The translations under genes were made by a program, and so were the position numbers. The notes below the pieces were generated by a model. That model had not been told where the DNA came from. It was given only the letters and a program-made list of their open reading frames with translations, and did not search any database. Shown here one piece after another: positions 1 through 54,920 of a stretch of DNA of 54,920 nt (positions are counted from its first letter, which is position 1; each line of letters begins with the position of its first letter). The DNA comes from a virus, in the IMG/VR virus record IMGVR_UViG_3300025410_000024, positions 1 through 54,920 of that record; one strand, 5' to 3'.

Positions 1-298
1 GCTGTAGCGTACTGCGAATTGAACAACTGTAACATACCCCGCTGTACGGTCTACACAGCATTGTATGTGCTAAAGGACCGTAGGGATGAGGAGAGAATAC
101 TGTGAAGATATGGTGAAGATACGGTGGACCATTTGACTATAGCCTCTCATCCCCACGATGAGGTCAACTGTTGTTACGCTAAAAAACCACAGAAAACTGC
201 CCCAAAATATCCCAAAATGGCGTCAAATCTCGATGTTTTCCTCCTGATTCATTGTGGTTTCTGCCACAATTAGGCCATTTTTCCACCGTGGAGCCAAC
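1..298. other. Non-coding left end with dyads
   Basis: I see no supported coding region here. It holds several dyads: GCTGT/ACAGC at 41-45/55-59; GGGATGAG at 83-90 facing CTCATCCC at 146-153, with the direct repeat GTGAAGATA between them; and ATTGTGG/CCACAAT at 252-258/265-271, followed by ATTTTT at 278-283, which could end an upstream transcript. This may be the 3' part of an untranslated RNA that begins outside the window. Confidence 0.5.
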
Positions 299-327
299 TT
301 GACAGGACTGTGGATTCACAGTATAAT
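299..327 (+). promoter_or_regulatory. sigma-70 promoter of the tRNA gene
   Basis: TTGACA (299-304), 17-nt spacer, TATAAT (322-327): a perfect consensus promoter 23 bases before the tRNA. A perfect dyad ACTGTG-GATT-CACAGT (307-322) fills the spacer. Confidence 0.85.
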
Positions 328-350
328 AAGTATTAGAAGCAAGTATAAGT

Positions 351-427
351 GCGCTTGTAGCTCAGTTGGTTAGAGCAGAGGACTCATAATCCTTTGGTCG
401 CGGGTTCGAGTCCCTCCGAGCGCACCA
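351..427 (+). tRNA. tRNA with CAT anticodon (Met or lysidine-type Ile2)
   Basis: A complete cloverleaf can be folded. The acceptor stem is GCGCTTG/CGAGCGC with discriminator A and an encoded CCA (425-427). The D-arm has GCTC/GAGC, the anticodon stem is GAGGA/TCCTT with loop CTCATAA, and the T-arm has TTCGAGT. The anticodon is CAT. The acceptor stem, anticodon stem and TGGTC variable loop look at least as close to bacterial tRNA-Ile2 (whose C34 is modified to lysidine) as to elongator tRNA-Met. T4 itself carries a CAU tRNA-Ile, so the identity is open. It has its own consensus promoter. Confidence 0.95.
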
Positions 428-450
428 TATATACTGTAGACCAGTATATA
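428..450 (+). other. tRNA 3'-trailer hairpin
   Basis: Starting at the first base after the encoded CCA, TATATACTG (428-436) pairs perfectly with CAGTATATA (442-450) around a 5-nt loop. A 9-bp stem this close to the CCA is a plausible processing or 3'-end-protecting element. It has no T-tract, so it is not a classical terminator. Confidence 0.5.
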
Positions 451-843
451 CACTATGTACAAACCGCAAGCAGTATGATATAGACTGTATAGTACAGTGG
501 TAGTCCGATCGCTAGGCACTGTATGATGGACAGATGAAGGTAGGATCATAGATCCCCTGCTAGTACAGCTGAACCAGAGACCGTATTCTTTCGGCGGTTA
601 AGTCTAGACTATAAAAAGTCAGGAACAATCTGGGCGGGACAGGGTCAGGACACTTGCTTAGGCTCTGTACTATGAAAGCACTACTTTTCTTAGGGAATGT
701 AGTGCTTTTGTTTGACTGTGGATTCATACAGTAATACTAGAGTAGTATAGTACTTTAGTACTGTTGCGTAGGAGCAACGGTGAAAGTGCCAGGGGTGTGG
801 CGTTTTATACACATATGAGTTGGAGGGTCATTGTGAAAAATGG
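451..843 (+). other. Non-coding stretch, possible ncRNA
   Basis: No ORF here has a ribosome-binding site. The stretch contains short dyads, among them ACCG/CGGT around 583-600 and the palindrome AGTCTAGACT near 602-611, and then a terminator-like hairpin at 675-713. A degenerate copy of the tRNA promoter (TTGACT, GTGGATTCA, ACAGTAATAC) lies at 712-737, but its spacing is too short to be convincing. A transcript from the tRNA promoter could run to the hairpin at 675-713. Confidence 0.3.
675..713 (+). terminator. Probable terminator after the tRNA region
   Basis: AAAGCACTAC (675-684) pairs perfectly with GTAGTGCTTT (699-708) across a 14-nt loop, followed by TGTTT. The stem is strong but the loop is long and the T-tract short. 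Confidence 0.55.
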
Positions 844-871
844 TTGTCCAAACTGTAGAATGTTGTATAAT
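844..871 (+). promoter_or_regulatory. sigma-70 promoter
   Basis: TTGTCC (844-849), 16-nt spacer, TATAAT (866-871). It is followed by the leader type ACACACTAAAAAGGAG found throughout this array. Confidence 0.75.
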
Positions 872-903
872 TATGGCTTACACACTAAAAAGGAGCTAGC
901 ACT

Positions 904-1161
904 ATGTTTAAACTCACCGATGCACAAAGCCAGCAAATTAACAACAGCGCATACACACACGACTACGAAGCAGAAGCTGTTGCCATATACGAAAGTACGG
1001 GCAACGACGGCATAGATGTGTTTACCGAGCGTTTTGAGCAGGAAACTGATATCGCACAACGAGCAGACTCGGAAGACATTGGCGGGCTTATCGTGTACTA
1101 CAAAGGCCAGCAGTTACTAGCGTTTTACGACTACGAGCGTTTCGTCGGTACTGTATTCTAA
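904..1161 (+). CDS. Hypothetical early protein, 85 aa
   Basis: I do not recognise this protein. It starts at an ATG placed well after AAAAAGGAG and has its own promoter (844-871). It is acidic and soluble. The second half (residues about 55-80) looks beta-rich, with IVYYKGQQLLAFYDYERF. It is the first gene of the early array. An overlapping frame that opens upstream has no ribosome-binding site and is taken as spurious. Confidence 0.75.
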   Translation: MFKLTDAQSQQINNSAYTHDYEAEAVAIYESTGNDGIDVFTERFEQETDIAQRADSEDIGGLIVYYKGQQLLAFYDYERFVGTVF

Positions 1162-1171
1162 ATAGTTGACT

Positions 1172-1204
1172 AAAAGGGCGGGTCATTGACAGCCGGCCCG
1201 TTTT
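1172..1204 (+). terminator. Terminator hairpin overlapping the next promoter
   Basis: AAAAGGGC (1172-1179) pairs with GCCC (1196-1199), one bulged G, then TTTT (1201-1204), continuing into TTTTGTTGT. The loop contains the -35 hexamer TTGACA of the next promoter, so this terminator and promoter share bases. Confidence 0.6.
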
Positions 1205-1214
1205 GTTGTATAAT
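1186..1214 (+). promoter_or_regulatory. sigma-70 promoter inside a terminator hairpin
   Basis: TTGACA (1186-1191), 17-nt spacer, TATAAT (1209-1214). The -35 lies in the loop and the spacer holds the 3' arm and T-tract of the hairpin at 1172-1204. Confidence 0.85.
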
Positions 1215-1239
1215 ATGGGTACACAGGGGAGGAAGCACT

Positions 1240-1569
1240 ATGAGCACCGCACGTAAGAAACGTTCAGATCGTACACATATCATCTATGAGCTCGTTGTGA
1301 ATGGGCTTAACTACATCGGAGTCACTGCCAAGACTGAAAGTACTGTACTTAAAAGTGTTCGTGTTCGTGCTAATAAACACTTTTATCGCGCAAAAACCGA
1401 AGGCAAGGCTTGGCTATTGTGCGAAGCATTGAGAGAGCTTAATAGCAAAGAAGAAATTGAAATACGTGTACACGAGCTTGTTAGAGGCAAAGCGGCAGCT
1501 CATCGTCGTGAAGTTGAAATACGTAGAGCTATTAACCCTGCGCTGAATACGGATATTAGGGGTGACTAG
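1240..1569 (+). CDS. GIY-YIG-like small protein, 109 aa
   Basis: The start is the ATG at 1240, after GGGGAGGAAGC; the frame is open back to the promoter, but upstream starts would lie inside it. The N-terminal segment (residues about 10-28) reads IIYELVVNGLNYIGVTAK, matching the spaced GIY and YIG halves of the GIY-YIG nuclease fold. An Arg/His-rich helix follows, and the C-terminus EVEIRRAINPALNTD resembles the conserved Glu-helix plus N-P-x-x-N end of that family. The protein is short and has no separate DNA-binding domain, so it may be a stand-alone nicking or homing-type nuclease or a derived non-nuclease. The catalytic Tyr, Arg and Glu need structural confirmation. Confidence 0.55.
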   Translation: MSTARKKRSDRTHIIYELVVNGLNYIGVTAKTESTVLKSVRVRANKHFYRAKTEGKAWLLCEALRELNSKEEIEIRVHELVRGKAAAHRREVEIRRAINPALNTDIRGD

Positions 1570-1598
1570 TTGACAGCGTGAGTGTTTTCGGTTATAAT
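1570..1598 (+). promoter_or_regulatory. sigma-70 promoter
   Basis: TTGACA (1570-1575), 17 nt, TATAAT (1593-1598). The -35 begins on the base right after the stop codon (TAG, 1567-1569) of the preceding gene. Confidence 0.9.
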
Positions 1599-1621
1599 AC
1601 ATACACTAAAAAGGAGCAAAG

Positions 1622-1792
1622 ATGTTTTACAGCAACAAAGAATACAATTTCCAGGTACAAGAGCTCGTAGATCAGGGAATGAGCCTAACAGAAGCAGGCG
1701 CTATAGTAGAACAGCGTATGGCTCAGGACGAGGTAGAGTACAACGAATGGGTTGTAGAGCAGTTCAACCAAACACAAAAGGAGATGGCATAA
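1622..1792 (+). CDS. Hypothetical early protein, 56 aa
   Basis: A short ORF starting at the ATG that follows ACTAAAAAGGAGCAAAG and ending at TAA (1790-1792). The product is acidic and predicted mostly helical (FYSNKEYNFQVQELVDQGMS at the N-terminus, EEYN-type helix after it). It contains a self-made ribosome-binding site (AAAAGGAG) near its 3' end for the next gene. The stop and the next start overlap as TAATG, so the two are translationally coupled. I do not recognise a family. Confidence 0.75.
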   Translation: MFYSNKEYNFQVQELVDQGMSLTEAGAIVEQRMAQDEVEYNEWVVEQFNQTQKEMA

Positions 1793-2169
1793 TGCGCAAA
1801 GAATACGATGAACTTGCCACTTACGAGCGTGATGGTTATACTATTATCGTGGATCGGACCTGGGAGGATGTGAGTCCCAGGGATCTGTTTGATGATTCAG
1901 TTATGGATGTTGAAGAGATTTGCCGTAAGATCGACAACTACACACTGGACTGGTTTATGCTTCGTGTACGTGTACTAGTGGATGAACACGAGCTGGCCAG
2001 AGAATATGTAGGTGGGTTCTTGTACGAAGATGCCCGTGAGGTACTACGAGATGGTACAGCAGAGGAAATGATTGCTGAAGCTATGATCACAGCAAAAAGA
2101 GAGGTCTATCGTATGTATAAGAAGTTCCAAGAACTCAGCTTTGCTGTTGATCGTGAGGGTGTTGTTTAA
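1792..2169 (+). CDS. Hypothetical early protein, 125 aa
   Basis: The start ATG overlaps the stop of the preceding gene (TAATG) and lies 9-10 bases after AAAAGGAG. A longer reading frame opens upstream but has no ribosome-binding site. The acidic protein appears alpha-helical over residues 40-115, with YVGGFLYEDAREVL and EEMIAEAMITAKREVYRMYK. No catalytic motif was seen and the family is unrecognised. Confidence 0.8.
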   Translation: MRKEYDELATYERDGYTIIVDRTWEDVSPRDLFDDSVMDVEEICRKIDNYTLDWFMLRVRVLVDEHELAREYVGGFLYEDAREVLRDGTAEEMIAEAMITAKREVYRMYKKFQELSFAVDREGVV

Positions 2170-2177
2170 TCACAACA

Positions 2178-2204
2178 AATACCCTTACTCAGTGTAGGGG
2201 TATT
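2178..2204 (+). terminator. 11-bp hairpin abutting the next promoter
   Basis: AATACCCTTAC (2178-2188) pairs with GTAGGGGTATT (2194-2204), one G-T pair, 5-nt loop. It ends on the first two bases of the next TTGACA. It lacks a T-tract, so it may act as a 3'-end stabiliser rather than a classical terminator. Confidence 0.45.
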
Positions 2205-2231
2205 GACAACCCTCCATTTTAGCGTTATAAT
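2203..2231 (+). promoter_or_regulatory. sigma-70 promoter
   Basis: TTGACA (2203-2208), 17 nt, TATAAT (2226-2231), followed by the leader ACACACATACACTAAAAAGG. Confidence 0.9.
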
Positions 2232-2259
2232 ACACACATACACTAAAAAGGAGCGCACT

Positions 2260-2529
2260 ATGTTTTTAAGTAACACACCCGCAAAAGCAAAATTAACTTT
2301 TAACAAAAAACTAAAAGTCTACAAGCTCGTTGTCGCGTTTAATGTACATAAACGCTTAGTTAAAAATAAATGGGGCGAGGAAGTATATAAATTTGCTTTC
2401 CCTGTACAAAAACAATGCGCTTATGTTAGCGGGGACATTAACGCAGAAGCTCTCTCAGAGGAGTTAACTAAATTACTACCTCGCGTACAAGAAGTGTTGC
2501 GTACAGACAACATTACATTAGTAGAGTAA
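2260..2529 (+). CDS. Hypothetical early protein, 89 aa
   Basis: The ATG at 2260 follows AAAAAGGAGCGCACT; a TTG further up lies inside the -35 box and is rejected. The protein is Lys-rich at the N-terminus (AKLTFNKKLKVYKLVV) and predicted as a short beta sheet followed by a C-terminal helix (ALSEELTKLLPRVQEVL). No family is recognised. Confidence 0.8.
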   Translation: MFLSNTPAKAKLTFNKKLKVYKLVVAFNVHKRLVKNKWGEEVYKFAFPVQKQCAYVSGDINAEALSEELTKLLPRVQEVLRTDNITLVE

Positions 2530-2534
2530 AGTGT

Positions 2535-2562
2535 AAGGGCTTTGCTAGACAGCAGAGCCTTT
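2535..2562 (+). terminator. 12-bp hairpin with the -35 box in its loop
   Basis: AAGGGCTTTGCT (2535-2546) pairs over 12 positions (two G-T) with AGCAGAGCCTTT (2551-2562). The 4-nt loop AGAC is the core of the -35 hexamer TAGACA of the next promoter. A short T-run closes the stem. Confidence 0.55.
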
Positions 2563-2574
2563 ATGCGTTATAAT
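2546..2574 (+). promoter_or_regulatory. sigma-70 promoter in a hairpin loop
   Basis: TAGACA (2546-2551), 17 nt, TATAAT (2569-2574). The -35 differs from consensus by one base and lies at the tip of the hairpin 2535-2562. Confidence 0.8.
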
Positions 2575-2604
2575 ACAGTTATACTAACACAAAAGAGGAA
2601 CACT

Positions 2605-2781
2605 ATGTCAAAACATCATTTAGTAGTATTTGCAAATTTTGCTAGAGACACAGGCATGACGCTTGTAGAGACTGTAAAATACATAGGGGACAACTACGAC
2701 GAGCTCGATGAGGAGCTTGTACAAGCATACGACGACACTTACATGGAACTTATGCAGTTTTGTAACACACAAAACGCATAA
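2605..2781 (+). CDS. Hypothetical early protein, 58 aa
   Basis: The ATG at 2605 follows AAAAGAGGAACACT. The product is small, acidic and helical: residues 5-30 (LVVFANFARDTGMTLVETVK) may form an HTH-like pair of helices, and an Asp/Glu-rich C-terminal half follows. No family is recognised. Its TAA is followed directly by a terminator hairpin (2786-2803). Confidence 0.75.
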   Translation: MSKHHLVVFANFARDTGMTLVETVKYIGDNYDELDEELVQAYDDTYMELMQFCNTQNA

Positions 2782-2785
2782 CCCT

Positions 2786-2803
2786 AGACCCGCAAGGGTC
2801 TTT
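2786..2803 (+). terminator. Compact terminator with GCAA loop
   Basis: AGACCC-GCAA-GGGTCT followed by TT: a 6-bp stem with a GNRA-type tetraloop, 5 bases after the stop codon of the preceding gene. Confidence 0.6.
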
Positions 2804-2814
2804 ATAGCAAAGGG

Positions 2815-2843
2815 TTGACAATTGGACAGTCCCTCGCTATAAT
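2815..2843 (+). promoter_or_regulatory. sigma-70 promoter
   Basis: TTGACA (2815-2820), 17 nt, TATAAT (2838-2843), with the standard leader. Confidence 0.9.
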
Positions 2844-2870
2844 ACACACATACACTAAAAAGGAGCCTCT

Positions 2871-3194
2871 ATGTTAACAGTTAAAGATATTGTAAAAGAA
2901 GACGACTGCACAACTACACACTACACTTGCAATGAGGAAGTAACACTTGCTGGAGACAGTATTTGGGACTGTACACTTACTGGAGTAACAGTAACAGACA
3001 TTGTAGTACACGAGTACGATGACTACAAAGAGATGGGTGTATACTATACAGTAGACGGCGAGGAAGTAGACGAAAGTTGGCGTATGTACACAGACAGCGG
3101 AATGGAAAAAGCAGTTAGCACACTACTAGGCTATAGAGTACACTTTACAGAGCAGGGAATGCAAAACAACGGTAGAGCGAGTATGGAGGCGTAA
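2871..3194 (+). CDS. Hypothetical early protein, 107 aa
   Basis: The ATG at 2871 follows AAAAAGGAGCCTCT. The acidic protein is predicted mainly beta, rich in Thr and Val between residues 20 and 65 (TLAGDSIWDCTLTGVTVTD). Cys residues at about 13, 20 and 33 do not form an obvious metal site. It is the only gene of its transcription unit. I do not recognise it. Confidence 0.8.
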   Translation: MLTVKDIVKEDDCTTTHYTCNEEVTLAGDSIWDCTLTGVTVTDIVVHEYDDYKEMGVYYTVDGEEVDESWRMYTDSGMEKAVSTLLGYRVHFTEQGMQNNGRASMEA

Positions 3195-3205
3195 CAGCAA
3201 CACAC

Positions 3206-3238
3206 AATAGCCCGCCTATTGTGCGGGTTATTATTTTA
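3206..3238 (+). terminator. Terminator overlapping the next -35
   Basis: AATAGCCCGC (3206-3215) pairs with GCGGGTTATT (3223-3232), one G-T pair, 7-nt loop, then TATTTT. The loop and the start of the 3' arm are the -35 hexamer TTGTGC of the next promoter. Confidence 0.65.
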
Positions 3239-3247
3239 TGTTATAAT
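3219..3247 (+). promoter_or_regulatory. sigma-70 promoter inside a terminator
   Basis: TTGTGC (3219-3224), 17 nt, TATAAT (3242-3247). It is fused with the hairpin 3206-3238. Confidence 0.75.
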
Positions 3248-3276
3248 ACACACATACACTAAAAAGGAAAAGCAAA

Positions 3277-3456
3277 ATGACACTACAAGAATTTGAAGAC
3301 AAAATGAACACATACGAGCTCGACGATGCTTATGCAGAGTACATTATGGAACACACTAGCATTGGCAATGACCATATGCTTATTGCCGCAATGGAGCGTG
3401 GCGACTTCTTTGAGGACTTTATGGACACGATGGTAACAGAGGATATTAATGCTTAA
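3277..3456 (+). CDS. Hypothetical early protein, 59 aa
   Basis: A short ORF that starts at the ATG after ACTAAAAAGGAAAAGCAAA and ends in TAA at 3454-3456. The product is very acidic and Met-rich (MNTYELDDAYAEYIMEHTS, then MERGDFFEDFMDTM), likely a small helical bundle. It overlaps the following membrane-protein gene by 8 bases. No family is recognised. Confidence 0.75.
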   Translation: MTLQEFEDKMNTYELDDAYAEYIMEHTSIGNDHMLIAAMERGDFFEDFMDTMVTEDINA

Positions 3457-3664
3457 CGTTTTGAAATGGGCAGGCACTGCCTTTACTATAGGCGGTGCAC
3501 TTGCTACTAGTTTAGGGATTGATCCTGTTAACATAGTACTGTTTAATTTAGGAACAATTTGTTGGTTGTGGGCAAGTATTAAAATGAAAGACCGACCATT
3601 GTTTGTGGTTAATGTTGCCCTCTTGCTCATTTATGTTTTTGGTGCTATAATACGTTTACTTTAA
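3449..3664 (+). CDS. Small integral membrane protein, 71 aa
   Basis: The start ATG lies inside the end of the previous gene. Three hydrophobic stretches are visible, at about residues 5-23, 27-42 and 50-69, separated by a short basic loop (KMKDRPL). This fits a small polytopic inner-membrane protein that could remodel the host envelope or ion flow. The pattern is loosely like small YgjV/CBU_0592-type membrane proteins, but that link is weak. The promoter for the next gene is embedded in its 3' coding region. Confidence 0.75.
   Translation: MLNVLKWAGTAFTIGGALATSLGIDPVNIVLFNLGTICWLWASIKMKDRPLFVVNVALLLIYVFGAIIRLL
3623..3651 (+). promoter_or_regulatory. sigma-70 promoter inside a coding region
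   Basis: TTGCTC (3623-3628), 17 nt, TATAAT (3646-3651), lying wholly in the 3' end of the membrane-protein gene. Confidence 0.65.
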
Positions 3665-3678
3665 CAAAGGAGATAGTT

Positions 3679-3882
3679 ATGTCAGGAATCTACGACACAG
3701 TACAGAACCCAATCCCCTACAGTGGCTTATTCACAGAGCCTACACTGGAAGAGATAAACGCACTGATCGAATCTATGCCACAGACACACAGGCGTAATGC
3801 TTACTTGGTAATGATGTATACACTGAATCGTTGCCACAGACTTGTAGAAGACAATATTTTAAGCAAAGAAATATTTGCTTAA
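3679..3882 (+). CDS. Hypothetical early protein, 67 aa
   Basis: The ATG at 3679 follows AACAAAGGAGATAGTT. The N-terminus is Pro- and Gly-containing, then helices follow (PTLEEINALIESMPQTHRRN and AYLVMMYTLNRCHRLVED). No motif or family is recognised. It is probably cytosolic. Confidence 0.75.
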   Translation: MSGIYDTVQNPIPYSGLFTEPTLEEINALIESMPQTHRRNAYLVMMYTLNRCHRLVEDNILSKEIFA

Positions 3883-3887
3883 AATGG

Positions 3888-3916
3888 TTGACAAGGGAGC
3901 AATCTCTTGTTATAAT
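3888..3916 (+). promoter_or_regulatory. sigma-70 promoter with a palindromic spacer
   Basis: TTGACA (3888-3893), 17 nt, TATAAT (3911-3916). ACAAGGGA-GCAA-TCTCTTGT (3891-3910) spans from the ACA of the -35 to the base before the -10, with one wobble-compatible mismatch. Confidence 0.9.
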
Positions 3917-3944
3917 ACATACTTAAACAACAAAGGAGCGCACT

Positions 3945-4181
3945 ATGTTTTCATATAGTTACAGAACATCCCGTCCAGTTACTAGCAAATTGTTGGATAA
4001 CTTAGAAGAAGGCCTATACGATAAAGATCGTATGATCGCAGACTTGCTGGGCTGGATGAGCGAGCGAGATGTAGCAGAGTTTGCTCGTGCCAATGATTAC
4101 ATCGTAGCACAGGACGAAGACGAGTATGATGGTCAGCCTGATGAAGCCCAAGAGTGGGAGTCCTTTGACCCAGATTGCTAA
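3945..4181 (+). CDS. Hypothetical early protein, 78 aa
   Basis: The ATG at 3945 follows CAAAGGAGCGCACT. The basic N-terminus (SYRTSRPVTSK) leads to a helical core (LLGWMSERDVAEFARANDYI) and a strongly acidic C-terminus (DEDEYDGQPDEAQEWESFD). The acidic tail could mimic DNA or bind a basic host protein; that is only inference. No family is recognised. Confidence 0.8.
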   Translation: MFSYSYRTSRPVTSKLLDNLEEGLYDKDRMIADLLGWMSERDVAEFARANDYIVAQDEDEYDGQPDEAQEWESFDPDC

Positions 4182-4193
4182 TAACCCTAGAGG

Positions 4194-4222
4194 TTGACAG
4201 GGATTGCGGTCCCTGTTATAAT
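4194..4222 (+). promoter_or_regulatory. sigma-70 promoter with a perfect palindromic spacer
   Basis: TTGACA (4194-4199), 17 nt, TATAAT (4217-4222). ACAGGGA (4197-4203) and TCCCTGT (4210-4216) form a perfect dyad across the spacer. Confidence 0.9.
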
Positions 4223-4250
4223 ACATACTTAAACAACAAAGGAGCACACT

Positions 4251-4577
4251 ATGGATATTGAAACACTTCGCAGAGCAATTTTTAATGGTAACTGGTCCAA
4301 TGATGATCTTAACAGTATGGCGGATGCACTCAAGTGGGCCCGAGCAGACTTGACCAAGAGAACAAAGAGAACGTTGACTCTAGGCGACACCGTTAACTTC
4401 ACGTCTAGCAGAACCGGACGCAATGTCACCGGAATGGTTGTGAAGATCGCACAGAAGTATGTCACAGTCCGCACCATAGAGGGCTTGTGGAAAGTGCCAG
4501 CCAATATGCTCGAAAAGATTGAAGAGCCCAGTCCAATGGACGACTTCAACTATGTTGGAAGCAGACATCACTATTAA
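4251..4577 (+). CDS. Hypothetical early protein with SH3/KOW-like core, 108 aa
   Basis: The ATG at 4251 follows CAAAGGAGCACACT. The N-terminal 40 residues are helical and Trp-containing. Residues 43-90 look like a small beta barrel: TLGDTVNFTSSRTGRNVTG, then a strand ending in KYVTVRTIEGLWKVPANML. This is the pattern of SH3-like or KOW-like domains that contact nucleic acid or protein. I recognise similar proteins from T4-like phages only as conserved hypotheticals. Confidence 0.8.
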   Translation: MDIETLRRAIFNGNWSNDDLNSMADALKWARADLTKRTKRTLTLGDTVNFTSSRTGRNVTGMVVKIAQKYVTVRTIEGLWKVPANMLEKIEEPSPMDDFNYVGSRHHY

Positions 4578-4586
4578 CCCTACAGG

Positions 4587-4615
4587 TTGACAGGGCTTTG
4601 GGGCCCTGTTATAAT
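4587..4615 (+). promoter_or_regulatory. sigma-70 promoter with a perfect palindromic spacer
   Basis: TTGACA (4587-4592), 17 nt, TATAAT (4610-4615). ACAGGGC (4590-4596) and GCCCTGT (4603-4609) form a perfect dyad whose arms differ from those of the promoter at 4194 but keep the symmetry. Confidence 0.9.
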
Positions 4616-4645
4616 ACACTTACACAGACACAAAAGGAGCACACT

Positions 4646-4903
4646 ATGACATCAGCATTGACAGCGTATGTAGATCGTAAGAATGCTTTCGCAGACATTT
4701 TCGGACAACGGCAGTTGAGCCTACAGAGTGCCGAAGATAGGCAAAAGATTGCCAGTAGCATTGACGCAGACTTGAGCCCAGAGAACTTGACTTGCGATGG
4801 CGAACTGCCCCGCGCACAGGTTCAAGCTCGCTATAAGGCTCTGCGTGCGGCGGCCAGCCAACTACAAGCATTGGACCCATCAGTTAGTTTTTACGAATAT
4901 TAA
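4646..4903 (+). CDS. Hypothetical early protein, 85 aa
   Basis: The ATG at 4646 follows CAAAAGGAGCACACT. The protein is Ala- and Gln-rich and predicted almost entirely helical (residues 5-40 and 55-78, for example AQVQARYKALRAAASQLQAL). It heads a four-gene unit (4646-5837) with tight or overlapping junctions and no internal promoter. No family is recognised. Confidence 0.8.
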   Translation: MTSALTAYVDRKNAFADIFGQRQLSLQSAEDRQKIASSIDADLSPENLTCDGELPRAQVQARYKALRAAASQLQALDPSVSFYEY

Positions 4904-4914
4904 GGAGCAGACAA

Positions 4915-5133
4915 ATGGACGAAAAGGTTTATGAGCATGAGGTTATCACAACTGTACGAATTACAGTTCGTAGCCTAGATCCTATGCTGAACAAAGAGCG
5001 GTTCTTGGAGGACTACAACTATCTAACAGACTTCAGTGTCTTGTTAGGAGGCGAGGACTATCCTCGTGTGGTACAGACTTTTGTTATCAGCGATGAGATT
5101 GAATACATCGATCGGGAGATTCAAGATGCATGA
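4915..5133 (+). CDS. Hypothetical early protein, 72 aa
   Basis: The ATG at 4915 follows TAAGGAGCAGACAA, where the TAA is the stop of the preceding gene. Beta-type N-terminus (VITTVRITVRSLD), then a mixed acidic segment. It overlaps the next gene by 8 bases, which suggests coupled translation. No family is recognised. Confidence 0.75.
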   Translation: MDEKVYEHEVITTVRITVRSLDPMLNKERFLEDYNYLTDFSVLLGGEDYPRVVQTFVISDEIEYIDREIQDA

Positions 5134-5269
5134 TCTAATTGAACTAGCACTAAACCAGATAGTGCGAGATGTTGAAAATTGGGACTTGACTGCCATTGAA
5201 GAGCTTTTGAGATTTGTACCCGAAGAAAATTTGATTGCTTACTTACCTGAGGAGATTAGAAATGCCTAA
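5126..5269 (+). CDS. Hypothetical early protein, 47 aa
   Basis: A very short ORF that starts with ATGCATGATC inside the end of the previous gene and itself overlaps the next start (AATGCCTAA). The peptide is helical and acidic: IELALNQIVRDVENWDLTAI, then EELLRFVPEENLIAYLPEE. The LL-x-x-(V/L)P-x-x-x-L-x-x-YLP-x-E pattern recurs in small phage proteins of unknown role. Confidence 0.7.
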   Translation: MHDLIELALNQIVRDVENWDLTAIEELLRFVPEENLIAYLPEEIRNA

Positions 5270-5837
5270 CTGGTGCAACAACACACTCGAGATTACACAC
5301 AGTGATCCTGCCATGATTGAACGTGCTAGGTCAGCCTTTGCTGACGGCAGACTGTTGGATGAGTTCCACCCAGTGCCCAATGACCTGAAGATCGTGGCAG
5401 GCCGTGTGGGCGCCGACGATGATCAAGCACAGAAGGATCTTGTGGCACAGGAACAGGCCAACCGAGCCAAATACGGTTATGCCAATTGGTATGACTGGTG
5501 TGTCAACGAATGGGGCACCAAGTGGGACGTTGGTGGCAACGGCTACGAAGCACAAGATATACCTAATGGGTTAATCATGACCTTCGACAGTGCCTGGGCT
5601 CCGCCCGTCCGTGCTATGGAACAACTTGTAGATTTAGGCTTTGATGTTCGTTTGATGTATTACGAACCCGGCATGGCCTTTTGCGGTGTATGGGAAAACA
5701 ACGATGACGACTACTATGAAATTGGTGGTATGAGTTCGAGTGCTATTGCGGCTATGTTGCCTGCAGAATTAGACGAAGCATTTGGTATCAGCGAGCAGGT
5801 TGCTGAGTATGAAGCGGAGGAGGCCCAAGATGAGTGA
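5262..5837 (+). CDS. Api92/YubB-like ferredoxin-fold protein, 191 aa
   Basis: The ATG at 5262 sits 5-6 bases after GAGGAGATTAG. The N-terminus MPNWCNNTLEIT is a hallmark of the DUF1281 / Api92-like (YubB) family found on phages and plasmids. The middle segment (WYDWCVNEWGTKWDVGG) and the C-terminal FDSAWAPPVRAMEQL also match that family. These proteins are ferredoxin-like in fold and their function is not established. The last 20 residues are very acidic. It is the last gene of the 4646-5837 unit. Confidence 0.85.
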   Translation: MPNWCNNTLEITHSDPAMIERARSAFADGRLLDEFHPVPNDLKIVAGRVGADDDQAQKDLVAQEQANRAKYGYANWYDWCVNEWGTKWDVGGNGYEAQDIPNGLIMTFDSAWAPPVRAMEQLVDLGFDVRLMYYEPGMAFCGVWENNDDDYYEIGGMSSSAIAAMLPAELDEAFGISEQVAEYEAEEAQDE

Positions 5838-5874
5838 TGCTATTCAATGGATGGTTGACCAATTGACGAAATGA
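5830..5874 (+). CDS. Possible 14-aa micro-ORF
   Basis: An ATG at 5830 lies 6 bases after the strong Shine-Dalgarno GGAGGAGG, overlaps the stop of the preceding gene, and encodes MSDAIQWMVDQLTK before TGA. It covers the -35 region of the next promoter. It could be a coupling peptide or a remnant, and is supported only by the ribosome-binding site. Confidence 0.25.
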   Translation: MSDAIQWMVDQLTK

Positions 5875-5883
5875 TTGTATAAT
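5855..5883 (+). promoter_or_regulatory. sigma-70 promoter
   Basis: TTGACC (5855-5860), 17 nt, TATAAT (5878-5883). The leader is short and contains TTTTTAGGAGG. Confidence 0.85.
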
Positions 5884-5903
5884 ACATTTTTAGGAGGACA
5901 CAA

Positions 5904-6116
5904 ATGGCTACAGTAAAAAATTGGGACACAGACGAAGAGGTAGTAGTTCGAGTCGGCGACTGGGTCGGCTTTAAGTGCGATGTCGAGCAAAGCGGGGAAA
6001 TTATTCGCATCGAGGGCAATAGACTGTACTTGAGATCTGGTGTTATGGGCTTCCAGGGCGGGTATATTGGGGGACAAACGGAAACAGTTGAGAGAGCTGA
6101 CGACTGTTGGATTTAA
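5904..6116 (+). CDS. Hypothetical small beta protein, 70 aa
   Basis: The ATG at 5904 follows AGGAGGACACAA. The sequence looks like a small SH3-type barrel: EEVVVRVGDWVGFKCDV, then GEIIRIEGNRLYLRSG, ending in GGQTETVERADDCW. Such folds often bind RNA, DNA or a partner protein, but no family is recognised. Confidence 0.75.
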   Translation: MATVKNWDTDEEVVVRVGDWVGFKCDVEQSGEIIRIEGNRLYLRSGVMGFQGGYIGGQTETVERADDCWI

Positions 6117-6125
6117 ACAACAAAG

Positions 6126-6150
6126 ACCCTGCAGGTTGACAGGGTATTGT
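6126..6150 (+). terminator. Hairpin with -35 in its loop
   Basis: ACCCTG (6126-6131) pairs with CAGGGT (6140-6145), 8-nt loop, followed by ATTGTTT. TTGACA (6136-6141) of the next promoter occupies the loop and the top of the 3' arm. Confidence 0.55.
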
Positions 6151-6164
6151 TTCGGTTGTATAAT
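6136..6164 (+). promoter_or_regulatory. sigma-70 promoter inside a hairpin
   Basis: TTGACA (6136-6141), 17 nt, TATAAT (6159-6164), fused with the hairpin 6126-6150. Confidence 0.9.
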
Positions 6165-6195
6165 TAAGGCTTACACACACTAAAAGGAGCAGGAT

Positions 6196-6441
6196 ATGGG
6201 AATGTGGACCACCGATAACCAGGACACTATGAGCGTTGTACTCAAAGCATTCAGCGATGCGTCCCGACGCAACTATGACAGCCACGCATTTGAAGCAGGT
6301 TACTTGCAGAGTGTTATTGTTTCAATCTTACCTGACTTGCCCAAACGCAAGCAGAATAGTTTGATCAACGAAATGATCAAAGCCGCTCAAAAGCAAGAGA
6401 AAGAAGTACTTGATAAAATACTTGACGGCGTTAAGGTTTGA
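6196..6441 (+). CDS. Hypothetical early protein, 81 aa
   Basis: The ATG at 6196 follows AAAAGGAGCAGGAT. The N-terminal segment is polar (MGMWTTDNQDTMSVVLKAF). Two helices follow, with a basic C-terminal helix (KRKQNSLINEMIKAAQKQEK). The gene carries the -35 box of the next promoter in its final codons. No family is recognised. Confidence 0.8.
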   Translation: MGMWTTDNQDTMSVVLKAFSDASRRNYDSHAFEAGYLQSVIVSILPDLPKRKQNSLINEMIKAAQKQEKEVLDKILDGVKV

Positions 6442-6450
6442 AGTTATAAT
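6422..6450 (+). promoter_or_regulatory. sigma-70 promoter overlapping a gene end
   Basis: TTGACG (6422-6427, within coding sequence), 17 nt, TATAAT (6445-6450). An A/C-rich leader with repeated ACAC follows. Confidence 0.8.
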
Positions 6451-6480
6451 TTAATTTTACACACACACTAGGAGCACACA

Positions 6481-6966
6481 ATGGGAACACGAAGCAGAAT
6501 CGGCGTAATGCACGGAGATGTCGTTAAATCAGTTTACTGTCATTGGGACGGTTATCTTGAATACAACGGCGAGCTCTTGCAAAAACACTACAACTCAGCC
6601 AAAGCCAACGAACTTGTATCGCTCGGCGACTTGAGCTCACTGCGCCCTGAGATCGGCGAGGAGCATGCCTTTAGTCACTTTGACACAGATATATCCAGCG
6701 ATGAATACGAGAAACAGTTTGGCGAGATGTGTACCTTTTACGGACGCGATAGAAAAGAAAGCAACACAGAATTCAAAACAGACACAACATTCGAAGCATT
6801 CTTTGATCGTTGCGTAGGTTGTTGCGCAGAATGGTACTACGTAATGAATGACGGTGTTTGGTATTGCGGTAACACATATGAAAGCGACTCACGCTTTTAC
6901 AAGAAGCTAGTTCCATTATCAGAAGCATTGGCCGAAGTGCCTGATATAATGGGAGTGCAGGTGTGA
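6481..6966 (+). CDS. Conserved phage hypothetical protein, 161 aa
   Basis: The ATG at 6481 follows CTAGGAGCACACA. The N-terminus MGTRSRIGVMHGDVVKSVY followed by CHWDGYLEYNGELL is one I know from many phages and plasmids as a conserved protein of unknown function. It is aromatic-rich, with a Cys cluster in CVGCCAEWYYVMNDG and a further Cys at YCGN (residues about 118-140) that might bind metal. It is soluble and acidic. Confidence 0.85.
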   Translation: MGTRSRIGVMHGDVVKSVYCHWDGYLEYNGELLQKHYNSAKANELVSLGDLSSLRPEIGEEHAFSHFDTDISSDEYEKQFGEMCTFYGRDRKESNTEFKTDTTFEAFFDRCVGCCAEWYYVMNDGVWYCGNTYESDSRFYKKLVPLSEALAEVPDIMGVQV

Positions 6967-7136
6967 CAGGTTATGCAAGCAAGAGGGCGGCGACCCTCTC
7001 CCGTATACCAACTGATGAGTTAAAACAACAATTGGTATCACTAACAGAAAGTCCTAGTCGTAGTACTTTCGATGAGGTTTGGATCAGTTTACTTGAACAA
7101 GAAATTTTTAAAAGGAAAGACAATGAGCAAGATTAA
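6963..7136 (+). CDS. Short GTG-start ORF, 57 aa
   Basis: A GTG at 6963, overlapping the stop of the preceding gene and lying 6-7 bases after GGGAG, opens a 57-codon frame. The product begins TGYASKRAATLSRIPTDELK and continues through VSLTESPSRSTFDEVW to a Lys/Arg-containing end, overlapping the next gene by 14 bases. The overlap at both ends and the amphipathic helical sequence argue that it is real. No family is recognised. Confidence 0.55.
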   Translation: MTGYASKRAATLSRIPTDELKQQLVSLTESPSRSTFDEVWISLLEQEIFKRKDNEQD

Positions 7137-7305
7137 AGATTTGGCATATGATATTGAACAATTGTACATCGAAGGTTATAGTCCTAAGAGTATTGCTTTG
7201 CAACTGGACTGTCCTTTGGAATTGATTTATGATTGGTTAGAGTCTAACAATGTTGCAGAAAACTCACAGGAGGAATTAAGCCCATTCGAAACAATCAATT
7301 CTTAA
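7123..7305 (+). CDS. Small helix-turn-helix protein, 60 aa
   Basis: The ATG at 7123 follows AAAAGGAAAGACA; a longer frame upstream has no ribosome-binding site. Residues 14-40 contain GYSPKSIALQLDCPLELIYD followed by WL, which fits a helix-turn-helix of the Hin/MarR-like 'x-x-SPxxIAxxLxxPxxxIxxWL' type. It is therefore a candidate small DNA-binding regulator of the early region. The C-terminus is acidic and disordered. Confidence 0.7.
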   Translation: MSKIKDLAYDIEQLYIEGYSPKSIALQLDCPLELIYDWLESNNVAENSQEELSPFETINS

Positions 7306-7317
7306 TTCAAAAAATGG

Positions 7318-7346
7318 TTGACAACTAACCCAAATAGTTGTATAAT
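7318..7346 (+). promoter_or_regulatory. sigma-70 promoter with a perfect palindromic spacer
   Basis: TTGACA (7318-7323), 17 nt, TATAAT (7341-7346). ACAACTA (7321-7327) and TAGTTGT (7335-7341) are a perfect 7-bp dyad across the spacer. Confidence 0.9.
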
Positions 7347-7403
7347 TAATGTATGTTCAAAATAAAGAACATATTTTTACACACACAGAAAAGGAAATTT
7401 AAA

Positions 7404-7814
7404 ATGTCTACAAAGTTATTTAAATGCGCAGGTGTTAGCAAACGTAATGGTGCTTTCAAAGCTCGTTTCGCAAGTGATATGACTCGTGTTAAGGTTCTTG
7501 CCAAAACTGGAAGTTCCGATATTGATCTCATTGAGTTGAAAGAGCCAATGACCAAGGAAGATGCTATTGCGTATCTATTGAAGATTAATTTCGATAATGG
7601 TAACGCTTTGATTCGCACTGCGCTTGAAGAAGGTCTTGAGAAGAGATTGCCATCTGCCAAAGCACCTAAGGCTACAAAGTCTAAGCCTAGCCTAGATGCG
7701 ATTGCGGCTCGTGGTAAGGTTGCAAAGTCAAAAGCAAAGTCTACTGCGGTCACACAGCCAGCAGACACTGAGTTGGATGACAAGCCATTTGGCTTTGAGA
7801 AAGAGGCAGTTTAA
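7404..7814 (+). CDS. Hypothetical protein with basic histone-like tail, 136 aa
   Basis: The ATG at 7404 follows AAAAGGAAATTTAAA; an in-frame ATG further upstream lies too close to the promoter and lacks a Shine-Dalgarno. Residues 1-85 form a mixed alpha/beta part. Residues 90-120 are a Lys/Ala-rich segment (SAKAPKATKSKPS and KVAKSKAKSTAV) like histone or nucleoid-protein tails. A nucleic-acid-binding role is likely but not shown. The leader is longer than in the other early genes (57 bases from the -10 to ATG). Confidence 0.75.
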   Translation: MSTKLFKCAGVSKRNGAFKARFASDMTRVKVLAKTGSSDIDLIELKEPMTKEDAIAYLLKINFDNGNALIRTALEEGLEKRLPSAKAPKATKSKPSLDAIAARGKVAKSKAKSTAVTQPADTELDDKPFGFEKEAV

Positions 7815-7825
7815 TCTACGCTATA

Positions 7826-7879
7826 AGAACTGTTCCTGGATACTTCCGGTTTAACCGCACTAGGTCCTGAACAGTTCTT
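7826..7879 (+). repeat. Long inverted repeat in the intergenic region
   Basis: AAGAACTGTTC (7826-7836) and GAACAGTTCTT (7869-7879) are perfect 11-bp inverted arms. They enclose GGA/TCC and CGGTT/AACCG inner dyads, so the RNA could form a long multi-part stem. There is no T-tract, and no sigma-70 promoter is visible between it and the next gene at 7919. It may stabilise the upstream mRNA end or regulate the gene below. Confidence 0.6.
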
Positions 7880-7918
7880 ATATACCGTACTGCGGGGTAT
7901 TGGTCAGAAGGAGCGTTT

Positions 7919-8137
7919 ATGAGCAGATTGGCATACATTGGTAGACCTTGGGTTGCATTTGATCCAACAGTGAAGAATCATAGGCAGTGGTTTGCGGAGT
8001 TCCAAAAGTTTGGGACCTGGGGTAAGTGTCCTGTCCGATTTATTGTGGCAGATGATCACGGTGATTTGATCACTATGATTCAACGTAGGTTAATTGAATA
8101 CTACGTAAACAAAGAATTTGGTAAAATTAAAGGTTGA
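7919..8137 (+). CDS. Hypothetical early protein, 72 aa
   Basis: The ATG at 7919 follows AGAAGGAGCGTTT. The small basic protein has a Trp-rich start (YIGRPWVAFDPTVKNHRQWF) and the helix TMIQRRLIEYYVNKEFGKIK at the C-terminus. No family is recognised. It is probably transcribed by read-through across the inverted repeat at 7826-7879. Confidence 0.75.
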   Translation: MSRLAYIGRPWVAFDPTVKNHRQWFAEFQKFGTWGKCPVRFIVADDHGDLITMIQRRLIEYYVNKEFGKIKG

Positions 8138-8162
8138 TCTTGTTGTATTAATACTGTAATAT
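8134..8162 (+). promoter_or_regulatory. Weak promoter with palindrome GTATTAATAC
   Basis: TTGATC (8134-8139), 17 nt, TAATAT (8157-8162). The spacer contains the perfect 10-bp palindrome GTATTAATAC (8145-8154), a candidate operator for the HTH protein encoded just downstream. Confidence 0.4.
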
Positions 8163-8203
8163 TAATCATAACTGCAAAGCAGTCTTTAATTAAGGAAAAC
8201 AAA

Positions 8204-8479
8204 ATGATTATCAAAAAATTGAACAAAGAAACTAAAGCATACAGACTATTCAAAGCTCTCCAAGCAGGCGAGCGCATTACACCAGCAATGGCACAACACA
8301 AGTTCGGTATTAAGAACCTGAGTGCCGAAGTTAGCCGTGTACGTCAATTTGGTTTTGCTGTTTATCGTAAGACACGTAAAGCAGGCAATGGCGTTGAGGT
8401 TGTTGAGTACGTAATGGGTACACCATCACGCGAGATCGTTGCCGCTGGTTACAAGGCTTTGGCTCTTGGCCTAGTTTAA
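8204..8479 (+). CDS. Winged helix-turn-helix protein, 91 aa
   Basis: The ATG at 8204 follows TAAGGAAAACAAA. Residues 12-70 match the phage HTH domain in which a helix (AYRLFKALQAGERITPAMAQ) is followed by a recognition helix (NLSAEVSRVRQFGFAVYRK) and a beta wing ending in VVEYVMG. It is a likely DNA-binding regulator. A palindrome in its own promoter (8145-8154) suggests autoregulation. The gene is followed by three hairpins. Confidence 0.75.
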   Translation: MIIKKLNKETKAYRLFKALQAGERITPAMAQHKFGIKNLSAEVSRVRQFGFAVYRKTRKAGNGVEVVEYVMGTPSREIVAAGYKALALGLV

Positions 8480-8493
8480 GAGTCGCTCCAAGT

Positions 8494-8593
8494 CTTAGGG
8501 CGGGGTAGTGTCCCCCTAAGCCATAGACGTTTCGCTCCCGTCTATGATGTTAGTGTGGAAAGCCTCTATCTTCGGATAGGGGTTTTTCTTTTT
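8494..8593 (+). ncRNA. Three-hairpin 3' region ending in a terminator; possible sRNA
   Basis: Three stems stand in a row after the HTH gene: CTTAGGG/CCCTAAG (8494-8500/8514-8520), CATAGACG/CGTCTATG (8522-8529/8539-8546), and CCTCTATC-TTCG-GATAGGGG (8563-8582) followed by TTTTTCTTTTT. The last is a textbook intrinsic terminator with a UUCG loop. The first two are not needed for termination, so this could be a processed 3'-UTR small RNA. Confidence 0.45.
8563..8593 (+). terminator. Strong intrinsic terminator with TTCG loop
   Basis: An 8-bp stem (one G-T pair) with a TTCG tetraloop, followed by eleven bases of which ten are T. Confidence 0.9.
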
Positions 8594-8624
8594 AACCCTA
8601 CGATTGACAGGGTTATTCATTTTT
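8594..8624 (+). terminator. Second terminator-like hairpin with -35 in the loop
   Basis: AACCCT (8594-8599) pairs with AGGGTT (8609-8614), then ATTCATTTTT. The 9-nt loop contains most of TTGACA (8604-8609) of the next promoter. Confidence 0.6.
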
Positions 8625-8632
8625 GTTATAAT
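8604..8632 (+). promoter_or_regulatory. sigma-70 promoter inside a hairpin
   Basis: TTGACA (8604-8609), 17 nt, TATAAT (8627-8632). Confidence 0.9.
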
Positions 8633-8657
8633 ATAGTCATACACACAGAGGATCTCA

Positions 8658-9059
8658 ATGGAACACTACATAGAAGCAACTCCTAAAACAAAAAGATATA
8701 TCGAATCACTCTTGCCTTCGATGCTTTCCCAACTAGGGTTGACTCGCAGTCGTAAGCTCTTACACATCAAGGTAGACCGAGAAGCGGATCACCCAGGCAC
8801 CTGTATTCCTTTCCTAGGAATGAACACTATGCTGATCGTGTTACAGCCAAACAAAGACCTAGCCCAGTTTGGAGTCACTCTAGCACACGAATTGACCCAT
8901 GTGGCCCAGTTCGCCAAAGGTATTCTACAATGCACACCTAAGGGAAAACGCTGGAAAGGTAAGTTCTACGGAAACAAAACCAAGTATCTAAATCAACCCT
9001 GGGAGATACAGGCCTTTGCTCAACAGGAAATTGTATTCCGTAGGGCAATAGAAGAATAA
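8658..9059 (+). CDS. SprT-like zinc metallopeptidase, 133 aa
   Basis: The ATG at 8658 follows CAGAGGATCTCA. The zincin motif HELTH lies at residues 77-81, preceded by the helix FGVTLAHELTHVAQFAKGIL; two His and the Glu are the expected zinc ligands and catalytic base. Length and layout fit the SprT/WSS1-like family of small HExxH peptidases, some of which cut DNA-protein crosslinks. The Trp- and Lys-rich segment after the motif (KGKRWKGKFYGNK) could contact DNA. As an early gene it may process a host or phage protein on DNA. The enzymatic class is well supported; the substrate is unknown. Confidence 0.75.
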   Translation: MEHYIEATPKTKRYIESLLPSMLSQLGLTRSRKLLHIKVDREADHPGTCIPFLGMNTMLIVLQPNKDLAQFGVTLAHELTHVAQFAKGILQCTPKGKRWKGKFYGNKTKYLNQPWEIQAFAQQEIVFRRAIEE

Positions 9060-9068
9060 CCCTACAGG

Positions 9069-9097
9069 TTGACAGATTATTCCAAACGCGTTATAAT
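9069..9097 (+). promoter_or_regulatory. sigma-70 promoter
   Basis: TTGACA (9069-9074), 17 nt, TATAAT (9092-9097), with the standard leader. CCCTACAGG just upstream is the remnant of the hairpin 5' arm seen at other junctions. Confidence 0.9.
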
Positions 9098-9125
9098 ACA
9101 CACATACACTAAAAAGGAGCAGACA

Positions 9126-9437
9126 ATGAAACTACACATTCAAACTCAAGTCTACGAAAACTACGGCGCACACGACTGGGATGGTGTGGGATCTTGCCCA
9201 CAGTATTGGAAAGCCAAAGGCGGTAACGATTACTTTGTTCCTAAGGTAAAGAATGCGGAAGAAGCTACTGCCGCAATCATGTGCCTGCGTGAAAAAATTG
9301 AAGAGAGTAACGAATACTTTAGAGAAAACATCATTGGATGGGATCTTGTTGATAATAAGTTTCGCACAGAATTTGAACAAAGCCAACTGGAACACGAAGG
9401 CCAAATCCGCTTCCCAGCAAAGGTATTAACCTGGTAA
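9126..9437 (+). CDS. Conserved phage hypothetical protein, 103 aa
   Basis: The ATG at 9126 follows AAAAAGGAGCAGACA; the frame is open further up but the upstream start lies in the -35 box. The N-terminus (MKLHIQTQVYENYGAHDWDG, then CPQYWKAKGG) is one I recognise as widespread in phages without a known function. The second half has a helix of the type EEATAAIMCLREKIEESNEY. Soluble and single-domain. Confidence 0.8.
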   Translation: MKLHIQTQVYENYGAHDWDGVGSCPQYWKAKGGNDYFVPKVKNAEEATAAIMCLREKIEESNEYFRENIIGWDLVDNKFRTEFEQSQLEHEGQIRFPAKVLTW

Positions 9438-9464
9438 CCCAGTGGTTGACAGGGTTATTGGTTT
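9436..9464 (+). terminator. Hairpin with -35 in its loop
   Basis: AACCC (9436-9440) pairs with GGGTT (9452-9456) around an 11-nt loop that ends with TTGACA (9446-9451). ATTGGTTT follows. The AA of the 5' arm belongs to the stop codon region of the preceding gene. Confidence 0.5.
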
Positions 9465-9475
9465 GAGGTTATAAT
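9446..9475 (+). promoter_or_regulatory. sigma-70 promoter (18-nt spacer)
   Basis: TTGACA (9446-9451), 18 nt, TATAAT (9470-9475): the only 18-nt spacer in the array. Confidence 0.85.
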
Positions 9476-9503
9476 ACACACATACACTAAGGAGGAGCCT
9501 AAG

Positions 9504-9833
9504 ATGCATACAGTAGAACTAGATACTAAAGAAGCCCCAAACAAATGGTGGGCACTACAAGATCGCAGAATGCGGAACATTGCCAACGCGAGCCTGTATT
9601 CAGATAAACAGAAGGTTCGTGCAGAGCGCATGAAGTTGGCATTAGAAATGTTATACACAGGCAAAATCTACGATATCGCATTTGGCAAGCGTAGTATCAG
9701 CGTTAAACTACAAAGTGGCGGTAATATCCGCAATCGTAAGGAATTGAGCTTATTAGAAGCAGACTGGAGTGCCGAAGGCATATACAAAAAAGCCACAGAG
9801 CAGGGCGTACAGTATCATATCCCTAGAGCTTGA
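9504..9833 (+). CDS. Hypothetical early protein, 109 aa
   Basis: The ATG at 9504 follows AAGGAGGAGCCTAAG. The basic protein has a Trp-Trp pair near the N-terminus (NKWWALQDRRMRNIANASLY), a helical middle, and a beta segment (GKRSISVKLQSGGNIR) that may bind nucleic acid. Its stop codon TGA is part of the -35 hexamer of the next promoter. No family is recognised. Confidence 0.8.
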   Translation: MHTVELDTKEAPNKWWALQDRRMRNIANASLYSDKQKVRAERMKLALEMLYTGKIYDIAFGKRSISVKLQSGGNIRNRKELSLLEADWSAEGIYKKATEQGVQYHIPRA

Positions 9834-9858
9834 CGGGTTATTGAATTGAGAGTATAAT
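9830..9858 (+). promoter_or_regulatory. sigma-70 promoter overlapping a stop codon
   Basis: TTGACG (9830-9835), 17 nt, TATAAT (9853-9858). The TGA stop of the preceding gene (9831-9833) lies within the -35. Confidence 0.85.
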
Positions 9859-9886
9859 ACACACATACACTAAAAAGGAGCACACT

Positions 9887-10264
9887 ATGTCAGATAAACT
9901 CAAAGACATTGACAGCAACCGACTAGGCGACTACCTAGAGGATTACTGTAACGAGGATTTGAACAAGCGTCTACATAAGTTCATGGTTCTAGATGACCCT
10001 GCTAACATAGAGAACATACTGGAAAAGGCGGACTTTGAAGACATTACTAACGAAGATATCCTAGTAGGTATTACAGTGGCAGAAGCTACCTTAGTCCAAG
10101 TTAACAAGGTGCTCAAAGCACAGGGCATAGACTTCCATTTCCGCCGTTTTGACTCTGTAGATTACGATGCCTATATGCTGGTTCATAACAAAGAAAACCT
10201 TAAGGCTACGGCAGAACGAGTGCGCGGTACACGACGCCATTATGGCCCGACCTCACCGTTCTAA
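9887..10264 (+). CDS. Hypothetical early protein, 125 aa
   Basis: The ATG at 9887 follows AAAAAGGAGCACACT. The N-terminal 70 residues are acidic and helical (SNRLGDYLEDYCNEDLNKRL). The C-terminus is basic and ends in RVRGTRRHYGPTSPF, which could be a disordered RNA- or DNA-binding tail. No family is recognised. Confidence 0.8.
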   Translation: MSDKLKDIDSNRLGDYLEDYCNEDLNKRLHKFMVLDDPANIENILEKADFEDITNEDILVGITVAEATLVQVNKVLKAQGIDFHFRRFDSVDYDAYMLVHNKENLKATAERVRGTRRHYGPTSPF

Positions 10265-10276
10265 AGACCCTAAAGG

Positions 10277-10305
10277 TTGACAGGTTATTCAAAAGGCGTT
10301 ATAAT
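10277..10305 (+). promoter_or_regulatory. sigma-70 promoter
   Basis: TTGACA (10277-10282), 17 nt, TATAAT (10300-10305). ACCCTAAAGG upstream can pair only weakly with GGTT downstream. Confidence 0.9.
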
Positions 10306-10333
10306 ACATACATCGCAACAAGGAGCACACACT

Positions 10334-10546
10334 ATGGGATACCGCGTACTAGACACCGTAGACTATATGAGAAACAAGTATGGTCCACGCAAGGGACTTG
10401 AAGGTCCCTTCAACTTCTCCGGTCGTGTCCTGTACTATGATCCCAAGGAAGGTTCCTACTATGATCCGACCACTGACTTCTATGTCAGCAGGGACGAAAT
10501 GGACTTCCTCAACAACGAATTGATGCGTAAATTGGAGCGAGCATGA
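10334..10546 (+). CDS. Hypothetical early protein, 70 aa
   Basis: The ATG at 10334 follows CAAGGAGCACACACT. It is rich in Tyr, Asp and Gly (GRVLYYDPKEGSYYDPTTDF) with a C-terminal helix (EMDFLNNELMRKLERA). It overlaps the next gene by four bases (ATGA). No family is recognised. Confidence 0.75.
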   Translation: MGYRVLDTVDYMRNKYGPRKGLEGPFNFSGRVLYYDPKEGSYYDPTTDFYVSRDEMDFLNNELMRKLERA

Positions 10547-10728
10547 AACGGATTGACCCTAGCCTAAACCCACTAGAGGTTATGATTATTGCGGAACTAC
10601 TGGCAACGGATAATATAGAGCATTACACTATGCGACCTGGCAACGATTGCGTCTGGGTATCATATAGTCAATTGGAAACCTACTGGATATTTAGAGAAGG
10701 TAAATTGGTTGACATTCAGATTGATTAA
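10543..10728 (+). CDS. Hypothetical early protein, 61 aa
   Basis: Starts at an ATGA overlap with the preceding gene, after TTGGAGCGAGC, so translation is coupled. One helix (LEVMIIAELLATDNIEHY) is followed by a beta hairpin with Trp residues (CVWVSYSQLETYWIFREGKL). No family is recognised. The promoter of the next gene lies in its last codons. Confidence 0.75.
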   Translation: MKRIDPSLNPLEVMIIAELLATDNIEHYTMRPGNDCVWVSYSQLETYWIFREGKLVDIQID

Positions 10729-10737
10729 CAGTATAAT
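10709..10737 (+). promoter_or_regulatory. sigma-70 promoter overlapping a gene end
   Basis: TTGACA (10709-10714, coding), 17 nt, TATAAT (10732-10737). Confidence 0.85.
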
Positions 10738-10764
10738 ACACATATACACAAGCAGGAGTCTACA

Positions 10765-11010
10765 ATGAGAGAGAAATTAACGGTAGAAAAACTAATAGAA
10801 ATCTTAACCAAGGTAGAGGATAAAACCCTACTTGTAAGGATGTCTATGAATAATGAATACGACGCATCTGTGTCAGCGGATATGGTAGATGTTGTAGACT
10901 ACGGATCCGGTCCTAGGCTCTACATCAGCGACACATTGCCTTGGAAAAGAGTTGACGACACCACCTACGATGAGAATGGAAATATCGTTGACTTATCAGA
11001 TACAATCTAA
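10765..11010 (+). CDS. Hypothetical early protein, 81 aa
   Basis: The ATG at 10765 follows AAGCAGGAGTCTACA. The order helix-strand-strand is visible: MREKLTVEKLIEILTKVEDK, then TLLVRMSMNNEYDASV, then GPRLYISD. This is a layout I have seen in conserved hypotheticals of phages. The C-terminal 20 residues are acidic. It heads a four-gene unit to 11514. Confidence 0.75.
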   Translation: MREKLTVEKLIEILTKVEDKTLLVRMSMNNEYDASVSADMVDVVDYGSGPRLYISDTLPWKRVDDTTYDENGNIVDLSDTI

Positions 11011-11019
11011 GGAACAGAT

Positions 11020-11187
11020 ATGGAAGACGCTGTAGAATTACATTGCACCTATGATGAAACAGAATTGCTGTGGCACGTTTGGTTCCCTCATCCGTTGGGT
11101 GGAATGAATGTACTAGAGTCATTTGACAACGAGGATGATGCTCGCAGATTTTGGCAGGAACAAATCGACAGTGCCGATGAGGTATAG
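11020..11187 (+). CDS. Hypothetical early protein, 55 aa
   Basis: A short ORF whose ATG at 11020 follows TAAGGAACAGAT and which ends in TAG at 11185-11187. The product is acidic and Trp-rich (ELLWHVWFPHPLGGMNVLES, then DDARRFWQEQIDSADEV). No family is recognised. Confidence 0.7.
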   Translation: MEDAVELHCTYDETELLWHVWFPHPLGGMNVLESFDNEDDARRFWQEQIDSADEV

Positions 11188-11188
11188 T

Positions 11189-11296
11189 ATGAACGGAATT
11201 AAATTATTTTTGACAATATTAGGATTATTCATAGGAGCTATCTTGCTACTATTGGCAGGGTGGTATTTGGAACAATTGGTTAGGGAATGGCTATGA
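11189..11296 (+). CDS. Single-pass membrane micro-protein, 35 aa
   Basis: The ATG at 11189 starts two bases after the stop of the preceding gene, and the ORF ends with an ATGA overlap into the next. Residues 5-26 (LFLTILGLFIGAILLLLAGW) are a strong transmembrane helix, followed by a short charged end. Phage micro-proteins of this type often act on the host membrane or on lysis control, but no evidence here shows which. Confidence 0.65.
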   Translation: MNGIKLFLTILGLFIGAILLLLAGWYLEQLVREWL

Positions 11297-11514
11297 ACAA
11301 ATGGGATAACGATAATTTAGTATGGATGCTGACCTGCTCGGAGTCAGAGTTTTCAGAGTGGTGCAATCAGGCCTCCAATGACGATATTGCCTATGCCCTA
11401 GAGTTAATGGGTGCTAGAAAAGCAACCCTAGCCCTGTACGAAGCTGAGTTGATGGACGATGTTGCGAATTTACAACAGGCCAAAGAAGTACTTGATCGTT
11501 TTAGGTTGAAGTAG
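11293..11514 (+). CDS. Hypothetical early protein, 73 aa
   Basis: The ATG at 11293 forms an ATGA overlap with the preceding stop and lies 6 bases after AGGGA, which I prefer over the ATG at 11287 (spacing too short). The protein is acidic, helical and Trp-containing (DNDNLVWMLTCSESEFSEWC, then ALELMGARKATLALYEAELM). No family is recognised. Confidence 0.7.
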   Translation: MNKWDNDNLVWMLTCSESEFSEWCNQASNDDIAYALELMGARKATLALYEAELMDDVANLQQAKEVLDRFRLK

Positions 11515-11520
11515 TATAAT
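11492..11520 (+). promoter_or_regulatory. sigma-70 promoter overlapping a gene end
   Basis: TTGATC (11492-11497, coding), 17 nt, TATAAT (11515-11520), which starts right after the stop codon. Confidence 0.8.
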
Positions 11521-11551
11521 ACACACATACACAAACAAACAGGAGCACACT

Positions 11552-11722
11552 ATGATTACCCAAGCACTAGAAACAGTTACAGCAATCAGCCAAGTATTAC
11601 AGATGCCTATGTTAGAGACTTTGCTGTACATTAGAGAGCACACAGAAGAATTCAGTCTCACAGAGTTGCGCGATTACTACATCGTGATGGCAGACTTTGA
11701 ACGCCTGTTGACACCTGCTTAA
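11552..11722 (+). CDS. Hypothetical early protein, 56 aa
   Basis: A short ORF whose ATG follows AACAGGAGCACACT and which ends in TAA at 11720-11722. It is all-helical (ALETVTAISQVLQMPMLETL, then LTELRDYYIVMADFERLL). No family is recognised. The next promoter overlaps its last codons. Confidence 0.7.
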   Translation: MITQALETVTAISQVLQMPMLETLLYIREHTEEFSLTELRDYYIVMADFERLLTPA

Positions 11723-11736
11723 TTTCGCAGTATAAT
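11708..11736 (+). promoter_or_regulatory. sigma-70 promoter overlapping a gene end
   Basis: TTGACA (11708-11713, coding), 17 nt, TATAAT (11731-11736). Confidence 0.85.
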
Positions 11737-11763
11737 ACATTTACTTTAACAAAGGAGCAGACT

Positions 11764-11856
11764 ATGTTAGTAGAAGCATTTATGTTATCTTTTCCATTAT
11801 GGTTCATTTTGCTGGCAATGCTAATGGCAATTGTAGCGGTTGACGGAATGAAATAA
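11764..11856 (+). CDS. Single-pass membrane micro-protein, 30 aa
   Basis: The ATG at 11764 follows AACAAAGGAGCAGACT with its own promoter. Residues 5-25 (AFMLSFPLWFILLAMLMAIV) are one hydrophobic helix, leaving almost nothing outside the membrane. A dedicated consensus promoter for a 30-residue protein argues that it is functional, perhaps in membrane takeover or superinfection exclusion. That is inference. Confidence 0.65.
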   Translation: MLVEAFMLSFPLWFILLAMLMAIVAVDGMK

Positions 11857-11868
11857 ATCGGTTATAAT
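11840..11868 (+). promoter_or_regulatory. sigma-70 promoter overlapping a gene end
   Basis: TTGACG (11840-11845, coding), 17 nt, TATAAT (11863-11868). Confidence 0.8.
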
Positions 11869-11898
11869 AACCACATGTTAAGCAAAAAGGAGTTGAAT

Positions 11899-12048
11899 AT
11901 GTCAAACGCAAATAACGTCAGCAAATTTATTGTTTGGGTAGGCGGCGTAGCTGATTATGAAGGCGATGATTTAAATCAGGCCAAAGCAGTCTATAAAGAG
12001 TGGATTTCACAAAACTACGATGATGTCATTTTGGAAGTAGTGGCATAA
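11899..12048 (+). CDS. Hypothetical early protein, 49 aa
   Basis: A short ORF whose ATG follows AAAAAGGAGTTGAAT and which ends in TAA at 12046-12048. The pattern strand-helix-strand is visible (VSKFIVWVGGVADYEGDD, then AKAVYKEWISQNYDDVILEV). Small proteins with the pattern 'vwVgGv-D...-...A..-Y.eWi..GYDDV' occur in many phages, function unknown. Confidence 0.75.
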   Translation: MSNANNVSKFIVWVGGVADYEGDDLNQAKAVYKEWISQNYDDVILEVVA

Positions 12049-12081
12049 TCACACTTGTTGCTAAAAAACAACACTTTTCGG

Positions 12082-12110
12082 TTGCCCAAAAACACAAAAT
12101 CGGTTATAAT
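12082..12110 (+). promoter_or_regulatory. sigma-70 promoter
   Basis: TTGCCC (12082-12087), 17 nt, TATAAT (12105-12110). Upstream, TGTTG (12056-12060) and CAACA (12069-12073) plus CTTTT form a weak terminator-like hairpin for the previous gene. Confidence 0.75.
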
Positions 12111-12142
12111 ACATACATCAACAACGCATTAAGGAGCACACT

Positions 12143-12502
12143 ATGTTCGCACTAGCAACCAAGGAAGCATTCAATTTAACAGCAGTACAAGACGCGCTCA
12201 ACGAAGCAGGCATTCAAGCTCGCACAGCGGCCAAAGACTTCTACAGCAAACACGGTGATCGTGATGCTTGTGGCTTTGCTTGGGTCAACGTGTACGGCGT
12301 ACGTTCAAACTCAAAGCTGGGCAAGGCCTTACAGGCCGCAGGCTTCCGCAAAGACTACACAGGTGCCTTGTGCTTGTGGAACCCCAGCCAAATGGGCACA
12401 CAAAGCATCTCAATCCTGGAAGCGGGTGCTGTGGCCTACGCAGATGTGATCAAACAGCGCCTAGGACTTGAGCAGGTCTACGCAGGATCAAGATTAGATT
12501 AA
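12143..12502 (+). CDS. Conserved phage hypothetical protein, 119 aa
   Basis: The ATG at 12143 follows TAAGGAGCACACT. Residues 35-70 (HGDRDACGFAWVNVYGVRSN) and the C-terminal helix (LEAGAVAYADVIKQRLG) form a pattern I know from many myovirus genomes without a known role. It is soluble and single-domain. A strong terminator (12519-12557) follows, so this is a monocistronic unit. Confidence 0.8.
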   Translation: MFALATKEAFNLTAVQDALNEAGIQARTAAKDFYSKHGDRDACGFAWVNVYGVRSNSKLGKALQAAGFRKDYTGALCLWNPSQMGTQSISILEAGAVAYADVIKQRLGLEQVYAGSRLD

Positions 12503-12518
12503 GGGCGGTAGTTGTGTT

Positions 12519-12557
12519 TACCAGGCAGGAGCGCCGTAAGTCCTGGTATTTTTTTTT
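12519..12557 (+). terminator. Strong intrinsic terminator
   Basis: TACCAGG (12519-12525) pairs with CCTGGTA (12542-12548), followed by nine T. The 16-nt loop has inner pairing potential. Confidence 0.9.
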
Positions 12558-12567
12558 GGAGTCGACA

Positions 12568-12807
12568 ATGATGTCAATGAAAATGAGAGCTTTTTGTGAT
12601 GCTATAGTATATACCGTGGCTTTGATCCTGGCCGCTGTGGCTATTAAGGCGGCAGGTGATTGGTTAGAGGCCAATGCCACTATAGAAGAACTACACACCT
12701 TTTGTAACCTGTGCCTGATAGGATTTGCTGTATATATGTTTTACACATTCCGATTGAGCCAACTGGAAACCCGGGAAACATTGAAGAAGTTTTCGGATAA
12801 ACTGTAA
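12568..12807 (+). CDS. Small two-helix membrane protein, 79 aa
   Basis: The ATG at 12568 is 6 bases after the GGAG that follows the T-tract; an upstream in-frame start lies in the terminator and is rejected. Transmembrane helices are likely at residues 12-30 (IVYTVALILAAVAIKAAGDW) and 45-61 (FCNLCLIGFAVYMFYTF), with a charged C-terminal tail. It lies right behind a strong terminator with no promoter of its own, so its expression would depend on read-through or processing. Confidence 0.7.
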   Translation: MMSMKMRAFCDAIVYTVALILAAVAIKAAGDWLEANATIEELHTFCNLCLIGFAVYMFYTFRLSQLETRETLKKFSDKL

Positions 12808-12836
12808 TTGACTGCTACAGTGAATCACAGTATAAT
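12808..12836 (+). promoter_or_regulatory. sigma-70 promoter of the AAA+ operon
   Basis: TTGACT (12808-12813), 17 nt, TATAAT (12831-12836). The -10-proximal half resembles that of the tRNA promoter (CACAGTATAAT). Confidence 0.85.
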
Positions 12837-12872
12837 ACACACTTGTTAAATAAATTATCAAAGGAACCAACA

Positions 12873-13739
12873 ATGGCAAAAGCAAATACTCGTCCCGGCA
12901 AGACAGCAGAGATCTTAGAGTTCGACACAGATGCTATCCGTGCACGAGAAAAAGAAGTCGCCAAGGAATCAGATGATTCAATCATCGAGCGTCTACGTGA
13001 GCGTTTTCAAATCTTAACGGATATGACACGAGCAGTCAAGCAAGGAGACATTCGTGCTATGATTGTCAGTGGCCCACCCGGAGTTGGTAAATCCTTTGGT
13101 GTTGAAGCAGTACTAGAAAAGGATGGTTTATTTGACAGTCTCGCAGAGCGCAAGCCCAAGTATGAAATCGTCAAAGGTGCGATGAGCAGTATCGGTCTTT
13201 ATGCCAAGTTATACGAGTACAGCCAATCAGGCAATGTAGTGGTGTTTGATGACTGTGACAGTATCCTTATGGAGGACTTATCATTAAACATCCTTAAGGG
13301 TGCCTTAGACTCCAGCAACAGACGCTTCATCAGCTGGAACACAGACAGTCGTATCCTACGCTCAGAGGGCATTCCAGATCGCTTTGAGTTCTGTGCAGGT
13401 GCTATCTTTATCACCAACATCAAGTTCGAGCACGTACGATCAAAGAAGCTCAGAGATCACTTAGACGCCCTGGAAAGCCGTTGCCACTACATTGATCTAC
13501 AGATGGACACAACCAGAGAGAAGCTACTCCGCATCAAGCAGATTGTAGGAGACGGTATGTTGGACAAGTACGAGTTCCACGACGCTGTCAAAGCAGAGAT
13601 TGTAGAGTTTGTAGAAAGCAATGCCGATCATTTACGTGAGTTGAGTCTGCGTATGGTCCTGAAGATTGCAGATTTGAAAAAGAGCTTTCCCAACAACTAC
13701 CAGTCTATGGCACGTACTACTTGTTTCCGTAGGGCCTAA
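12873..13739 (+). CDS. AAA+ ATPase, 288 aa
   Basis: The ATG at 12873 follows CAAAGGAACCAACA; a TTG upstream is rejected. Walker A is GPPGVGKS (residues 67-74), Walker B is VVVFDDCDS (122-130), and a sensor-like FITNIKF and an Arg-rich segment follow, as in AAA+ ATPases of the phage type that share a fold with MoxR/Cdc48 modules. No nuclease or protease domain is attached. It probably remodels a protein or nucleoprotein complex during early infection. It is the largest early gene and the start of an operon with three membrane or zinc-motif genes (13743-14427), with tiny gaps or ATGA overlaps. Confidence 0.9.
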   Translation: MAKANTRPGKTAEILEFDTDAIRAREKEVAKESDDSIIERLRERFQILTDMTRAVKQGDIRAMIVSGPPGVGKSFGVEAVLEKDGLFDSLAERKPKYEIVKGAMSSIGLYAKLYEYSQSGNVVVFDDCDSILMEDLSLNILKGALDSSNRRFISWNTDSRILRSEGIPDRFEFCAGAIFITNIKFEHVRSKKLRDHLDALESRCHYIDLQMDTTREKLLRIKQIVGDGMLDKYEFHDAVKAEIVEFVESNADHLRELSLRMVLKIADLKKSFPNNYQSMARTTCFRRA

Positions 13740-13742
13740 TAT

Positions 13743-13985
13743 ATGACAATGCGAAACCTACAGCGTACGATTATCATAGTGCTTATTTGTGCTGTGCTGT
13801 ACTTACTAGGAGCGGAGATCAATGCCCAGTTTTGGGCAATCTCCAGCATACTAGCACTAACAATATGCCTAGAGTTCCTAGCATACACATCAGGAATGGC
13901 TGATGGTATTGAAGCATATATGCGTATGTCCTTGGAACAACGAACCCGTTTAGAACAATTACTCAAAGAAGACGACTTAAAATGA
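13743..13985 (+). CDS. Small two-helix membrane protein, 80 aa
   Basis: Starts three bases after the stop of the ATPase gene; ATG 13743 and ATG 13749 are both possible and no clear Shine-Dalgarno decides. Hydrophobic segments at residues 8-24 and 30-48 are followed by a polar helical tail (MRMSLEQRTRLEQLLKEDD) that is probably cytosolic. It overlaps the next gene by four bases (ATGA). It may anchor a complex with the ATPase; that is inference. Confidence 0.7.
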   Translation: MTMRNLQRTIIIVLICAVLYLLGAEINAQFWAISSILALTICLEFLAYTSGMADGIEAYMRMSLEQRTRLEQLLKEDDLK

Positions 13986-14236
13986 TCACAACTAAACAGG
14001 CCTATAGTCCAGTATGTACATACCTAGGAAATGCAGTCAGACTAGAATGCCAATGTAATAAACCCAGCATAGAGAACAAGAGCTACTGTGAAGAACACGT
14101 TTGGACAGTATATCAAAAGAACAGTATGCTAGGACGACGTGTCAAGGACACTCGTGTAGCCAACAGCGTACACCTTTGGGAAAGCCTGTTTAATGAAGCT
14201 GTAGAAGAACTTATCGCAGAAGGAGAAATAGTATGA
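13982..14236 (+). CDS. Zinc-motif protein with GcrA-like end, 84 aa
   Basis: Coupled start (ATGA). Residues 12-45 hold Cys 12, Cys 23, Cys 25, Cys 36 and His 39 (CTYLGNAVRLECQCNKPS, then SYCEEHVWTVYQ). The end of this motif resembles the C-terminal zinc segment YCxxHxxxAYQ of GcrA-type cell-cycle regulators of alphaproteobacteria. The rest is helical. It could be a DNA-binding or sigma-contacting regulator, but the GcrA N-terminal HTH is absent. It is bracketed by two membrane-protein genes. Confidence 0.65.
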   Translation: MITTKQAYSPVCTYLGNAVRLECQCNKPSIENKSYCEEHVWTVYQKNSMLGRRVKDTRVANSVHLWESLFNEAVEELIAEGEIV

Positions 14237-14427
14237 AAGACCTAGCAGTTATCCTAATATTCCTGGGTGCTTTTGCCCTAATAGTATTTGCACCCTTTGC
14301 TACTGTATGGGCGTTGAACACGCTGTTCAGTGGACTAGGATTGAATATTCCTTATACATTCGAAACATGGTGTGCTGTATTGATCCTAGGAACGTTCCTG
14401 CGAGCCAATGTAAACATCAAGAAATGA
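14233..14427 (+). CDS. Small membrane protein, 64 aa
   Basis: Coupled start (ATGA) after GAAGGAGAAATAGT. Two transmembrane helices at about residues 4-28 (LAVILIFLGAFALIVFAPFA) and 42-58, with a short basic end. I have seen similar small membrane proteins in T4-like phages, function unknown. It is the last gene of the ATPase operon. Confidence 0.75.
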   Translation: MKDLAVILIFLGAFALIVFAPFATVWALNTLFSGLGLNIPYTFETWCAVLILGTFLRANVNIKK

Positions 14428-14713
14428 TGCTCCGGTGTACCTGGTCTGCTGTCTAAGGTGGGGTGGGTTGGGTACATTTTTACAAGTGTTGTTTTTGCGC
14501 AACAAATGCAATGCCAAACTTTTCAAAAATTTTTCTAAAAATTTTTCCAAAAACCACCTTAAAAAACTTCGACTTAGATTAAAACGGCCTGGGGTCTATA
14601 TTTCCAGACCTTGAAATTTTTGCGTCGCAAATTTTTGCCCTATATATAGACCTCGGGCTAACTGTGCTAACTATATGTATATAACCCCTTTACACAATAT
14701 ACGCACACACTCA
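14428..14713 (+). other. Non-coding junction with hairpins and AT-rich repeats
   Basis: The first element is the terminator-like hairpin at 14436-14481. After it come TTTTTGCGC (14492-14500), two tandem AAAAATTTTTC copies around 14525-14547, the hairpin GGTCT/AGACC (14593-14597/14606-14610), and TTTGCG-T-CGCAAA around 14619-14631 followed by T5. I see no gene. The stretch separates the early array from the late + strand genes and may hold regulatory or origin functions. Confidence 0.5.
14436..14481 (+). terminator. Probable terminator of the ATPase operon
   Basis: TGTACC (14436-14441) pairs with GGTACA (14471-14476), followed by five T. The loop is 29 nt and can fold internally. Confidence 0.5.
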
Positions 14714-14953
14714 ATGGACTTACTACACACTCTTGTTCCACGTTTTTTCAGTATTCTATTAAGTTGGATAGACACTGGAAATCTTCGTAACCGCTTATAT
14801 ACGCTAGAACAACGTGTAGAAATACTGGAGACTGCTCTCAGCGACATAGAGCGTATAAACAGTAAAAATGCTCGTGATCCACTTGTACAGGGCATAGTTG
14901 ATCGTGTAAACAGGGTAGAAAAAGCTTCTGAAGATTTAAAATCTGGGGTTTAA
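14714..14953 (+). CDS. Possible coiled-coil protein, 79 aa
   Basis: The frame is open from an ATG at 14675; I choose ATG 14714, but no Shine-Dalgarno is visible at either. An amphipathic N-terminal helix (LLHTLVPRFFSILLSWIDTG) is followed by a heptad-like region (NRLYTLEQRVEILETALSDI) and a charged end. A membrane-associated coiled coil is plausible. Absence of a ribosome-binding site keeps confidence low. Confidence 0.4.
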   Translation: MDLLHTLVPRFFSILLSWIDTGNLRNRLYTLEQRVEILETALSDIERINSKNARDPLVQGIVDRVNRVEKASEDLKSGV

Positions 14954-15209
14954 AAATTTTGCGCAGTAAATTTTTGACTGTGTATATAGAGGTTTATGCC
15001 CGGTCATACATTGATCTATACGCTAGTACTAGATCATCTAGACTGTATATGTACTGTATTTCTACTGTGTGTTATACTGTGAATATATAGTATAAAGAGT
15101 ATATAAGAGTTAGACCCACTCCGATAAAAAGGGTTTACCGATTTTTTTGCGCTTCGCGCTTCGCGTTCTTGGGCCTAATCTAACCCAATCTGAGCTAGGA
15201 CTACACGCT
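14954..15209 (+). other. Non-coding stretch before the tail adhesin gene
   Basis: It contains TTTTGCGC (14957-14964), a TA-rich section with many GTATA/TATAC dyads (14980-15110), and TTTTTTTGCGC followed by tandem CGCTTCG (around 15142-15165). No gene is seen. Confidence 0.45.
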
Positions 15210-15217
15210 AATAAATA
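15210..15217 (+). promoter_or_regulatory. T4-type late promoter, 5 nt before ATG
   Basis: AATAAATA followed by AGTGT and the ATG at 15223. By T4 late-promoter geometry (octamer about -13 to -6) transcription would start on the ATG. Confidence 0.65.
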
Positions 15218-15222
15218 AGTGT

Positions 15223-16326
15223 ATGACATTACCATCTTATCCCAGTTCTCTAAGTTTAAACCAGATTGAGCAGGAATTTACCTGCAATGGATCATACTGT
15301 AGCCTGTGTAACCCAAAATCATTGAGCGAATTTTACGCTTCTCCCTGTGGGAGAGTTGTCAGCGGTACAATTGGTTATCCCAATGGTGTAGCTACTCCTA
15401 TACCCAGTTCGGGTGCTTTGAGCATCGATAACTTCCACGGGGCCAAGGCAGCCTGTATGCTTGTACTTAACAGCACACAATCTTGGACTGTGCCCGCGGG
15501 CGCTAGTTGTATAACTGTACTACTAGCCGGGGGAGGAGGGGGTGGGGGCTCTACTGTAGGTCATGGTGGTGATGGTGGCGGGGGTGGGGGCGCCGGCGGA
15601 ATAGTTGCCACAACACTATCAGTTAATCCCGGAGATACTTACTGTGTTGTGGTTGGTGGTGGGGGTGCCGGGGGCAGTGCTACTACATTAGGAGATTGGG
15701 GTAGTAATGGTGGATATACCTGTTTTTGCGGACCGGGTGGAAGTTGGCTTGCAGGAGGCGGCGGCGGAGGGGGTGGCTCACACTACGGCGGTTATGGCTA
15801 TAATTATTCTGGAAGAAACGGAGCCAGTGGTGGAGGAGCCAGTGCGTACTTTGGCAATACTTATAATTGGACTCCGGGGGCAGCCACCTATGGGATACAA
15901 GGTAACCGAGGCGGTTGTCAATGCGACAACGGCACAAATGGATCAGGTGGCGCAGTGTGTACTCCTGGAGGAGACTACGGGCAAGGCACCGGAGGACAAG
16001 GACTTCATTTTTATTCAGTGTCCGCTCCTGGATGCTATTGTGTTGGTGGGGGTGGGGGCGCCGGCGGAGGATTCACCGATAGTCCTAGCGGATTTACTCC
16101 CTCTAGTATATTCGGACAAGGCAAGCCAGGTGGACAAGGATACGGAGCCGCTGGCGGAGATGGGGCCGCGGCCACCGGAGGAAACGCACTACCTGGAGCA
16201 GATGCTGTGGTTAATCGAGGAGGTGGAGGTGGAGGCGGAGGTGGACACTTTTATGATACCAACGACGGAGCCGGAGGCGGGCAAGGTGGCTCGGGTGTAG
16301 TAGTAATTGCACTAGGTCGACCCTAA
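15223..16326 (+). CDS. Glycine-rich tail fibre/adhesin protein, 367 aa
   Basis: Residues 1-78 match the N-terminal pattern of phage fibre proteins (SLSLNQIEQEF, then SLSEFY, then IPSSGALSIDNFHGAK). Here the segment is unusually Cys-rich, with four Cys between residues 19 and 43. Residues 85-100 (SWTVPAGASCITVLLAGGGG) open a glycine-rich domain of the Gly_rich_2 type. The remaining 260 residues alternate poly-Gly runs with variable loops, like the polyglycine-II adhesins at fibre tips (T4-like gp38 class). It probably determines receptor binding. It has a leaderless-type late promoter. The variable, Gly-repeat DNA could favour recombination and host-range switching. Confidence 0.8.
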   Translation: MTLPSYPSSLSLNQIEQEFTCNGSYCSLCNPKSLSEFYASPCGRVVSGTIGYPNGVATPIPSSGALSIDNFHGAKAACMLVLNSTQSWTVPAGASCITVLLAGGGGGGGSTVGHGGDGGGGGGAGGIVATTLSVNPGDTYCVVVGGGGAGGSATTLGDWGSNGGYTCFCGPGGSWLAGGGGGGGGSHYGGYGYNYSGRNGASGGGASAYFGNTYNWTPGAATYGIQGNRGGCQCDNGTNGSGGAVCTPGGDYGQGTGGQGLHFYSVSAPGCYCVGGGGGAGGGFTDSPSGFTPSSIFGQGKPGGQGYGAAGGDGAAATGGNALPGADAVVNRGGGGGGGGGHFYDTNDGAGGGQGGSGVVVIALGRP

Positions 16327-16337
16327 GGATTAAAATT

Positions 16338-16784
16338 ATGGCACATTATGCTAAAATAGAAAAAGGTATAGTACAAACAGTTATTGTTGCAGATGCTGAC
16401 AATATTGCTGGAGCCGACGGTACTTGGATTCAGGTCAGCTACAATACTCGCGGTGGAATACATTATGGTCCTGATGGACAGCCTGATGGCGGAGTTGCAT
16501 TGCGTAAAAATTATCCCGGAATAGGTTGGTGCTATGATTCTGTGCTAGATTGTTTTTATCCACCAAGGCCTTTTCCTAGTTGGACATTGGATACTGACAC
16601 CGCTATGTGGAATCCTCCCATACCTAGGCCCACGGAACTACCCCCACAACCTTCGGGTTCTCAAAGAATAATAGACTGGAGATGGTTTGAACCTGAACTA
16701 ACCTGGGTCCCTGCAGATCAAATCTTTTCAAAGATTTCTGAGTTCCGAACTTCAAAACTAACTATTCCAACCACACAACTATAA
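16338..16784 (+). CDS. Conserved tail-associated protein, 148 aa
   Basis: The ATG at 16338 follows CTAAGGATTAAAATT. Residues 1-75 (AHYAKIEKGIVQTVIVADAD, then WIQVSYNTRGGIHYGPDGQP) match a protein I know from cyanophage-like T4 relatives that sits near fibre genes. The Pro- and Trp-rich second half (CFYPPRPFPSWTLDTDTAMW) is typical. It may be a fibre chaperone or a small virion protein; the role is not established. Confidence 0.75.
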   Translation: MAHYAKIEKGIVQTVIVADADNIAGADGTWIQVSYNTRGGIHYGPDGQPDGGVALRKNYPGIGWCYDSVLDCFYPPRPFPSWTLDTDTAMWNPPIPRPTELPPQPSGSQRIIDWRWFEPELTWVPADQIFSKISEFRTSKLTIPTTQL

Positions 16785-16799
16785 AAAAGGACAATAACA

Positions 16800-17192
16800 A
16801 TGGCAGATCCACAAGTACAAATTGGCTCAGTATCTAACATATATTCAAGACAAACTTTGTTTGTAAATGCAGGGGACAGTGAAACTCAAACATACACATT
16901 TGATAATCTAACCTTGTTGGCCACAGGACAGGTATCTGTGACTGTAAACGGTACTACCACAAATTTTACAGCACCTCATATGATTTATATACAGGCCAAT
17001 AAAACTCATCAGATCACTGCATTGGTAGATAATACATTGGCTTTTTCTGTTCACGTGCTTAGAGATTACACTGACGCAGTTTTAGATCCTTCAATGATTC
17101 CTCAAGGAATTAGCCCACTGGTGTTAAGTCAACCTATACTGTCGCAATTGCCAAATATAAGTTGGTTTGTTAATCCACCACCATCTGTGTGA
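16800..17192 (+). CDS. Cupin-like small protein, 130 aa
   Basis: The ATG at 16800 follows AAAAAGGACAATAACA. A beta-rich sequence (QTYTFDNLTLLATGQVSVTV, then APHMIYIQANKTHQITALVD) resembles a cupin-type jelly roll in which a His lies in the 'I-x-x-x-x-x-H-x-I-x-A' strand. Similar genes accompany fibre genes in T4-like phages. Its 3' end overlaps the convergent nucleotidase gene by 23 bases. Confidence 0.65.
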   Translation: MADPQVQIGSVSNIYSRQTLFVNAGDSETQTYTFDNLTLLATGQVSVTVNGTTTNFTAPHMIYIQANKTHQITALVDNTLAFSVHVLRDYTDAVLDPSMIPQGISPLVLSQPILSQLPNISWFVNPPPSV

Positions 17193-17697
17193 ATTTGATT
17201 TTTTCAAACAGGTCTGTTAGTGTCTGGAGTGCCTGGTTGTAGTCTTTGCTGACCTTGACTGCTATTCCTTTGGCTCGGGTCCATTCTTCACAGTTGCTAG
17301 TACGGTCATCTACTAGTATATCTCCTTGATCACAGTGTACGTGTTTATCGTCTGAATAAGGGCCAAAGCGTACACGAATATCTGGGTAATAGTCGTGAAT
17401 CCACAGTATTTTATCGTGGAAAACATCAGGCATATCGTTGTTACGCGGGATAGCAGTTAATATATACAATTTCCAATTTAGTTCATCACGGAATCGTCGA
17501 GCTAGATCTATCATAGCATCTGCCTGAGGCATCTTGGGCAGGTTCCTATAAAAATTAGGATGGCTCTTTAACTTACTCCAACTAGCATTGTCCCAACGTT
17601 CTTGTTGCGGATGTGTTTTTTCTTTTTTTATTATTTCGCGGGCGCGAGTATCAAAGTCAGCTACTACGCCGTCCATATCTATATAAATTGTTGGCAT
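17170..17697 (-). CDS. 5'(3')-deoxyribonucleotidase-like HAD phosphatase, 175 aa
   Basis: I start at the ATG at 17697, which follows ATAGGAATTCA; the longer frame has no Shine-Dalgarno. DMDGVVADFD at residues 7-16 is the HAD motif I with the nucleophile Asp and the second catalytic Asp. Motif II is LYILTAIP, and motif III/IV includes the DDRTSNCEEW segment. The arrangement fits the NT5C/5'(3')-deoxyribonucleotidase family, which removes phosphate from dNMPs. In phages such enzymes shape the nucleotide pool or discard unwanted bases. Confidence 0.85.
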   Translation of the reverse strand: MPTIYIDMDGVVADFDTRAREIIKKEKTHPQQERWDNASWSKLKSHPNFYRNLPKMPQADAMIDLARRFRDELNWKLYILTAIPRNNDMPDVFHDKILWIHDYYPDIRVRFGPYSDDKHVHCDQGDILVDDRTSNCEEWTRAKGIAVKVSKDYNQALQTLTDLFEKIKFTQMVVD

Positions 17698-17704
17698 TGA
17701 ATTC

Positions 17705-18397
17705 CTATATACTAAGTTCTTGATCGTGTAATTTATCAATTAGTGTTAGAATACCAGCTAGTGTGTCATCATTGCGAAGGCTTTTATAAACTAAATTCGG
17801 AATACTAAATTCTCCTGCTTTTGTACTGTGCAATCCTTGCTTCCTGTACATACGCAGTATTTTTACAGCCTTGCGACAAATTATTAAATTTCCTGTTTTA
17901 ATGGCCTGTGCCAGAATCTTTTTCCAAACACTGACCATATGCTCTAGTTCTTTTTGATCGTACTCGGGAATAGCCGAACTGGGTTTTTTAATCCAACGTT
18001 CTTGTAATATGCTGTAGGTACTACTTACAGCAGGTTCATTAGAATTTTCAATATACAATTCTACAGGAATACCGTGCACAGATATATTGTAGTCTTTTTT
18101 ATACAGTAATCTTTTAGTATCAAACAATTCATCAACTTCTCTATCACATTGAACAGAACCGTAATCTGCTATGATATGCAGATCAAGATCACTTTTATTT
18201 GTGTAGGTATAGTTAGCGTTCCCGCCACTTACTACAATATCAACAACCTGTACAGGAACATCAACAAACGTTATAAAATCTTCGGCAATGCGTAATAAAG
18301 CTCCGCGCACAGAACTTTTCAATCTTTCTCCGTCCCAGAGCTCGGGGTTAAGTACTTTATTATGGCCAATGGGTTTTTCGAATTCACGTATTTGCAT
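17705..18397 (-). CDS. Nucleotidyltransferase-fold protein, 230 aa
   Basis: ATG at 18397 (two codons upstream, TTG is open but not needed). VVSGGNANYTYTNKSDLDLH (residues 55-74) is the polymerase-beta-type nucleotidyltransferase motif: a Gly-Gly/Gly-Ser turn followed by DLDLH, with a third acidic residue likely in VELYIEN. Such proteins occur in many T4-like phages. The substrate (protein, tRNA or small molecule) is unknown. It has a late promoter, GATAAATA, 7 bases before the ATG, back-to-back with that of the AlgH-like gene. Confidence 0.8.
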   Translation of the reverse strand: MQIREFEKPIGHNKVLNPELWDGERLKSSVRGALLRIAEDFITFVDVPVQVVDIVVSGGNANYTYTNKSDLDLHIIADYGSVQCDREVDELFDTKRLLYKKDYNISVHGIPVELYIENSNEPAVSSTYSILQERWIKKPSSAIPEYDQKELEHMVSVWKKILAQAIKTGNLIICRKAVKILRMYRKQGLHSTKAGEFSIPNLVYKSLRNDDTLAGILTLIDKLHDQELSI

Positions 18398-18404
18398 GAT
18401 CAAA

Positions 18405-18412
18405 TATTTATC
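18405..18412 (-). promoter_or_regulatory. T4-type late promoter (- strand)
   Basis: GATAAATA read on the - strand, 7 bases before the ATG at 18397. Confidence 0.55.
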
Positions 18413-18414
18413 GG

Positions 18415-18422
18415 ATTAAATA
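18415..18422 (+). promoter_or_regulatory. T4-type late promoter (+ strand)
   Basis: ATTAAATA, 6 bases before the ATG at 18429. It is separated by two bases from the - strand promoter at 18405-18412. Confidence 0.5.
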
Positions 18423-18428
18423 TGTTAT

Positions 18429-18989
18429 ATGAACAAGAAAAAGTACACAGGACATCTATTAGTTTCAAATCCTCTTAACCCTAGAGATGAATTAGAACAA
18501 AGCGTGATTTTAATAGTTACGCATACTGATCAACTAGGAATAGGATTACAAATAAATAACCCTCAAGAAGATCTAGATCTTGGAAAAATAAGCACAGGTA
18601 TGGGGCTTCCATTTTATTCAAAAGATCCTGTATATTACGGTGGTAATATGAATCAAAATAAAATTCACGTTATACACAGTCTAGATTGGCGCAGTCTTAG
18701 TACTGTACAGTTAACCAAAGATATTGGAATTACCAACGATATATCTATATTGAGTGCAATTAGTCAAGGTGAAGGCCCTGAGTTTTACAAAGCCTGTTCA
18801 GGATATTGGTTATGGGAAGAAGGTCGATTAGACATTCAACTAGATCCTAGAAATCATCTAGAGCACGAGCCACATAAATGGGAAATTGCTCCAGCGAATA
18901 TAAACAATGTATTCAAAATACATCCAGATGAACTTTGGGAAAGAAGCATTGAAGCTTCTGCCCGTTATCATACCAGCACCTGGCTTTAA
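18429..18989 (+). CDS. UPF0301 / AlgH-like protein, 186 aa
   Basis: The sequence aligns by eye with the AlgH (DUF179) family: N-terminal GHLLVSNPLNPRDELEQSVI, IGLQINNP, VYYGGNMNQNKIHVIHS, and GYWLWEEGRLDIQLD all match family landmarks (the family has LIA-P, GLVINKP, V-GGPV-LH, GYAGW-GQLE). The phage version lacks the usual GGP, having GGN. The cellular role of AlgH proteins is poorly known. The gene is a + strand island among - strand genes, driven by a late-type promoter, and its 3' end overlaps the helicase gene by 4 bases. Confidence 0.75.
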   Translation: MNKKKYTGHLLVSNPLNPRDELEQSVILIVTHTDQLGIGLQINNPQEDLDLGKISTGMGLPFYSKDPVYYGGNMNQNKIHVIHSLDWRSLSTVQLTKDIGITNDISILSAISQGEGPEFYKACSGYWLWEEGRLDIQLDPRNHLEHEPHKWEIAPANINNVFKIHPDELWERSIEASARYHTSTWL

Positions 18990-20449
18990 TCTTTTTCTGG
19001 ATTAATCTTTGTCAGCAAACTACGGATCAATGGAGCCGATCCTGAAGATTTACTTGCAATCTTGTTCACACTTACTCCCTGAGTTGGATCTACAATAACT
19101 CCATCATCATCTACAGATTCTGTGGTAGTTGATACTACGCTTGTTCTTTTAAATCCAGCATATGTATTACTGGTAGGAGTTGTTCTTCCGCCACCTTGAC
19201 TAAAACTAGTGCTATCTTCTCCATCTTCAGGATCTGTAATACGTAGTGTATCTACATTAAAATCTAATTCTACTTTTTGTCCAACACCACTACTAGAACG
19301 TGTTTTCATAAACTGAATTTGATAACGTCCACGTTCTTTCATGGCCCTGCTAGTAAAGATACCAATTACATTATCAGCAGTCATAATCTTCGATAACCCA
19401 CCCGAAATATGACTGTGATCAAATTCAATTTCTTCAACAGCACTACGATTCAATTGACTGGCCGTAACTGTAATACATTGTGTTTCCATAGCCAAATTAC
19501 GAATCTCTTCTGATACATATTTGTCTTTTACAAACAGATCACTAGGACTAACCTTCACACTTAAAGGCATCATCAAATCGAGGTAATCTATTAACAAAAC
19601 GTCTGGTTTTACGCCTTTTTTGACCTGATATTCCTTCAAATAGGCTCGAATATCGTTACAATTTTTACCTGAAGGCATATACTTCACTTGTAGATTTCCT
19701 GACTTTTTTCCAATCATTTTAACCTTAAGTTCTACATCCTCAATATTCTTAAAAATCTCACGAGTACCTATACCTGTGGTCATACTATCAAGACGCATAC
19801 TAACTAAACCCTCGCTCAACTCAAATGTTAGATATAATACGTTTAATCCTTGTAATGCCCAGTTAACTCCTAGATTAGCCAAGAACAAACTCTTACCACC
19901 ACCTGAGCCTGCACAAAAGATATTCAATTCTCCACGGTTAAATCCACCATACAGTTTCTTATCAATGCTAGGCCATCCTGTGCTAATTTGTCCATTTCCA
20001 TCTTTGAGCTTAGTAAGCCTTGCCTTAGGGTCTTCAAAATAATCTGTACCCATATCTTTGTTCAAACTAATTTGAATAGCATCTTTGATTAGTTTCTCTA
20101 CAGGGCCATAATCTCCTGATTCTAATAAATCACTGCTTTTAATAATTGCACGTTCGAGTCCTTTGTGTCTACTAAAATTTTCAAACTCATCCATTAACCA
20201 AGTATAGTTTTCTTTTGGTAATGATACTGTATTAAAGTTACTATGTACTGATGCATTAACGATTGCAGGCTCTGGCATCACTTTATATTCGTCAACATAT
20301 TTTGTAATGAACTCTGCAGAGTCTTGTAATTTTTGATCAAAGTTTAATGGATCAAAAATATTTTGACATCTTATAAATGTTTCTGCATCACTGAGAAACA
20401 TTTCAAGATATAATTTCTGCATATCATAATCATAATTTGGTTTATTCAT
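18986..20449 (-). CDS. gp41: Replicative DNA helicase (T4 gp41-like, DnaB family), 487 aa
   Basis: Length is close to T4 gp41 (475). Walker A is AGSGGGKS (residues 180-187), preceded by the DnaB-type segment STGWPSIDKKLYGGFNRGEL. Walker B lies in VLLIDYLDLM (about 285-295), and QLNRSAVE and ISGGLSKIMTAD correspond to motifs H3/H4. It unwinds DNA 5'-3' at the fork and binds the primase encoded just upstream (8-nt overlap), forming the primosome. The C-terminal 70 residues are Ser/Thr-rich and probably disordered. Confidence 0.95.
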   Translation of the reverse strand: MNKPNYDYDMQKLYLEMFLSDAETFIRCQNIFDPLNFDQKLQDSAEFITKYVDEYKVMPEPAIVNASVHSNFNTVSLPKENYTWLMDEFENFSRHKGLERAIIKSSDLLESGDYGPVEKLIKDAIQISLNKDMGTDYFEDPKARLTKLKDGNGQISTGWPSIDKKLYGGFNRGELNIFCAGSGGGKSLFLANLGVNWALQGLNVLYLTFELSEGLVSMRLDSMTTGIGTREIFKNIEDVELKVKMIGKKSGNLQVKYMPSGKNCNDIRAYLKEYQVKKGVKPDVLLIDYLDLMMPLSVKVSPSDLFVKDKYVSEEIRNLAMETQCITVTASQLNRSAVEEIEFDHSHISGGLSKIMTADNVIGIFTSRAMKERGRYQIQFMKTRSSSGVGQKVELDFNVDTLRITDPEDGEDSTSFSQGGGRTTPTSNTYAGFKRTSVVSTTTESVDDDGVIVDPTQGVSVNKIASKSSGSAPLIRSLLTKINPEKD

Positions 20450-21449
20450 TGCTCATTCCTTCTAATTTTTTCTTGAGTAGATTTATTTTTATCTCTCCCG
20501 ATACCTTGTAATGCAGAATTGTGGTTAATACATATAGGCGCCCATATTTTTTCATTGCATCAGAAACATCTTTAACATCATCGCCCCAAGGTGGTAAACT
20601 AGCCGACCAATTATTAGCAATCGCGGCTTTGAGTAATTTAGCTCCGGGTTTGTCTCTATCTGGTACTACAATAACTTCTCTACCTAATGCGTTCAATCTT
20701 GTAATCTGAGTTTCATTTGGTTCATTATGCATAATTGCACATCCGTCTACTGCTATTGCGTCAAACTGCCCTTCAACTACAATAACATATTTTCTATCAA
20801 CAGTTTGACGATCAATATTGAATACATATCCAGGTTGTGCATCTGTAAGATACTTTGGTTTACCATCTGTGATTTTTCGACCAGTGTATCCAACTATTTT
20901 ACCTTCGTTGTAAAAAGGAATCAATATTCTATCTATATATCCTGGAGAAGGACTCCAAAAGAAATTATCCTTTATAGGATCAAATCCTCTATCTAATATA
21001 TATTGATATATGTCAACTAGTTTAGATGCATACTCTTCTGGTAAATCCGAATTAGCCCATTCTGTTAAAGTTAATGTACCGTCTGGCAATGCTACTTCTT
21101 TAAGTTCAAACGTTAATGTTTTTTTGACAACAGGTTGATCATCTTTGATCTTTAGTGCTACTAAATTTAATTTACCAATGTCGGATTCATTAACTCCGAT
21201 CCATTTGAATAAATTTTTGGTATTTTTACTTAATAATTTTCCTGGACTCCACCCTGCCTTGAATCCACAATTAAAACAATGATATTGGAAACTACCATCG
21301 TGCCCTGTTAATACTCCACCGCGCTTTCGAGTATCTTTTGCCTCTCCATTATTATGACAACAGACTGCATCGAAGCTAATCCATCCGCTAGGAGTTGCTT
21401 TTCGTTTCGCCGGCAGTAACACCATTAGAGTTGTCTGTATCTCGTTCAT
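20442..21449 (-). CDS. gp61: DNA primase (T4 gp61-like), 335 aa
   Basis: An N-terminal zinc ribbon is visible (VCCHNNG at 29-35 and YHCFNCGFKAG at 56-66). The TOPRIM core has VVEGQFDAIAVDG (about 222-234) and VVPDRDKPGA (about 262-271). Length matches T4 gp61 (342). It makes RNA primers for lagging-strand synthesis together with the helicase. The start ATG at 21449 lies 62 bases inside the 3' end of the glycosyltransferase gene. Confidence 0.95.
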   Translation of the reverse strand: MNEIQTTLMVLLPAKRKATPSGWISFDAVCCHNNGEAKDTRKRGGVLTGHDGSFQYHCFNCGFKAGWSPGKLLSKNTKNLFKWIGVNESDIGKLNLVALKIKDDQPVVKKTLTFELKEVALPDGTLTLTEWANSDLPEEYASKLVDIYQYILDRGFDPIKDNFFWSPSPGYIDRILIPFYNEGKIVGYTGRKITDGKPKYLTDAQPGYVFNIDRQTVDRKYVIVVEGQFDAIAVDGCAIMHNEPNETQITRLNALGREVIVVPDRDKPGAKLLKAAIANNWSASLPPWGDDVKDVSDAMKKYGRLYVLTTILHYKVSGEIKINLLKKKLEGMSNE

Positions 21450-22266
21450 TCTTTATTATAGCATAATCTGCACGTCTTGTCAATGTACTTGGATCCACAG
21501 CAACATAGTTTTTGCCTTGCAGGTCTTCAACATCATATTCAAAATATGGATAGAACATATAATTTTCAATTCTACAAGTAGGTGGATTATTAAAAATATT
21601 ATGTACATTCCACCCCCAAGCAGGAATACCTCCCCACTTCTTATCGAATATATCTTGTCCGTGTTCTAGATAATGCTGTCTAGGTCCTGGCCCTAAAAAC
21701 GGTCTTCTTGCAACTGCTACAGTTGGATTCCAAACTCTCCAATGATGAAAATCATTGATTGAACTTTTATCTCTGTTATATAACCAAGCTCGCAGTAAGA
21801 AGTCACCTTCGTAGTTACCTAAGGTACACATCCTTTCATCGTATAATCCTATTTTACGAATTGCTTCTGGTAATACACTGATAAAACAATCACCCCAGCT
21901 ACATTGATACAATGTATATTTTTTATGTATGTCATCTAAAAGATGTTTCCAATCTTTTTCCCAAAGACAGTCATCTTGCACTAATATAATTTGATCACAT
22001 AAGGGATTTAATAGATTTCCAAAACCAAGAACTAGTGCTTGATTCCAATCTCTTGCAGGAGTACCACAACCCCAGTTTGCTCTTAACGTTTGATGATGTA
22101 CCTTAACTCGATCTTTGAATTCATCATTTAAACTAAAAATTCTTGAATGATTATTGATGACATTGACTTCGATTTCTCTAGGGTCAACATAACTATCAAA
22201 AAGACTTTTTAGATTATTATTAAGATCGTCAGGTTTAGCATAAGTTAAAATGAAGATTTTTATCAT
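21388..22266 (-). CDS. Glycosyltransferase-like protein (GT-A fold), 292 aa
   Basis: The N-terminus IFILTYAKPDDLNNNLKSLF and VNVINNHS are typical of GT family 2-like transferases. ILVQDDCLWEKDW (about residues 97-109) supplies an acidic DxD-type pair for metal and sugar nucleotide. HHWRVWNPTVAVARRPF may be an acceptor-site loop. It could glycosylate DNA, virion or host surface. Its last 20 codons overlap the primase gene by 62 bases, an unusually long same-strand overlap. Confidence 0.75.
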   Translation of the reverse strand: MIKIFILTYAKPDDLNNNLKSLFDSYVDPREIEVNVINNHSRIFSLNDEFKDRVKVHHQTLRANWGCGTPARDWNQALVLGFGNLLNPLCDQIILVQDDCLWEKDWKHLLDDIHKKYTLYQCSWGDCFISVLPEAIRKIGLYDERMCTLGNYEGDFLLRAWLYNRDKSSINDFHHWRVWNPTVAVARRPFLGPGPRQHYLEHGQDIFDKKWGGIPAWGWNVHNIFNNPPTCRIENYMFYPYFEYDVEDLQGKNYVAVDPSTLTRRADYAIIKNERDTDNSNGVTAGETKSNS

Positions 22267-22275
22267 TCATATATT

Positions 22276-23394
22276 TTAACTTCTATACAATACTTTGTCA
22301 AATGATCCGTAGTACGTTGGATCGTCATTGTTGCCAGATGCAGGAGCAGTTCCTGGAATATACATTACTCGAATGTAGGTAAACAAGCCATTGAAATTTA
22401 TATAATCAATACCATTGAACCTGTTATAATTTAAAGTTGCTACGGTTGCATACTTTCCAAAGTCTGATGCATTATTTGATAAAGTTGCTTGAATGTATAC
22501 AGTTCCAATATAGTTGGTCATATACATTGCTAATGTATGTAATGCTGTGTTACTTTTAAATTCTGGATAAGCATAAAACGGACCACTTTTATGTTCGTAC
22601 AAATATGTATCTTGATTATAACTTTTTAAGAAGCTAACTATTTCTTGACTAGGTTTTAATCGAGGATATACTTCTTCAGTAAGATGCACGGTTCCTGAAA
22701 TTCCGTAATATGTATTTGCATAAGCAGGCAAATATGTATTATCATTTGGATCTTGATATACTACACTATATGTATATTCTCCGCGCTCGAGATTAACAGT
22801 ATCACTTTCTGTGAATGTAAGTTCACCTAATCCTTTTAATCCTATTGTGTTGATTACAACTCCTGTACTTGTAGATACAGGTTTTAATGTATAATTGTTC
22901 AAAGTAACAATATTAGTGATGGGTGAAAAAACAGTAGATGTTGTTATTGAAGATGTAGTAACTGTGGTAACAATTGTAGCAATTGATCCTGTACCTATAC
23001 TTAAGATAGTGGAGTTGGCAGCAATACCATATCCAAAGACCGCTTGGCCTACTGATATATTAGAAACATCGTCGAACGTTAGCACCTGGCTAATACTACC
23101 TTGATTAGCATTAACATTTAAGTATATAGAATCATCTAATACTGTAAGTTCTTTTTGTAACACTAACTCTTGACTTGTATTATCAAACATATTGAATACA
23201 AAAGTTTGTGTATTGCTAATTGGTAATAATTTTTGATCACTGTTTTTAAACTGGATCCTTATCTTGTTTTTAATACCTTTTTGTATTTTTAAATCTCGTT
23301 GGTACATAACTCGGTTAATCCCTAAAACAGTTTCGTCCAAATCTAATATCACGTCGAGTGTATTTGGATATAAATAGATTGGTAAATTTTGCAT
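22276..23394 (-). CDS. Putative virion structural (baseplate/fibre) protein, 372 aa
   Basis: The N-terminal 100 residues (VMYQRDLKIQKGIKNKIRIQ, then FKNSDQKLLPISNTQTFVFN) resemble the conserved start of baseplate-upper or fibre-associated proteins of T4-like phages. The middle is Thr/Ser/Val-rich (TTVTTSSITTSTV), typical of extended beta structure. The C-terminal 120 residues contain aromatic beta strands. It is expressed from a late promoter (GATAAATA, then 5 bases, then ATG). The exact role is not known. Confidence 0.6.
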   Translation of the reverse strand: MQNLPIYLYPNTLDVILDLDETVLGINRVMYQRDLKIQKGIKNKIRIQFKNSDQKLLPISNTQTFVFNMFDNTSQELVLQKELTVLDDSIYLNVNANQGSISQVLTFDDVSNISVGQAVFGYGIAANSTILSIGTGSIATIVTTVTTSSITTSTVFSPITNIVTLNNYTLKPVSTSTGVVINTIGLKGLGELTFTESDTVNLERGEYTYSVVYQDPNDNTYLPAYANTYYGISGTVHLTEEVYPRLKPSQEIVSFLKSYNQDTYLYEHKSGPFYAYPEFKSNTALHTLAMYMTNYIGTVYIQATLSNNASDFGKYATVATLNYNRFNGIDYINFNGLFTYIRVMYIPGTAPASGNNDDPTYYGSFDKVLYRS

Positions 23395-23399
23395 TATAA

Positions 23400-23407
23400 T
23401 ATTTATC
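23400..23407 (-). promoter_or_regulatory. T4-type late promoter, 5 nt before ATG
   Basis: GATAAATA on the - strand, then TTATA, then the ATG at 23394. Confidence 0.65.
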
Positions 23408-23414
23408 TATAAAG

Positions 23415-23798
23415 ATGTCCGTTAACAGTAGTTTTCAAAATAATTATCCGTTTGTTTCGTGTATTAAATCCAACGACATTGAGTATGTTGGAATTATCAT
23501 TAATTTTGACAACTACATAGCAAGTATATACGATATTTCTGTTATTAAAACAGACGACGAAAAACGTGTATTCTTAGAACTAGGTGAGATATGGTGGTGG
23601 GAATCAAATCGTAAAATACCAATAAACATATTTCTTAAAAAAGAAATGCAGTTTTTTAGATATTCTATAAAAACATTCAACAGCAAAGATGTTGAGCTTA
23701 TTTTTGGACCAAGTGTTAATTTAAGCGAAATAGCTGAAAAACGCATAAAACGCAAATCAATTCAGTTGGTCAGAACTCCTAAGAATCCTCGTAGCTGA
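23415..23798 (+). CDS. Conserved hypothetical protein, 127 aa
   Basis: A + strand island gene. The pattern GEIWWWESNRKIPINIFLKK and FGPSVNLSEIAEKRIKRKSI is one I know from T4-like cyanophage relatives, without a function. Aromatic-rich middle, basic C-terminus. Its 3' end overlaps the convergent mini-DnaE gene by 20 bases. Confidence 0.75.
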   Translation: MSVNSSFQNNYPFVSCIKSNDIEYVGIIINFDNYIASIYDISVIKTDDEKRVFLELGEIWWWESNRKIPINIFLKKEMQFFRYSIKTFNSKDVELIFGPSVNLSEIAEKRIKRKSIQLVRTPKNPRS

Positions 23799-24348
23799 TA
23801 CCTTCGCAGATAAGATTCATCTGAACCACAATTGCCATCGCATATGCAATTGCGTGAGCTTTCTTAAAGTAATAATCTTCGTTGTCTGGTTTTATCCAAA
23901 CTTCGTTTATTACCGTACTCCAATCTTTTCCAATTAAGGAACGTTTTGCAGGACGTATCATTGCTAATACCGCCGCAAGTTGTTCCACAGTTCGTGGCTT
24001 CATTTCTCGTAAAATTGATCCGTAACCATTTACGTGAAACAACAAATTTGTAAAGTCATCTTGTTCTAATAAGTCCCATAGTGGTTCTTGCGACATCAAT
24101 TGTAATAAATGTTCTTCGTTTTTAATACCTTGATAGATGGTAACGTTAAGAAAATCTATCTTGAAGTATCCTCTATCTTCAGCAGATTTATAATCAATAC
24201 TTGCTAATCCTGTTAATGGATTAACTGGAATTTTGTGGCAGTAAGCACCTGTATTATGTTTTTTGATTCCGTCAATGGTTGCAGGAACGTGTTCAATTAC
24301 ATTAAGTAATTTGTTTCTGTCAGCAAAATCAATATCAATATCCGGCAT
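23779..24348 (-). CDS. Miniature DnaE-like protein (Pol III alpha remnant), 189 aa
   Basis: The protein strings together landmarks of bacterial DnaE in the correct order, with the long linkers deleted. PDIDIDF (residues 2-8) equals the catalytic PDxDxDF. HNTGAYCHKIPVNPLTGLAS (31-50) matches the HAAGVVI-P segment. GYFKIDFL (60-67) matches KFDFLGL, with the third catalytic Asp at 65. REMKPRTVEQLAAVLAMIRP (114-133) matches the fingers segment KRLxPxxFEDxIALxALxRP. FKKAHAIAYA (161-170) matches FNKSHSAAYA. Full DnaE has over 1100 residues. The PHP domain, the GRGSxAGSL palm part and the tau/beta-binding tail are absent. It overlaps the heptose kinase gene by 14 bases. Function unknown; an accessory role at the fork or decoy for host clamp loader is conceivable. 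Confidence 0.7.
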   Translation of the reverse strand: MPDIDIDFADRNKLLNVIEHVPATIDGIKKHNTGAYCHKIPVNPLTGLASIDYKSAEDRGYFKIDFLNVTIYQGIKNEEHLLQLMSQEPLWDLLEQDDFTNLLFHVNGYGSILREMKPRTVEQLAAVLAMIRPAKRSLIGKDWSTVINEVWIKPDNEDYYFKKAHAIAYAMAIVVQMNLICEGISYEDS

Positions 24349-25108
24349 TTTTTATTTCGTTGTATGTTGGTGCATAATTACCGCGATGCTGAACTGTGAT
24401 GCCTGCGGCTATGTTAGCAAATATTATAGCTTTTTCTATATCTTTTGTATATAGGTATTGGACAGTTAAGGCAGCTAAAAATGTATCTCCTGCTCCGCAT
24501 ACATCAGTGACTTCGACTTTTTTGGTTGAATAAAGTGTGCCATTATACATTGCACCATCTCCACCTTTTGTAACAATTAACCTATTAGGCAAACTGGTAG
24601 CAGTACGATATTCTAAATCATTAATTTTAACGTAGGCGTTGTCAAATCTTTTAAGATCTGTTTTCTTTGTATCTATAAACACAGGACATTTAGAATTTTG
24701 AATAATATGTTTGATGTGTTCATAACTTAAAAAACCTTTGTTGTAATCTGAAATTATAATGGCGTTATAGGAATCAATAGGAAATGTAGTTTGCTCATTC
24801 CAAGATGCAATAGATGGTTCGTTATCTACTCTTAATAAATGTTGGCCTGATCGTTGATCTATATATCTAGTTTTTGTAATATTTTCAGTATTAGTAATAA
24901 AATTTGCATTAATATTTAAATTTATAAGATTAAGATTGACATTTGCGGCCATTCCTAACACATCATAACTGTTGACAATTTTAATAACAGGAACAGGAGC
25001 CTCTGGACTTAATCTATCCACAGTTCCTATTTTATATTCATCAGTACAACTATCCCCGATTAATAATACGTTGAATGATATCTGTTGTTGAATGTCCCGT
25101 ATGCTCAT
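24335..25108 (-). CDS. hldA: Heptose-7-phosphate kinase-like (HldE N-domain), 257 aa
   Basis: A PfkB-type sugar kinase close to the N-domain of HldE: NVLLIGDSCTDEYKIGTVDR, then RLSPEAPVPVIKI match the RISPEAPVPV landmark; LGMAANVNLNL replaces GGAANVA. VTDVCGAGDTFLAAL is the PfkB catalytic signature with the base Asp. It should phosphorylate D-glycero-beta-D-manno-heptose 7-phosphate at C1 in ADP-heptose synthesis. The first 59 bases overlap the nucleotidyltransferase gene. It is slightly short (HldE N-domain is about 315 aa). Confidence 0.8.
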   Translation of the reverse strand: MSIRDIQQQISFNVLLIGDSCTDEYKIGTVDRLSPEAPVPVIKIVNSYDVLGMAANVNLNLINLNINANFITNTENITKTRYIDQRSGQHLLRVDNEPSIASWNEQTTFPIDSYNAIIISDYNKGFLSYEHIKHIIQNSKCPVFIDTKKTDLKRFDNAYVKINDLEYRTATSLPNRLIVTKGGDGAMYNGTLYSTKKVEVTDVCGAGDTFLAALTVQYLYTKDIEKAIIFANIAAGITVQHRGNYAPTYNEIKNAGY

Positions 25109-25445
25109 AAAATTTTATCTCTTTACAATATTGTGAACCTATAATAGGCTTGTTTCTATAATCAGCACCTTTGACCATAATGTCTGGTTCATATGATTTT
25201 ATAAGGTCAATTAATTCTTCATCATTGCCAAAAAAATAAACTGTGTCTACAAATTTTAAACTTTCTAATATATAACTTCTATCATATTGATCATTGATTG
25301 GTCTATAGATTCCTTTAAGTTCTTTTACTCTACTATCAGTATCTATTGCTACCAACAAATGGTCCCCAAGACTTTTTGCATACTGCAACATCTGTAGGTG
25401 TCCTCTATGCAATAGATCAAATGTACCATTTACAAAAATTTTCAT
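25050..25445 (-). CDS. hldC: Heptose-1-phosphate nucleotidyltransferase-like (HldE C-domain), 131 aa
   Basis: GTFDLLHRGHLQML (residues 7-20) carries the HxGH-type motif of cytidylyltransferase-fold enzymes. YEHTGHSTTDIIQRI at the C-terminus matches the G(Y/H)STT-x-II-x-RI end of the HldE C-domain. The product would be the NDP-activated heptose (ADP-heptose in known pathways). Four-base overlap with hldD upstream and 59-base overlap with the kinase downstream: in bacteria the two HldE domains are usually fused, here they are separate and in reversed order. Confidence 0.8.
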   Translation of the reverse strand: MKIFVNGTFDLLHRGHLQMLQYAKSLGDHLLVAIDTDSRVKELKGIYRPINDQYDRSYILESLKFVDTVYFFGNDEELIDLIKSYEPDIMVKGADYRNKPIIGSQYCKEIKFYEHTGHSTTDIIQRIINRG

Positions 25446-26236
25446 TCGTAATATTTTTTTAATTCTGTTAAATCTGCACAGGTGTATTTTTGATATTGAT
25501 CTTTAATATTAACGGGCATCGGAACATATTCTATATCTGCTGGATATTTTTTAATTATTTCTTTGGCTACTTGTAAAAATGATTTAGGATCTCCTGTGCC
25601 AACATTCCAGATACTTGATTGATCAACATTTAAAAATTTCAAATGTACATCAACTACTGTACGAACAGGAACAAAATCTCTTAGATATAAATTGCTACCT
25701 TCAAATAATTTAATTTTTCCAGTTGTTTGAGCCTGATACTGAAATTTATAATATGGGCTTGCTTGGTCGCCTTTATGCTCTTCTCCTTCTGGTCCATACA
25801 CATTAAAATATCTAAATCCTTGAATATGTCTATTAATAGACTTTGCATATTCTTTGCGTGTTTGAACAAATCTTTCAAACATATATTTGCTCCACGCATA
25901 TGGACTTTTAGGATCTACAGGAGCATCTTCTCTGAAACTACTTGTTAACCCATAAACACTGGCACTACTTGAATATTGAAAATTTACACCATTACTTAAT
26001 GCACTATCTAATAAATTACAACTAAAATCATAATTTTGACGCATTACTTTATCAACATCTTTTTCTGTTGTACTACTAATTGCACCAATATGAATGACCC
26101 AATCGAGTCCAACTGTGGATAGATTATTGTCAGAATCTCCCCACTCGTATGTGGTTATATTATGTCCATCTGATTGTAAAGCTCTATATAGATGTCCTCC
26201 TATAAATCCTTTATGACCAGTTAACAAAATTTTCAT
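25442..26236 (-). CDS. hldD: ADP-heptose 6-epimerase-like (HldD), 264 aa
   Basis: An extended SDR: GHKGFIGGHL (7-16) is the NAD(P)-binding GxxGxxG. SSSASVYG supplies the catalytic Ser, and YAWSKYMFE the YxxxK pair. GFRYFNVYGPEGEEHKGDQAS is the signature of HldD, and LYLRDFVPVRTVVDVHL and WNVGTGDPKSFLQVA also match. HldD converts ADP-D-glycero- to ADP-L-glycero-D-manno-heptose. It is shorter than host HldD (about 310 aa). It is the second gene of the coupled cupin-hldD-hldC-hldA group. Confidence 0.85.
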   Translation of the reverse strand: MKILLTGHKGFIGGHLYRALQSDGHNITTYEWGDSDNNLSTVGLDWVIHIGAISSTTEKDVDKVMRQNYDFSCNLLDSALSNGVNFQYSSSASVYGLTSSFREDAPVDPKSPYAWSKYMFERFVQTRKEYAKSINRHIQGFRYFNVYGPEGEEHKGDQASPYYKFQYQAQTTGKIKLFEGSNLYLRDFVPVRTVVDVHLKFLNVDQSSIWNVGTGDPKSFLQVAKEIIKKYPADIEYVPMPVNIKDQYQKYTCADLTELKKYYE

Positions 26237-26592
26237 TTTTGACTATCGCCTTTCATCACACGATAATTATCTTCAACACTGTCAGGAGTGCTAACTTCGA
26301 TAATTGTACCTTCTTCGATGCAAATTATTTGATGAGGTAATAATGGAGGATTATGCCATACATCGCCGGCATTTAAATCTTGTTCATACTGACTAGCGTT
26401 GGCAGTATTGATACAGATAACTTTAAATTTGCCCGAAAGTACATACCAACTCTCGTCTTTCTCTGAATGAAAATGCATACTGAATCTTGCACCTTCGTTG
26501 AACCGCAATAGTTTACCGCAGTATTTGTCATTGGTAGCCCAGATTAATTCTGATCCCCATCCTTTTTCTACATATCCTGATAACTTAGTCAT
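26233..26592 (-). CDS. Cupin, mannose-6-phosphate-isomerase type, 119 aa
   Basis: A single cupin: KGWGSELIWATNDKYCGKLL is the KPWGxE start typical of PMI/GMP-type cupins. FSMHFHSEKDESWYVLSGKF holds the metal-binding HxH...E, and HNPPLLPHQI provides the last His. It may isomerise or sense a sugar phosphate feeding the heptose genes, with which it overlaps by four bases. The true substrate is unknown. Confidence 0.75.
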   Translation of the reverse strand: MTKLSGYVEKGWGSELIWATNDKYCGKLLRFNEGARFSMHFHSEKDESWYVLSGKFKVICINTANASQYEQDLNAGDVWHNPPLLPHQIICIEEGTIIEVSTPDSVEDNYRVMKGDSQK

Positions 26593-26601
26593 AATATCCT
26601 T

Positions 26602-27306
26602 TTACTTGATTTCTACTTCTCGAATAATTTCTTTTACCAATGCAACGTCTGCAGGTACTTCTTTAAATCGTTTCATCCAGAAAGGAACATCAAATGCCGG
26701 AGCAATCATATCTAATTGCTCGTCGCTCATTTTATTAATCATTGATTGTCCCATAGTACTGTTTAATATAACCCAGGGACTGACACGACCATTTAAAATA
26801 TCGTGCACGGCTTTATTTAAACTAACATAGTTGAAGTAATGATTAAATTCTGCGTTGTGATCATCTGCCCATTCCATCATTGTCTGAATACTACGCTGTA
26901 CTGCTGACTCAACTGGTTCTTGTTTAATCATATCATATAGATATGTTTCATATAACTCATCTCTACACCAGTGATCTAATTTTACTCCGCTCTTAATCAC
27001 AAACTCAACAAATTTTTCTGGATACAACGGATTAACATTATTAAGAAAACTACCAAATTTTACAAAGGCATTATAGTAAGCAGTATCACAAAATTCTTTG
27101 TATGTCTTAGGCTTCTTATGGCCACTTAGATACCAAAATCTATTAAAGGCCATAAATCCTGCCTGGACACGTTTTTCGTTTTCTTGTAACGCTCTTCTTT
27201 TCTTTTCACACATATGAGCAACAAGAGTTTTTTCGTGCATAAAACTCTTACCGCAATGTAAACATTGATTAGGTTGTTCCACTAGTGTTATCACTGGTTT
27301 ATCCAA
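26602..27306 (-). CDS. Zinc-finger protein, hypothetical, 234 aa
   Basis: Residues 14-33 are a C2H2-type finger (CLHCGKSFMHEKTLVAHMC). The rest is helical, with FMAFNRFWYLSGHKKPKT and CRDELYETYLYDMIKQEPVE. The start appears to be TTG at 27306; a GTG five codons later is possible. I know proteins of this kind in cyanophage-like phages as hypotheticals, often near replication genes. A DNA- or RNA-binding regulator is plausible. Confidence 0.7.
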   Translation of the reverse strand: MDKPVITLVEQPNQCLHCGKSFMHEKTLVAHMCEKKRRALQENEKRVQAGFMAFNRFWYLSGHKKPKTYKEFCDTAYYNAFVKFGSFLNNVNPLYPEKFVEFVIKSGVKLDHWCRDELYETYLYDMIKQEPVESAVQRSIQTMMEWADDHNAEFNHYFNYVSLNKAVHDILNGRVSPWVILNSTMGQSMINKMSDEQLDMIAPAFDVPFWMKRFKEVPADVALVKEIIREVEIK

Positions 27307-27464
27307 TCTTTTCCGTAGTTTTCTACTATCCTTAATGTATGTTCGGAGAATAATTTTGTTTCAACTAAAATATTATTTTCATATAATTCGATAAGATATT
27401 TTCCGCCATCGCCTTTGACAATAGCAAGTTTATTATCTTTTACAAATTGAGCTAATTCATTCAT
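27291..27464 (-). CDS. Hypothetical protein, 57 aa
   Basis: I start at the ATG at 27464 because it follows AAAGGAAAGAAT; the longer frame would overlap the previous gene. The small alpha/beta protein (LAQFVKDNKLAIVKGDGGKY, then LIELYENNILVETKLFSEH) overlaps the genes on both sides (8 and 16 bases). No family is recognised. Confidence 0.65.
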   Translation of the reverse strand: MNELAQFVKDNKLAIVKGDGGKYLIELYENNILVETKLFSEHTLRIVENYGKDWINQ

Positions 27465-27921
27465 ATTCTTTCCTTTGTTTTTTATCAAAGCCCATTTTGT
27501 CAAATAGTTCGTCTCTATCTTTTTTATCCATCATTGCTGCCAACATTTTAATTTCATCCATCTTCATAGCAGGATAAAGTTCACATAATAATTTTTCAAT
27601 CTTGTTGGCTTTTTCTTTTTTTCCTGCGGCAAGATATGGGTGGAACGTTGATATTCCTGCTCCTGTGGCCGCAAATAATTTCCATAACAATGCTTTATGA
27701 TTTTTACTTAATTCCCAGTGATTCTTATTAACACATTCGTTGGTCATTTCTAAAAACCATTCTTGGATATCTCTATCCCCTTGAACGTTAGATGTGTACC
27801 TCATTAGAATATATGGACTAAACGCTTTCTTTTCTTCGTCGGTGAGATTATCATAAAAACTATAATTTTTATGATCCACTGCATTTAATTCTCGTTTAAT
27901 ATCAAGTTTTGCTGTTGCCAT
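27457..27921 (-). CDS. gp62: Putative clamp-loader small subunit (T4 gp62-like), 154 aa
   Basis: The layout resembles gp62 of T4-like phages: SPYILMRYTSNV (equivalent to the YxxFMVNxxLS segment), EMTNECVNKNHWELSKNHK, and LLWKLFAATG followed by a Lys-rich stretch (AAGKKEKANKIEKLL). Its length (154) fits the shorter gp62 forms outside the coliphages (T4 187). With gp44 (not in this window) it would load the sliding clamp gp45. The match is by pattern only. Confidence 0.5.
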   Translation of the reverse strand: MATAKLDIKRELNAVDHKNYSFYDNLTDEEKKAFSPYILMRYTSNVQGDRDIQEWFLEMTNECVNKNHWELSKNHKALLWKLFAATGAGISTFHPYLAAGKKEKANKIEKLLCELYPAMKMDEIKMLAAMMDKKDRDELFDKMGFDKKQRKEYE

Positions 27922-28165
27922 GTTTGTCTTCGTATTCTTTACTGAGCTTATATATTATTATACACTGATCCAACGCCTTTTGTATAGACTCATTGGTCTC
28001 AGAAGCAATTAACACATCATTCCATAATTCTCTGGTAGCTTGTTTTTTAATTTTGTTTAGATCTAACCCGATTATTATTCTATTAAGACTACCTGGTTCT
28101 CGAGCGTATATATGTGCGCCATCATTTTCATAGATATAAGAAATGTTAGGGTTAAGTTGTCCCAT
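27902..28165 (-). CDS. Hypothetical protein, 87 aa (paralogue of 28471-28674)
   Basis: The C-terminal half, LWNDVLIASETNESIQKALD followed by IIYKLSKEYE, parallels LWGEIRRAARTNPALHEALE and IIYHLSKE in the gene at 28471-28674. The two therefore look like duplicated copies on either side of the zinc-ribbon gene. Overlaps of 20 and 14 bases with its neighbours suggest coupled translation. Function unknown. Confidence 0.7.
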   Translation of the reverse strand: MGQLNPNISYIYENDGAHIYAREPGSLNRIIIGLDLNKIKKQATRELWNDVLIASETNESIQKALDQCIIIYKLSKEYEDKHGNSKT

Positions 28166-28469
28166 CTTCGTGATCCTTAGTTGGTGGTAGACCGTTGCTA
28201 TGTTTATCTGTAGTCTTTTCTACATCCTGAAATAAACGTTTTTCTTGTACAGTAAGTTTATCCTTGTGTGTTTTACGAGGATTTCCGCAAAGATAACAAT
28301 CCGGATTTCCGCAATCCATTGCGTGATGTTTAACTAATCTATGCGGCTCTTTGATATTTTGTTGATCAAAATGATTATTAGACTTAGCAATTTTTACTTG
28401 CTTGTTTATGGCATTTGTATCTTTATGTCTACGGGTAGAGTTTTTAATTTTATCGTCTTCGGTACTCAT
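28152..28469 (-). CDS. Small zinc-ribbon-like protein, 105 aa
   Basis: ATG at 28469 after AAGGAATAAT. Residues 45-72 (HRLVKHHAMDCGNPDCYLCG, then NPRK) contain C-x4-C-x2-C plus His residues, a likely metal site. This HHA-DCGNP-C--CGNPR pattern is strongly conserved in cyanophage-like T4 phages. Both ends are charged and disordered. The function is unknown. Confidence 0.8.
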   Translation of the reverse strand: MSTEDDKIKNSTRRHKDTNAINKQVKIAKSNNHFDQQNIKEPHRLVKHHAMDCGNPDCYLCGNPRKTHKDKLTVQEKRLFQDVEKTTDKHSNGLPPTKDHEDGTT

Positions 28470-28470
28470 A

Positions 28471-28674
28471 TTATTCCTTGCTAAGGTGATATATTATTTT
28501 AGCACGTTCTAGTGCTTCGTGTAAAGCAGGATTGGTTCGAGCGGCGCGACGTATCTCTCCCCATAATTTATCTTCCATTATATGTTCTTGTAATGAACGT
28601 CCATTGGGAGTTCTACTATCATACTCAGGATTTCCTGGCAATTTGATATTTTCGGTAAAATTAATTGTAGCCAT
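28471..28674 (-). CDS. Hypothetical protein, 67 aa (paralogue of 27902-28165)
   Basis: I start at the ATG at 28674, one base after the stop of the preceding gene (TAAAATG); the upstream start has no support. The C-terminal helix pair (LWGEIRRAARTNPALHEALE) is shared with the gene at 27902-28165. Function unknown. Confidence 0.7.
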   Translation of the reverse strand: MATINFTENIKLPGNPEYDSRTPNGRSLQEHIMEDKLWGEIRRAARTNPALHEALERAKIIYHLSKE

Positions 28675-28675
28675 T

Positions 28676-29179
28676 TTACCAACATTTTGTATAGTCGACA
28701 ATTTCACTTTGACGACTTACTTCTTTAACAAAATATGCACAGGTAGGTTTAGGTCCAGGATGTAACGGAGTACATAATAGTTGACCTGGTCGCATTTTTG
28801 GAAAATACCATTTAACATCTTGATAAACATCGATGATATCTATATCTAAAAATTCAGGTCTAAATCCACTTAATGGATTAAAACAAAAAGTTTTAAATCC
28901 TCGATCATTTAGACTTGTCAAAGGAAGTACTTCCATATCAGGACCTTCTGGATCACCGACAATTGTACACCAATCAAGAGGCATTGTTAATTCGTATGTA
29001 CCTATTCTTAGAACCACAGCAGGTCCTGTAAAACTTTCTAAAAATATCAAAGGAACAAAAAAGTGATCAGGATTTTGGTTATCACTGTTATCTAACACAG
29101 CAAATCTTAAATCTTCAGTTATTTCATCTGGCAATTCATTAAGACTAAATGTCTTATCTTCTAACGTTAAAATTTGCAT
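28676..29179 (-). CDS. Conserved hypothetical protein, 167 aa
   Basis: A beta-rich protein with Pro/Gly loops: LPLDWCTIVGDPEGPDMEVL-like centre, FCFNPLSGFRPEFLDIDIID, and MRPGQLLCTPLHPGPKPTCA. It is conserved next to uvsW in T4-like marine phages as far as I recall, without a function. Its first base is shared with the last base of uvsW. Confidence 0.75.
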   Translation of the reverse strand: MQILTLEDKTFSLNELPDEITEDLRFAVLDNSDNQNPDHFFVPLIFLESFTGPAVVLRIGTYELTMPLDWCTIVGDPEGPDMEVLPLTSLNDRGFKTFCFNPLSGFRPEFLDIDIIDVYQDVKWYFPKMRPGQLLCTPLHPGPKPTCAYFVKEVSRQSEIVDYTKCW

Positions 29180-30639
29180 TATATATATTTTACCTTTTCG
29201 ATTGTGAATGGATACTTCGCTTCTTTATAAAACTTCTTCCTCTCTGTAAGATGCCTCTTTGCATATTTCGTAGACGCGGTGAGGTCCCAGATTTGTACAA
29301 AGTCTTTGTCCTCTGCTTTTCTAATGCCCCGCCCAATGCTTTGTATAACTCGTGTAAAGCTCTTTCCGGATTCCAACATAACCAAATTAAAAATGCGAGG
29401 GATATTAATACCCACAGCGGCCACACCGTAAGTCGCCACAATAATCTTATTATCCACAATTTTAATTTCATCGTATTCTTCTTTCCTATCTTTGGTTTTG
29501 ACCTTGCCTGAAATAAACACACTGTCGTTTAACTTTTCTTTTAGGAACTCACCGCTTTCGATTCTATCAACTAATACCAATGTATTTCCACTTTCTGCAA
29601 TAGTATTGATCAGTGTAGACAAGTATAACATACGATCCTTGTCAGTTACAAGATATTTTAATTCCTCTGCGTAACTTCCAAACTCTTTCCATTCAGCAGT
29701 TTGTATAATATTAACGTGGCAATTACTTAAAATTCCTTTTTCTTGTAATTCGTGCGCTTTTACACGATGAACAACTTCTCCCAAACTTGCTCTAAGACTT
29801 TGAAATTCGTGATCAGCTTTAGGTACAGTTCCTGTTAATCCCCAACGTATAGGAGTATTTGCTAAATTTTTAGTTAATAGATTTTTTAATACATCTGCCT
29901 TGGCCATATGTACTTCATCGACCATTACACAATTTACACCATCTAATAATTCTGCTAATGTTAATAGTTCTTCATCACTAATTTCTTTGGATTTTTTATC
30001 TAATATATTCAAACTTTGCCAGGTACAAATTGTATGAGTTTTATCAAGATTTTTTCTGTCACCATAGTATACACCTACATCTAACCCGCAATTAATAAAA
30101 TCCTCTTCGGTTTGTTCCACTAGACTCTTGTTAGGAACTATGGTTACAGTTCGACCATATTTTTCACAGATTTTTGCCAAAGTTGCAGTAGTAATTGTCT
30201 TACCAAACCCTGTGGCAATTTCTTGAATGCATTGAGGATTTTCTAAAAATTTATTAATCACCTCTACCTGATCGTCTCTAAGACGAATTGATTCACCAGC
30301 ATATCTATGTCCTTCTGGCCAAGTTTTTTCTCCCCAGAAATCTTCAGAAATTGTATCAAATTGTAAACTAGTTGGATTTCTTAGATCTTCAAATTCTATG
30401 TAATAATTTCTTTCCTCTAGATATTCTAACACCTGAGGTAACATAGAAAGGTATGTAGTTCCACCAATTCCAAAGAAACTCACAGTTCCGTCCCATCGAC
30501 CTAATTTATAAGCAGGTCTATACCTAGCTGTAGGATCTTCATATTTGAATTTCTTGACCAAGGATTTGCGAGTGTCAAGATCTAAATTTTCAATCTTAAC
30601 ATTAACTTCGTCTTTGATTATAAGTTTTGCAGTAGCCAA
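29179..30639 (-). CDS. uvsW: UvsW-like SF2 helicase, 486 aa
   Basis: The start is TTG (30639), 5 bases after AAGGAA. Motif I is ATGFGKT (142-148), motif II is VDEVH (about 237-241), motif III LTGT (about 267), and motif VI QSIGRGIRK. The length is near T4 UvsW (503). UvsW unwinds branched DNA (R-loops, Holliday junctions, stalled forks) and drives the switch from origin- to recombination-dependent replication. It overlaps the HARP-like gene upstream by 22 bases, which suggests the two act together. Confidence 0.9.
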   Translation of the reverse strand: MATAKLIIKDEVNVKIENLDLDTRKSLVKKFKYEDPTARYRPAYKLGRWDGTVSFFGIGGTTYLSMLPQVLEYLEERNYYIEFEDLRNPTSLQFDTISEDFWGEKTWPEGHRYAGESIRLRDDQVEVINKFLENPQCIQEIATGFGKTITTATLAKICEKYGRTVTIVPNKSLVEQTEEDFINCGLDVGVYYGDRKNLDKTHTICTWQSLNILDKKSKEISDEELLTLAELLDGVNCVMVDEVHMAKADVLKNLLTKNLANTPIRWGLTGTVPKADHEFQSLRASLGEVVHRVKAHELQEKGILSNCHVNIIQTAEWKEFGSYAEELKYLVTDKDRMLYLSTLINTIAESGNTLVLVDRIESGEFLKEKLNDSVFISGKVKTKDRKEEYDEIKIVDNKIIVATYGVAAVGINIPRIFNLVMLESGKSFTRVIQSIGRGIRKAEDKDFVQIWDLTASTKYAKRHLTERKKFYKEAKYPFTIEKVKYI

Positions 30640-31811
30640 TTAAATTCCTTGTTTTCTATTTTTTCTGAAAAATATATTACATTTTGGTGATTTGCTATAT
30701 AATTTTTAATGGTATAATGGACATTATTAACTCCAAAATTAATCACAGTATTAAATTTTAATTTTGATTTTAATAACGGTTTTGGAATCTTACTGCTTAT
30801 AAAAACAACTTCAGTATTATTAGTTATAGGAGAATTCAAATTATTTTCTTTAACAAAATCATTGAATTTTTTACCATTTTCTGAAGGTAATCTAAACATA
30901 ACACTCATTTTGTCATTGTCGATTCCTGCATTTTTTAAAAAACCAACAGCCTGTTCTAATTTTTGTAATTCAGTGCCACCTGGTATAATTATTATACAAG
31001 GTCTTAGAAATTTAATAAAATCTGATAGCTCAGAAATAGGGTAAATTTCTGAATTTATATACATTTTTTCATTGGGTGATGATTTTAAAAAAGATCGAAC
31101 CAATGGATTAACTTTTTCACTATCGATGTGCGCAGATACATTTTCGTCCCAGGTAAAAATTCCATATTTTCTTGCTTCGAATACTGCCTCTAATATATCT
31201 GTACTTTGTAATTCTGGAATATTTTCAGAAATATTGATGTATTTTAATTTTTTATTATCAATTACTAACATAGGAATATAATTCTCTATGTTCGTTAAAA
31301 TTTTAGAAATGTTATTGGAATATCTAGATAACTCTTCATCGAGTTGAAAATTTTCAGTCTTGGCAAAATGTGTTAAGAACAATAAATTGTTTTCAGTTAA
31401 TGAAAAAATCCAGGCTTTTTTGTCTCTATCCCAAGAAAAATGATCTAATGATTTTTTATTTCCTTTAATAATTTTAATGTAGTCTTCATTAAACGGAAAT
31501 TCGACTTTTACAATTTTATTGTATACAGCATTCGATATGATCGACATTCTTTTAATACTAGATATCGAACGTAAAGGCAGTTTATATATAGGATTATCTA
31601 AGAAATTATCAATATTGGTGTTGAAATTTGTGGTCAATAAGTTTTTGTATCTTCGTAGAATTATTAGGGCGTAGTTTCCCTGTTTTTCAGTGAATCCTTT
31701 ACCTTGCAATATTTGATTAGAAAAACTTGATACTAGATTTTTATCATTTGTATTAAGAATTTTATCTAATATGTAAGATAATTTTATAATTAAATCTTCT
31801 ACTGTTGACAT
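30618..31811 (-). CDS. HARP-like protein preceding uvsW, 397 aa
   Basis: Residues about 90-140 (NKIVKVEFPFNEDYIKIIKG, then HFSWDRDKKAWIFSLTENN) resemble the HARP motif of SMARCAL1-type annealing helicases (V-FPYN--I---K, then WD---KAW-F-L-). No Walker motif is present, so it is not itself a helicase. The C-terminal 150 residues look like a degenerate RecA-type domain (CIIIIPGGTELQKLEQAVGF, then TEVVFISSKI). It is AT-rich, Asn/Ile/Lys-rich and overlaps uvsW by 22 bases. A DNA-branch-binding partner of UvsW is a reasonable inference. Confidence 0.55.
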   Translation of the reverse strand: MSTVEDLIIKLSYILDKILNTNDKNLVSSFSNQILQGKGFTEKQGNYALIILRRYKNLLTTNFNTNIDNFLDNPIYKLPLRSISSIKRMSIISNAVYNKIVKVEFPFNEDYIKIIKGNKKSLDHFSWDRDKKAWIFSLTENNLLFLTHFAKTENFQLDEELSRYSNNISKILTNIENYIPMLVIDNKKLKYINISENIPELQSTDILEAVFEARKYGIFTWDENVSAHIDSEKVNPLVRSFLKSSPNEKMYINSEIYPISELSDFIKFLRPCIIIIPGGTELQKLEQAVGFLKNAGIDNDKMSVMFRLPSENGKKFNDFVKENNLNSPITNNTEVVFISSKIPKPLLKSKLKFNTVINFGVNNVHYTIKNYIANHQNVIYFSEKIENKEFNWLLQNL

Positions 31812-31827
31812 AAGTTATATTATACAT

Positions 31828-32283
31828 TCAAAGTGTAATATCTTCAAGCCCTGCGGCTCTTAATTTAATAATATTGCTTAATTGCCATTGTTTAATATCC
31901 AGGCCTTTAATTATACCTAGCCATTGATTGCGGAGCATAGCAAATTCATTGATAATTTTTTCCATATCGACAACATCTGCTTCACCTTCGACATATTTTT
32001 CACAATCTCTACTACTCAACGCACGTTGATAGTTTTCTAGATATTTTCTGAAGGCTTTGGATTTAACACGCCGAAGCTCGATATTCAAATATTCAAGAAC
32101 TGCTTCGATCTCCTGTAATTGATTAAATCGTTGTTCAACAATGCCAGGCAAGGCCGCTGAAGATTTCTCTACGTTTCCGTAAATTTTTACTTCTTTGCGG
32201 GCCTCTTCTAGCTCGTTGTAAAAGTGATCTAAACAATTTGGAAGATGTGCTATGTCTTTACTGACTTTAGCATACCAACTCAT
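31828..32283 (-). CDS. uvsY: UvsY-like recombination mediator, 151 aa
   Basis: Helical protein of the right size (T4 UvsY 137 aa). It has RKYLENYQRALSSRDCEKYV followed by EGEADVVDMEKIINEF, and a C-terminal helix WQLSNIIKLRAAGLED, as in UvsY of T4-like phages. UvsY loads UvsX onto gp32-covered single-stranded DNA. It lies two genes behind uvsX and abuts the acidic small gene (1-base overlap), the usual order. Confidence 0.65.
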   Translation of the reverse strand: MSWYAKVSKDIAHLPNCLDHFYNELEEARKEVKIYGNVEKSSAALPGIVEQRFNQLQEIEAVLEYLNIELRRVKSKAFRKYLENYQRALSSRDCEKYVEGEADVVDMEKIINEFAMLRNQWLGIIKGLDIKQWQLSNIIKLRAAGLEDITL

Positions 32284-32540
32284 TAATAGTCCTCGTCGGC
32301 TTCGTCAAAATCCCAATTATCTTCTTCGTCCTCATCGCTTTCATCGCGATTTTCATCAAGAACAAGATTAATTGCAGTATCTAAACTAGCATCATACCCG
32401 GTTAATCCTTCAAGTGTGGTTAACTCAATATCTTTACTAAGTAAAAAATCTACATAATGACTTGCGGCTGTGTCTTTTGCTTTTTCTGAGATATATTCTT
32501 TAAATAGATCCCAAGTTTCGATAATTAGATCTTCTTCCAT
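32283..32540 (-). CDS. Acidic protein between uvsX and uvsY, 85 aa
   Basis: Residues 1-55 are helical (MEEDLIIETWDLFKEYISEK, then LTTLEGLTGYDASLDTAINL). The last 25 residues are nearly all Asp/Glu (ENRDESDEDEEDNWDFDEAD). A small gene with the same start and position is conserved in cyanophage-like phages. The acidic tail resembles that of single-strand-binding proteins and may compete for UvsX or gp32. The function is unknown. Confidence 0.75.
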   Translation of the reverse strand: MEEDLIIETWDLFKEYISEKAKDTAASHYVDFLLSKDIELTTLEGLTGYDASLDTAINLVLDENRDESDEDEEDNWDFDEADEDY

Positions 32541-32542
32541 TA

Positions 32543-33598
32543 TTATTCCTCAATTTCCTCAAGAGTTGATACGCTAGGAGTAAATGCAGATTCGTCCCAT
32601 TCAGACATAATAACCATTAGTTTGTCTTCTGTCCAATTTTTACGGAATTCTGCAGATATTTCGCCTGTCTTCTTACTTATATATTGTAACTTATTTCCGC
32701 TCTTTGTCAAGACGCCCATTTTCTCAAATAAATCAACTAACCCAGAAGTAGGAGCCATACCTGTTGAATAAGGAATTTTAACCTGTACTGTTTCAAACGG
32801 TTTAGCATACCGAGTTTTCATAACTTTACAGGCACTACGAATACCTAATACATCACTGACTTTATTGCCGTCTTCGTCTTCTTTTAGTTTGAGTTTTTTC
32901 ATTGCAACAACAATACTAGATGCATAGACAAATCCTTGTCCACCGCTAATTTTATCGTCTGGATCAAACATATCTTGTGAAGCGTAAGTATGATTTGTAC
33001 AAACCATACCGACATTGTAACTACCAAACATATTAACACAGTTGCGAACAAGTGCTGTAAGTGCTTTAGGTTTACGACCCATATCACCTTTCAAATCACC
33101 TGCTTCGAACTGATTAATATCAGTAGGAGTAAGTAACATACCCAATGAATCTATAACAAATAACACCTTAGGGCGATCAGTTGGATCCATTGTTTTGTAC
33201 TCTGACATAAATTCGTGAATAGTTTTAGCTACATCATCGATCATTGCCATATTAAGTTTTAGAAGTTTATCATCGGCTGTATCTACTCCTAAATCTTTTA
33301 ACCACTTTTCATCGAGTGCATTTTCGGAATCAATTAAGATTGTAAAAATACCTTGCTCTTGAGCGTGTTTAATAATATTACCAGAACAGATATAACTTTT
33401 ACCTGCTCCGGATTCACCTGCAAAAACTGTTACCTTACCAAGAGGAACTCCCCTAAAGAAGTCCCCTGATATAAGATAGTTTAGTGCATAGTTGCCAGTT
33501 GAGATCCAATCAGTTGGATCATTGAATCCAATTCCTAAGCCATCAATACTTTTAGTGATAGACTTACGGAACTTTGAAATATCAAAGCTCTTTGTCAT
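32543..33598 (-). CDS. uvsX: UvsX RecA-like recombinase, 351 aa
   Basis: Walker A is GESGAGKS (61-68), Walker B is VLFVIDSLGML (about 141-151), and the DNA-binding loop region includes GDLKGDMGRKPKALTALVRN. HTYASQDMFDPDDKISGGQG is typical of UvsX. ATG follows CTAAGGAGATAGACT. It performs strand exchange in recombination-dependent replication, with uvsY and gp32 as neighbours. T4 UvsX is 391 aa. Confidence 0.95.
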   Translation of the reverse strand: MTKSFDISKFRKSITKSIDGLGIGFNDPTDWISTGNYALNYLISGDFFRGVPLGKVTVFAGESGAGKSYICSGNIIKHAQEQGIFTILIDSENALDEKWLKDLGVDTADDKLLKLNMAMIDDVAKTIHEFMSEYKTMDPTDRPKVLFVIDSLGMLLTPTDINQFEAGDLKGDMGRKPKALTALVRNCVNMFGSYNVGMVCTNHTYASQDMFDPDDKISGGQGFVYASSIVVAMKKLKLKEDEDGNKVSDVLGIRSACKVMKTRYAKPFETVQVKIPYSTGMAPTSGLVDLFEKMGVLTKSGNKLQYISKKTGEISAEFRKNWTEDKLMVIMSEWDESAFTPSVSTLEEIEE

Positions 33599-33609
33599 AG
33601 TCTATCTCC

Positions 33610-34611
33610 TTAGTTTGATTGACGTTTACGAATCATTGCAATAATGTCTGCGGCACGACTTGAAGCATCGCCACCAGCTGATGCAGGTGCAGATGTTGTT
33701 GGTGTCAGCTCAGCATCAAATGGTGCAACTTCATCTTCATCTACTGTTGTTGGAGCAGGTGCAGATGCTTTAGCAGGTGCAGGTGCTGGTGTGTTTGTAG
33801 TCGAACCTGTTGCTTGTCCACTACCGCCCATTCCTGCTGGTTTGAAATATTGTCCCCAACGGTCCATATCAAATGCTTCGCCATCTACTGATGCTTCGAA
33901 CATTTCTTTCATAACCTTGAGTTCTACTTCGCCTGGTTTCTTTGGCAAAAAGTCTGATAAATTAAACAAACCATATTGCTCAATTGCGGCTTTTTCTGCA
34001 TCACTTAGTGCACGTTCACGACGAGCCCAGGTTGATGTAGAATAATCAGCATATCCACCTTTAGATGTTTTTGCAATCTTGAAATCTAAACCACGCAAAT
34101 AGTCTGTTGGCAATTCTTCAATCTCACTATCCATTAGTGCATTTTTAACAATGTTAAAAATTTGACTACCAATGATAAATCTACGAATTGGATTTGCTGG
34201 AGTTTGGTCTTCTTGTAATTTTCCATCAACTACAAAGCCTTGGAACAAATAAGATTTTTTCTTCCAGTATTTACGACCCATATCTTCTAAAGATTTATCC
34301 TTAAACCAAGGACGTACTTCTGTTAAGATTGGACAAGTCTCTCCCCACATTTCCATACAAGGAACTTGTACAAATGATGGTTTGCTGTTTGTATCACCTT
34401 TGATTCCGGCGAATGGTAACTTAATTAAGTTACGTTCTTGCCAAAAGAAAGTGTTGTTTGTGTTACCATCTGGTAAGAATCTAACTGTAGTTGTTGATCC
34501 TTCTGGAGCATTCCAGTGAGGGTAAATTGCGTTGTCTCCACCGCCCGTGCTACCGGTGTTTTGTTGAGATGATGCTTGAAGTTTTGCGCGAATTTCTGCT
34601 AAAGTTGCCAT
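33610..34611 (-). CDS. gp32: Single-stranded DNA-binding protein (gp32-like), 333 aa
   Basis: The N-terminal LAST-like Lys/Arg-Ser/Thr segment (IRAKLQASSQQ) precedes a core with HWNAPEGSTTTVRFLPDG, and the metal/ssDNA segment CMEMWGETCPILTEV. The C-terminal part is acidic, with an Ala/Pro/Thr linker (TNTPAPAPAKASAPAPT), then FDAEL and a short basic end. T4 gp32 has 301 aa. It coats single-stranded DNA and organises replication and recombination. ATG lies after TTAAGGAAAAACATT. Confidence 0.95.
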   Translation of the reverse strand: MATLAEIRAKLQASSQQNTGSTGGGDNAIYPHWNAPEGSTTTVRFLPDGNTNNTFFWQERNLIKLPFAGIKGDTNSKPSFVQVPCMEMWGETCPILTEVRPWFKDKSLEDMGRKYWKKKSYLFQGFVVDGKLQEDQTPANPIRRFIIGSQIFNIVKNALMDSEIEELPTDYLRGLDFKIAKTSKGGYADYSTSTWARRERALSDAEKAAIEQYGLFNLSDFLPKKPGEVELKVMKEMFEASVDGEAFDMDRWGQYFKPAGMGGSGQATGSTTNTPAPAPAKASAPAPTTVDEDEVAPFDAELTPTTSAPASAGGDASSRAADIIAMIRKRQSN

Positions 34612-34673
34612 AATGTTTTTCCTTAATAAATGTAATTTTATGTGCCATTCCTTTAAAGCCCACTGACTAAAAA

Positions 34674-34710
34674 GAAAAAGTGCATATAGTTAACTATACG
34701 CACTTTTATT
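34674..34710 (-). terminator. Terminator after the 811-aa gene (- strand)
   Basis: AAAAGTGC (34676-34683) pairs with GCACTTTT (34700-34707), with an inner stem TATAG/CTATA. On the - strand it is followed by CTTTTTCTTTTT. It separates the gene at 34746-37181 from gene 32. Confidence 0.75.
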
Positions 34711-34745
34711 TATTATTACAACCTAAAAGGTGTTTATAATATGGG

Positions 34746-37181
34746 TTATTTTGCCAAACCTGCTAATTTTAAAATATCTTCTTTTGGGTCCATTGCTTGT
34801 TTCATACCTTGTTTTGCTAAATGTTTGGCCATATTTTTATCTTTGATTGTATTTCCAAATTCATCTTTATGTGGGCCTGTATGTGTTGTATAAGGGGGAT
34901 TAAATGGAGGTGTTTCTTTTTTATCAGTTTTTTCTGAGTCTTGTTCACCTATGCCTTCTACTTTGGTTTTAATATTGCCTACTAATTCTTTTAAACGTGC
35001 TAGTCCATCTGTATGATCTACTGGACTAATTTGACCGTGACGTTGTTGCCATTCATTGGTAAGTTTTTCCATAAATGCTTCGGCCATTTTAGCAGCCTGC
35101 TCGCCTGCATCTTCTCCAAACTTTTCTGCAATAGCTTTTTTAACATCTAATGCAATACCTTCTTCTCCACGGAATGGGCCTACATTTGGGTTATCTCTAT
35201 TGTAAAAACTTTTAACAATTTTTGCTACTTCTTTGATCATTGCTTTTGGATCTGCATCTTCCATTGTGCCTACAGCATAACCATTCATACCTATATCATT
35301 ATTTTCAAATGCTGGCATAATTCCGTGAACTGTAGCAACACCCGATCCTCCTTGACCAGTAGGAGTTGTTTCCGTAGTCGGTTGTTCCTCTGGCGCACCG
35401 ACTTCTTGCGAAGCAGGTTCGGTTTCACTCATTCCTAATGCTACTGCTAATTCTGGATAATCTTCATTGGCCCAAATTTTAAAAACTTCAAGTGCATCAG
35501 TTGTAGAATCAACATTTGCCATATCTTTTAATTTTGTTTCTAAATCAGTGTCATCTAATCCAAATTCTTGAAAGAATTGAATAGCAGTTTGTCCGTCGAG
35601 ACCTAACTCTAATTCAGGGCCGCCTGATGTGCCTTGTGGTAATTGTAGTATTGCTTGTTTTAATTCTTCAATTTGATCGTTGGTTAATTTGCCTTGTTCT
35701 ACTGATTCGGCCCAAGATTCAAATGCATCTAGTTCATTCTCTTTAACTGATTCATCTGTTTCGGTATGACCGTGTATTAAACAATGTTCTTCACCTAACT
35801 CGTCACAAGTACACTCTGAACTTTCGCCTACATAAGTATCTAAATCAACCTTGTTTGCCTCGCTCATAATTTTATGCAACAGTGGGAAATATGCTGCCAA
35901 TTCTTCTTGGAAATTTGTTTGTGTAAATTTTTGTTTATATTCTTCCATAGCAACAGCATCTAGTTCAATGCTGTCGGTGACTGGTTCTTGAAATTCCGAC
36001 ATCCATTTTTCATAATGATGACGTTTACCTAATGCCTCAATTTGCGCCTTTAGTTCGTTAAGGCGGCCTATGGCTCGCTCTGTAATTCCTGTTGCATCAT
36101 CGTGCAAGGTGGCTTTGTGTATTTTTCTTTGAAATTCTTGTAATTGTGCGATTTGTTCGCTCATTTTAATAATTGCTTTGCCTGCTGGATCATGTGGAAT
36201 GCCACCGTGATCTACGTGTTGTGCCATGGCGAATGCACCAGCTGGGTGAATGAAAGGATATTTAAATCTTTCCCCATCGTGATTCTGAATAAAGATTGCC
36301 TTGATGTTTTTCTTTTGACTACGAGCACCTGGATACATTTCATCTACTGCTCGAGCATGACGAACAATAACTTCTGTTTGTCCTTTTACTGCACGGCTAG
36401 TTTTCTTTGTGCTTTTTTGATTCCAACGGCTTTCTCCTAGATGTTGCTGTGTCCTGCTTTTTAGCATCGATAATAATTTTTCAGCAACCTCTTCAGGATA
36501 ATCTTCGTATGCGCTACCTAAATCATATTGTAATTTATCAAATTCCTTTTGGATATAGCGACCAACAGGATGTGTTATAGAATCCCCGGCATCTACTATT
36601 TTCAAAATAGTATCACTATTAAATTCTGGGCTGTTTACTACTTTACCAACTTTTTGCATCAAGGCATTGTTATCAACACTAGGACTCATTCTTGATATCA
36701 AACGATCACGTGGAGTGTTTGTTAATTCGCGTCCAGCGTTTTCTGATACGCCTTTTTTGATTTTTTTAGTTTCGTTCATATTCATAGTAGGTTCTTCCTT
36801 GGGGCCTTGCGTAGTAGCAAGATGTTGAAAATCGTTTTTGTCAAGATTTGTTTTAGCAATGTCTCTAGTATCAAATCTCAGTAATCTTCGCATAGCAAAA
36901 AATCTCATTTCTTTTAAGAAACTGTACCACTCTTTTTTAGCAGGGTCATCTTGATTTTCTGTAATGCCTTGGCTATAGTAAACCTTTAGGCTACCTAGAT
37001 CGTTTAGGCTAATGCTAACACGGCCTAGATTGTTGCCTTCTAAGACAAAGTCAAAATCAAAGAAACGAGCCTCTGCGGGATCAATGGTAACTGCACCTGT
37101 TTCGTCGCCCATTTCTAAATTTGAGAAACGTGAGCGGACTTTGTCAAACAGGTCTTGGGAAATAATTTGAATAGGTTTCAT
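34746..37181 (-). CDS. Large conserved hypothetical protein, 811 aa
   Basis: The N-terminal 125 residues (IQIISQDLFDKVRSRFSNLE, then AEARFFDFDFVLEGNNLGRV) form a mixed domain that I associate with cyanophage-like T4 phages. Residues 250-400 are helical, and CTCDELGEEHCLIHGH near 453-468 is a probable metal site. An acidic, Gly/Pro/Thr-rich linker (about 590-640) and a charged C-terminus follow. Position next to terminase and a late promoter (TATAAATA, 5 bases from ATG) suggest a virion or head-associated protein. No enzymatic motif is seen. Confidence 0.7.
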   Translation of the reverse strand: MKPIQIISQDLFDKVRSRFSNLEMGDETGAVTIDPAEARFFDFDFVLEGNNLGRVSISLNDLGSLKVYYSQGITENQDDPAKKEWYSFLKEMRFFAMRRLLRFDTRDIAKTNLDKNDFQHLATTQGPKEEPTMNMNETKKIKKGVSENAGRELTNTPRDRLISRMSPSVDNNALMQKVGKVVNSPEFNSDTILKIVDAGDSITHPVGRYIQKEFDKLQYDLGSAYEDYPEEVAEKLLSMLKSRTQQHLGESRWNQKSTKKTSRAVKGQTEVIVRHARAVDEMYPGARSQKKNIKAIFIQNHDGERFKYPFIHPAGAFAMAQHVDHGGIPHDPAGKAIIKMSEQIAQLQEFQRKIHKATLHDDATGITERAIGRLNELKAQIEALGKRHHYEKWMSEFQEPVTDSIELDAVAMEEYKQKFTQTNFQEELAAYFPLLHKIMSEANKVDLDTYVGESSECTCDELGEEHCLIHGHTETDESVKENELDAFESWAESVEQGKLTNDQIEELKQAILQLPQGTSGGPELELGLDGQTAIQFFQEFGLDDTDLETKLKDMANVDSTTDALEVFKIWANEDYPELAVALGMSETEPASQEVGAPEEQPTTETTPTGQGGSGVATVHGIMPAFENNDIGMNGYAVGTMEDADPKAMIKEVAKIVKSFYNRDNPNVGPFRGEEGIALDVKKAIAEKFGEDAGEQAAKMAEAFMEKLTNEWQQRHGQISPVDHTDGLARLKELVGNIKTKVEGIGEQDSEKTDKKETPPFNPPYTTHTGPHKDEFGNTIKDKNMAKHLAKQGMKQAMDPKEDILKLAGLAK

Positions 37182-37186
37182 ACGCT

Positions 37187-37194
37187 TATTTATA
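37187..37194 (-). promoter_or_regulatory. T4 late promoter TATAAATA, 5 nt before ATG
   Basis: Perfect TATAAATA on the - strand, then AGCGT and the ATG at 37181. It fills the gap behind the terminase stop codon. Confidence 0.8.
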
Positions 37195-38781
37195 TTAAAA
37201 TGTGTTTATATAAATGGGCAAAGGCATTATCCACTCATCCTCTACTTCTTCCCGCATTTTATCGTAAATTGCAGGATCCCATTCTTGTAATATAATTGCC
37301 ATACGTAGGGCAAGTAAAATACTACTAACTAGGTCATCGTGTGTTCCTGTTTTACCTGAAAAACTTATGCCTTTGGCAACAAAAGTTTTAAGTTCACTGA
37401 TCAGAGACTTTGAATTTAACTTCATTCTGTTGCTTTCGATAAGGTGTTTTAGTTTAGCACAGATAGAGATTTTACTGGTATGTGTTGTATTAAACCCTTT
37501 TCTAAATCTGCGGACGTGACCTTTCTTTATTGGTTCACTTAAAAATAATCCACGAATACTTTCCTCACCTATTTCATTGATAGTAACAAGTGCCGCTTCT
37601 CCTACAGTATTATTTTCAACAGAGTAATATAAACTTGCCTGCGATCCTTTGTCAGCACACTCTTTGTCAATAAAATTACAAATATCTCTTAGTATTCTAA
37701 CCTGCCCCTGTATCGGGGTAGTATTATGATGCCACTCTGCAACTTGTTCAAAAGATGGTAATTCTAATACCTGTATGGCCGCAGGATCTCCACCGGTGCC
37801 TAAACTAGGATCTAGTGCTACGATATATGTACGCTTGGGATCTATTTTTTTATACCAACGACATTGACCCATTTTCATAATAGGTTCTTTGCCTTCTAAG
37901 TCTGCTAATTTTATAGCACTTATAAGTGTTTCATCAAATACCAAGAATTCACAATCGTGTTCTCGACGGAAACGTTCTTCTCCAATACGACTACGTTCAA
38001 CTTCAGCCCAAGCTTCGTCTCGTTCAGGATGTTCACTCCAATGAGCCTTGAATGGAAAAAATCCATTTTTTCCTGTAAGTGTGCTGTTTCCGAATTCATC
38101 TGTACGCTTATTTGCTTCGTGCCATATTTGTGCAAATTGATCCTCGTCACTGTTAGGAGTGCTTGTAATAATTGCTTTACCACCAGTAGCAAGTGTAGGT
38201 GAAATTGAAGTCCAGAATTCACTGGCTACATTAGGCGGAACAAACGCAAACTCATCTGCGTATAGTAATGATAGTGACATACCACGACCTGTTGTTTCAG
38301 TTGTTGTCTGTGCTACAATACGACTACCATTTTCAAACTCTATACTTTGTTTGTTATAACTTGTACAACCTGCACGAATATGATCTGGACACATTTCGTA
38401 GGCATAACGAATACGTGCCATAATTTCCTGTGCGCCAGTATATTTGTGTGCGGCAATTAATATTGTACTATCTGGTATGAACATCGCAAACCATAATAGA
38501 TAACCTGATGCAGTAGTGGTCTTACCTGTTTGTCTAGGTAACAAATTTATATTAAATCTATGTTGGTGATAGCTGTCAATTAATCTACGCTGATATTCAA
38601 ATGCTTCGTATTTTAACTTACCTTTAACAGGATGTTGAATAAAGAAAAAATTGTCTAAAAAATGATGCGGACCATTAACAGGGTCCATACATTTACCCAG
38701 GTCAATAATATCTTGTTCAGTAAACTTTTGTGTACTGTGCGGACTTTTAACTAACTTACCGTCTAAATTTTTTGATCCCAT
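37195..38781 (-). CDS. gp17: Terminase large subunit (gp17-like), 528 aa
   Basis: The ATPase domain has Walker A LLPRQTGKTTT (80-90) and Walker B LLYADEFAF (about 172-180), with the coupling motif ITSTPN. The nuclease domain begins with VALDPSLGTGGDP (first catalytic Asp, about 324) and ends with GTHDDLVSSILLAL (last catalytic Asp). It powers DNA packaging and cuts the concatemer. Shorter than T4 gp17 (610). The late promoter ATTAAATA lies 5 bases before the ATG. Confidence 0.95.
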   Translation of the reverse strand: MGSKNLDGKLVKSPHSTQKFTEQDIIDLGKCMDPVNGPHHFLDNFFFIQHPVKGKLKYEAFEYQRRLIDSYHQHRFNINLLPRQTGKTTTASGYLLWFAMFIPDSTILIAAHKYTGAQEIMARIRYAYEMCPDHIRAGCTSYNKQSIEFENGSRIVAQTTTETTGRGMSLSLLYADEFAFVPPNVASEFWTSISPTLATGGKAIITSTPNSDEDQFAQIWHEANKRTDEFGNSTLTGKNGFFPFKAHWSEHPERDEAWAEVERSRIGEERFRREHDCEFLVFDETLISAIKLADLEGKEPIMKMGQCRWYKKIDPKRTYIVALDPSLGTGGDPAAIQVLELPSFEQVAEWHHNTTPIQGQVRILRDICNFIDKECADKGSQASLYYSVENNTVGEAALVTINEIGEESIRGLFLSEPIKKGHVRRFRKGFNTTHTSKISICAKLKHLIESNRMKLNSKSLISELKTFVAKGISFSGKTGTHDDLVSSILLALRMAIILQEWDPAIYDKMREEVEDEWIMPLPIYINTF

Positions 38782-38786
38782 AATAT

Positions 38787-38794
38787 TATTTAAT
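38787..38794 (-). promoter_or_regulatory. T4-type late promoter, 5 nt before ATG
   Basis: ATTAAATA on the - strand, then ATATT, then the terminase ATG at 38781. Confidence 0.65.
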
Positions 38795-38823
38795 GAAAAA
38801 AATAGCCTCCGAAGAGGCTATTT
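38795..38823 (-). terminator. Strong terminator with TTCG loop (- strand)
   Basis: On the - strand, AAATAGCCTC-TTCG-GAGGCTATTT continues into a T-run (38801-38795). It ends the transcript of the gene at 38845 just before the terminase promoter. Confidence 0.9.
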
Positions 38824-38844
38824 GGATTGTATTTGTTTTAACAA

Positions 38845-39699
38845 TTACATCTGAGGAGCAACATAACCGTGTGCGTTTTCCAAATCATACCAGGCACACA
38901 TCTTACCTTGACACATTGCTACAATTACAGGAGATCCTCGATCATCAATAGCATCTACTTGCAAACTTTTTTTCTTAAGAAAGTTTACAAAACTTTGTGT
39001 AGCCTTGTCATCATTGTCAGTGTAACGACCTTTGAAATTTGGTTCATTTCCGTTAACAAATTGTTCATAGTCTTGATCACCTCTAACACTATGCCATTCG
39101 TCACTGCCTGGAGAATTTATATGTGGAACACTTTCTGCAATGAATTTTTGATATTCGGCCATTAATGATTCATATGTAGCAGTAGGTTGTGTACCAATAC
39201 GTTTTTCACCATTACTTGTTTCACCTGCGCCACCTTGATTTTCGTGATTAGCAAATTCTTCAGCATCGAACGCATTTGCACTATTAGGATCAGCAGGAGT
39301 ATTATCCCAACTTTCGTCAGTTTCTTCCTCATCACCTTCTTCGTCATCCATATGAAGTTTATCAATTACTCCACGCATAACTTCGCCATCACTAGAAGAA
39401 GGACCAACTGATGCAACAGGTTCAGCTGTTAATGTCATTGGTTCAGGTTCAATACCTAAGTGCTCTGGCTCTACTTTCTGTAGCCCAGCAAGACTCATGA
39501 TATCTTTAAGCATACCGCTTAGTTCTTCACCGCTACCTGCTGTCATATTGATACTAGCAGGAGTGTGTGATTGTCCTGGCATTATACCCATTGGCCCACA
39601 TTCAGCTATATCTGAGCTTTCAGCAATAACTGCAGGTTCTGTAGTTAAACTATTTGAATCTAGTTCTGCAAGGCGTTTTAATACATCGATCATTTGCAT
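38845..39699 (-). CDS. Acidic structural-region protein, 284 aa
   Basis: The N-terminal MQMIDVLKRLAELDSNSLTT (a second ATG follows two codons later) is conserved in T4-like marine phages. Residues 40-170 are low-complexity, acidic and Pro/Gly-rich. The C-terminal 90 residues form a compact domain (SFVNFLKKKSLQVDAIDDRG, then MCQGKMCAWYDLENAHGYVA). It lies between gp16- and gp17-type genes. A head or core protein is possible but not shown. Confidence 0.65.
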   Translation of the reverse strand: MQMIDVLKRLAELDSNSLTTEPAVIAESSDIAECGPMGIMPGQSHTPASINMTAGSGEELSGMLKDIMSLAGLQKVEPEHLGIEPEPMTLTAEPVASVGPSSSDGEVMRGVIDKLHMDDEEGDEEETDESWDNTPADPNSANAFDAEEFANHENQGGAGETSNGEKRIGTQPTATYESLMAEYQKFIAESVPHINSPGSDEWHSVRGDQDYEQFVNGNEPNFKGRYTDNDDKATQSFVNFLKKKSLQVDAIDDRGSPVIVAMCQGKMCAWYDLENAHGYVAPQM

Positions 39700-39703
39700 A
39701 ATA

Positions 39704-40333
39704 TTAATTTCCGTTAAGTGCTTTTACAACATAAGTTCCTTGATCTTTAGCGATAGGGCTAGTTGTATTCTGTGGAAAATCATTTGATGTTTTTCCTGGG
39801 TTTTTCATAATGTCATCTGGCGTAGGAGTAGGGATTTGTTCTCCCATTTCTTTACGTTGTAATTTCAAAATGTCATTTAATTCTTTTACAAATCCAGAAT
39901 TGTATTTGTCACCATAGTAATCTTCAAATTGTGGATTGCCAGCTTCTTTATAATCTGGATCATCTAATAAAGCACCTTCACGTTTTTCTGTAGGTGTTTG
40001 ATATTCTTCGCTTGGCTCGCCTGGACGACGAACCACTAGTTTTTGTTTACTAACACCTAATTCTGTGCTTAGGTATTCAGTTAGTTCTTGCTGTGTTGTA
40101 GGATAATCTAACGTAACTTCGTAGATGCTCACTTCGCAATTTCTAACCTGTGGAAAATCCAAAGGTAATGCTTGGATAGGAGTAGTAGCAGACTTTTTAA
40201 AACTGTTTAAGACATAACGTCCTAACAATGTTTTTAAAGAATCTTCTTGCTCGGTAGTAAAATCTCCGGCGATTTTAACGCGGAAAGGATACTGTTTTTT
40301 TGACTCGGATAGGTATTCTTTGAAGTTTTTCAT
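39704..40333 (-). CDS. Conserved protein of the packaging region, 209 aa
   Basis: MKNFKEYLSESKK is a frequent start of virion and scaffold-associated proteins in T4-like phages. Residues 15-110 look like a two-layer sheet (YPFRVKIAGDFTTEQEDSLK, then CEVSIYEVTLDYPTTQQELT). The C-terminus is disordered. A late-type AATAAATA lies 7 bases before the ATG. The function is unknown. Confidence 0.65.
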   Translation of the reverse strand: MKNFKEYLSESKKQYPFRVKIAGDFTTEQEDSLKTLLGRYVLNSFKKSATTPIQALPLDFPQVRNCEVSIYEVTLDYPTTQQELTEYLSTELGVSKQKLVVRRPGEPSEEYQTPTEKREGALLDDPDYKEAGNPQFEDYYGDKYNSGFVKELNDILKLQRKEMGEQIPTPTPDDIMKNPGKTSNDFPQNTTSPIAKDQGTYVVKALNGN

Positions 40334-40339
40334 AGTAAG

Positions 40340-40816
40340 TTATTTATTCATATTTTTAATTTTTTCTAGAATGGAGTTACGGTCTGTAATAATAAACCCT
40401 TGTCCTTCTACAGTATTTCCGTCTCCGCCTTCCCCGTGCTTTTTATCAATAGCTAGCTTTTTTAGTTGTAAATCAACCATTTTTAGCTTTTTGTCAATTT
40501 TATTGGTTTTTGCTTGAATAGCGGCATTCATCATTTGCGCGGCTACTTCAAACATTCTAACACCGTGCCTAGGATCAACATTCATGCCTAAATCATATAG
40601 TGCATCGTAGGCTTCTTCTGCTTTCTTAGATAACGCATCTAACTCAGCATCGGCCATATCTCCTAGTCCTTGCACCCTAGGAAGTGCGGCAGCAATTTTG
40701 TCAAATTCTTCTAATTTATCTTGTAGATTTATTACAGGAACAGGAGTAGCTGTAGGAGGAATTACCAGCTCCTCATCAGGTGTTAGATCAAATAATTCTT
40801 CTAATTTTTTAGTCAT
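40340..40816 (-). CDS. gp16: Terminase small subunit (gp16-like), 158 aa
   Basis: LSKKAEEAYDALYDLGMNVD, RMFEVAAQMMNAAIQAKTNK, KIDKKLKMVDLQLKKLAIDK and ITDRNSILEKIKNMNK all match gp16 of T4 relatives; T4 gp16 has 164 residues. It forms rings that recognise concatemeric DNA and stimulate gp17. The helical middle is the oligomerisation coiled coil. Confidence 0.85.
   Translation of the reverse strand: MTKKLEELFDLTPDEELVIPPTATPVPVINLQDKLEEFDKIAAALPRVQGLGDMADAELDALSKKAEEAYDALYDLGMNVDPRHGVRMFEVAAQMMNAAIQAKTNKIDKKLKMVDLQLKKLAIDKKHGEGGDGNTVEGQGFIITDRNSILEKIKNMNK
40341..40348 (-). promoter_or_regulatory. T4-type late promoter, 7 nt before ATG
   Basis: AATAAATA on the - strand followed by ACTTACT and the ATG at 40333. 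Confidence 0.55.
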
Positions 40817-40824
40817 AATTGTAC

Positions 40825-41262
40825 TTATTTCTTTTTAGATCCTTGATGGAAAATATCCGATTCATTAATGACTCTAAATTTAATTCCTTGTTGTCTACAC
40901 CACGCACCTGCGGCTTCCCACTTTGCTATATTTTTTACATACTGTGCTTGATTGTATGAACTTTTTCCAACTTTTTCTACCATCATTTGATTGGCTGGTT
41001 TTATTTCTATTAGTTCAACGTGTTTTTTTAATTTTTTGTCAACGTATGTAATTAAAAAATCTGGAATGTATACTGTACTCTTTCCTGTTAACGGATCTCG
41101 ATATGGGATTTTAACACACTCACTGGCCCATTGTTGTACGCTGGGATTATTATCGCAAAAGCTCATAAATGTAAATTCCCAACTACTTCTATAAACAGGA
41201 TCTTTTGATCCTAGATATTTTTCAGGATTTTTTATTTTATAAATCCCTTGACTAAATTTCAT
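40825..41262 (-). CDS. gp4: Head completion nuclease-fold protein (gp4-like), 145 aa
   Basis: IKNPEKYLGSKDPVYRSSWE, MSFCDNNPSVQQWASECVKI, PYRDPLTGKSTVYIPDF and LIEIKPANQ match gp4 of T4-like phages. The E-x-x-SSWE, PD and E-x-K residues form the PD-(D/E)xK-like nuclease core. It completes DNA-filled heads, perhaps by trimming the end. Length close to T4 gp4 (150). Confidence 0.85.
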   Translation of the reverse strand: MKFSQGIYKIKNPEKYLGSKDPVYRSSWEFTFMSFCDNNPSVQQWASECVKIPYRDPLTGKSTVYIPDFLITYVDKKLKKHVELIEIKPANQMMVEKVGKSSYNQAQYVKNIAKWEAAGAWCRQQGIKFRVINESDIFHQGSKKK

Positions 41263-41633
41263 AACAATATATTTCTACCAATTTCTGGATTTGTTGCAAA
41301 CGGTGGTGCATATCCTAGTAGGCTTGTTTTAAATCTATTGTAGTTTATAATTTCTGCAACCAACGCACTAATTTCAACACTGTTTAATCCTTGCAATGTA
41401 TCCATAATTTGCAAAGGATTATAATTATCTTTTTGGGCCTGTTTTATTATGATGATAGCAACTGCCTCTGCCGAATTACTGTCAAACCCTCTAGAAGTAA
41501 AAAATCCTTTAATGGCATCGAGCACATTAGAATTAATTTCTAAAGGTGTTGAATACAATGTGTTAATAGCTTGTACAGTCAATGAATCACCGTTAATTGT
41601 GGTCGATGGTAAGTTTGTATACTGATTACTCAT
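41259..41633 (-). CDS. Conserved tail-region protein, 124 aa
   Basis: LEINSNVLDAIKGFFTSRGF, then VAIIIIKQAQKDNYNPLQIM and LQGLNSVEISALVAEIINYN are landmarks of a small protein that accompanies tail tube genes in cyanophage-like phages. It is helical and 4 bases overlap gene 4. A baseplate or tail-completion role is likely, but I cannot assign a T4 number. Confidence 0.65.
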   Translation of the reverse strand: MSNQYTNLPSTTINGDSLTVQAINTLYSTPLEINSNVLDAIKGFFTSRGFDSNSAEAVAIIIIKQAQKDNYNPLQIMDTLQGLNSVEISALVAEIINYNRFKTSLLGYAPPFATNPEIGRNILL

Positions 41634-41635
41634 TA

Positions 41636-42769
41636 TTATTTCTTTGTTGTTATATTAGATAGTAATGCGTTAGTGGTTCCGTCAGTGCTACGATTTGAAT
41701 ATATAGTAATTCCATTATTTCCAACACCGCCTGTGTTAGATACATTAGATGGCTGTGATAGTCCAGCGGCAATAGATCCTGCTAGTATACCCGATGCAAT
41801 GCTATATCCTTCTTTGGCAACACTAGACTTGTTAAGATTTCCAGCATTCTGTACCAATGTTTTTGCCTGTAATGCAACACCTAGATAATCTAATGGATTG
41901 CTTGCTGTTGCTAATAATCCATTTTCTCCAAATATTGTATTAGCCCCGTCAATTACTCCGCCTGGTCCAAAAAGATTTCCACTTCCGCCTATTCCAATTG
42001 GGCTAGGTGTAGTATCATAATATACCGGAGCGAATCCAACAGGACTTTTACCTCGAACAATCTTTCCTTTTTTATATACCACAGTCTCGTATGCTGTTTG
42101 CATTTTATTTGTTAATGTTCTACTATCTTCTTGGGAAACTGTATCGTGCGTCCATTCTGTAATCATAGGATTAACAAGAGTAATTTGCGTGAAATCTGCA
42201 ACACCGTGCCCTTTGTGCATAACGTAGATATCAATGCTATCAAAGAATGGAATAGATTGAAAATTATCTAAACCATATGCATAATTGTACTGCTTATATT
42301 TTGTATCTCCAAATTCTGTTACTTTTGATTTACCAGAGATAGAACCATACACGCTGTCCATATAATAATATTGATAATAATTTTGCCAGAGATCATTTGT
42401 TATATCACTATTATCATCATGAAACTCTATACTAACAGGACTATAAGTTAATTTTGTTTGTACAACAGTTTTTCTATTATACTGATTTAGTGTTTCTGTT
42501 CCTGTACTAAATTTAGGAAGCTCTATTCTTTTAACTAATAATCCAACATCTTTCCTTCCTTTTTCTAGCCAACTTTTATCAATTACTGCGGATGGATTGA
42601 TATTAAAATTAACAAAGTATAGAAAATTAACCTTAGGTGTTCGTGCATAATTATTACGAACATAAAGTCTGTCGGCGTGTTGGTAGTCTTTCATACTGGC
42701 ATTGCCGCCAGAATCGCCAAGTATTCCACTTGCCGCACTACCTAAAAAATTTGTGAATGCATTACTCAT
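41636..42769 (-). CDS. Tail tube/baseplate-tube protein (gp54- or gp19-like), 377 aa
   Basis: KDYQHADRLYVRNNYARTPK, then VNFLYFVNFNINPSA, LVKRIELPKFSTGTETLNQY and IEFHDDNSDITNDLWQNYYQ match tube-fold proteins of T4-like phages that are annotated as gp54 or gp19-like. The N-terminal 250 residues carry the tube fold; the Gly/Ala/Asn-rich C-terminus is extended. It probably starts the tube on the baseplate. The late promoter GCTAAATA sits 5 bases before the ATG. Confidence 0.7.
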   Translation of the reverse strand: MSNAFTNFLGSAASGILGDSGGNASMKDYQHADRLYVRNNYARTPKVNFLYFVNFNINPSAVIDKSWLEKGRKDVGLLVKRIELPKFSTGTETLNQYNRKTVVQTKLTYSPVSIEFHDDNSDITNDLWQNYYQYYYMDSVYGSISGKSKVTEFGDTKYKQYNYAYGLDNFQSIPFFDSIDIYVMHKGHGVADFTQITLVNPMITEWTHDTVSQEDSRTLTNKMQTAYETVVYKKGKIVRGKSPVGFAPVYYDTTPSPIGIGGSGNLFGPGGVIDGANTIFGENGLLATASNPLDYLGVALQAKTLVQNAGNLNKSSVAKEGYSIASGILAGSIAAGLSQPSNVSNTGGVGNNGITIYSNRSTDGTTNALLSNITTKK

Positions 42770-42774
42770 AATAA

Positions 42775-42782
42775 TATTTAGC
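42775..42782 (-). promoter_or_regulatory. T4-type late promoter, 5 nt before ATG
   Basis: GCTAAATA on the - strand, TTATT, then the ATG at 42769. Confidence 0.65.
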
Positions 42783-42786
42783 CAAT

Positions 42787-42814
42787 AAAAAAGCCTGGGG
42801 TTTAAGCCAGGCTT
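42787..42814 (-). terminator. Intrinsic terminator of the tube gene (- strand)
   Basis: AAGCCTGG/CCAGGCTT, 8 bp, 8-nt loop, T6 on the - strand, located 16 bases after the gene 19 stop codon. Confidence 0.9.
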
Positions 42815-42830
42815 AGTAGAGCGTAATTGT

Positions 42831-43466
42831 TTAACCGCCGATAGCTAATGTACGTACTGTACGACCAACTGTTTCGCCGATTCCAACTGCATTTCCTGAA
42901 GAATCCACTTGTAGTGCATTGTCGTAACAGATTGATAGAGAAATGTCCATTGGATCTGTTGCGTTACTATAATCACCACCTTGGTATGTTGCTTGTTTAA
43001 TCCAACATCCGTGATATTCAAACGCTTCTAATACAACTGGCTCATACGCTCCGTTGCCCCCGTCTAATATTTCAACACGCATTAGGAACTTATAATCAAT
43101 ACCAGATGCGGCACCTGACTGCTCAAAGAAGTCAAATTGTTTCTGCATCTGTTCACCAACTTTACGTGTTACTGCATTAGTCACATCATCACGTAATGTA
43201 AGTGTTGCATCTGTAAAACTATGTTTTCCTGCAAGTTTTACTGTACTATTGTAAACAGCTAACTTGATTTCATCAAAACTAATTACAGGACGAGTTACGT
43301 TCATAACCTGTTTAGTAAGTTCTGTTGCAGGTGTACCAGCTATGCCAAATCCGTCTAAGGTAACGCGGAAACGATATCTTAGTTTTGGCATCAACAAACC
43401 TTGAGTATTAGAACTCTGATCTGTCGAAAGCGGTACTGTAAATCTACTTAAATTTGAAATTGGCAT
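42831..43466 (-). CDS. gp19: Tail tube protein (gp19-like), 211 aa
   Basis: LLMPKLRYRFRVTLDGFGIA, then VMNVTRPVISFDEIKLAVYN, and FEYHGCWIKQATYQGGDYSN match gp19. It is slightly longer than T4 gp19 (163). It polymerises into the inner tube through which DNA passes. ATG after CAAGGAGCATTTAA, with a late promoter AATAAATA (43486-43493) and a normal leader. Confidence 0.9.
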   Translation of the reverse strand: MPISNLSRFTVPLSTDQSSNTQGLLMPKLRYRFRVTLDGFGIAGTPATELTKQVMNVTRPVISFDEIKLAVYNSTVKLAGKHSFTDATLTLRDDVTNAVTRKVGEQMQKQFDFFEQSGAASGIDYKFLMRVEILDGGNGAYEPVVLEAFEYHGCWIKQATYQGGDYSNATDPMDISLSICYDNALQVDSSGNAVGIGETVGRTVRTLAIGG

Positions 43467-43485
43467 TTAAATGCTCCTTGTTCTT

Positions 43486-43493
43486 TATTTATT
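43486..43493 (-). promoter_or_regulatory. T4-type late promoter with leader
   Basis: AATAAATA on the - strand, 19 bases before the gene 19 ATG; an AAGGAG Shine-Dalgarno lies between. Confidence 0.65.
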
Positions 43494-46400
43494 AGGCGTT
43501 AGTTCCAGGAAAACCAGCACCTAAGTTTCCACTTGCAATAGCACCGGTGTTAAGTATACGCAATGGAATATAAATGAATTCAACTGCTTTAACTGGTTCA
43601 ATAGCAATGTCTAACCATAGCTCTGAACGGTCTATTCTAGCTGGAGTATTATTACTTGTATCACATACAACAATAAAGTCGTAAAGAGCTCGTTGACCTA
43701 CTAATTCAATCAATAGGCTTTCGGCAGCGGCTTTAATTTCTCTACGTGTTTGTGCGTCATTTGGTTCAAACAAGAATGGTTTAGATAATATACCTAACTG
43801 TCTACGTAAGTACGCAATTAAACGTGCAACATTAATACGATCTAATGCAGATGCTCCATTAGAACGAGTGTATTGACCAAAGTTAACAATGCCAACTCCA
43901 GGAATTGTAGCAATAGGATTAATTTCTACGCTGTGTAAAGTATCTCTCAATCCTTCATAAATTGCTGTAGTTTTAAATGATCCTGTGCTATCAATATAAC
44001 CTACCGAAGTTGCATTATCAACAGTACCACGACGTGTACCAGCTGGAGCAAACCATTGATATGATTTAGCATCACTGTTTACAATTGTGCGTAGCATCAT
44101 ATGACTTGGAGGAACAACAATGTTATTTCCTTTGTTGTCAGTTGTATAACCACTTGGGTAGAACATAGACATATAATTGTCATAAGTTACTGCACCATCT
44201 TCACCGTTATCAAGCGCATTGGCAGTATTCTTACCCCAGTTGTACAATGTTGTTGCAGTTGGTGCTAATCTAAACGGAGTATCACCTACAACAAATGCTG
44301 TTTGACCTCTGTCTGTATTCAAAGCAACCATATTAGCAATGGTTTCCGTGTAACCAGGTGTTGCTATTAGATTATAAACTAATGTATCAGTATCACGGAT
44401 ATCTGTATTGGTATCAATTGTTGCTTTCATACGAGATACAATATAACCACGTTGTGCTAAACGACCAAATGTACCAACATTGTTATTATCATTAGGACTT
44501 ACTGTTACCCAACGATCTGTATTATAACCAGACATTGGATCATTTTCATACATAATATTTTCGCCATTATTAGCAAGAATATTGATATAACCTGCTACAT
44601 ATTTCTTAATGTTAAATCCAGAGCGACGTAAATTCCATAAGCGTGTACCTCTTGGATACAATGCTGGATCAACAACATCTGGGTCTACATAATTGCTAAC
44701 CAATAGATCAGCAATAGGAGTTACTGTTTCCATACTGTCTGCGCCTGCTGAGCTCCAACGAGCATCTGCAAATACCCATCCTGTAGGACTTGTATGATCT
44801 TCAACATCTTGTAGATCCCAGGTTAATGTAGAACCATTCCATATGTAAACATCTTTACCATAACGATCTATATCAGCTGTACTAACCCAAATATCGCCAT
44901 CCATTAAGTCTGTGCCATCACTTTGTGTCATAGGTGCAGTTGCACCAACAATAGGACCATTAGGATCTGTGTCAGGGAAAGCATTTAAATACCCAGTCCA
45001 TTGTGAACCATTGTGATACATAATGTCTACACTGCTTAAATTTGTATCATACCATAATGTATCATTGGCTGGTAATGTATATGGAGTTGTTGGCAATGCT
45101 TCGTACACTAATGGTTTCCAGTTTGTAGCAATAAACCCGTAACCATCTGATGCAGGTGCATTGTATAAGTTTGCTGTACCAGTCTTAGAAGACATATCGT
45201 AAGCAGTAAATCCTGCACTACTTAAAGGAGTGTTATCAAAGTCTGTAATTTCAATATCACCACCTAATGCGTGTGTTAATGTTACACGATTAGTTACTGC
45301 ATTAAATGAAGCAGTTACATTGATTAAACCCGATGTATTAACAGCCTGGGCCAACAATTGACCAACATAAGTTGATGTTGTACCTTGCCAGCTAATTGAC
45401 ATAGAGTCACTCCAGCTAGATGATTCGGCTAGTGTTTCTCTAATTGTAAATGAAGTTGTACCAGATGTATAGTTTGTAGAAGCCGCACTTGTAATTGTTG
45501 TAGGACTTGTTGCATTTCTGCGCCATACACGGAATTCTGCAACAGGAGTATCTTCGTTGATACCATAATGATCAGGATCTGTTTCTACAAAAATAGTACC
45601 TGTAGCAATGTTTTTACCACCACCTACTGAATCTAATTTTGATATAGCTTGTACTGTACTATTATATAAAGGAGCACTTACTGTTCCCCAGGTCTGTGTA
45701 GAACCATTATAATATTTTACAACCCAGTTCGAACCGTAACCGGGACTTGTTGTTTTGATCCAAACACTACCAGTTGTTGCTGTAGTTCCAGCAGATGTAA
45801 AATCTGGATATTGTGTGTGAGGAGAAACAACTACTTGTTTACCACCGTCAAATGTTTGACCAACTTCGGTCCAAGCGTTTGAAGATGCAGTTGTTTTATA
45901 CCATACTGCATTTGGATAGTTAGTGAAGTTATCTGAAGTAACAACTACAGCATAATCGCCTTGCTGACCAAATGAGTCAACTGGCACACCATCCATTAAC
46001 TCTGTAGCAGAATTGCTATCATCGATAATTAATGGAGTCTTAACTGTAAATGTATTTGTTCCGCTATTCCATTCGTTAATACCGAATAAACTAGATTTTG
46101 TATCTATCCAATAAGTACCAGACATAGGTGCCCCAGTTGGAACACTTGTGCTTCCTTTTAATGAACCTAGATCAACATCTGCACGAACTACATATGCACT
46201 CGAGCTTGCACCTAGCAAACTATAAGCGGCTTGTAAACCGTACTCGTTTAGTTCATTACCATGAAGTGGATTACCATTTGTATCGGTATAAAATAACGGT
46301 GTACCGAATGTATCGGTTAAGTCTCTCTGACTTGTTATTAACCAAACTTTTCCAGTATTGGCAGCAATCGTTCCTTGTGCTGTTCCTGTACCAGAAGCAT

Positions 46401-46518
46401 TTTCTTTATCTTGTGCTGTTGCAACGAATATAATCGGTGTACTTGATGGTGCGGCTGGAGTATAAAAACTCTCGTCGATAACGCTTACTTGTACGCCTGG
46501 TGAACCTAATGTGGCCAT
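43492..46518 (-). CDS. gp18: Tail sheath protein (gp18-like), 1008 aa with large insertion
   Basis: The N-terminus (ATLGSPGVQVSVIDESFYTP) and the C-terminal 350 residues (AGYINILANNGENIMYENDP, EPNDAQTRREIKAAAESLLI, VKAVEFIYIPLRI) are typical sheath. Between residues about 125 and 600 lies an insertion of several Trp/Asp/Gly repeats (YYNGSTQTW, MYHNGSQWTGYL, YIWNGSTLTW, preceded by 'GDIWV' or 'TLWYDT'). T4 gp18 has 659 aa. The insertion probably forms surface domains on the sheath. Contraction of this polymer drives the tube through the envelope. ATG after AAGGAGATTGACAA; late promoter at 46549-46556. Confidence 0.95.
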   Translation of the reverse strand: MATLGSPGVQVSVIDESFYTPAAPSSTPIIFVATAQDKENASGTGTAQGTIAANTGKVWLITSQRDLTDTFGTPLFYTDTNGNPLHGNELNEYGLQAAYSLLGASSSAYVVRADVDLGSLKGSTSVPTGAPMSGTYWIDTKSSLFGINEWNSGTNTFTVKTPLIIDDSNSATELMDGVPVDSFGQQGDYAVVVTSDNFTNYPNAVWYKTTASSNAWTEVGQTFDGGKQVVVSPHTQYPDFTSAGTTATTGSVWIKTTSPGYGSNWVVKYYNGSTQTWGTVSAPLYNSTVQAISKLDSVGGGKNIATGTIFVETDPDHYGINEDTPVAEFRVWRRNATSPTTITSAASTNYTSGTTSFTIRETLAESSSWSDSMSISWQGTTSTYVGQLLAQAVNTSGLINVTASFNAVTNRVTLTHALGGDIEITDFDNTPLSSAGFTAYDMSSKTGTANLYNAPASDGYGFIATNWKPLVYEALPTTPYTLPANDTLWYDTNLSSVDIMYHNGSQWTGYLNAFPDTDPNGPIVGATAPMTQSDGTDLMDGDIWVSTADIDRYGKDVYIWNGSTLTWDLQDVEDHTSPTGWVFADARWSSAGADSMETVTPIADLLVSNYVDPDVVDPALYPRGTRLWNLRRSGFNIKKYVAGYINILANNGENIMYENDPMSGYNTDRWVTVSPNDNNNVGTFGRLAQRGYIVSRMKATIDTNTDIRDTDTLVYNLIATPGYTETIANMVALNTDRGQTAFVVGDTPFRLAPTATTLYNWGKNTANALDNGEDGAVTYDNYMSMFYPSGYTTDNKGNNIVVPPSHMMLRTIVNSDAKSYQWFAPAGTRRGTVDNATSVGYIDSTGSFKTTAIYEGLRDTLHSVEINPIATIPGVGIVNFGQYTRSNGASALDRINVARLIAYLRRQLGILSKPFLFEPNDAQTRREIKAAAESLLIELVGQRALYDFIVVCDTSNNTPARIDRSELWLDIAIEPVKAVEFIYIPLRILNTGAIASGNLGAGFPGTNA

Positions 46519-46548
46519 TTGTCAATCTCCTTAGTGGATTACTTGTTT

Positions 46549-46556
46549 TATTTAGC
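46549..46556 (-). promoter_or_regulatory. T4-type late promoter of the sheath gene
   Basis: GCTAAATA on the - strand, 30 bases before the ATG at 46518, with an AAGGAG Shine-Dalgarno in the leader. Confidence 0.65.
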
Positions 46557-46578
46557 CCGCATTATAAAAAATGCAGGT

Positions 46579-46586
46579 ATTAAATA
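46579..46586 (+). promoter_or_regulatory. T4-type late promoter of the HNH gene
   Basis: ATTAAATA, about 29 bases before the preferred HNH start at 46616; transcription would start near 46592. Confidence 0.45.
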
Positions 46587-46615
46587 CATATGAAAAGGGC
46601 ATAAAAAGGGCAGTA

Positions 46616-46951
46616 ATGAGAAAATTATGTAAAAAATGTGGTGAAAATCCAGTAGCAATCAATTATCATAAAGAAGGTCGTGCATTCTATAGATCAATGT
46701 GCGATCACTGTGCTCGCGGTTATAAAGAGAAAAGGCCACTTTGGGCACTTTCTGGATATAAGAAAAAATCTATATGTGATAGATGTGGATTTAAATCACC
46801 ACATCCTGAATCATTCAATGTATTTCACGTAGACGGAGAACTTACAAATTGTAAATTTACAAATCTAAAGACTGTATGCGCAAACTGTCAGAGAGTGCTA
46901 CATAAAGAGGGGGTTCGTTGGAAGCAAGGGGATCTTGTACCTGACTTTTAA
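46616..46951 (+). CDS. HNH endonuclease-like protein, 111 aa
   Basis: I start at the ATG at 46616, placed after AAAAAGGGCAGTA; an ATG at 46571 lies upstream of the likely transcript start. A zinc ribbon (LCKKCGENPVAINY, CDHC) precedes a second Cys pair (CDRCG). The HNH core then follows: FHVDGELTNCKFTNLKTVCA with the His, Asn and Cys residues in place, and NC at the end. Such small HNH proteins are common mobile genes between T4-like core genes. The 3' end overlaps the convergent dNMP kinase gene by 95 bases. Confidence 0.8.
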   Translation: MRKLCKKCGENPVAINYHKEGRAFYRSMCDHCARGYKEKRPLWALSGYKKKSICDRCGFKSPHPESFNVFHVDGELTNCKFTNLKTVCANCQRVLHKEGVRWKQGDLVPDF

Positions 46952-47576
46952 TCATCGTTTGTAGTTGATCATATAGATCTTGTATAGATCCGTTATTATC
47001 TAATATATAATCAAATTTAGTGCCGACCCAACTTGTTTCACTTGCGTGTATTTTAAGTCTTTCTAATTTTTCTTTGCTAAGTGCCCAAGAAGTATTACCA
47101 TCTGGCCCTCTATTAACACTGACTGCGGCATCATACCATCTGGGTTCTGGACCGCGTACTACACGAATAACAATACCTCCGGCATCTTTGATTGATTTAA
47201 TCTCATTAGGAAAGCGGCAATCGCTGATAACAATATCGTCTTTTGAATTGCGGAGTTTATTTTCTAATGCGGCAATCCAAATATCATTGTGAAATGACTT
47301 GCGACATACTTCGGTGCCCCAGTATTGTAGAACCCATCGTGGTGTTAAATTGGGCATACCTAAACGCTCTGCCCACCAAGGATCTACTTGTTCTCGCCAT
47401 TCTCGGGCTTGTTTTGTCCTACCTTCGAGCAGATCTCTATCCCATCCAAACACCTGAGCAACAGCATCTTTTAAACTATTGGCAAAACTTTCTCTGCGAA
47501 ATTGATGAAAATTGCAAAGATAATCTGCTACTGTATCTTTACCTGAACTGATAAACCCGCATATTCCTACAATCAT
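46857..47576 (-). CDS. gp1: Deoxynucleoside monophosphate kinase (gp1-like), 239 aa
   Basis: P-loop GFISSGKDTVADYL (residues 7-20), then FANSLKDAVAQVFGWDRDLL, LQYWGTEVCRKSFHNDIWI and ISDCRFPNEI match T4 gene 1 kinase. ASETSWVGTKFDYILDNNGS is the lid and C-terminal signature. It makes dNDPs for phage DNA. The last 30 residues are encoded antisense to the HNH gene and look like an acquired tail. The leader contains a hairpin AGTATC/GATACT with the AAGGGG in its loop. Confidence 0.9.
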   Translation of the reverse strand: MIVGICGFISSGKDTVADYLCNFHQFRRESFANSLKDAVAQVFGWDRDLLEGRTKQAREWREQVDPWWAERLGMPNLTPRWVLQYWGTEVCRKSFHNDIWIAALENKLRNSKDDIVISDCRFPNEIKSIKDAGGIVIRVVRGPEPRWYDAAVSVNRGPDGNTSWALSKEKLERLKIHASETSWVGTKFDYILDNNGSIQDLYDQLQTMIKSQVQDPLASNEPPLYVALSDSLRIQSLDL

Positions 47577-47596
47577 AGTATCCCCTTGTGATACTA
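47577..47596 (-). promoter_or_regulatory. Leader hairpin of the dNMP kinase gene
   Basis: On the - strand AGTATC and GATACT can pair around ACAAGGG, directly before the ATG at 47576, so the Shine-Dalgarno sits in the loop and could be controlled. Confidence 0.4.
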
Positions 47597-47597
47597 T

Positions 47598-47626
47598 AAT
47601 TTATTACATTTTTATTATGATGTCAA
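47598..47626 (-). promoter_or_regulatory. Possible sigma-70 promoter of the dNMP kinase gene
   Basis: On the - strand, TTGACA (47626-47621), 17 nt, TAAATT (47603-47598). Perfect -35, weak -10. Confidence 0.4.
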
Positions 47627-47633
47627 GATTTGT

Positions 47634-48392
47634 TTAGCCAATTACAAACGTTAACGGAGTTCCGCCATCTTTGTAATTAATTAGATCTTGTTCTAGTATA
47701 TCAATATCGGCTTTTCCTTCTGCTTTGAGGGAAGCGCCGTTTAATTGTGTGCCGCCTTGTGGGCTAGCAATTGTGGCAAATTTCTCACGAGCCTCGCCTA
47801 ACATTATTTTACAGGTTGCCAAAGTATAATCACGTAACCATTGGCTAGCATATGGATCTTGTAATAGATTAAAGTCTGGACGATAATTATACATCCATAA
47901 TAATACTTCTTCAGAAGAGCGAGGACGTTGCATAATAGTCAATAATTTTGTAGTTTTATTAAATGTAAAATTAATATCACTACCAAACATTTTACCAACC
48001 TGCTTTTGATAACTAGCAAAAGCATAATATGTTGCTAACCCGCCCATATTTGTACTTGTTAACAAATAAGTATTAGAGTATGCAAGATTGAAAGGTTCAA
48101 ATAAACTTCCACCATCACCGCCGCCGGTACGTGAACCAATACTACGACGGAAAATTTGTCTAACTTCAGTGACTTCATTAGGTAGTAGGTAGTCATTTGT
48201 ATCTACTTCTATTGTTAGAAATCCAAAACTTTCTTCAGATGCATTACTACTTCTTTGTCTAAACTTATTTAAAGCACGGTCAATGGCGGTAGTATAGTGG
48301 ATAGGATCCAACTCAATATCAATCATACCGCTACCTAACATAGCTTGTACATAATCAATAACTTTTTGGCGTTCGTTTTCTGTATCAGTCAT
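47634..48392 (-). CDS. gp13: Neck protein (gp13-like), 252 aa
   Basis: VIDYVQAMLGSGMIDIELDP, then HYTTAIDRALNKFRQRSSNA match the gp13 start. The end (YASQWLRDYTLATCKIMLGE, then GGTQLNGASLKAEGKADID, ending in a hydrophobic VIG) parallels the T4 end, which also closes with ILVG. T4 gp13 has 309 aa. It joins the head portal to the tail with gp14. The late promoter GCTAAATA sits exactly 5 bases before the ATG. Confidence 0.8.
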   Translation of the reverse strand: MTDTENERQKVIDYVQAMLGSGMIDIELDPIHYTTAIDRALNKFRQRSSNASEESFGFLTIEVDTNDYLLPNEVTEVRQIFRRSIGSRTGGGDGGSLFEPFNLAYSNTYLLTSTNMGGLATYYAFASYQKQVGKMFGSDINFTFNKTTKLLTIMQRPRSSEEVLLWMYNYRPDFNLLQDPYASQWLRDYTLATCKIMLGEAREKFATIASPQGGTQLNGASLKAEGKADIDILEQDLINYKDGGTPLTFVIG

Positions 48393-48397
48393 ATGAA

Positions 48398-48405
48398 TAT
48401 TTAGC
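48398..48405 (-). promoter_or_regulatory. Late promoter of gene 13, 5 nt before ATG
   Basis: GCTAAATA on the - strand, TTCAT, then the ATG at 48392. One base separates it from the + strand late promoter at 48407. Confidence 0.7.
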
Positions 48406-48406
48406 T

Positions 48407-48414
48407 TATAAATA
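48407..48414 (+). promoter_or_regulatory. T4 late promoter TATAAATA before HNH/gene 14
   Basis: Perfect TATAAATA, 7 bases before the ATG at 48422. It probably once served gene 14 directly. Confidence 0.75.
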
Positions 48415-48421
48415 CAATACT

Positions 48422-49162
48422 ATGCAGGACTCTTTTACCTTCTTACAAAACAAATATACCAAATGGTATTTTAATATTATTACTTCTGCTAAACTCAGAT
48501 CGATAGAATCTTACGGAGAAACACATCACATAATTCCTAAAAGTTTAGGTGGTAGTAATTCTAAAGAAAATCTTATATTTTTAAGTGCTAGAGAACATTT
48601 TATTTGTCACTGGTTACTTACTAAAATGGTAGAAAATGTTAAACACAAATACCAAATGTGGAATGCTTTTAGTTGTATGTTATACAGAGAAAATGATAAT
48701 CAAGAAAGATATAAAGTTAATTCTAAAATTTTTGAAAATATAAAAAAAGAAGGTTCTAAAATTAAAAGCATTAAATTTAGTGGAAAAAATAATCCTAGAT
48801 ATGGTATCAGGGGAGAAGCTCATCCGTCATACGGAAAAGAATGGACTATCGAGCACCGTAAAAATGCTAGCGAAGCGCATAAGGGATATATTAGAAGTTT
48901 AAAATCGAGACAAAAACAATCTGAAAAAACCCGAGGAAAAAAACAATCAATTGAGCATATACAAAATCGATCTGGAGTAAATCATCCTGGGTACGGAAAA
49001 GAATTATCAATAGATCGTAAAGAAAAAATAAGACAAGGTGTTTTAAATATGCCATTACATACTTGTGAGCATTGTGGTAAAACTACTACCAAAGGTAATT
49101 ATAAAAGATGGCACAACGATAACTGTAAGGTTATTAAAGGAGAATTAAAATTCCTCGATTAA
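48422..49162 (+). CDS. HNH homing endonuclease with NUMOD3 repeats, 246 aa
   Basis: HNH core: THHIIPKSLGGSNSKENLIF (34-53) then LSAREHFICHWLL, with two His, Asn 50 and a further His, as in group I intron/intergenic homing enzymes of phages. The C-terminal half has NUMOD3-type repeats (NPRYGIRGEAHPSYGKEW and HPGYGKELS), each with a helix for DNA minor-groove contact, and a zinc pair (CEHCG). No Shine-Dalgarno precedes the ATG, only the late promoter. The gene lies exactly between that promoter and gene 14, and overlaps gene 14 by 13 bases. Confidence 0.9.
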   Translation: MQDSFTFLQNKYTKWYFNIITSAKLRSIESYGETHHIIPKSLGGSNSKENLIFLSAREHFICHWLLTKMVENVKHKYQMWNAFSCMLYRENDNQERYKVNSKIFENIKKEGSKIKSIKFSGKNNPRYGIRGEAHPSYGKEWTIEHRKNASEAHKGYIRSLKSRQKQSEKTRGKKQSIEHIQNRSGVNHPGYGKELSIDRKEKIRQGVLNMPLHTCEHCGKTTTKGNYKRWHNDNCKVIKGELKFLD

Positions 49163-50370
49163 GTTTATACAAACCAGAAAAAAGTGCGGATTTTAAGTTC
49201 TTAGATCGCGTGATCAACGAACAATTTCAGGTTGGAGGTACAGATGTATTTGTACACAAATACCTAAGTCCTGTAGATCCATTAGATGGAGAAAGTACAC
49301 CTAGCACTCCAGTTAATACTAATGCTACTCCTGAATTAGGAATACAAGACGTTATTTTTATGGAAAATAGAGATCGTCACTATGCACCAGATGTATATAT
49401 AATTCGTGGCATTTATACAATGCAAGATTTAGATTTTAATCTAAGTCAATTTGGCTTATTTTTAAGCAATGATAATATATTAATTACTTTTCACCTTAGA
49501 GACAGTGTTGATAATATAGGTCGAAAATTAATGCCAGGGGATGTTATTGAACTTCCCCATTTAAAAGATGAATATGCGCTTGACAATAGTTTGGTTGCGT
49601 TAAAGAGATTTTATGTAATACAAGATGTTAGTCGTCCTGCTTCGGGGTTTAGCTCAACTTGGTATCCTCATTTACTTCGTGCTAAGTGTGTTCCGTTAGT
49701 TGATAGTCAGGAGTTCAGTGAAATTCTTGGGTCAGATGCAGGAGCCGGAGATGGTAGTACATTACGAGATCTATTAAGTACATATCAACAAAGTATCGAT
49801 ATCAATAATCAGATTATAGAACAAGCAGATGCTGATGTACCTAATAGTGGATTTAATACCACAAATTTATATGTTATTCCAACTACTACTAGTACAGGAC
49901 TTGTGAATGTTGCAGATTCTAGTGCGGCAGGAAGTACTACAGCATTGGGCGATGCAAGTATAGAACAAGCAATGTTGGATGCTAGTGTTGTATTACAAAC
50001 ACCTAACCAAGATTATTATGTTGGGTATCTTAGTGGAAATGGTTCACCGCCAAACGGTGCTCCATTTAGTTCTGGTATAAGTTTTCCATCTACTGCTGTT
50101 ACTGGGCAATTCTATTTGCGTACAGATTATTTGCCTAACAGATTATTCAGATATGACGGAAGGTTTTGGGTTAAATTTGAAGACAATGTTAGAATGACGT
50201 TGAATAACTTTGGAAGTCAAGATACCACAGGAGCATTTGCTGGCCAGCCTGTACGTCAAACACTTAAAACTGGATTTATTAATAATACAACAACTGCTAA
50301 TATTGATGGTCAGGTTGTAGTAGAGAGACAAGCACTGAGCAAAGCACTAAAAGCAAAGGCGGATAATTAA
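49150..50370 (+). CDS. gp14: Neck protein (gp14-like) with probable ATT start, 406 aa
   Basis: The conserved part reads LYKPEKSADFKFLDRVINEQ, FQVGGTDVFVHKY, DVIFMENRDRHYAPDVYIIR, FGLFLSNDNILITFHLRDSV and LPHLKDEYALDN, matching gp14 of T4-like phages. The frame is open back to a stop at 49135. ATG is absent; ATT at 49150 lies 7 bases after AAAGGAG and begins I-P-R-L-S-L-Y-K-P-E, which is where a normal start would be. A GTG at 49210 would delete the conserved start and has no Shine-Dalgarno. A C-terminal repeat (FRYDGRFWVKF) is also seen in gp18 and gp15. T4 gp14 has 256 aa. Confidence 0.75.
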   Translation: MPRLSLYKPEKSADFKFLDRVINEQFQVGGTDVFVHKYLSPVDPLDGESTPSTPVNTNATPELGIQDVIFMENRDRHYAPDVYIIRGIYTMQDLDFNLSQFGLFLSNDNILITFHLRDSVDNIGRKLMPGDVIELPHLKDEYALDNSLVALKRFYVIQDVSRPASGFSSTWYPHLLRAKCVPLVDSQEFSEILGSDAGAGDGSTLRDLLSTYQQSIDINNQIIEQADADVPNSGFNTTNLYVIPTTTSTGLVNVADSSAAGSTTALGDASIEQAMLDASVVLQTPNQDYYVGYLSGNGSPPNGAPFSSGISFPSTAVTGQFYLRTDYLPNRLFRYDGRFWVKFEDNVRMTLNNFGSQDTTGAFAGQPVRQTLKTGFINNTTTANIDGQVVVERQALSKALKAKADN

Positions 50371-50371
50371 A

Positions 50372-51799
50372 ATGGATTTTTTCTATGATGGGCAGGTAAG
50401 ACGCTATCTTACACAATTTATGCGTATTATGAGTAACTTTAGTTATCAAGATGCTAAAGGTACTCTTACTCGTGTGCCAGTTCGTTACGGAGATATGAGC
50501 AGACAAGTGGGTAGTCTATTGAAAAAGAACAGTGAGAATACTATTCCATCTGCTCCTTTTATTTCTTGTTATATTAAAGATTTACAATTTGATCAGGCTA
50601 GAGTACAAGACCCTACATTTGTTAGTACAATAAGTGTGCGAGAAAGGGCATTTGACTCAACAACTGGGCAATATCTTAATCAGCAAGGATCTAACTACAC
50701 GGTAGAAAAATTAATGCCTACTCCGTATCTAGCAACATTTAATGCAGATATATGGACTACTAATACTGAACAAAAATTACAGTTATGGGAACAAATTGCT
50801 GTACTGTTTAATCCCAGTTTAGAATTGCAAACTACTGACAATTATATTGACTGGACCAGTATCAGTGTATTAACACTAAAGGCTCAAAATTGGAGTAGTC
50901 GAAGTGTTCCGCAAGGAATGGAGCAAGATATAGATGTGCTAACAATGTCATTTGATTCTCACGTTTGGATAACTCCTCCTGCTAAAGTAAAACAATTGGG
51001 TATTATTACAAAAATTATTGCCAGTGCGGCGGCAGTCGCACAAGGAACCATTGCCAGCGACTTTTCTAATCCTGATGCTGTTATAACAACACAAAGCATA
51101 GATGTAGTTACCACAGATGTCTTTAATACCACAGTAACTCCAGGCGACTTTGACTTATTAGTATTGAATAATGTTGCCACACTTATATCAGAAAACACAC
51201 AAGGTGATATTATTGATATATCAGTTCCAGGAATTCAAAGTAGTTGGTTACGTTTATTAGATTTATATCCCGGGCAGTTCCGTGCAGGATTAAGTCAACT
51301 AAGATTAACAAAACCAGATGGCAATGAAATTGTAGCATACATCACATTGGATCCTACAGATGAACGACGTATGCTATTAAACATAGATGCAGATACAGTA
51401 CCATCAAATACAATTATATCTAGCACATATAATCCAACAGGTAGAGGATCAGTTGATGCTATTGTAAATCCAGAAACATTTAATCCTAAAAATAATGTAG
51501 CGGGTACTAGATATCTTATATTAGAAGATTTAAACATTAACCCTGAATACGGAAATCAAGGTTATGATGGCCCTAATGCTTGGAAAAATAATGATAATAC
51601 CGACCCACAAGCGTATGCAAATGATATTATAGAGTGGAACGGTAGTGCTTGGATTGTTATATTCAGTTCTGCATTAGTAAGTGCATTGACTTATATAACT
51701 AATTCATACACAGGAGTTCAATACAAATGGGATGGAACCAGTTGGTCTAAGAGCTTCGAAGGTGTTTACGATAAGGCAGCATGGAGACTCATTCTTTAA
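50372..51799 (+). CDS. gp15: Tail sheath stabiliser (gp15-like), 475 aa
   Basis: MDFFYDGQVRRYLTQFMRIM, then LTRVPVRYGDMSRQ, PFISCYIKDLQFDQ, LMPTPYLATFNADIWTTNTE and WITPPAKVKQLGII match gp15 of T4-like phages (T4 272 aa). It caps the tail and links it to the neck. The C-terminal 200 residues include two Trp/Gly repeats (IIEWNGSAWIVIF, YKWDGTSWSKSF) also found in gp14 and gp18. Starts one base after the gene 14 stop. Confidence 0.85.
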   Translation: MDFFYDGQVRRYLTQFMRIMSNFSYQDAKGTLTRVPVRYGDMSRQVGSLLKKNSENTIPSAPFISCYIKDLQFDQARVQDPTFVSTISVRERAFDSTTGQYLNQQGSNYTVEKLMPTPYLATFNADIWTTNTEQKLQLWEQIAVLFNPSLELQTTDNYIDWTSISVLTLKAQNWSSRSVPQGMEQDIDVLTMSFDSHVWITPPAKVKQLGIITKIIASAAAVAQGTIASDFSNPDAVITTQSIDVVTTDVFNTTVTPGDFDLLVLNNVATLISENTQGDIIDISVPGIQSSWLRLLDLYPGQFRAGLSQLRLTKPDGNEIVAYITLDPTDERRMLLNIDADTVPSNTIISSTYNPTGRGSVDAIVNPETFNPKNNVAGTRYLILEDLNINPEYGNQGYDGPNAWKNNDNTDPQAYANDIIEWNGSAWIVIFSSALVSALTYITNSYTGVQYKWDGTSWSKSFEGVYDKAAWRLIL

Positions 51800-52224
51800 A
51801 TCAAATAATATGTAGCGGAGGATTATTTCTTTCGAGAAATACAAAAAGATTTTTACTATTGCTAAGAGCGCAAGGTAAAACTGCAAATACCTGGGGATTA
51901 GTTGGCGGAAAAAAAGAGCCTGCAGATTTAACACCATTTGATGCATTAAATAGAGAAATTGCAGAAGAAGTAGGAGTTATTCCTAAAATAAGAAAAGCTG
52001 TTCCGCTAGAGCTTTTTACATCAAACGATCAACATTTTCAATACCACACATATGTTCTTATAATTGATCGTGAGTTTATTCCTACACTCAACGACGAACA
52101 TTCCGGCTATGCTTGGGTAGAACTAAACAATTGGCCTAAACCACTACACAGAGGCCTAAAAAATACCCTTAATGGCAAAACCATTAAGGGCAAATTACAA
52201 ACTATACTAGATGTAATAGATTAA
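51781..52224 (+). CDS. Nudix hydrolase, 147 aa
   Basis: TWGLVGGKKEPADLTPFDAL and NREIAEEVGV form a Nudix box with REIAEEVG intact; the spacing before it is longer than the canonical GX5EX7REUXEEXGU and an Asp stands near the first Glu position. The rest (FQYHTYVLIIDREFIPTLND, then YAWVELNNWPKPLH) fits a small Nudix fold. It may clean the nucleotide pool or remove RNA caps. It overlaps gene 15 by 19 bases. A perfect hairpin in its 3' end is a terminator for the opposite strand. Confidence 0.85.
   Translation: METHSLNQIICSGGLFLSRNTKRFLLLLRAQGKTANTWGLVGGKKEPADLTPFDALNREIAEEVGVIPKIRKAVPLELFTSNDQHFQYHTYVLIIDREFIPTLNDEHSGYAWVELNNWPKPLHRGLKNTLNGKTIKGKLQTILDVID
52158..52190 (-). terminator. - strand terminator inside the Nudix gene
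   Basis: CCCTTAATGG/CCATTAAGGG, 10 bp perfect, 5-nt loop (52166-52190). On the - strand TATTTTTTAGG follows. It ends transcripts of the gene 52225-52464 within the coding sequence of the convergent Nudix gene. Confidence 0.8.
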
Positions 52225-52464
52225 TTATTGAACCGTTGCATCTGCGGATTCTTGCTGTGCTTGCTCTAATTGTTGCAATTGACTAGCAGTTTGGAATCTA
52301 ATTGGATTTAAAAAATCAACAACTTCAGCATAGCTGTGTGTTTTTGCAATCTCAAACAATGCATTTACCTGTCCTAGTGTTAATTGCAATGTAATAATGA
52401 TTGGTTGAACATCAGCTTGTTCTACTGTATCTTCTGTTGTATCATCAATTTGATCGTCTGACAT
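52225..52464 (-). CDS. Small acidic protein, 79 aa
   Basis: ATG after ACAGGAGAATTT. The core (IIITLQLTLGQVNALFEIAK, then YAEVVDFLNPIRFQTASQ) resembles small phage proteins in which 'LTVxQVNxxLxxLxxxPYxxVxxLI' recurs. The function is unknown. Late promoter TATAAATA (52497-52504) and a 32-base gap before the ATG that holds the AGGAG. Monocistronic, with its own terminator. Confidence 0.7.
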   Translation of the reverse strand: MSDDQIDDTTEDTVEQADVQPIIITLQLTLGQVNALFEIAKTHSYAEVVDFLNPIRFQTASQLQQLEQAQQESADATVQ

Positions 52465-52496
52465 AAATTCTCCTGTTAAAATAAACTTGTCATTGT

Positions 52497-52504
52497 TATT
52501 TATA
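52497..52504 (-). promoter_or_regulatory. T4 late promoter TATAAATA with leader
   Basis: Perfect octamer on the - strand, 32 bases before the ATG at 52464, with AGGAG in the leader. Confidence 0.75.
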
Positions 52505-52534
52505 ACCTAAAAAATGGATTATTAAAATATTGAG

Positions 52535-53089
52535 TTATTCTTTGTACCAGAACCATACATTACTTTCTGTAAATTGTACTGGTGTTGTTATATTATTTAA
52601 TTCTCTAAAATGTTTAACCGCAGTTTTAACAGAAAATAAATTCCAGTCGTGACCTGCAAAAATACCACCTTGGCGAACTTTTGGCCAATAATTAGTTACA
52701 TCTTCATAGGCGTTATCATAACTATGGTCACCGTCAATAAAAATATAATCCAATGATAAATCTTTGATTTTCTTAGATGCCTGTGTTGCAGACATTTCTA
52801 ATATTTCAACACGATGTCTATGTGGTCGTAATAATTCTATTGCTTGAGCTTTCCAGGATTGAGTTAATTCTGTGCCGACCATACCCCACCAATCCATATA
52901 AGGTGCCCAGGCATCAATAGCATATACCTTTTTAATTTTATCGGATAAATCTAAAAAATATCTTAGAGTAAACGCTTTGCATACACCTAATTCGCACCCT
53001 ATAAGATCTGTTCCTAAATCATCTATATAGGGTAACAATCCTGCGGCTGATACTACTTCTAACGGAACAACACTGGTGTTATTTGCCAT
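52535..53089 (-). CDS. Class I SAM methyltransferase, 184 aa
   Basis: Motif I is IGCELGVCKAFTLRYFL (about 31-47). VYAIDAWAPY carries the Asp that binds the ribose of SAM. DYIFIDGDHSYDNAYEDVTN, then GGIFAGHDW match the Methyltransf_24 type seen in glycan and macrolide biosynthesis clusters. Its start abuts the sulfotransferase stop. Acceptor unknown; neighbours suggest a sugar or glycan. Confidence 0.85.
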   Translation of the reverse strand: MANNTSVVPLEVVSAAGLLPYIDDLGTDLIGCELGVCKAFTLRYFLDLSDKIKKVYAIDAWAPYMDWWGMVGTELTQSWKAQAIELLRPHRHRVEILEMSATQASKKIKDLSLDYIFIDGDHSYDNAYEDVTNYWPKVRQGGIFAGHDWNLFSVKTAVKHFRELNNITTPVQFTESNVWFWYKE

Positions 53090-54034
53090 TTATAATTGTC
53101 TTTTAGGTAATAATGCAGGATTTATTCCTGTTGGTTTAGCAATAGCAGGAGTAGATAGAGTCTGCTGTCTCTGTTGAATAGGTTTTTGCGAAGCAATCGG
53201 TCTTGGGTATACCCAATTTAATGTACGTTTTATTTGATTAAAGTCGTCTGCAAGCCAAAAAGAAGTAGGCCCATATTGTTGCCATATATCTGGAGGTAAA
53301 ATAGATTGTCTTGACATATATTCAATTTTACGTCTTACTGTGTGTAATCCTTTTATTTTTGCCTGTGAATCAAATTCGTCGTAGCTATCTTCGACATTAT
53401 CGAAATCGTGTTCATACCATTCTTCCTCTAAGAAATCATAAATTTGTTTCATAGTACCTAATGGATCTTTAACCAATGTATCATATTCAACATATAATAA
53501 TTTACGTTTTTCATTACAGAACATACTGTGTTTTACATTAGTCAACGGCCCCGAAACATATCCAGCTAAATTAGGTACATTGCCCATAAGAATATTACTA
53601 CGTTCATATACATTATTAGTATCTTGATGATGATATAGAGGTTTAATTGTAAATGGATTTTTGTCTTGTAATTGCTCAAAAGAATCTAAAATCCAAGGTA
53701 TTTCTCTAAGGCATACAATCATTTTAAAATCTGGGAATATGTCATTTAATAATGCAGTATCACTTGACCATCCTCGACTTGTGTTAAAACAAACCTCATT
53801 TCCGTCTTTGTAGAAATTATCAAACAATCCTTTAATTAATTGTTTTCTTTTTTCAATTGGTACAGCAGCCTCCATTCCTACTGCTGTACTAGTTTCTTTA
53901 ATAATGCTATGTACATACCCTTGCAATGGATCACTGATGTTAGCCGTAAACTTAGGATTTTGTTTTAGGATTGCACTTAATAAAGTTGAACCTGATCTTG
54001 GCAATCCTGATATAAAATGATATTTTTTAAACAT
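53090..54034 (-). CDS. Sulfotransferase-like protein, 314 aa
   Basis: FISGLPRSGSTLLSAIL (residues 7-23) is the 5'-phosphosulfate-binding loop of PAPS sulfotransferases. CFNTSRGWSSDTALLND and KMIVCLREIPWILDSF form the 3'-phosphate-binding region with the usual Arg and Ser. The C-terminal 40 residues are Gln/Pro-rich. It would transfer sulfate to a sugar or protein. It overlaps the carbamoyltransferase gene by 8 bases. Confidence 0.85.
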   Translation of the reverse strand: MFKKYHFISGLPRSGSTLLSAILKQNPKFTANISDPLQGYVHSIIKETSTAVGMEAAVPIEKRKQLIKGLFDNFYKDGNEVCFNTSRGWSSDTALLNDIFPDFKMIVCLREIPWILDSFEQLQDKNPFTIKPLYHHQDTNNVYERSNILMGNVPNLAGYVSGPLTNVKHSMFCNEKRKLLYVEYDTLVKDPLGTMKQIYDFLEEEWYEHDFDNVEDSYDEFDSQAKIKGLHTVRRKIEYMSRQSILPPDIWQQYGPTSFWLADDFNQIKRTLNWVYPRPIASQKPIQQRQQTLSTPAIAKPTGINPALLPKRQL

Positions 54035-54920
54035 TATTGTTATTTTTAGTAATTAATTTTTTGATATCTGCAAGATACAAATACTTAATGTCACTGTTAA
54101 ACAAAGTCATAATAGCATCGATTACTGTTTCTACCAATGGTTGACCACCTAAATTAAAACTGGTATTAAACACTACAGGAACTCCTGTTTTTGCATAAAA
54201 TGACGAAATCAATTCATAATATCCTGCATTTTCGTCTGCATTAACAGTTTGTACACGACAAGTATTGTCTACGTGTGTAACTGCTGGTATTTGATCAATT
54301 TTATCTGGCCTTACATCGACAGCATACATCATAAATGGACTTGAATCCATTCCTGCCATATCAAACCATTCATTAGCGTGTTCTTCAAGCACACTACCTG
54401 CAAATGGGCGGAACCATTCACGTTTTTTAACAGAATTAACAAATTCTTTTCCGTCGGGTCTACGTGGATCAAATAAAATACTACGATTTCCTAATGCACG
54501 AGGACCTCCCTCTGCACAACCTTGGAATAATGCAACAATATTTCCTTGATCGAGTAAATCTGCAATTGCATCGGCAGTTGTATCTTCGATAGAAATATTG
54601 ACATTATTTTGTTGAATTATATCAAGTTGAGAATAATCAGGTGGTGCTCCTAAATATACACTTGTTAATTTAGAAGGTTCTGTATTTCCTGAATAATTAA
54701 ACCAGGCATAACGAGCAAGACCAATTGCAGTTCCGCCGTCGTGTGCTATAGGATCAATATAAAACTTAAGATCTGGAAAATGTTTAACAAATTTGTAGTT
54801 TGCAACACAGTTTAATCCGTATCCACCTGAGATTACAATATTTGTTTCTCCAGTAAGATCTACAGCTTTCTGAATTAAATTATACATTTGTTCTTCAGTT
54901 TCTTTCTGAATCTTATAAGC
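54027..54920 (-). CDS. Carbamoyltransferase (NodU/TobZ-like), partial at the window edge
   Basis: The frame stays open through base 54920, so the 5' part lies outside; the visible ATG at 54887 is internal. VISGGYGLNCVANYKF is the ASKHA-type segment; GGPRALGNRSILFDPR carries the PRALGxRS signature of O-carbamoyltransferases, and the C-terminal YrdC-like part (WFRPFAGSVLEEHANEWFD, VVFNTSFNLGGQPLV) is complete. These enzymes transfer carbamoyl from carbamoyl phosphate to sugars (nodulation factors, antibiotics). In phages, homologues are known beside DNA- or glycan-modifying genes. Confidence 0.9.
   Translation of the reverse strand, partial: AYKIQKETEEQMYNLIQKAVDLTGETNIVISGGYGLNCVANYKFVKHFPDLKFYIDPIAHDGGTAIGLARYAWFNYSGNTEPSKLTSVYLGAPPDYSQLDIIQQNNVNISIEDTTADAIADLLDQGNIVALFQGCAEGGPRALGNRSILFDPRRPDGKEFVNSVKKREWFRPFAGSVLEEHANEWFDMAGMDSSPFMMYAVDVRPDKIDQIPAVTHVDNTCRVQTVNADENAGYYELISSFYAKTGVPVVFNTSFNLGGQPLVETVIDAIMTLFNSDIKYLYLADIKKLITKNNNNV

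Follow-up and report, generated by a model that had tools for sequence, protein, structure and literature searches.

The window, by which we mean the whole stretch of 54,920 nucleotides that we analyzed (positions 1 to 54,920 of the IMG/VR virus record IMGVR_UViG_3300025410_000024), carries on its minus strand an intact ORF of 189 codons at positions 23779-24348. It has an ATG start and begins MPDIDIDF, and the plus strand across the same positions is not open, being full of stops. The gene and its surroundings are laid out as follows:

18986-20449, minus strand: DnaB-like replicative helicase, conserved neighbour (phrog_19, 1.6e-70; 55/56 loci, some duplicating one another)
20442-21449, minus strand: DNA primase, conserved neighbour (phrog_47, 4.9e-37; 55/56 loci, some duplicating one another)
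22276-23394, minus strand: virion structural protein of 372 aa, conserved neighbour
23415-23798, plus strand: 127-aa ORF of unknown function (phrog_11637), convergent with the polymerase gene and sharing 20 nt with its 3′ end; conserved neighbour
23779-24348, minus strand: 189-aa protein, putative C-terminal half (the Mg2+- and template-binding part) of a split minimal Pol III alpha (phrog_11778, 3e-64)
24335-26592, minus strand: sugar cassette inserted upstream (PfkB kinase, cytidylyltransferase, NAD-dependent epimerase, cupin)
26602-27306, minus strand: phrog_11058 protein of 234 aa, unknown, the usual immediate upstream neighbour where the sugar cassette is absent

When the 189-residue protein was compared with the PHROGs, it matched PHROG 11778, annotated as DNA polymerase, with an E-value of 3e-64, and also, at 1e-8, phrog_405, the family of full-length phage Pol III. 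Its sole match in Pfam was PF17657 (fingers), below the cut-off. Of the 50,697 phage records searched with tblastn, 90 contain a homologue, which in 88 of them covers at least 80% of the protein; these records include Asteriusvirus 121Q, Mimasvirus GAP32, Wroclawvirus PA5oct, Atu_ph07, Phosso, SCTP-2 and Vibrio phage 2.275.O, and at least 548 related stretches with a homologue are present in IMG/VR. The hosts of these phages span from Agrobacterium to Escherichia, with the same core kept throughout. The median dN/dS of the gene was 0.12 (range 0.04-0.21 in 111 close pairs), and it is thus under purifying selection. Moreover, its mean identity among five phages was 48.6%, next to 47.7% for the family B polymerase, 40.8% for the helicase and 36.4% for the primase. 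The gene is real, old and widespread.

The first-pass annotation had recognized five landmarks of the Pol III alpha subunit, in order, in this protein, and all of them are indeed present:

24325-24345, minus strand: PDIDIDF, residues 2-8; D3 and D5 correspond to D401 and D403 of E. coli DnaE (invariant in 89/89)
24226-24258, minus strand: H31xxG34...P41, counterpart of the H(A/S)AG region of DnaE just before the third Asp (89/89)
24148-24162, minus strand: KIDFL, residues 63-67; D65 corresponds to D555 of DnaE (K63 and D65 in 89/89)
23950-24003, minus strand: MKPRTVEQLAAVLAMIRP, residues 116-133, first retained fingers block, about 620-641 in DnaE (PF17657 below the cut-off)
23839-23868, minus strand: FKKAHAIAYA, residues 161-170, second retained fingers block, 753-767 in DnaE (H165 and Y169 in 89/89)

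The check proposed for Asp 3, Asp 5 and Asp 65 gave a uniform answer, as the three residues are kept in all 89 distinct homologous ORFs; D7, H31, G34, P41, K63, R132, P133, K135, H165 and Y169 are equally invariant in this set. A profile built from 54 homologues matched E. coli DnaE collinearly over four stretches (399-419, 530-559, 597-641 and 753-767), each of which is weak alone while jointly they fall in order. The structure predicted with AF2 (pLDDT 85) had only Pol III alpha or PolC entries at ranks 1-12 of its PDB matches, seven of them at a probability of at least 0.99. These matches include 4iqj, 2hpi, 3e0d, 7pu7 and 2hnh, with a best E-value of 2.3e-3 at probability 1.00. The TM-scores are modest (0.34-0.47), as expected of half a domain. 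Judged by its sequence and its modelled fold, the protein is homologous to DNA polymerase III alpha, so the kinship with DnaE and with the Pol III palm proposed at the outset holds, and neither of the two outcomes that would have spoken against it was seen.

The inventory of missing parts needed an amendment. The window protein does lack the PHP, thumb, HHH/OB and clamp-binding regions of canonical DnaE and PolC, tail included, and its fingers are reduced, all much as first described. No part is more telling by its absence than the beginning of the palm, which that description left out: the profile aligns to nothing before DnaE residue 399, and hence the palm segment with GRGS (DnaE 361-364) is not there. 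GRGS, the triphosphate-binding motif that is a canonical feature of family C, is carried instead by a partner protein encoded elsewhere in these genomes. In profile searches, a second small ORF in each of the eight complete phages matched PF07733 and positions 360-437 of phrog_405. Its product is about 175 aa long, and its C-terminal end reads ...WGVGRGSSVASYVLYLIGVH...EFLK, followed by the stop. The partner profile aligns to residues 321-392 of E. coli DnaE and the C-terminal half begins at 399, which puts the two proteins end to end, short of six residues at the junction. The G-x-GRGS motif was invariant in 86 of 86 partner ORFs, and the predicted partner structure (pLDDT 91) likewise had only Pol III alpha or PolC at ranks 1-16 in the PDB. 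In RefSeq, both pieces are separately named DNA polymerase in 121Q and Atu_ph07. The neighbours of the partner gene in these two phages are a GroES-like chaperonin or head-morphogenesis gene and a gp44-like clamp loader. We did not find the partner within the window, a 55-kb fragment; it is present in a 270-kb relative contig whose C-terminal half is 76% identical to that of the window. Where the first-pass annotation had considered one self-contained condensed polymerase, we therefore find a C-terminal half, with the GRGS-bearing N-terminal half as a separate gene in the relatives. This second gene also largely explains what had seemed odd, namely that the catalytic residues are kept although the fold is cut to a sixth.

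Both halves were present, always on the same strand and always together with a family B polymerase (PF00136), in the 17 large or complete relatives examined. These comprise all eight complete phages, all seven contigs of 228-462 kb (the 270-kb one among them) and two phages found from the partner side, Stenotrophomonas phage CM1 (319 kb) and Alishewanella phage Slicko01. By record coordinates, the distance between the halves runs from about 11 kb to roughly 280 kb. In the retrieved loci they were never fused or within 10 kb of each other, and no C-terminal half turned up in the 80 partner loci, which were searched with flanks of up to 10 kb. Smaller contigs with one half are fragments and offer no argument against pairing. 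A whole-length Pol III profile run on 15 genomes (the eight complete phages and the seven contigs) found no convincing further pieces, be it PHP, thumb or tail, beyond the two halves, and no family A polymerase scored above the cut-off in the eight complete phages. The co-occurrence is within one phage lineage and is partly a matter of common descent. The 310-codon frame of L139, considered as a fusion of the halves, was ruled out, as it is merely an N-terminal extension of the open frame. Slicko01 (OQ508956.1, L223/L226), with both halves and a family B polymerase in 141 kb, lies well under the 200-kb threshold for jumbo phages.

The conserved context of the C-terminal half is replication, as the primase and the DnaB helicase show. 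The convergent phrog_11637 ORF was kept in all 89 loci with at least 1 kb of downstream sequence, some loci duplicating one another. This ORF (about 120 aa, opposite strand) usually has a 3′ end that overlaps or closely abuts that of the polymerase half. The first-pass annotation had placed the gene last in a heptose operon, which proved to be a local accident: a heptose kinase adjoins the polymerase half in only 12 of the 96 loci with enough upstream sequence, again counting some duplicates, and the sugar cassette is a local insertion that is not part of the polymerase system. A sugar-nucleotide role, suggested from those same genes, finds no footing either, given a fold that is that of Pol III and a linkage of 12/96 set against 55/56 for primase and helicase. 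The cassette sits between phrog_11058 and the polymerase half, and its transferase resembles heptose-1-phosphate adenylyltransferase. The phrog_11058 protein has a weak match to a C2H2 zinc finger (PF12756), below the cut-off.

Iyer et al. (2021; PMC7824862) have already described, by sequence analysis, a split minimal Pol III alpha in the "group 2.2" jumbo phages, and they modelled the ancestral replicase of bacteria on it. The system of the window does not differ in kind from theirs, the window protein being a stand-alone C-terminal protein with the metal-binding Asp residues and the template-binding part. What our analysis adds to that study is a new environmental phage lineage, hundreds of homologues, the conserved neighbours and one 141-kb phage that is not jumbo. 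Earlier, the 172-aa N-terminal half had been noticed as "truncated" in the paper on phage CBB (PMC5259590), and gp316 is listed in the paper on Atu_ph07 (PMC6102473). Our literature search found no experimental follow-up or activity for any member of the group. The members of PHROG 11778 (for example 121Q gp16, GAP32_282 and Atu_ph07 gp74) belong to the same family as the window protein, with 40-51% identity and the same neighbours; the window protein starts directly at MPDIDIDF, whereas in several of these relatives it is preceded by a few additional residues, up to about 15. Compared with E. coli Pol III alpha (DnaE, 1160 aa), the collinear motifs, the three catalytic Asp and the fold are shared, but the phage enzyme is split, with its palm spread over two genes and its fingers reduced, and it is without PHP, thumb, OB and tail.

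Our analysis establishes the homology and complementarity of the halves, their co-occurrence, selection and residue conservation, whereas their binding to each other, their catalysis and their biological role are what we infer. In the reading that we consider probable, the C-terminal half and its separate partner would form, noncovalently, a split minimal family C core that serves as an accessory beside the family B replicase. The window protein would contribute the three Asp that bind metal as well as the two fingers motifs that remain, while the partner of about 175 aa, ending WGVGRGSS...EFLK, would supply the preceding palm helices and the GRGS that grips the nucleotide triphosphate. The two would join with the breakpoint at a palm loop, giving a single two-metal nucleotidyltransferase site. 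Such an enzyme should be distributive, since thumb, PHP domain, OB fold and clamp-binding tail are all lacking. It would most likely work beside the phage family B replicase, with tasks such as extending primers, filling gaps or bypassing lesions close to the primase and helicase. A bolder version, which we offer as a tentative and rather doubtful possibility, would make the pair a dedicated second polymerase of the replisome, that is, a working thumbless family C enzyme, put together from two separately made halves, that would extend primers in the manner of Pol alpha or fill gaps at a step between the primase-helicase and the family B replicase.

The position of the break has a parallel in Tenacibaculum phage Larrie (L219, ON950054.1, positions 4146-7726), which encodes a Pol III alpha of full architecture, with PHP, fingers and HHH, in two adjacent ORFs. 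The break falls between positions 98 and 100 of PF07733, the same palm loop at which the split mini form is broken. Larrie differs from the mini form in that its ORFs are adjacent and retain the PHP, the whole fingers and the HHH domains; a search for a family B polymerase in this phage found none. By analogy, this independent split suggests that the palm loop tolerates a chain break. The Larrie break gave no match to Pfam inteins; its first Pol III ORF bears a C-terminal tail of about 55 residues that is possibly a degenerate intein piece.

A thumbless polymerase is unusual, and this is a point against reading the pair as an active enzyme. The absence of the thumb and of most DNA-holding parts, in phages that already own a full family B polymerase, would also be in keeping with a polymerase-derived subunit that is structural or regulatory instead of catalytic, such as a scaffold on the primase-helicase or on the family B polymerase. 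Nevertheless, the metal- and triphosphate-binding residues are all invariant across very divergent phages and a scaffold would not need them, and we regard such a subunit as unlikely. The first-pass annotation had also entertained a structural relic with a new role; an inactive relic is unlikely too. The assembled pair might be a template-independent nucleotidyltransferase, either similar to terminal transferase or a modifier of a nucleotide or a protein. A family X-like palm is common to many non-template transferases (Pol beta superfamily), and a catalytic palm retained after the loss of the thumb and much of the fingers would suit this role. The fingers blocks that remain are, however, those common to template-dependent Pol III, and the genes are located among replication genes, which makes this function improbable in our judgement.

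Two explanations remain. As a decoy, the window protein would bind the host clamp loader or replisome and block host replication, which agrees only with its kinship to host DnaE. In DnaE, the clamp and tau are bound by parts of the C-terminal region; this region is absent here, conservation is centred on the catalytic residues, and the same core is kept although the hosts range from Agrobacterium to Escherichia, so that we find the decoy very hard to credit. The presence of the three catalytic Asp could be taken to mean that the 189 residues are a mini-polymerase in themselves. We give this almost no credence, because the protein lacks the initial, GRGS-bearing segment of the palm, and in every large genome examined another gene encodes that segment.

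Should the two halves be active as one enzyme, family C would have in it a polymerase core of remarkably small size, and this would be natural evidence that the palm of the bacterial replicase can come from two chains. Biochemistry on the pair would allow direct tests of the ancestral-replicase model and of what a second polymerase does in T4-like jumbo phages. To a kind of system that was already known, the window contributes reach, through hundreds of environmental homologues and a 141-kb phage, and constraint.

Finally, the rest of the window encodes UvsX, a gp32-like SSB, a UvsW-like helicase, a terminase and a tail sheath, as expected for a T4-related jumbo lineage. The tail sheath, of 1008 aa, occupies positions 43495-46518, and a separate protein of 475 aa at positions 50372-51796 matches tail sheath or sheath stabilizer families.
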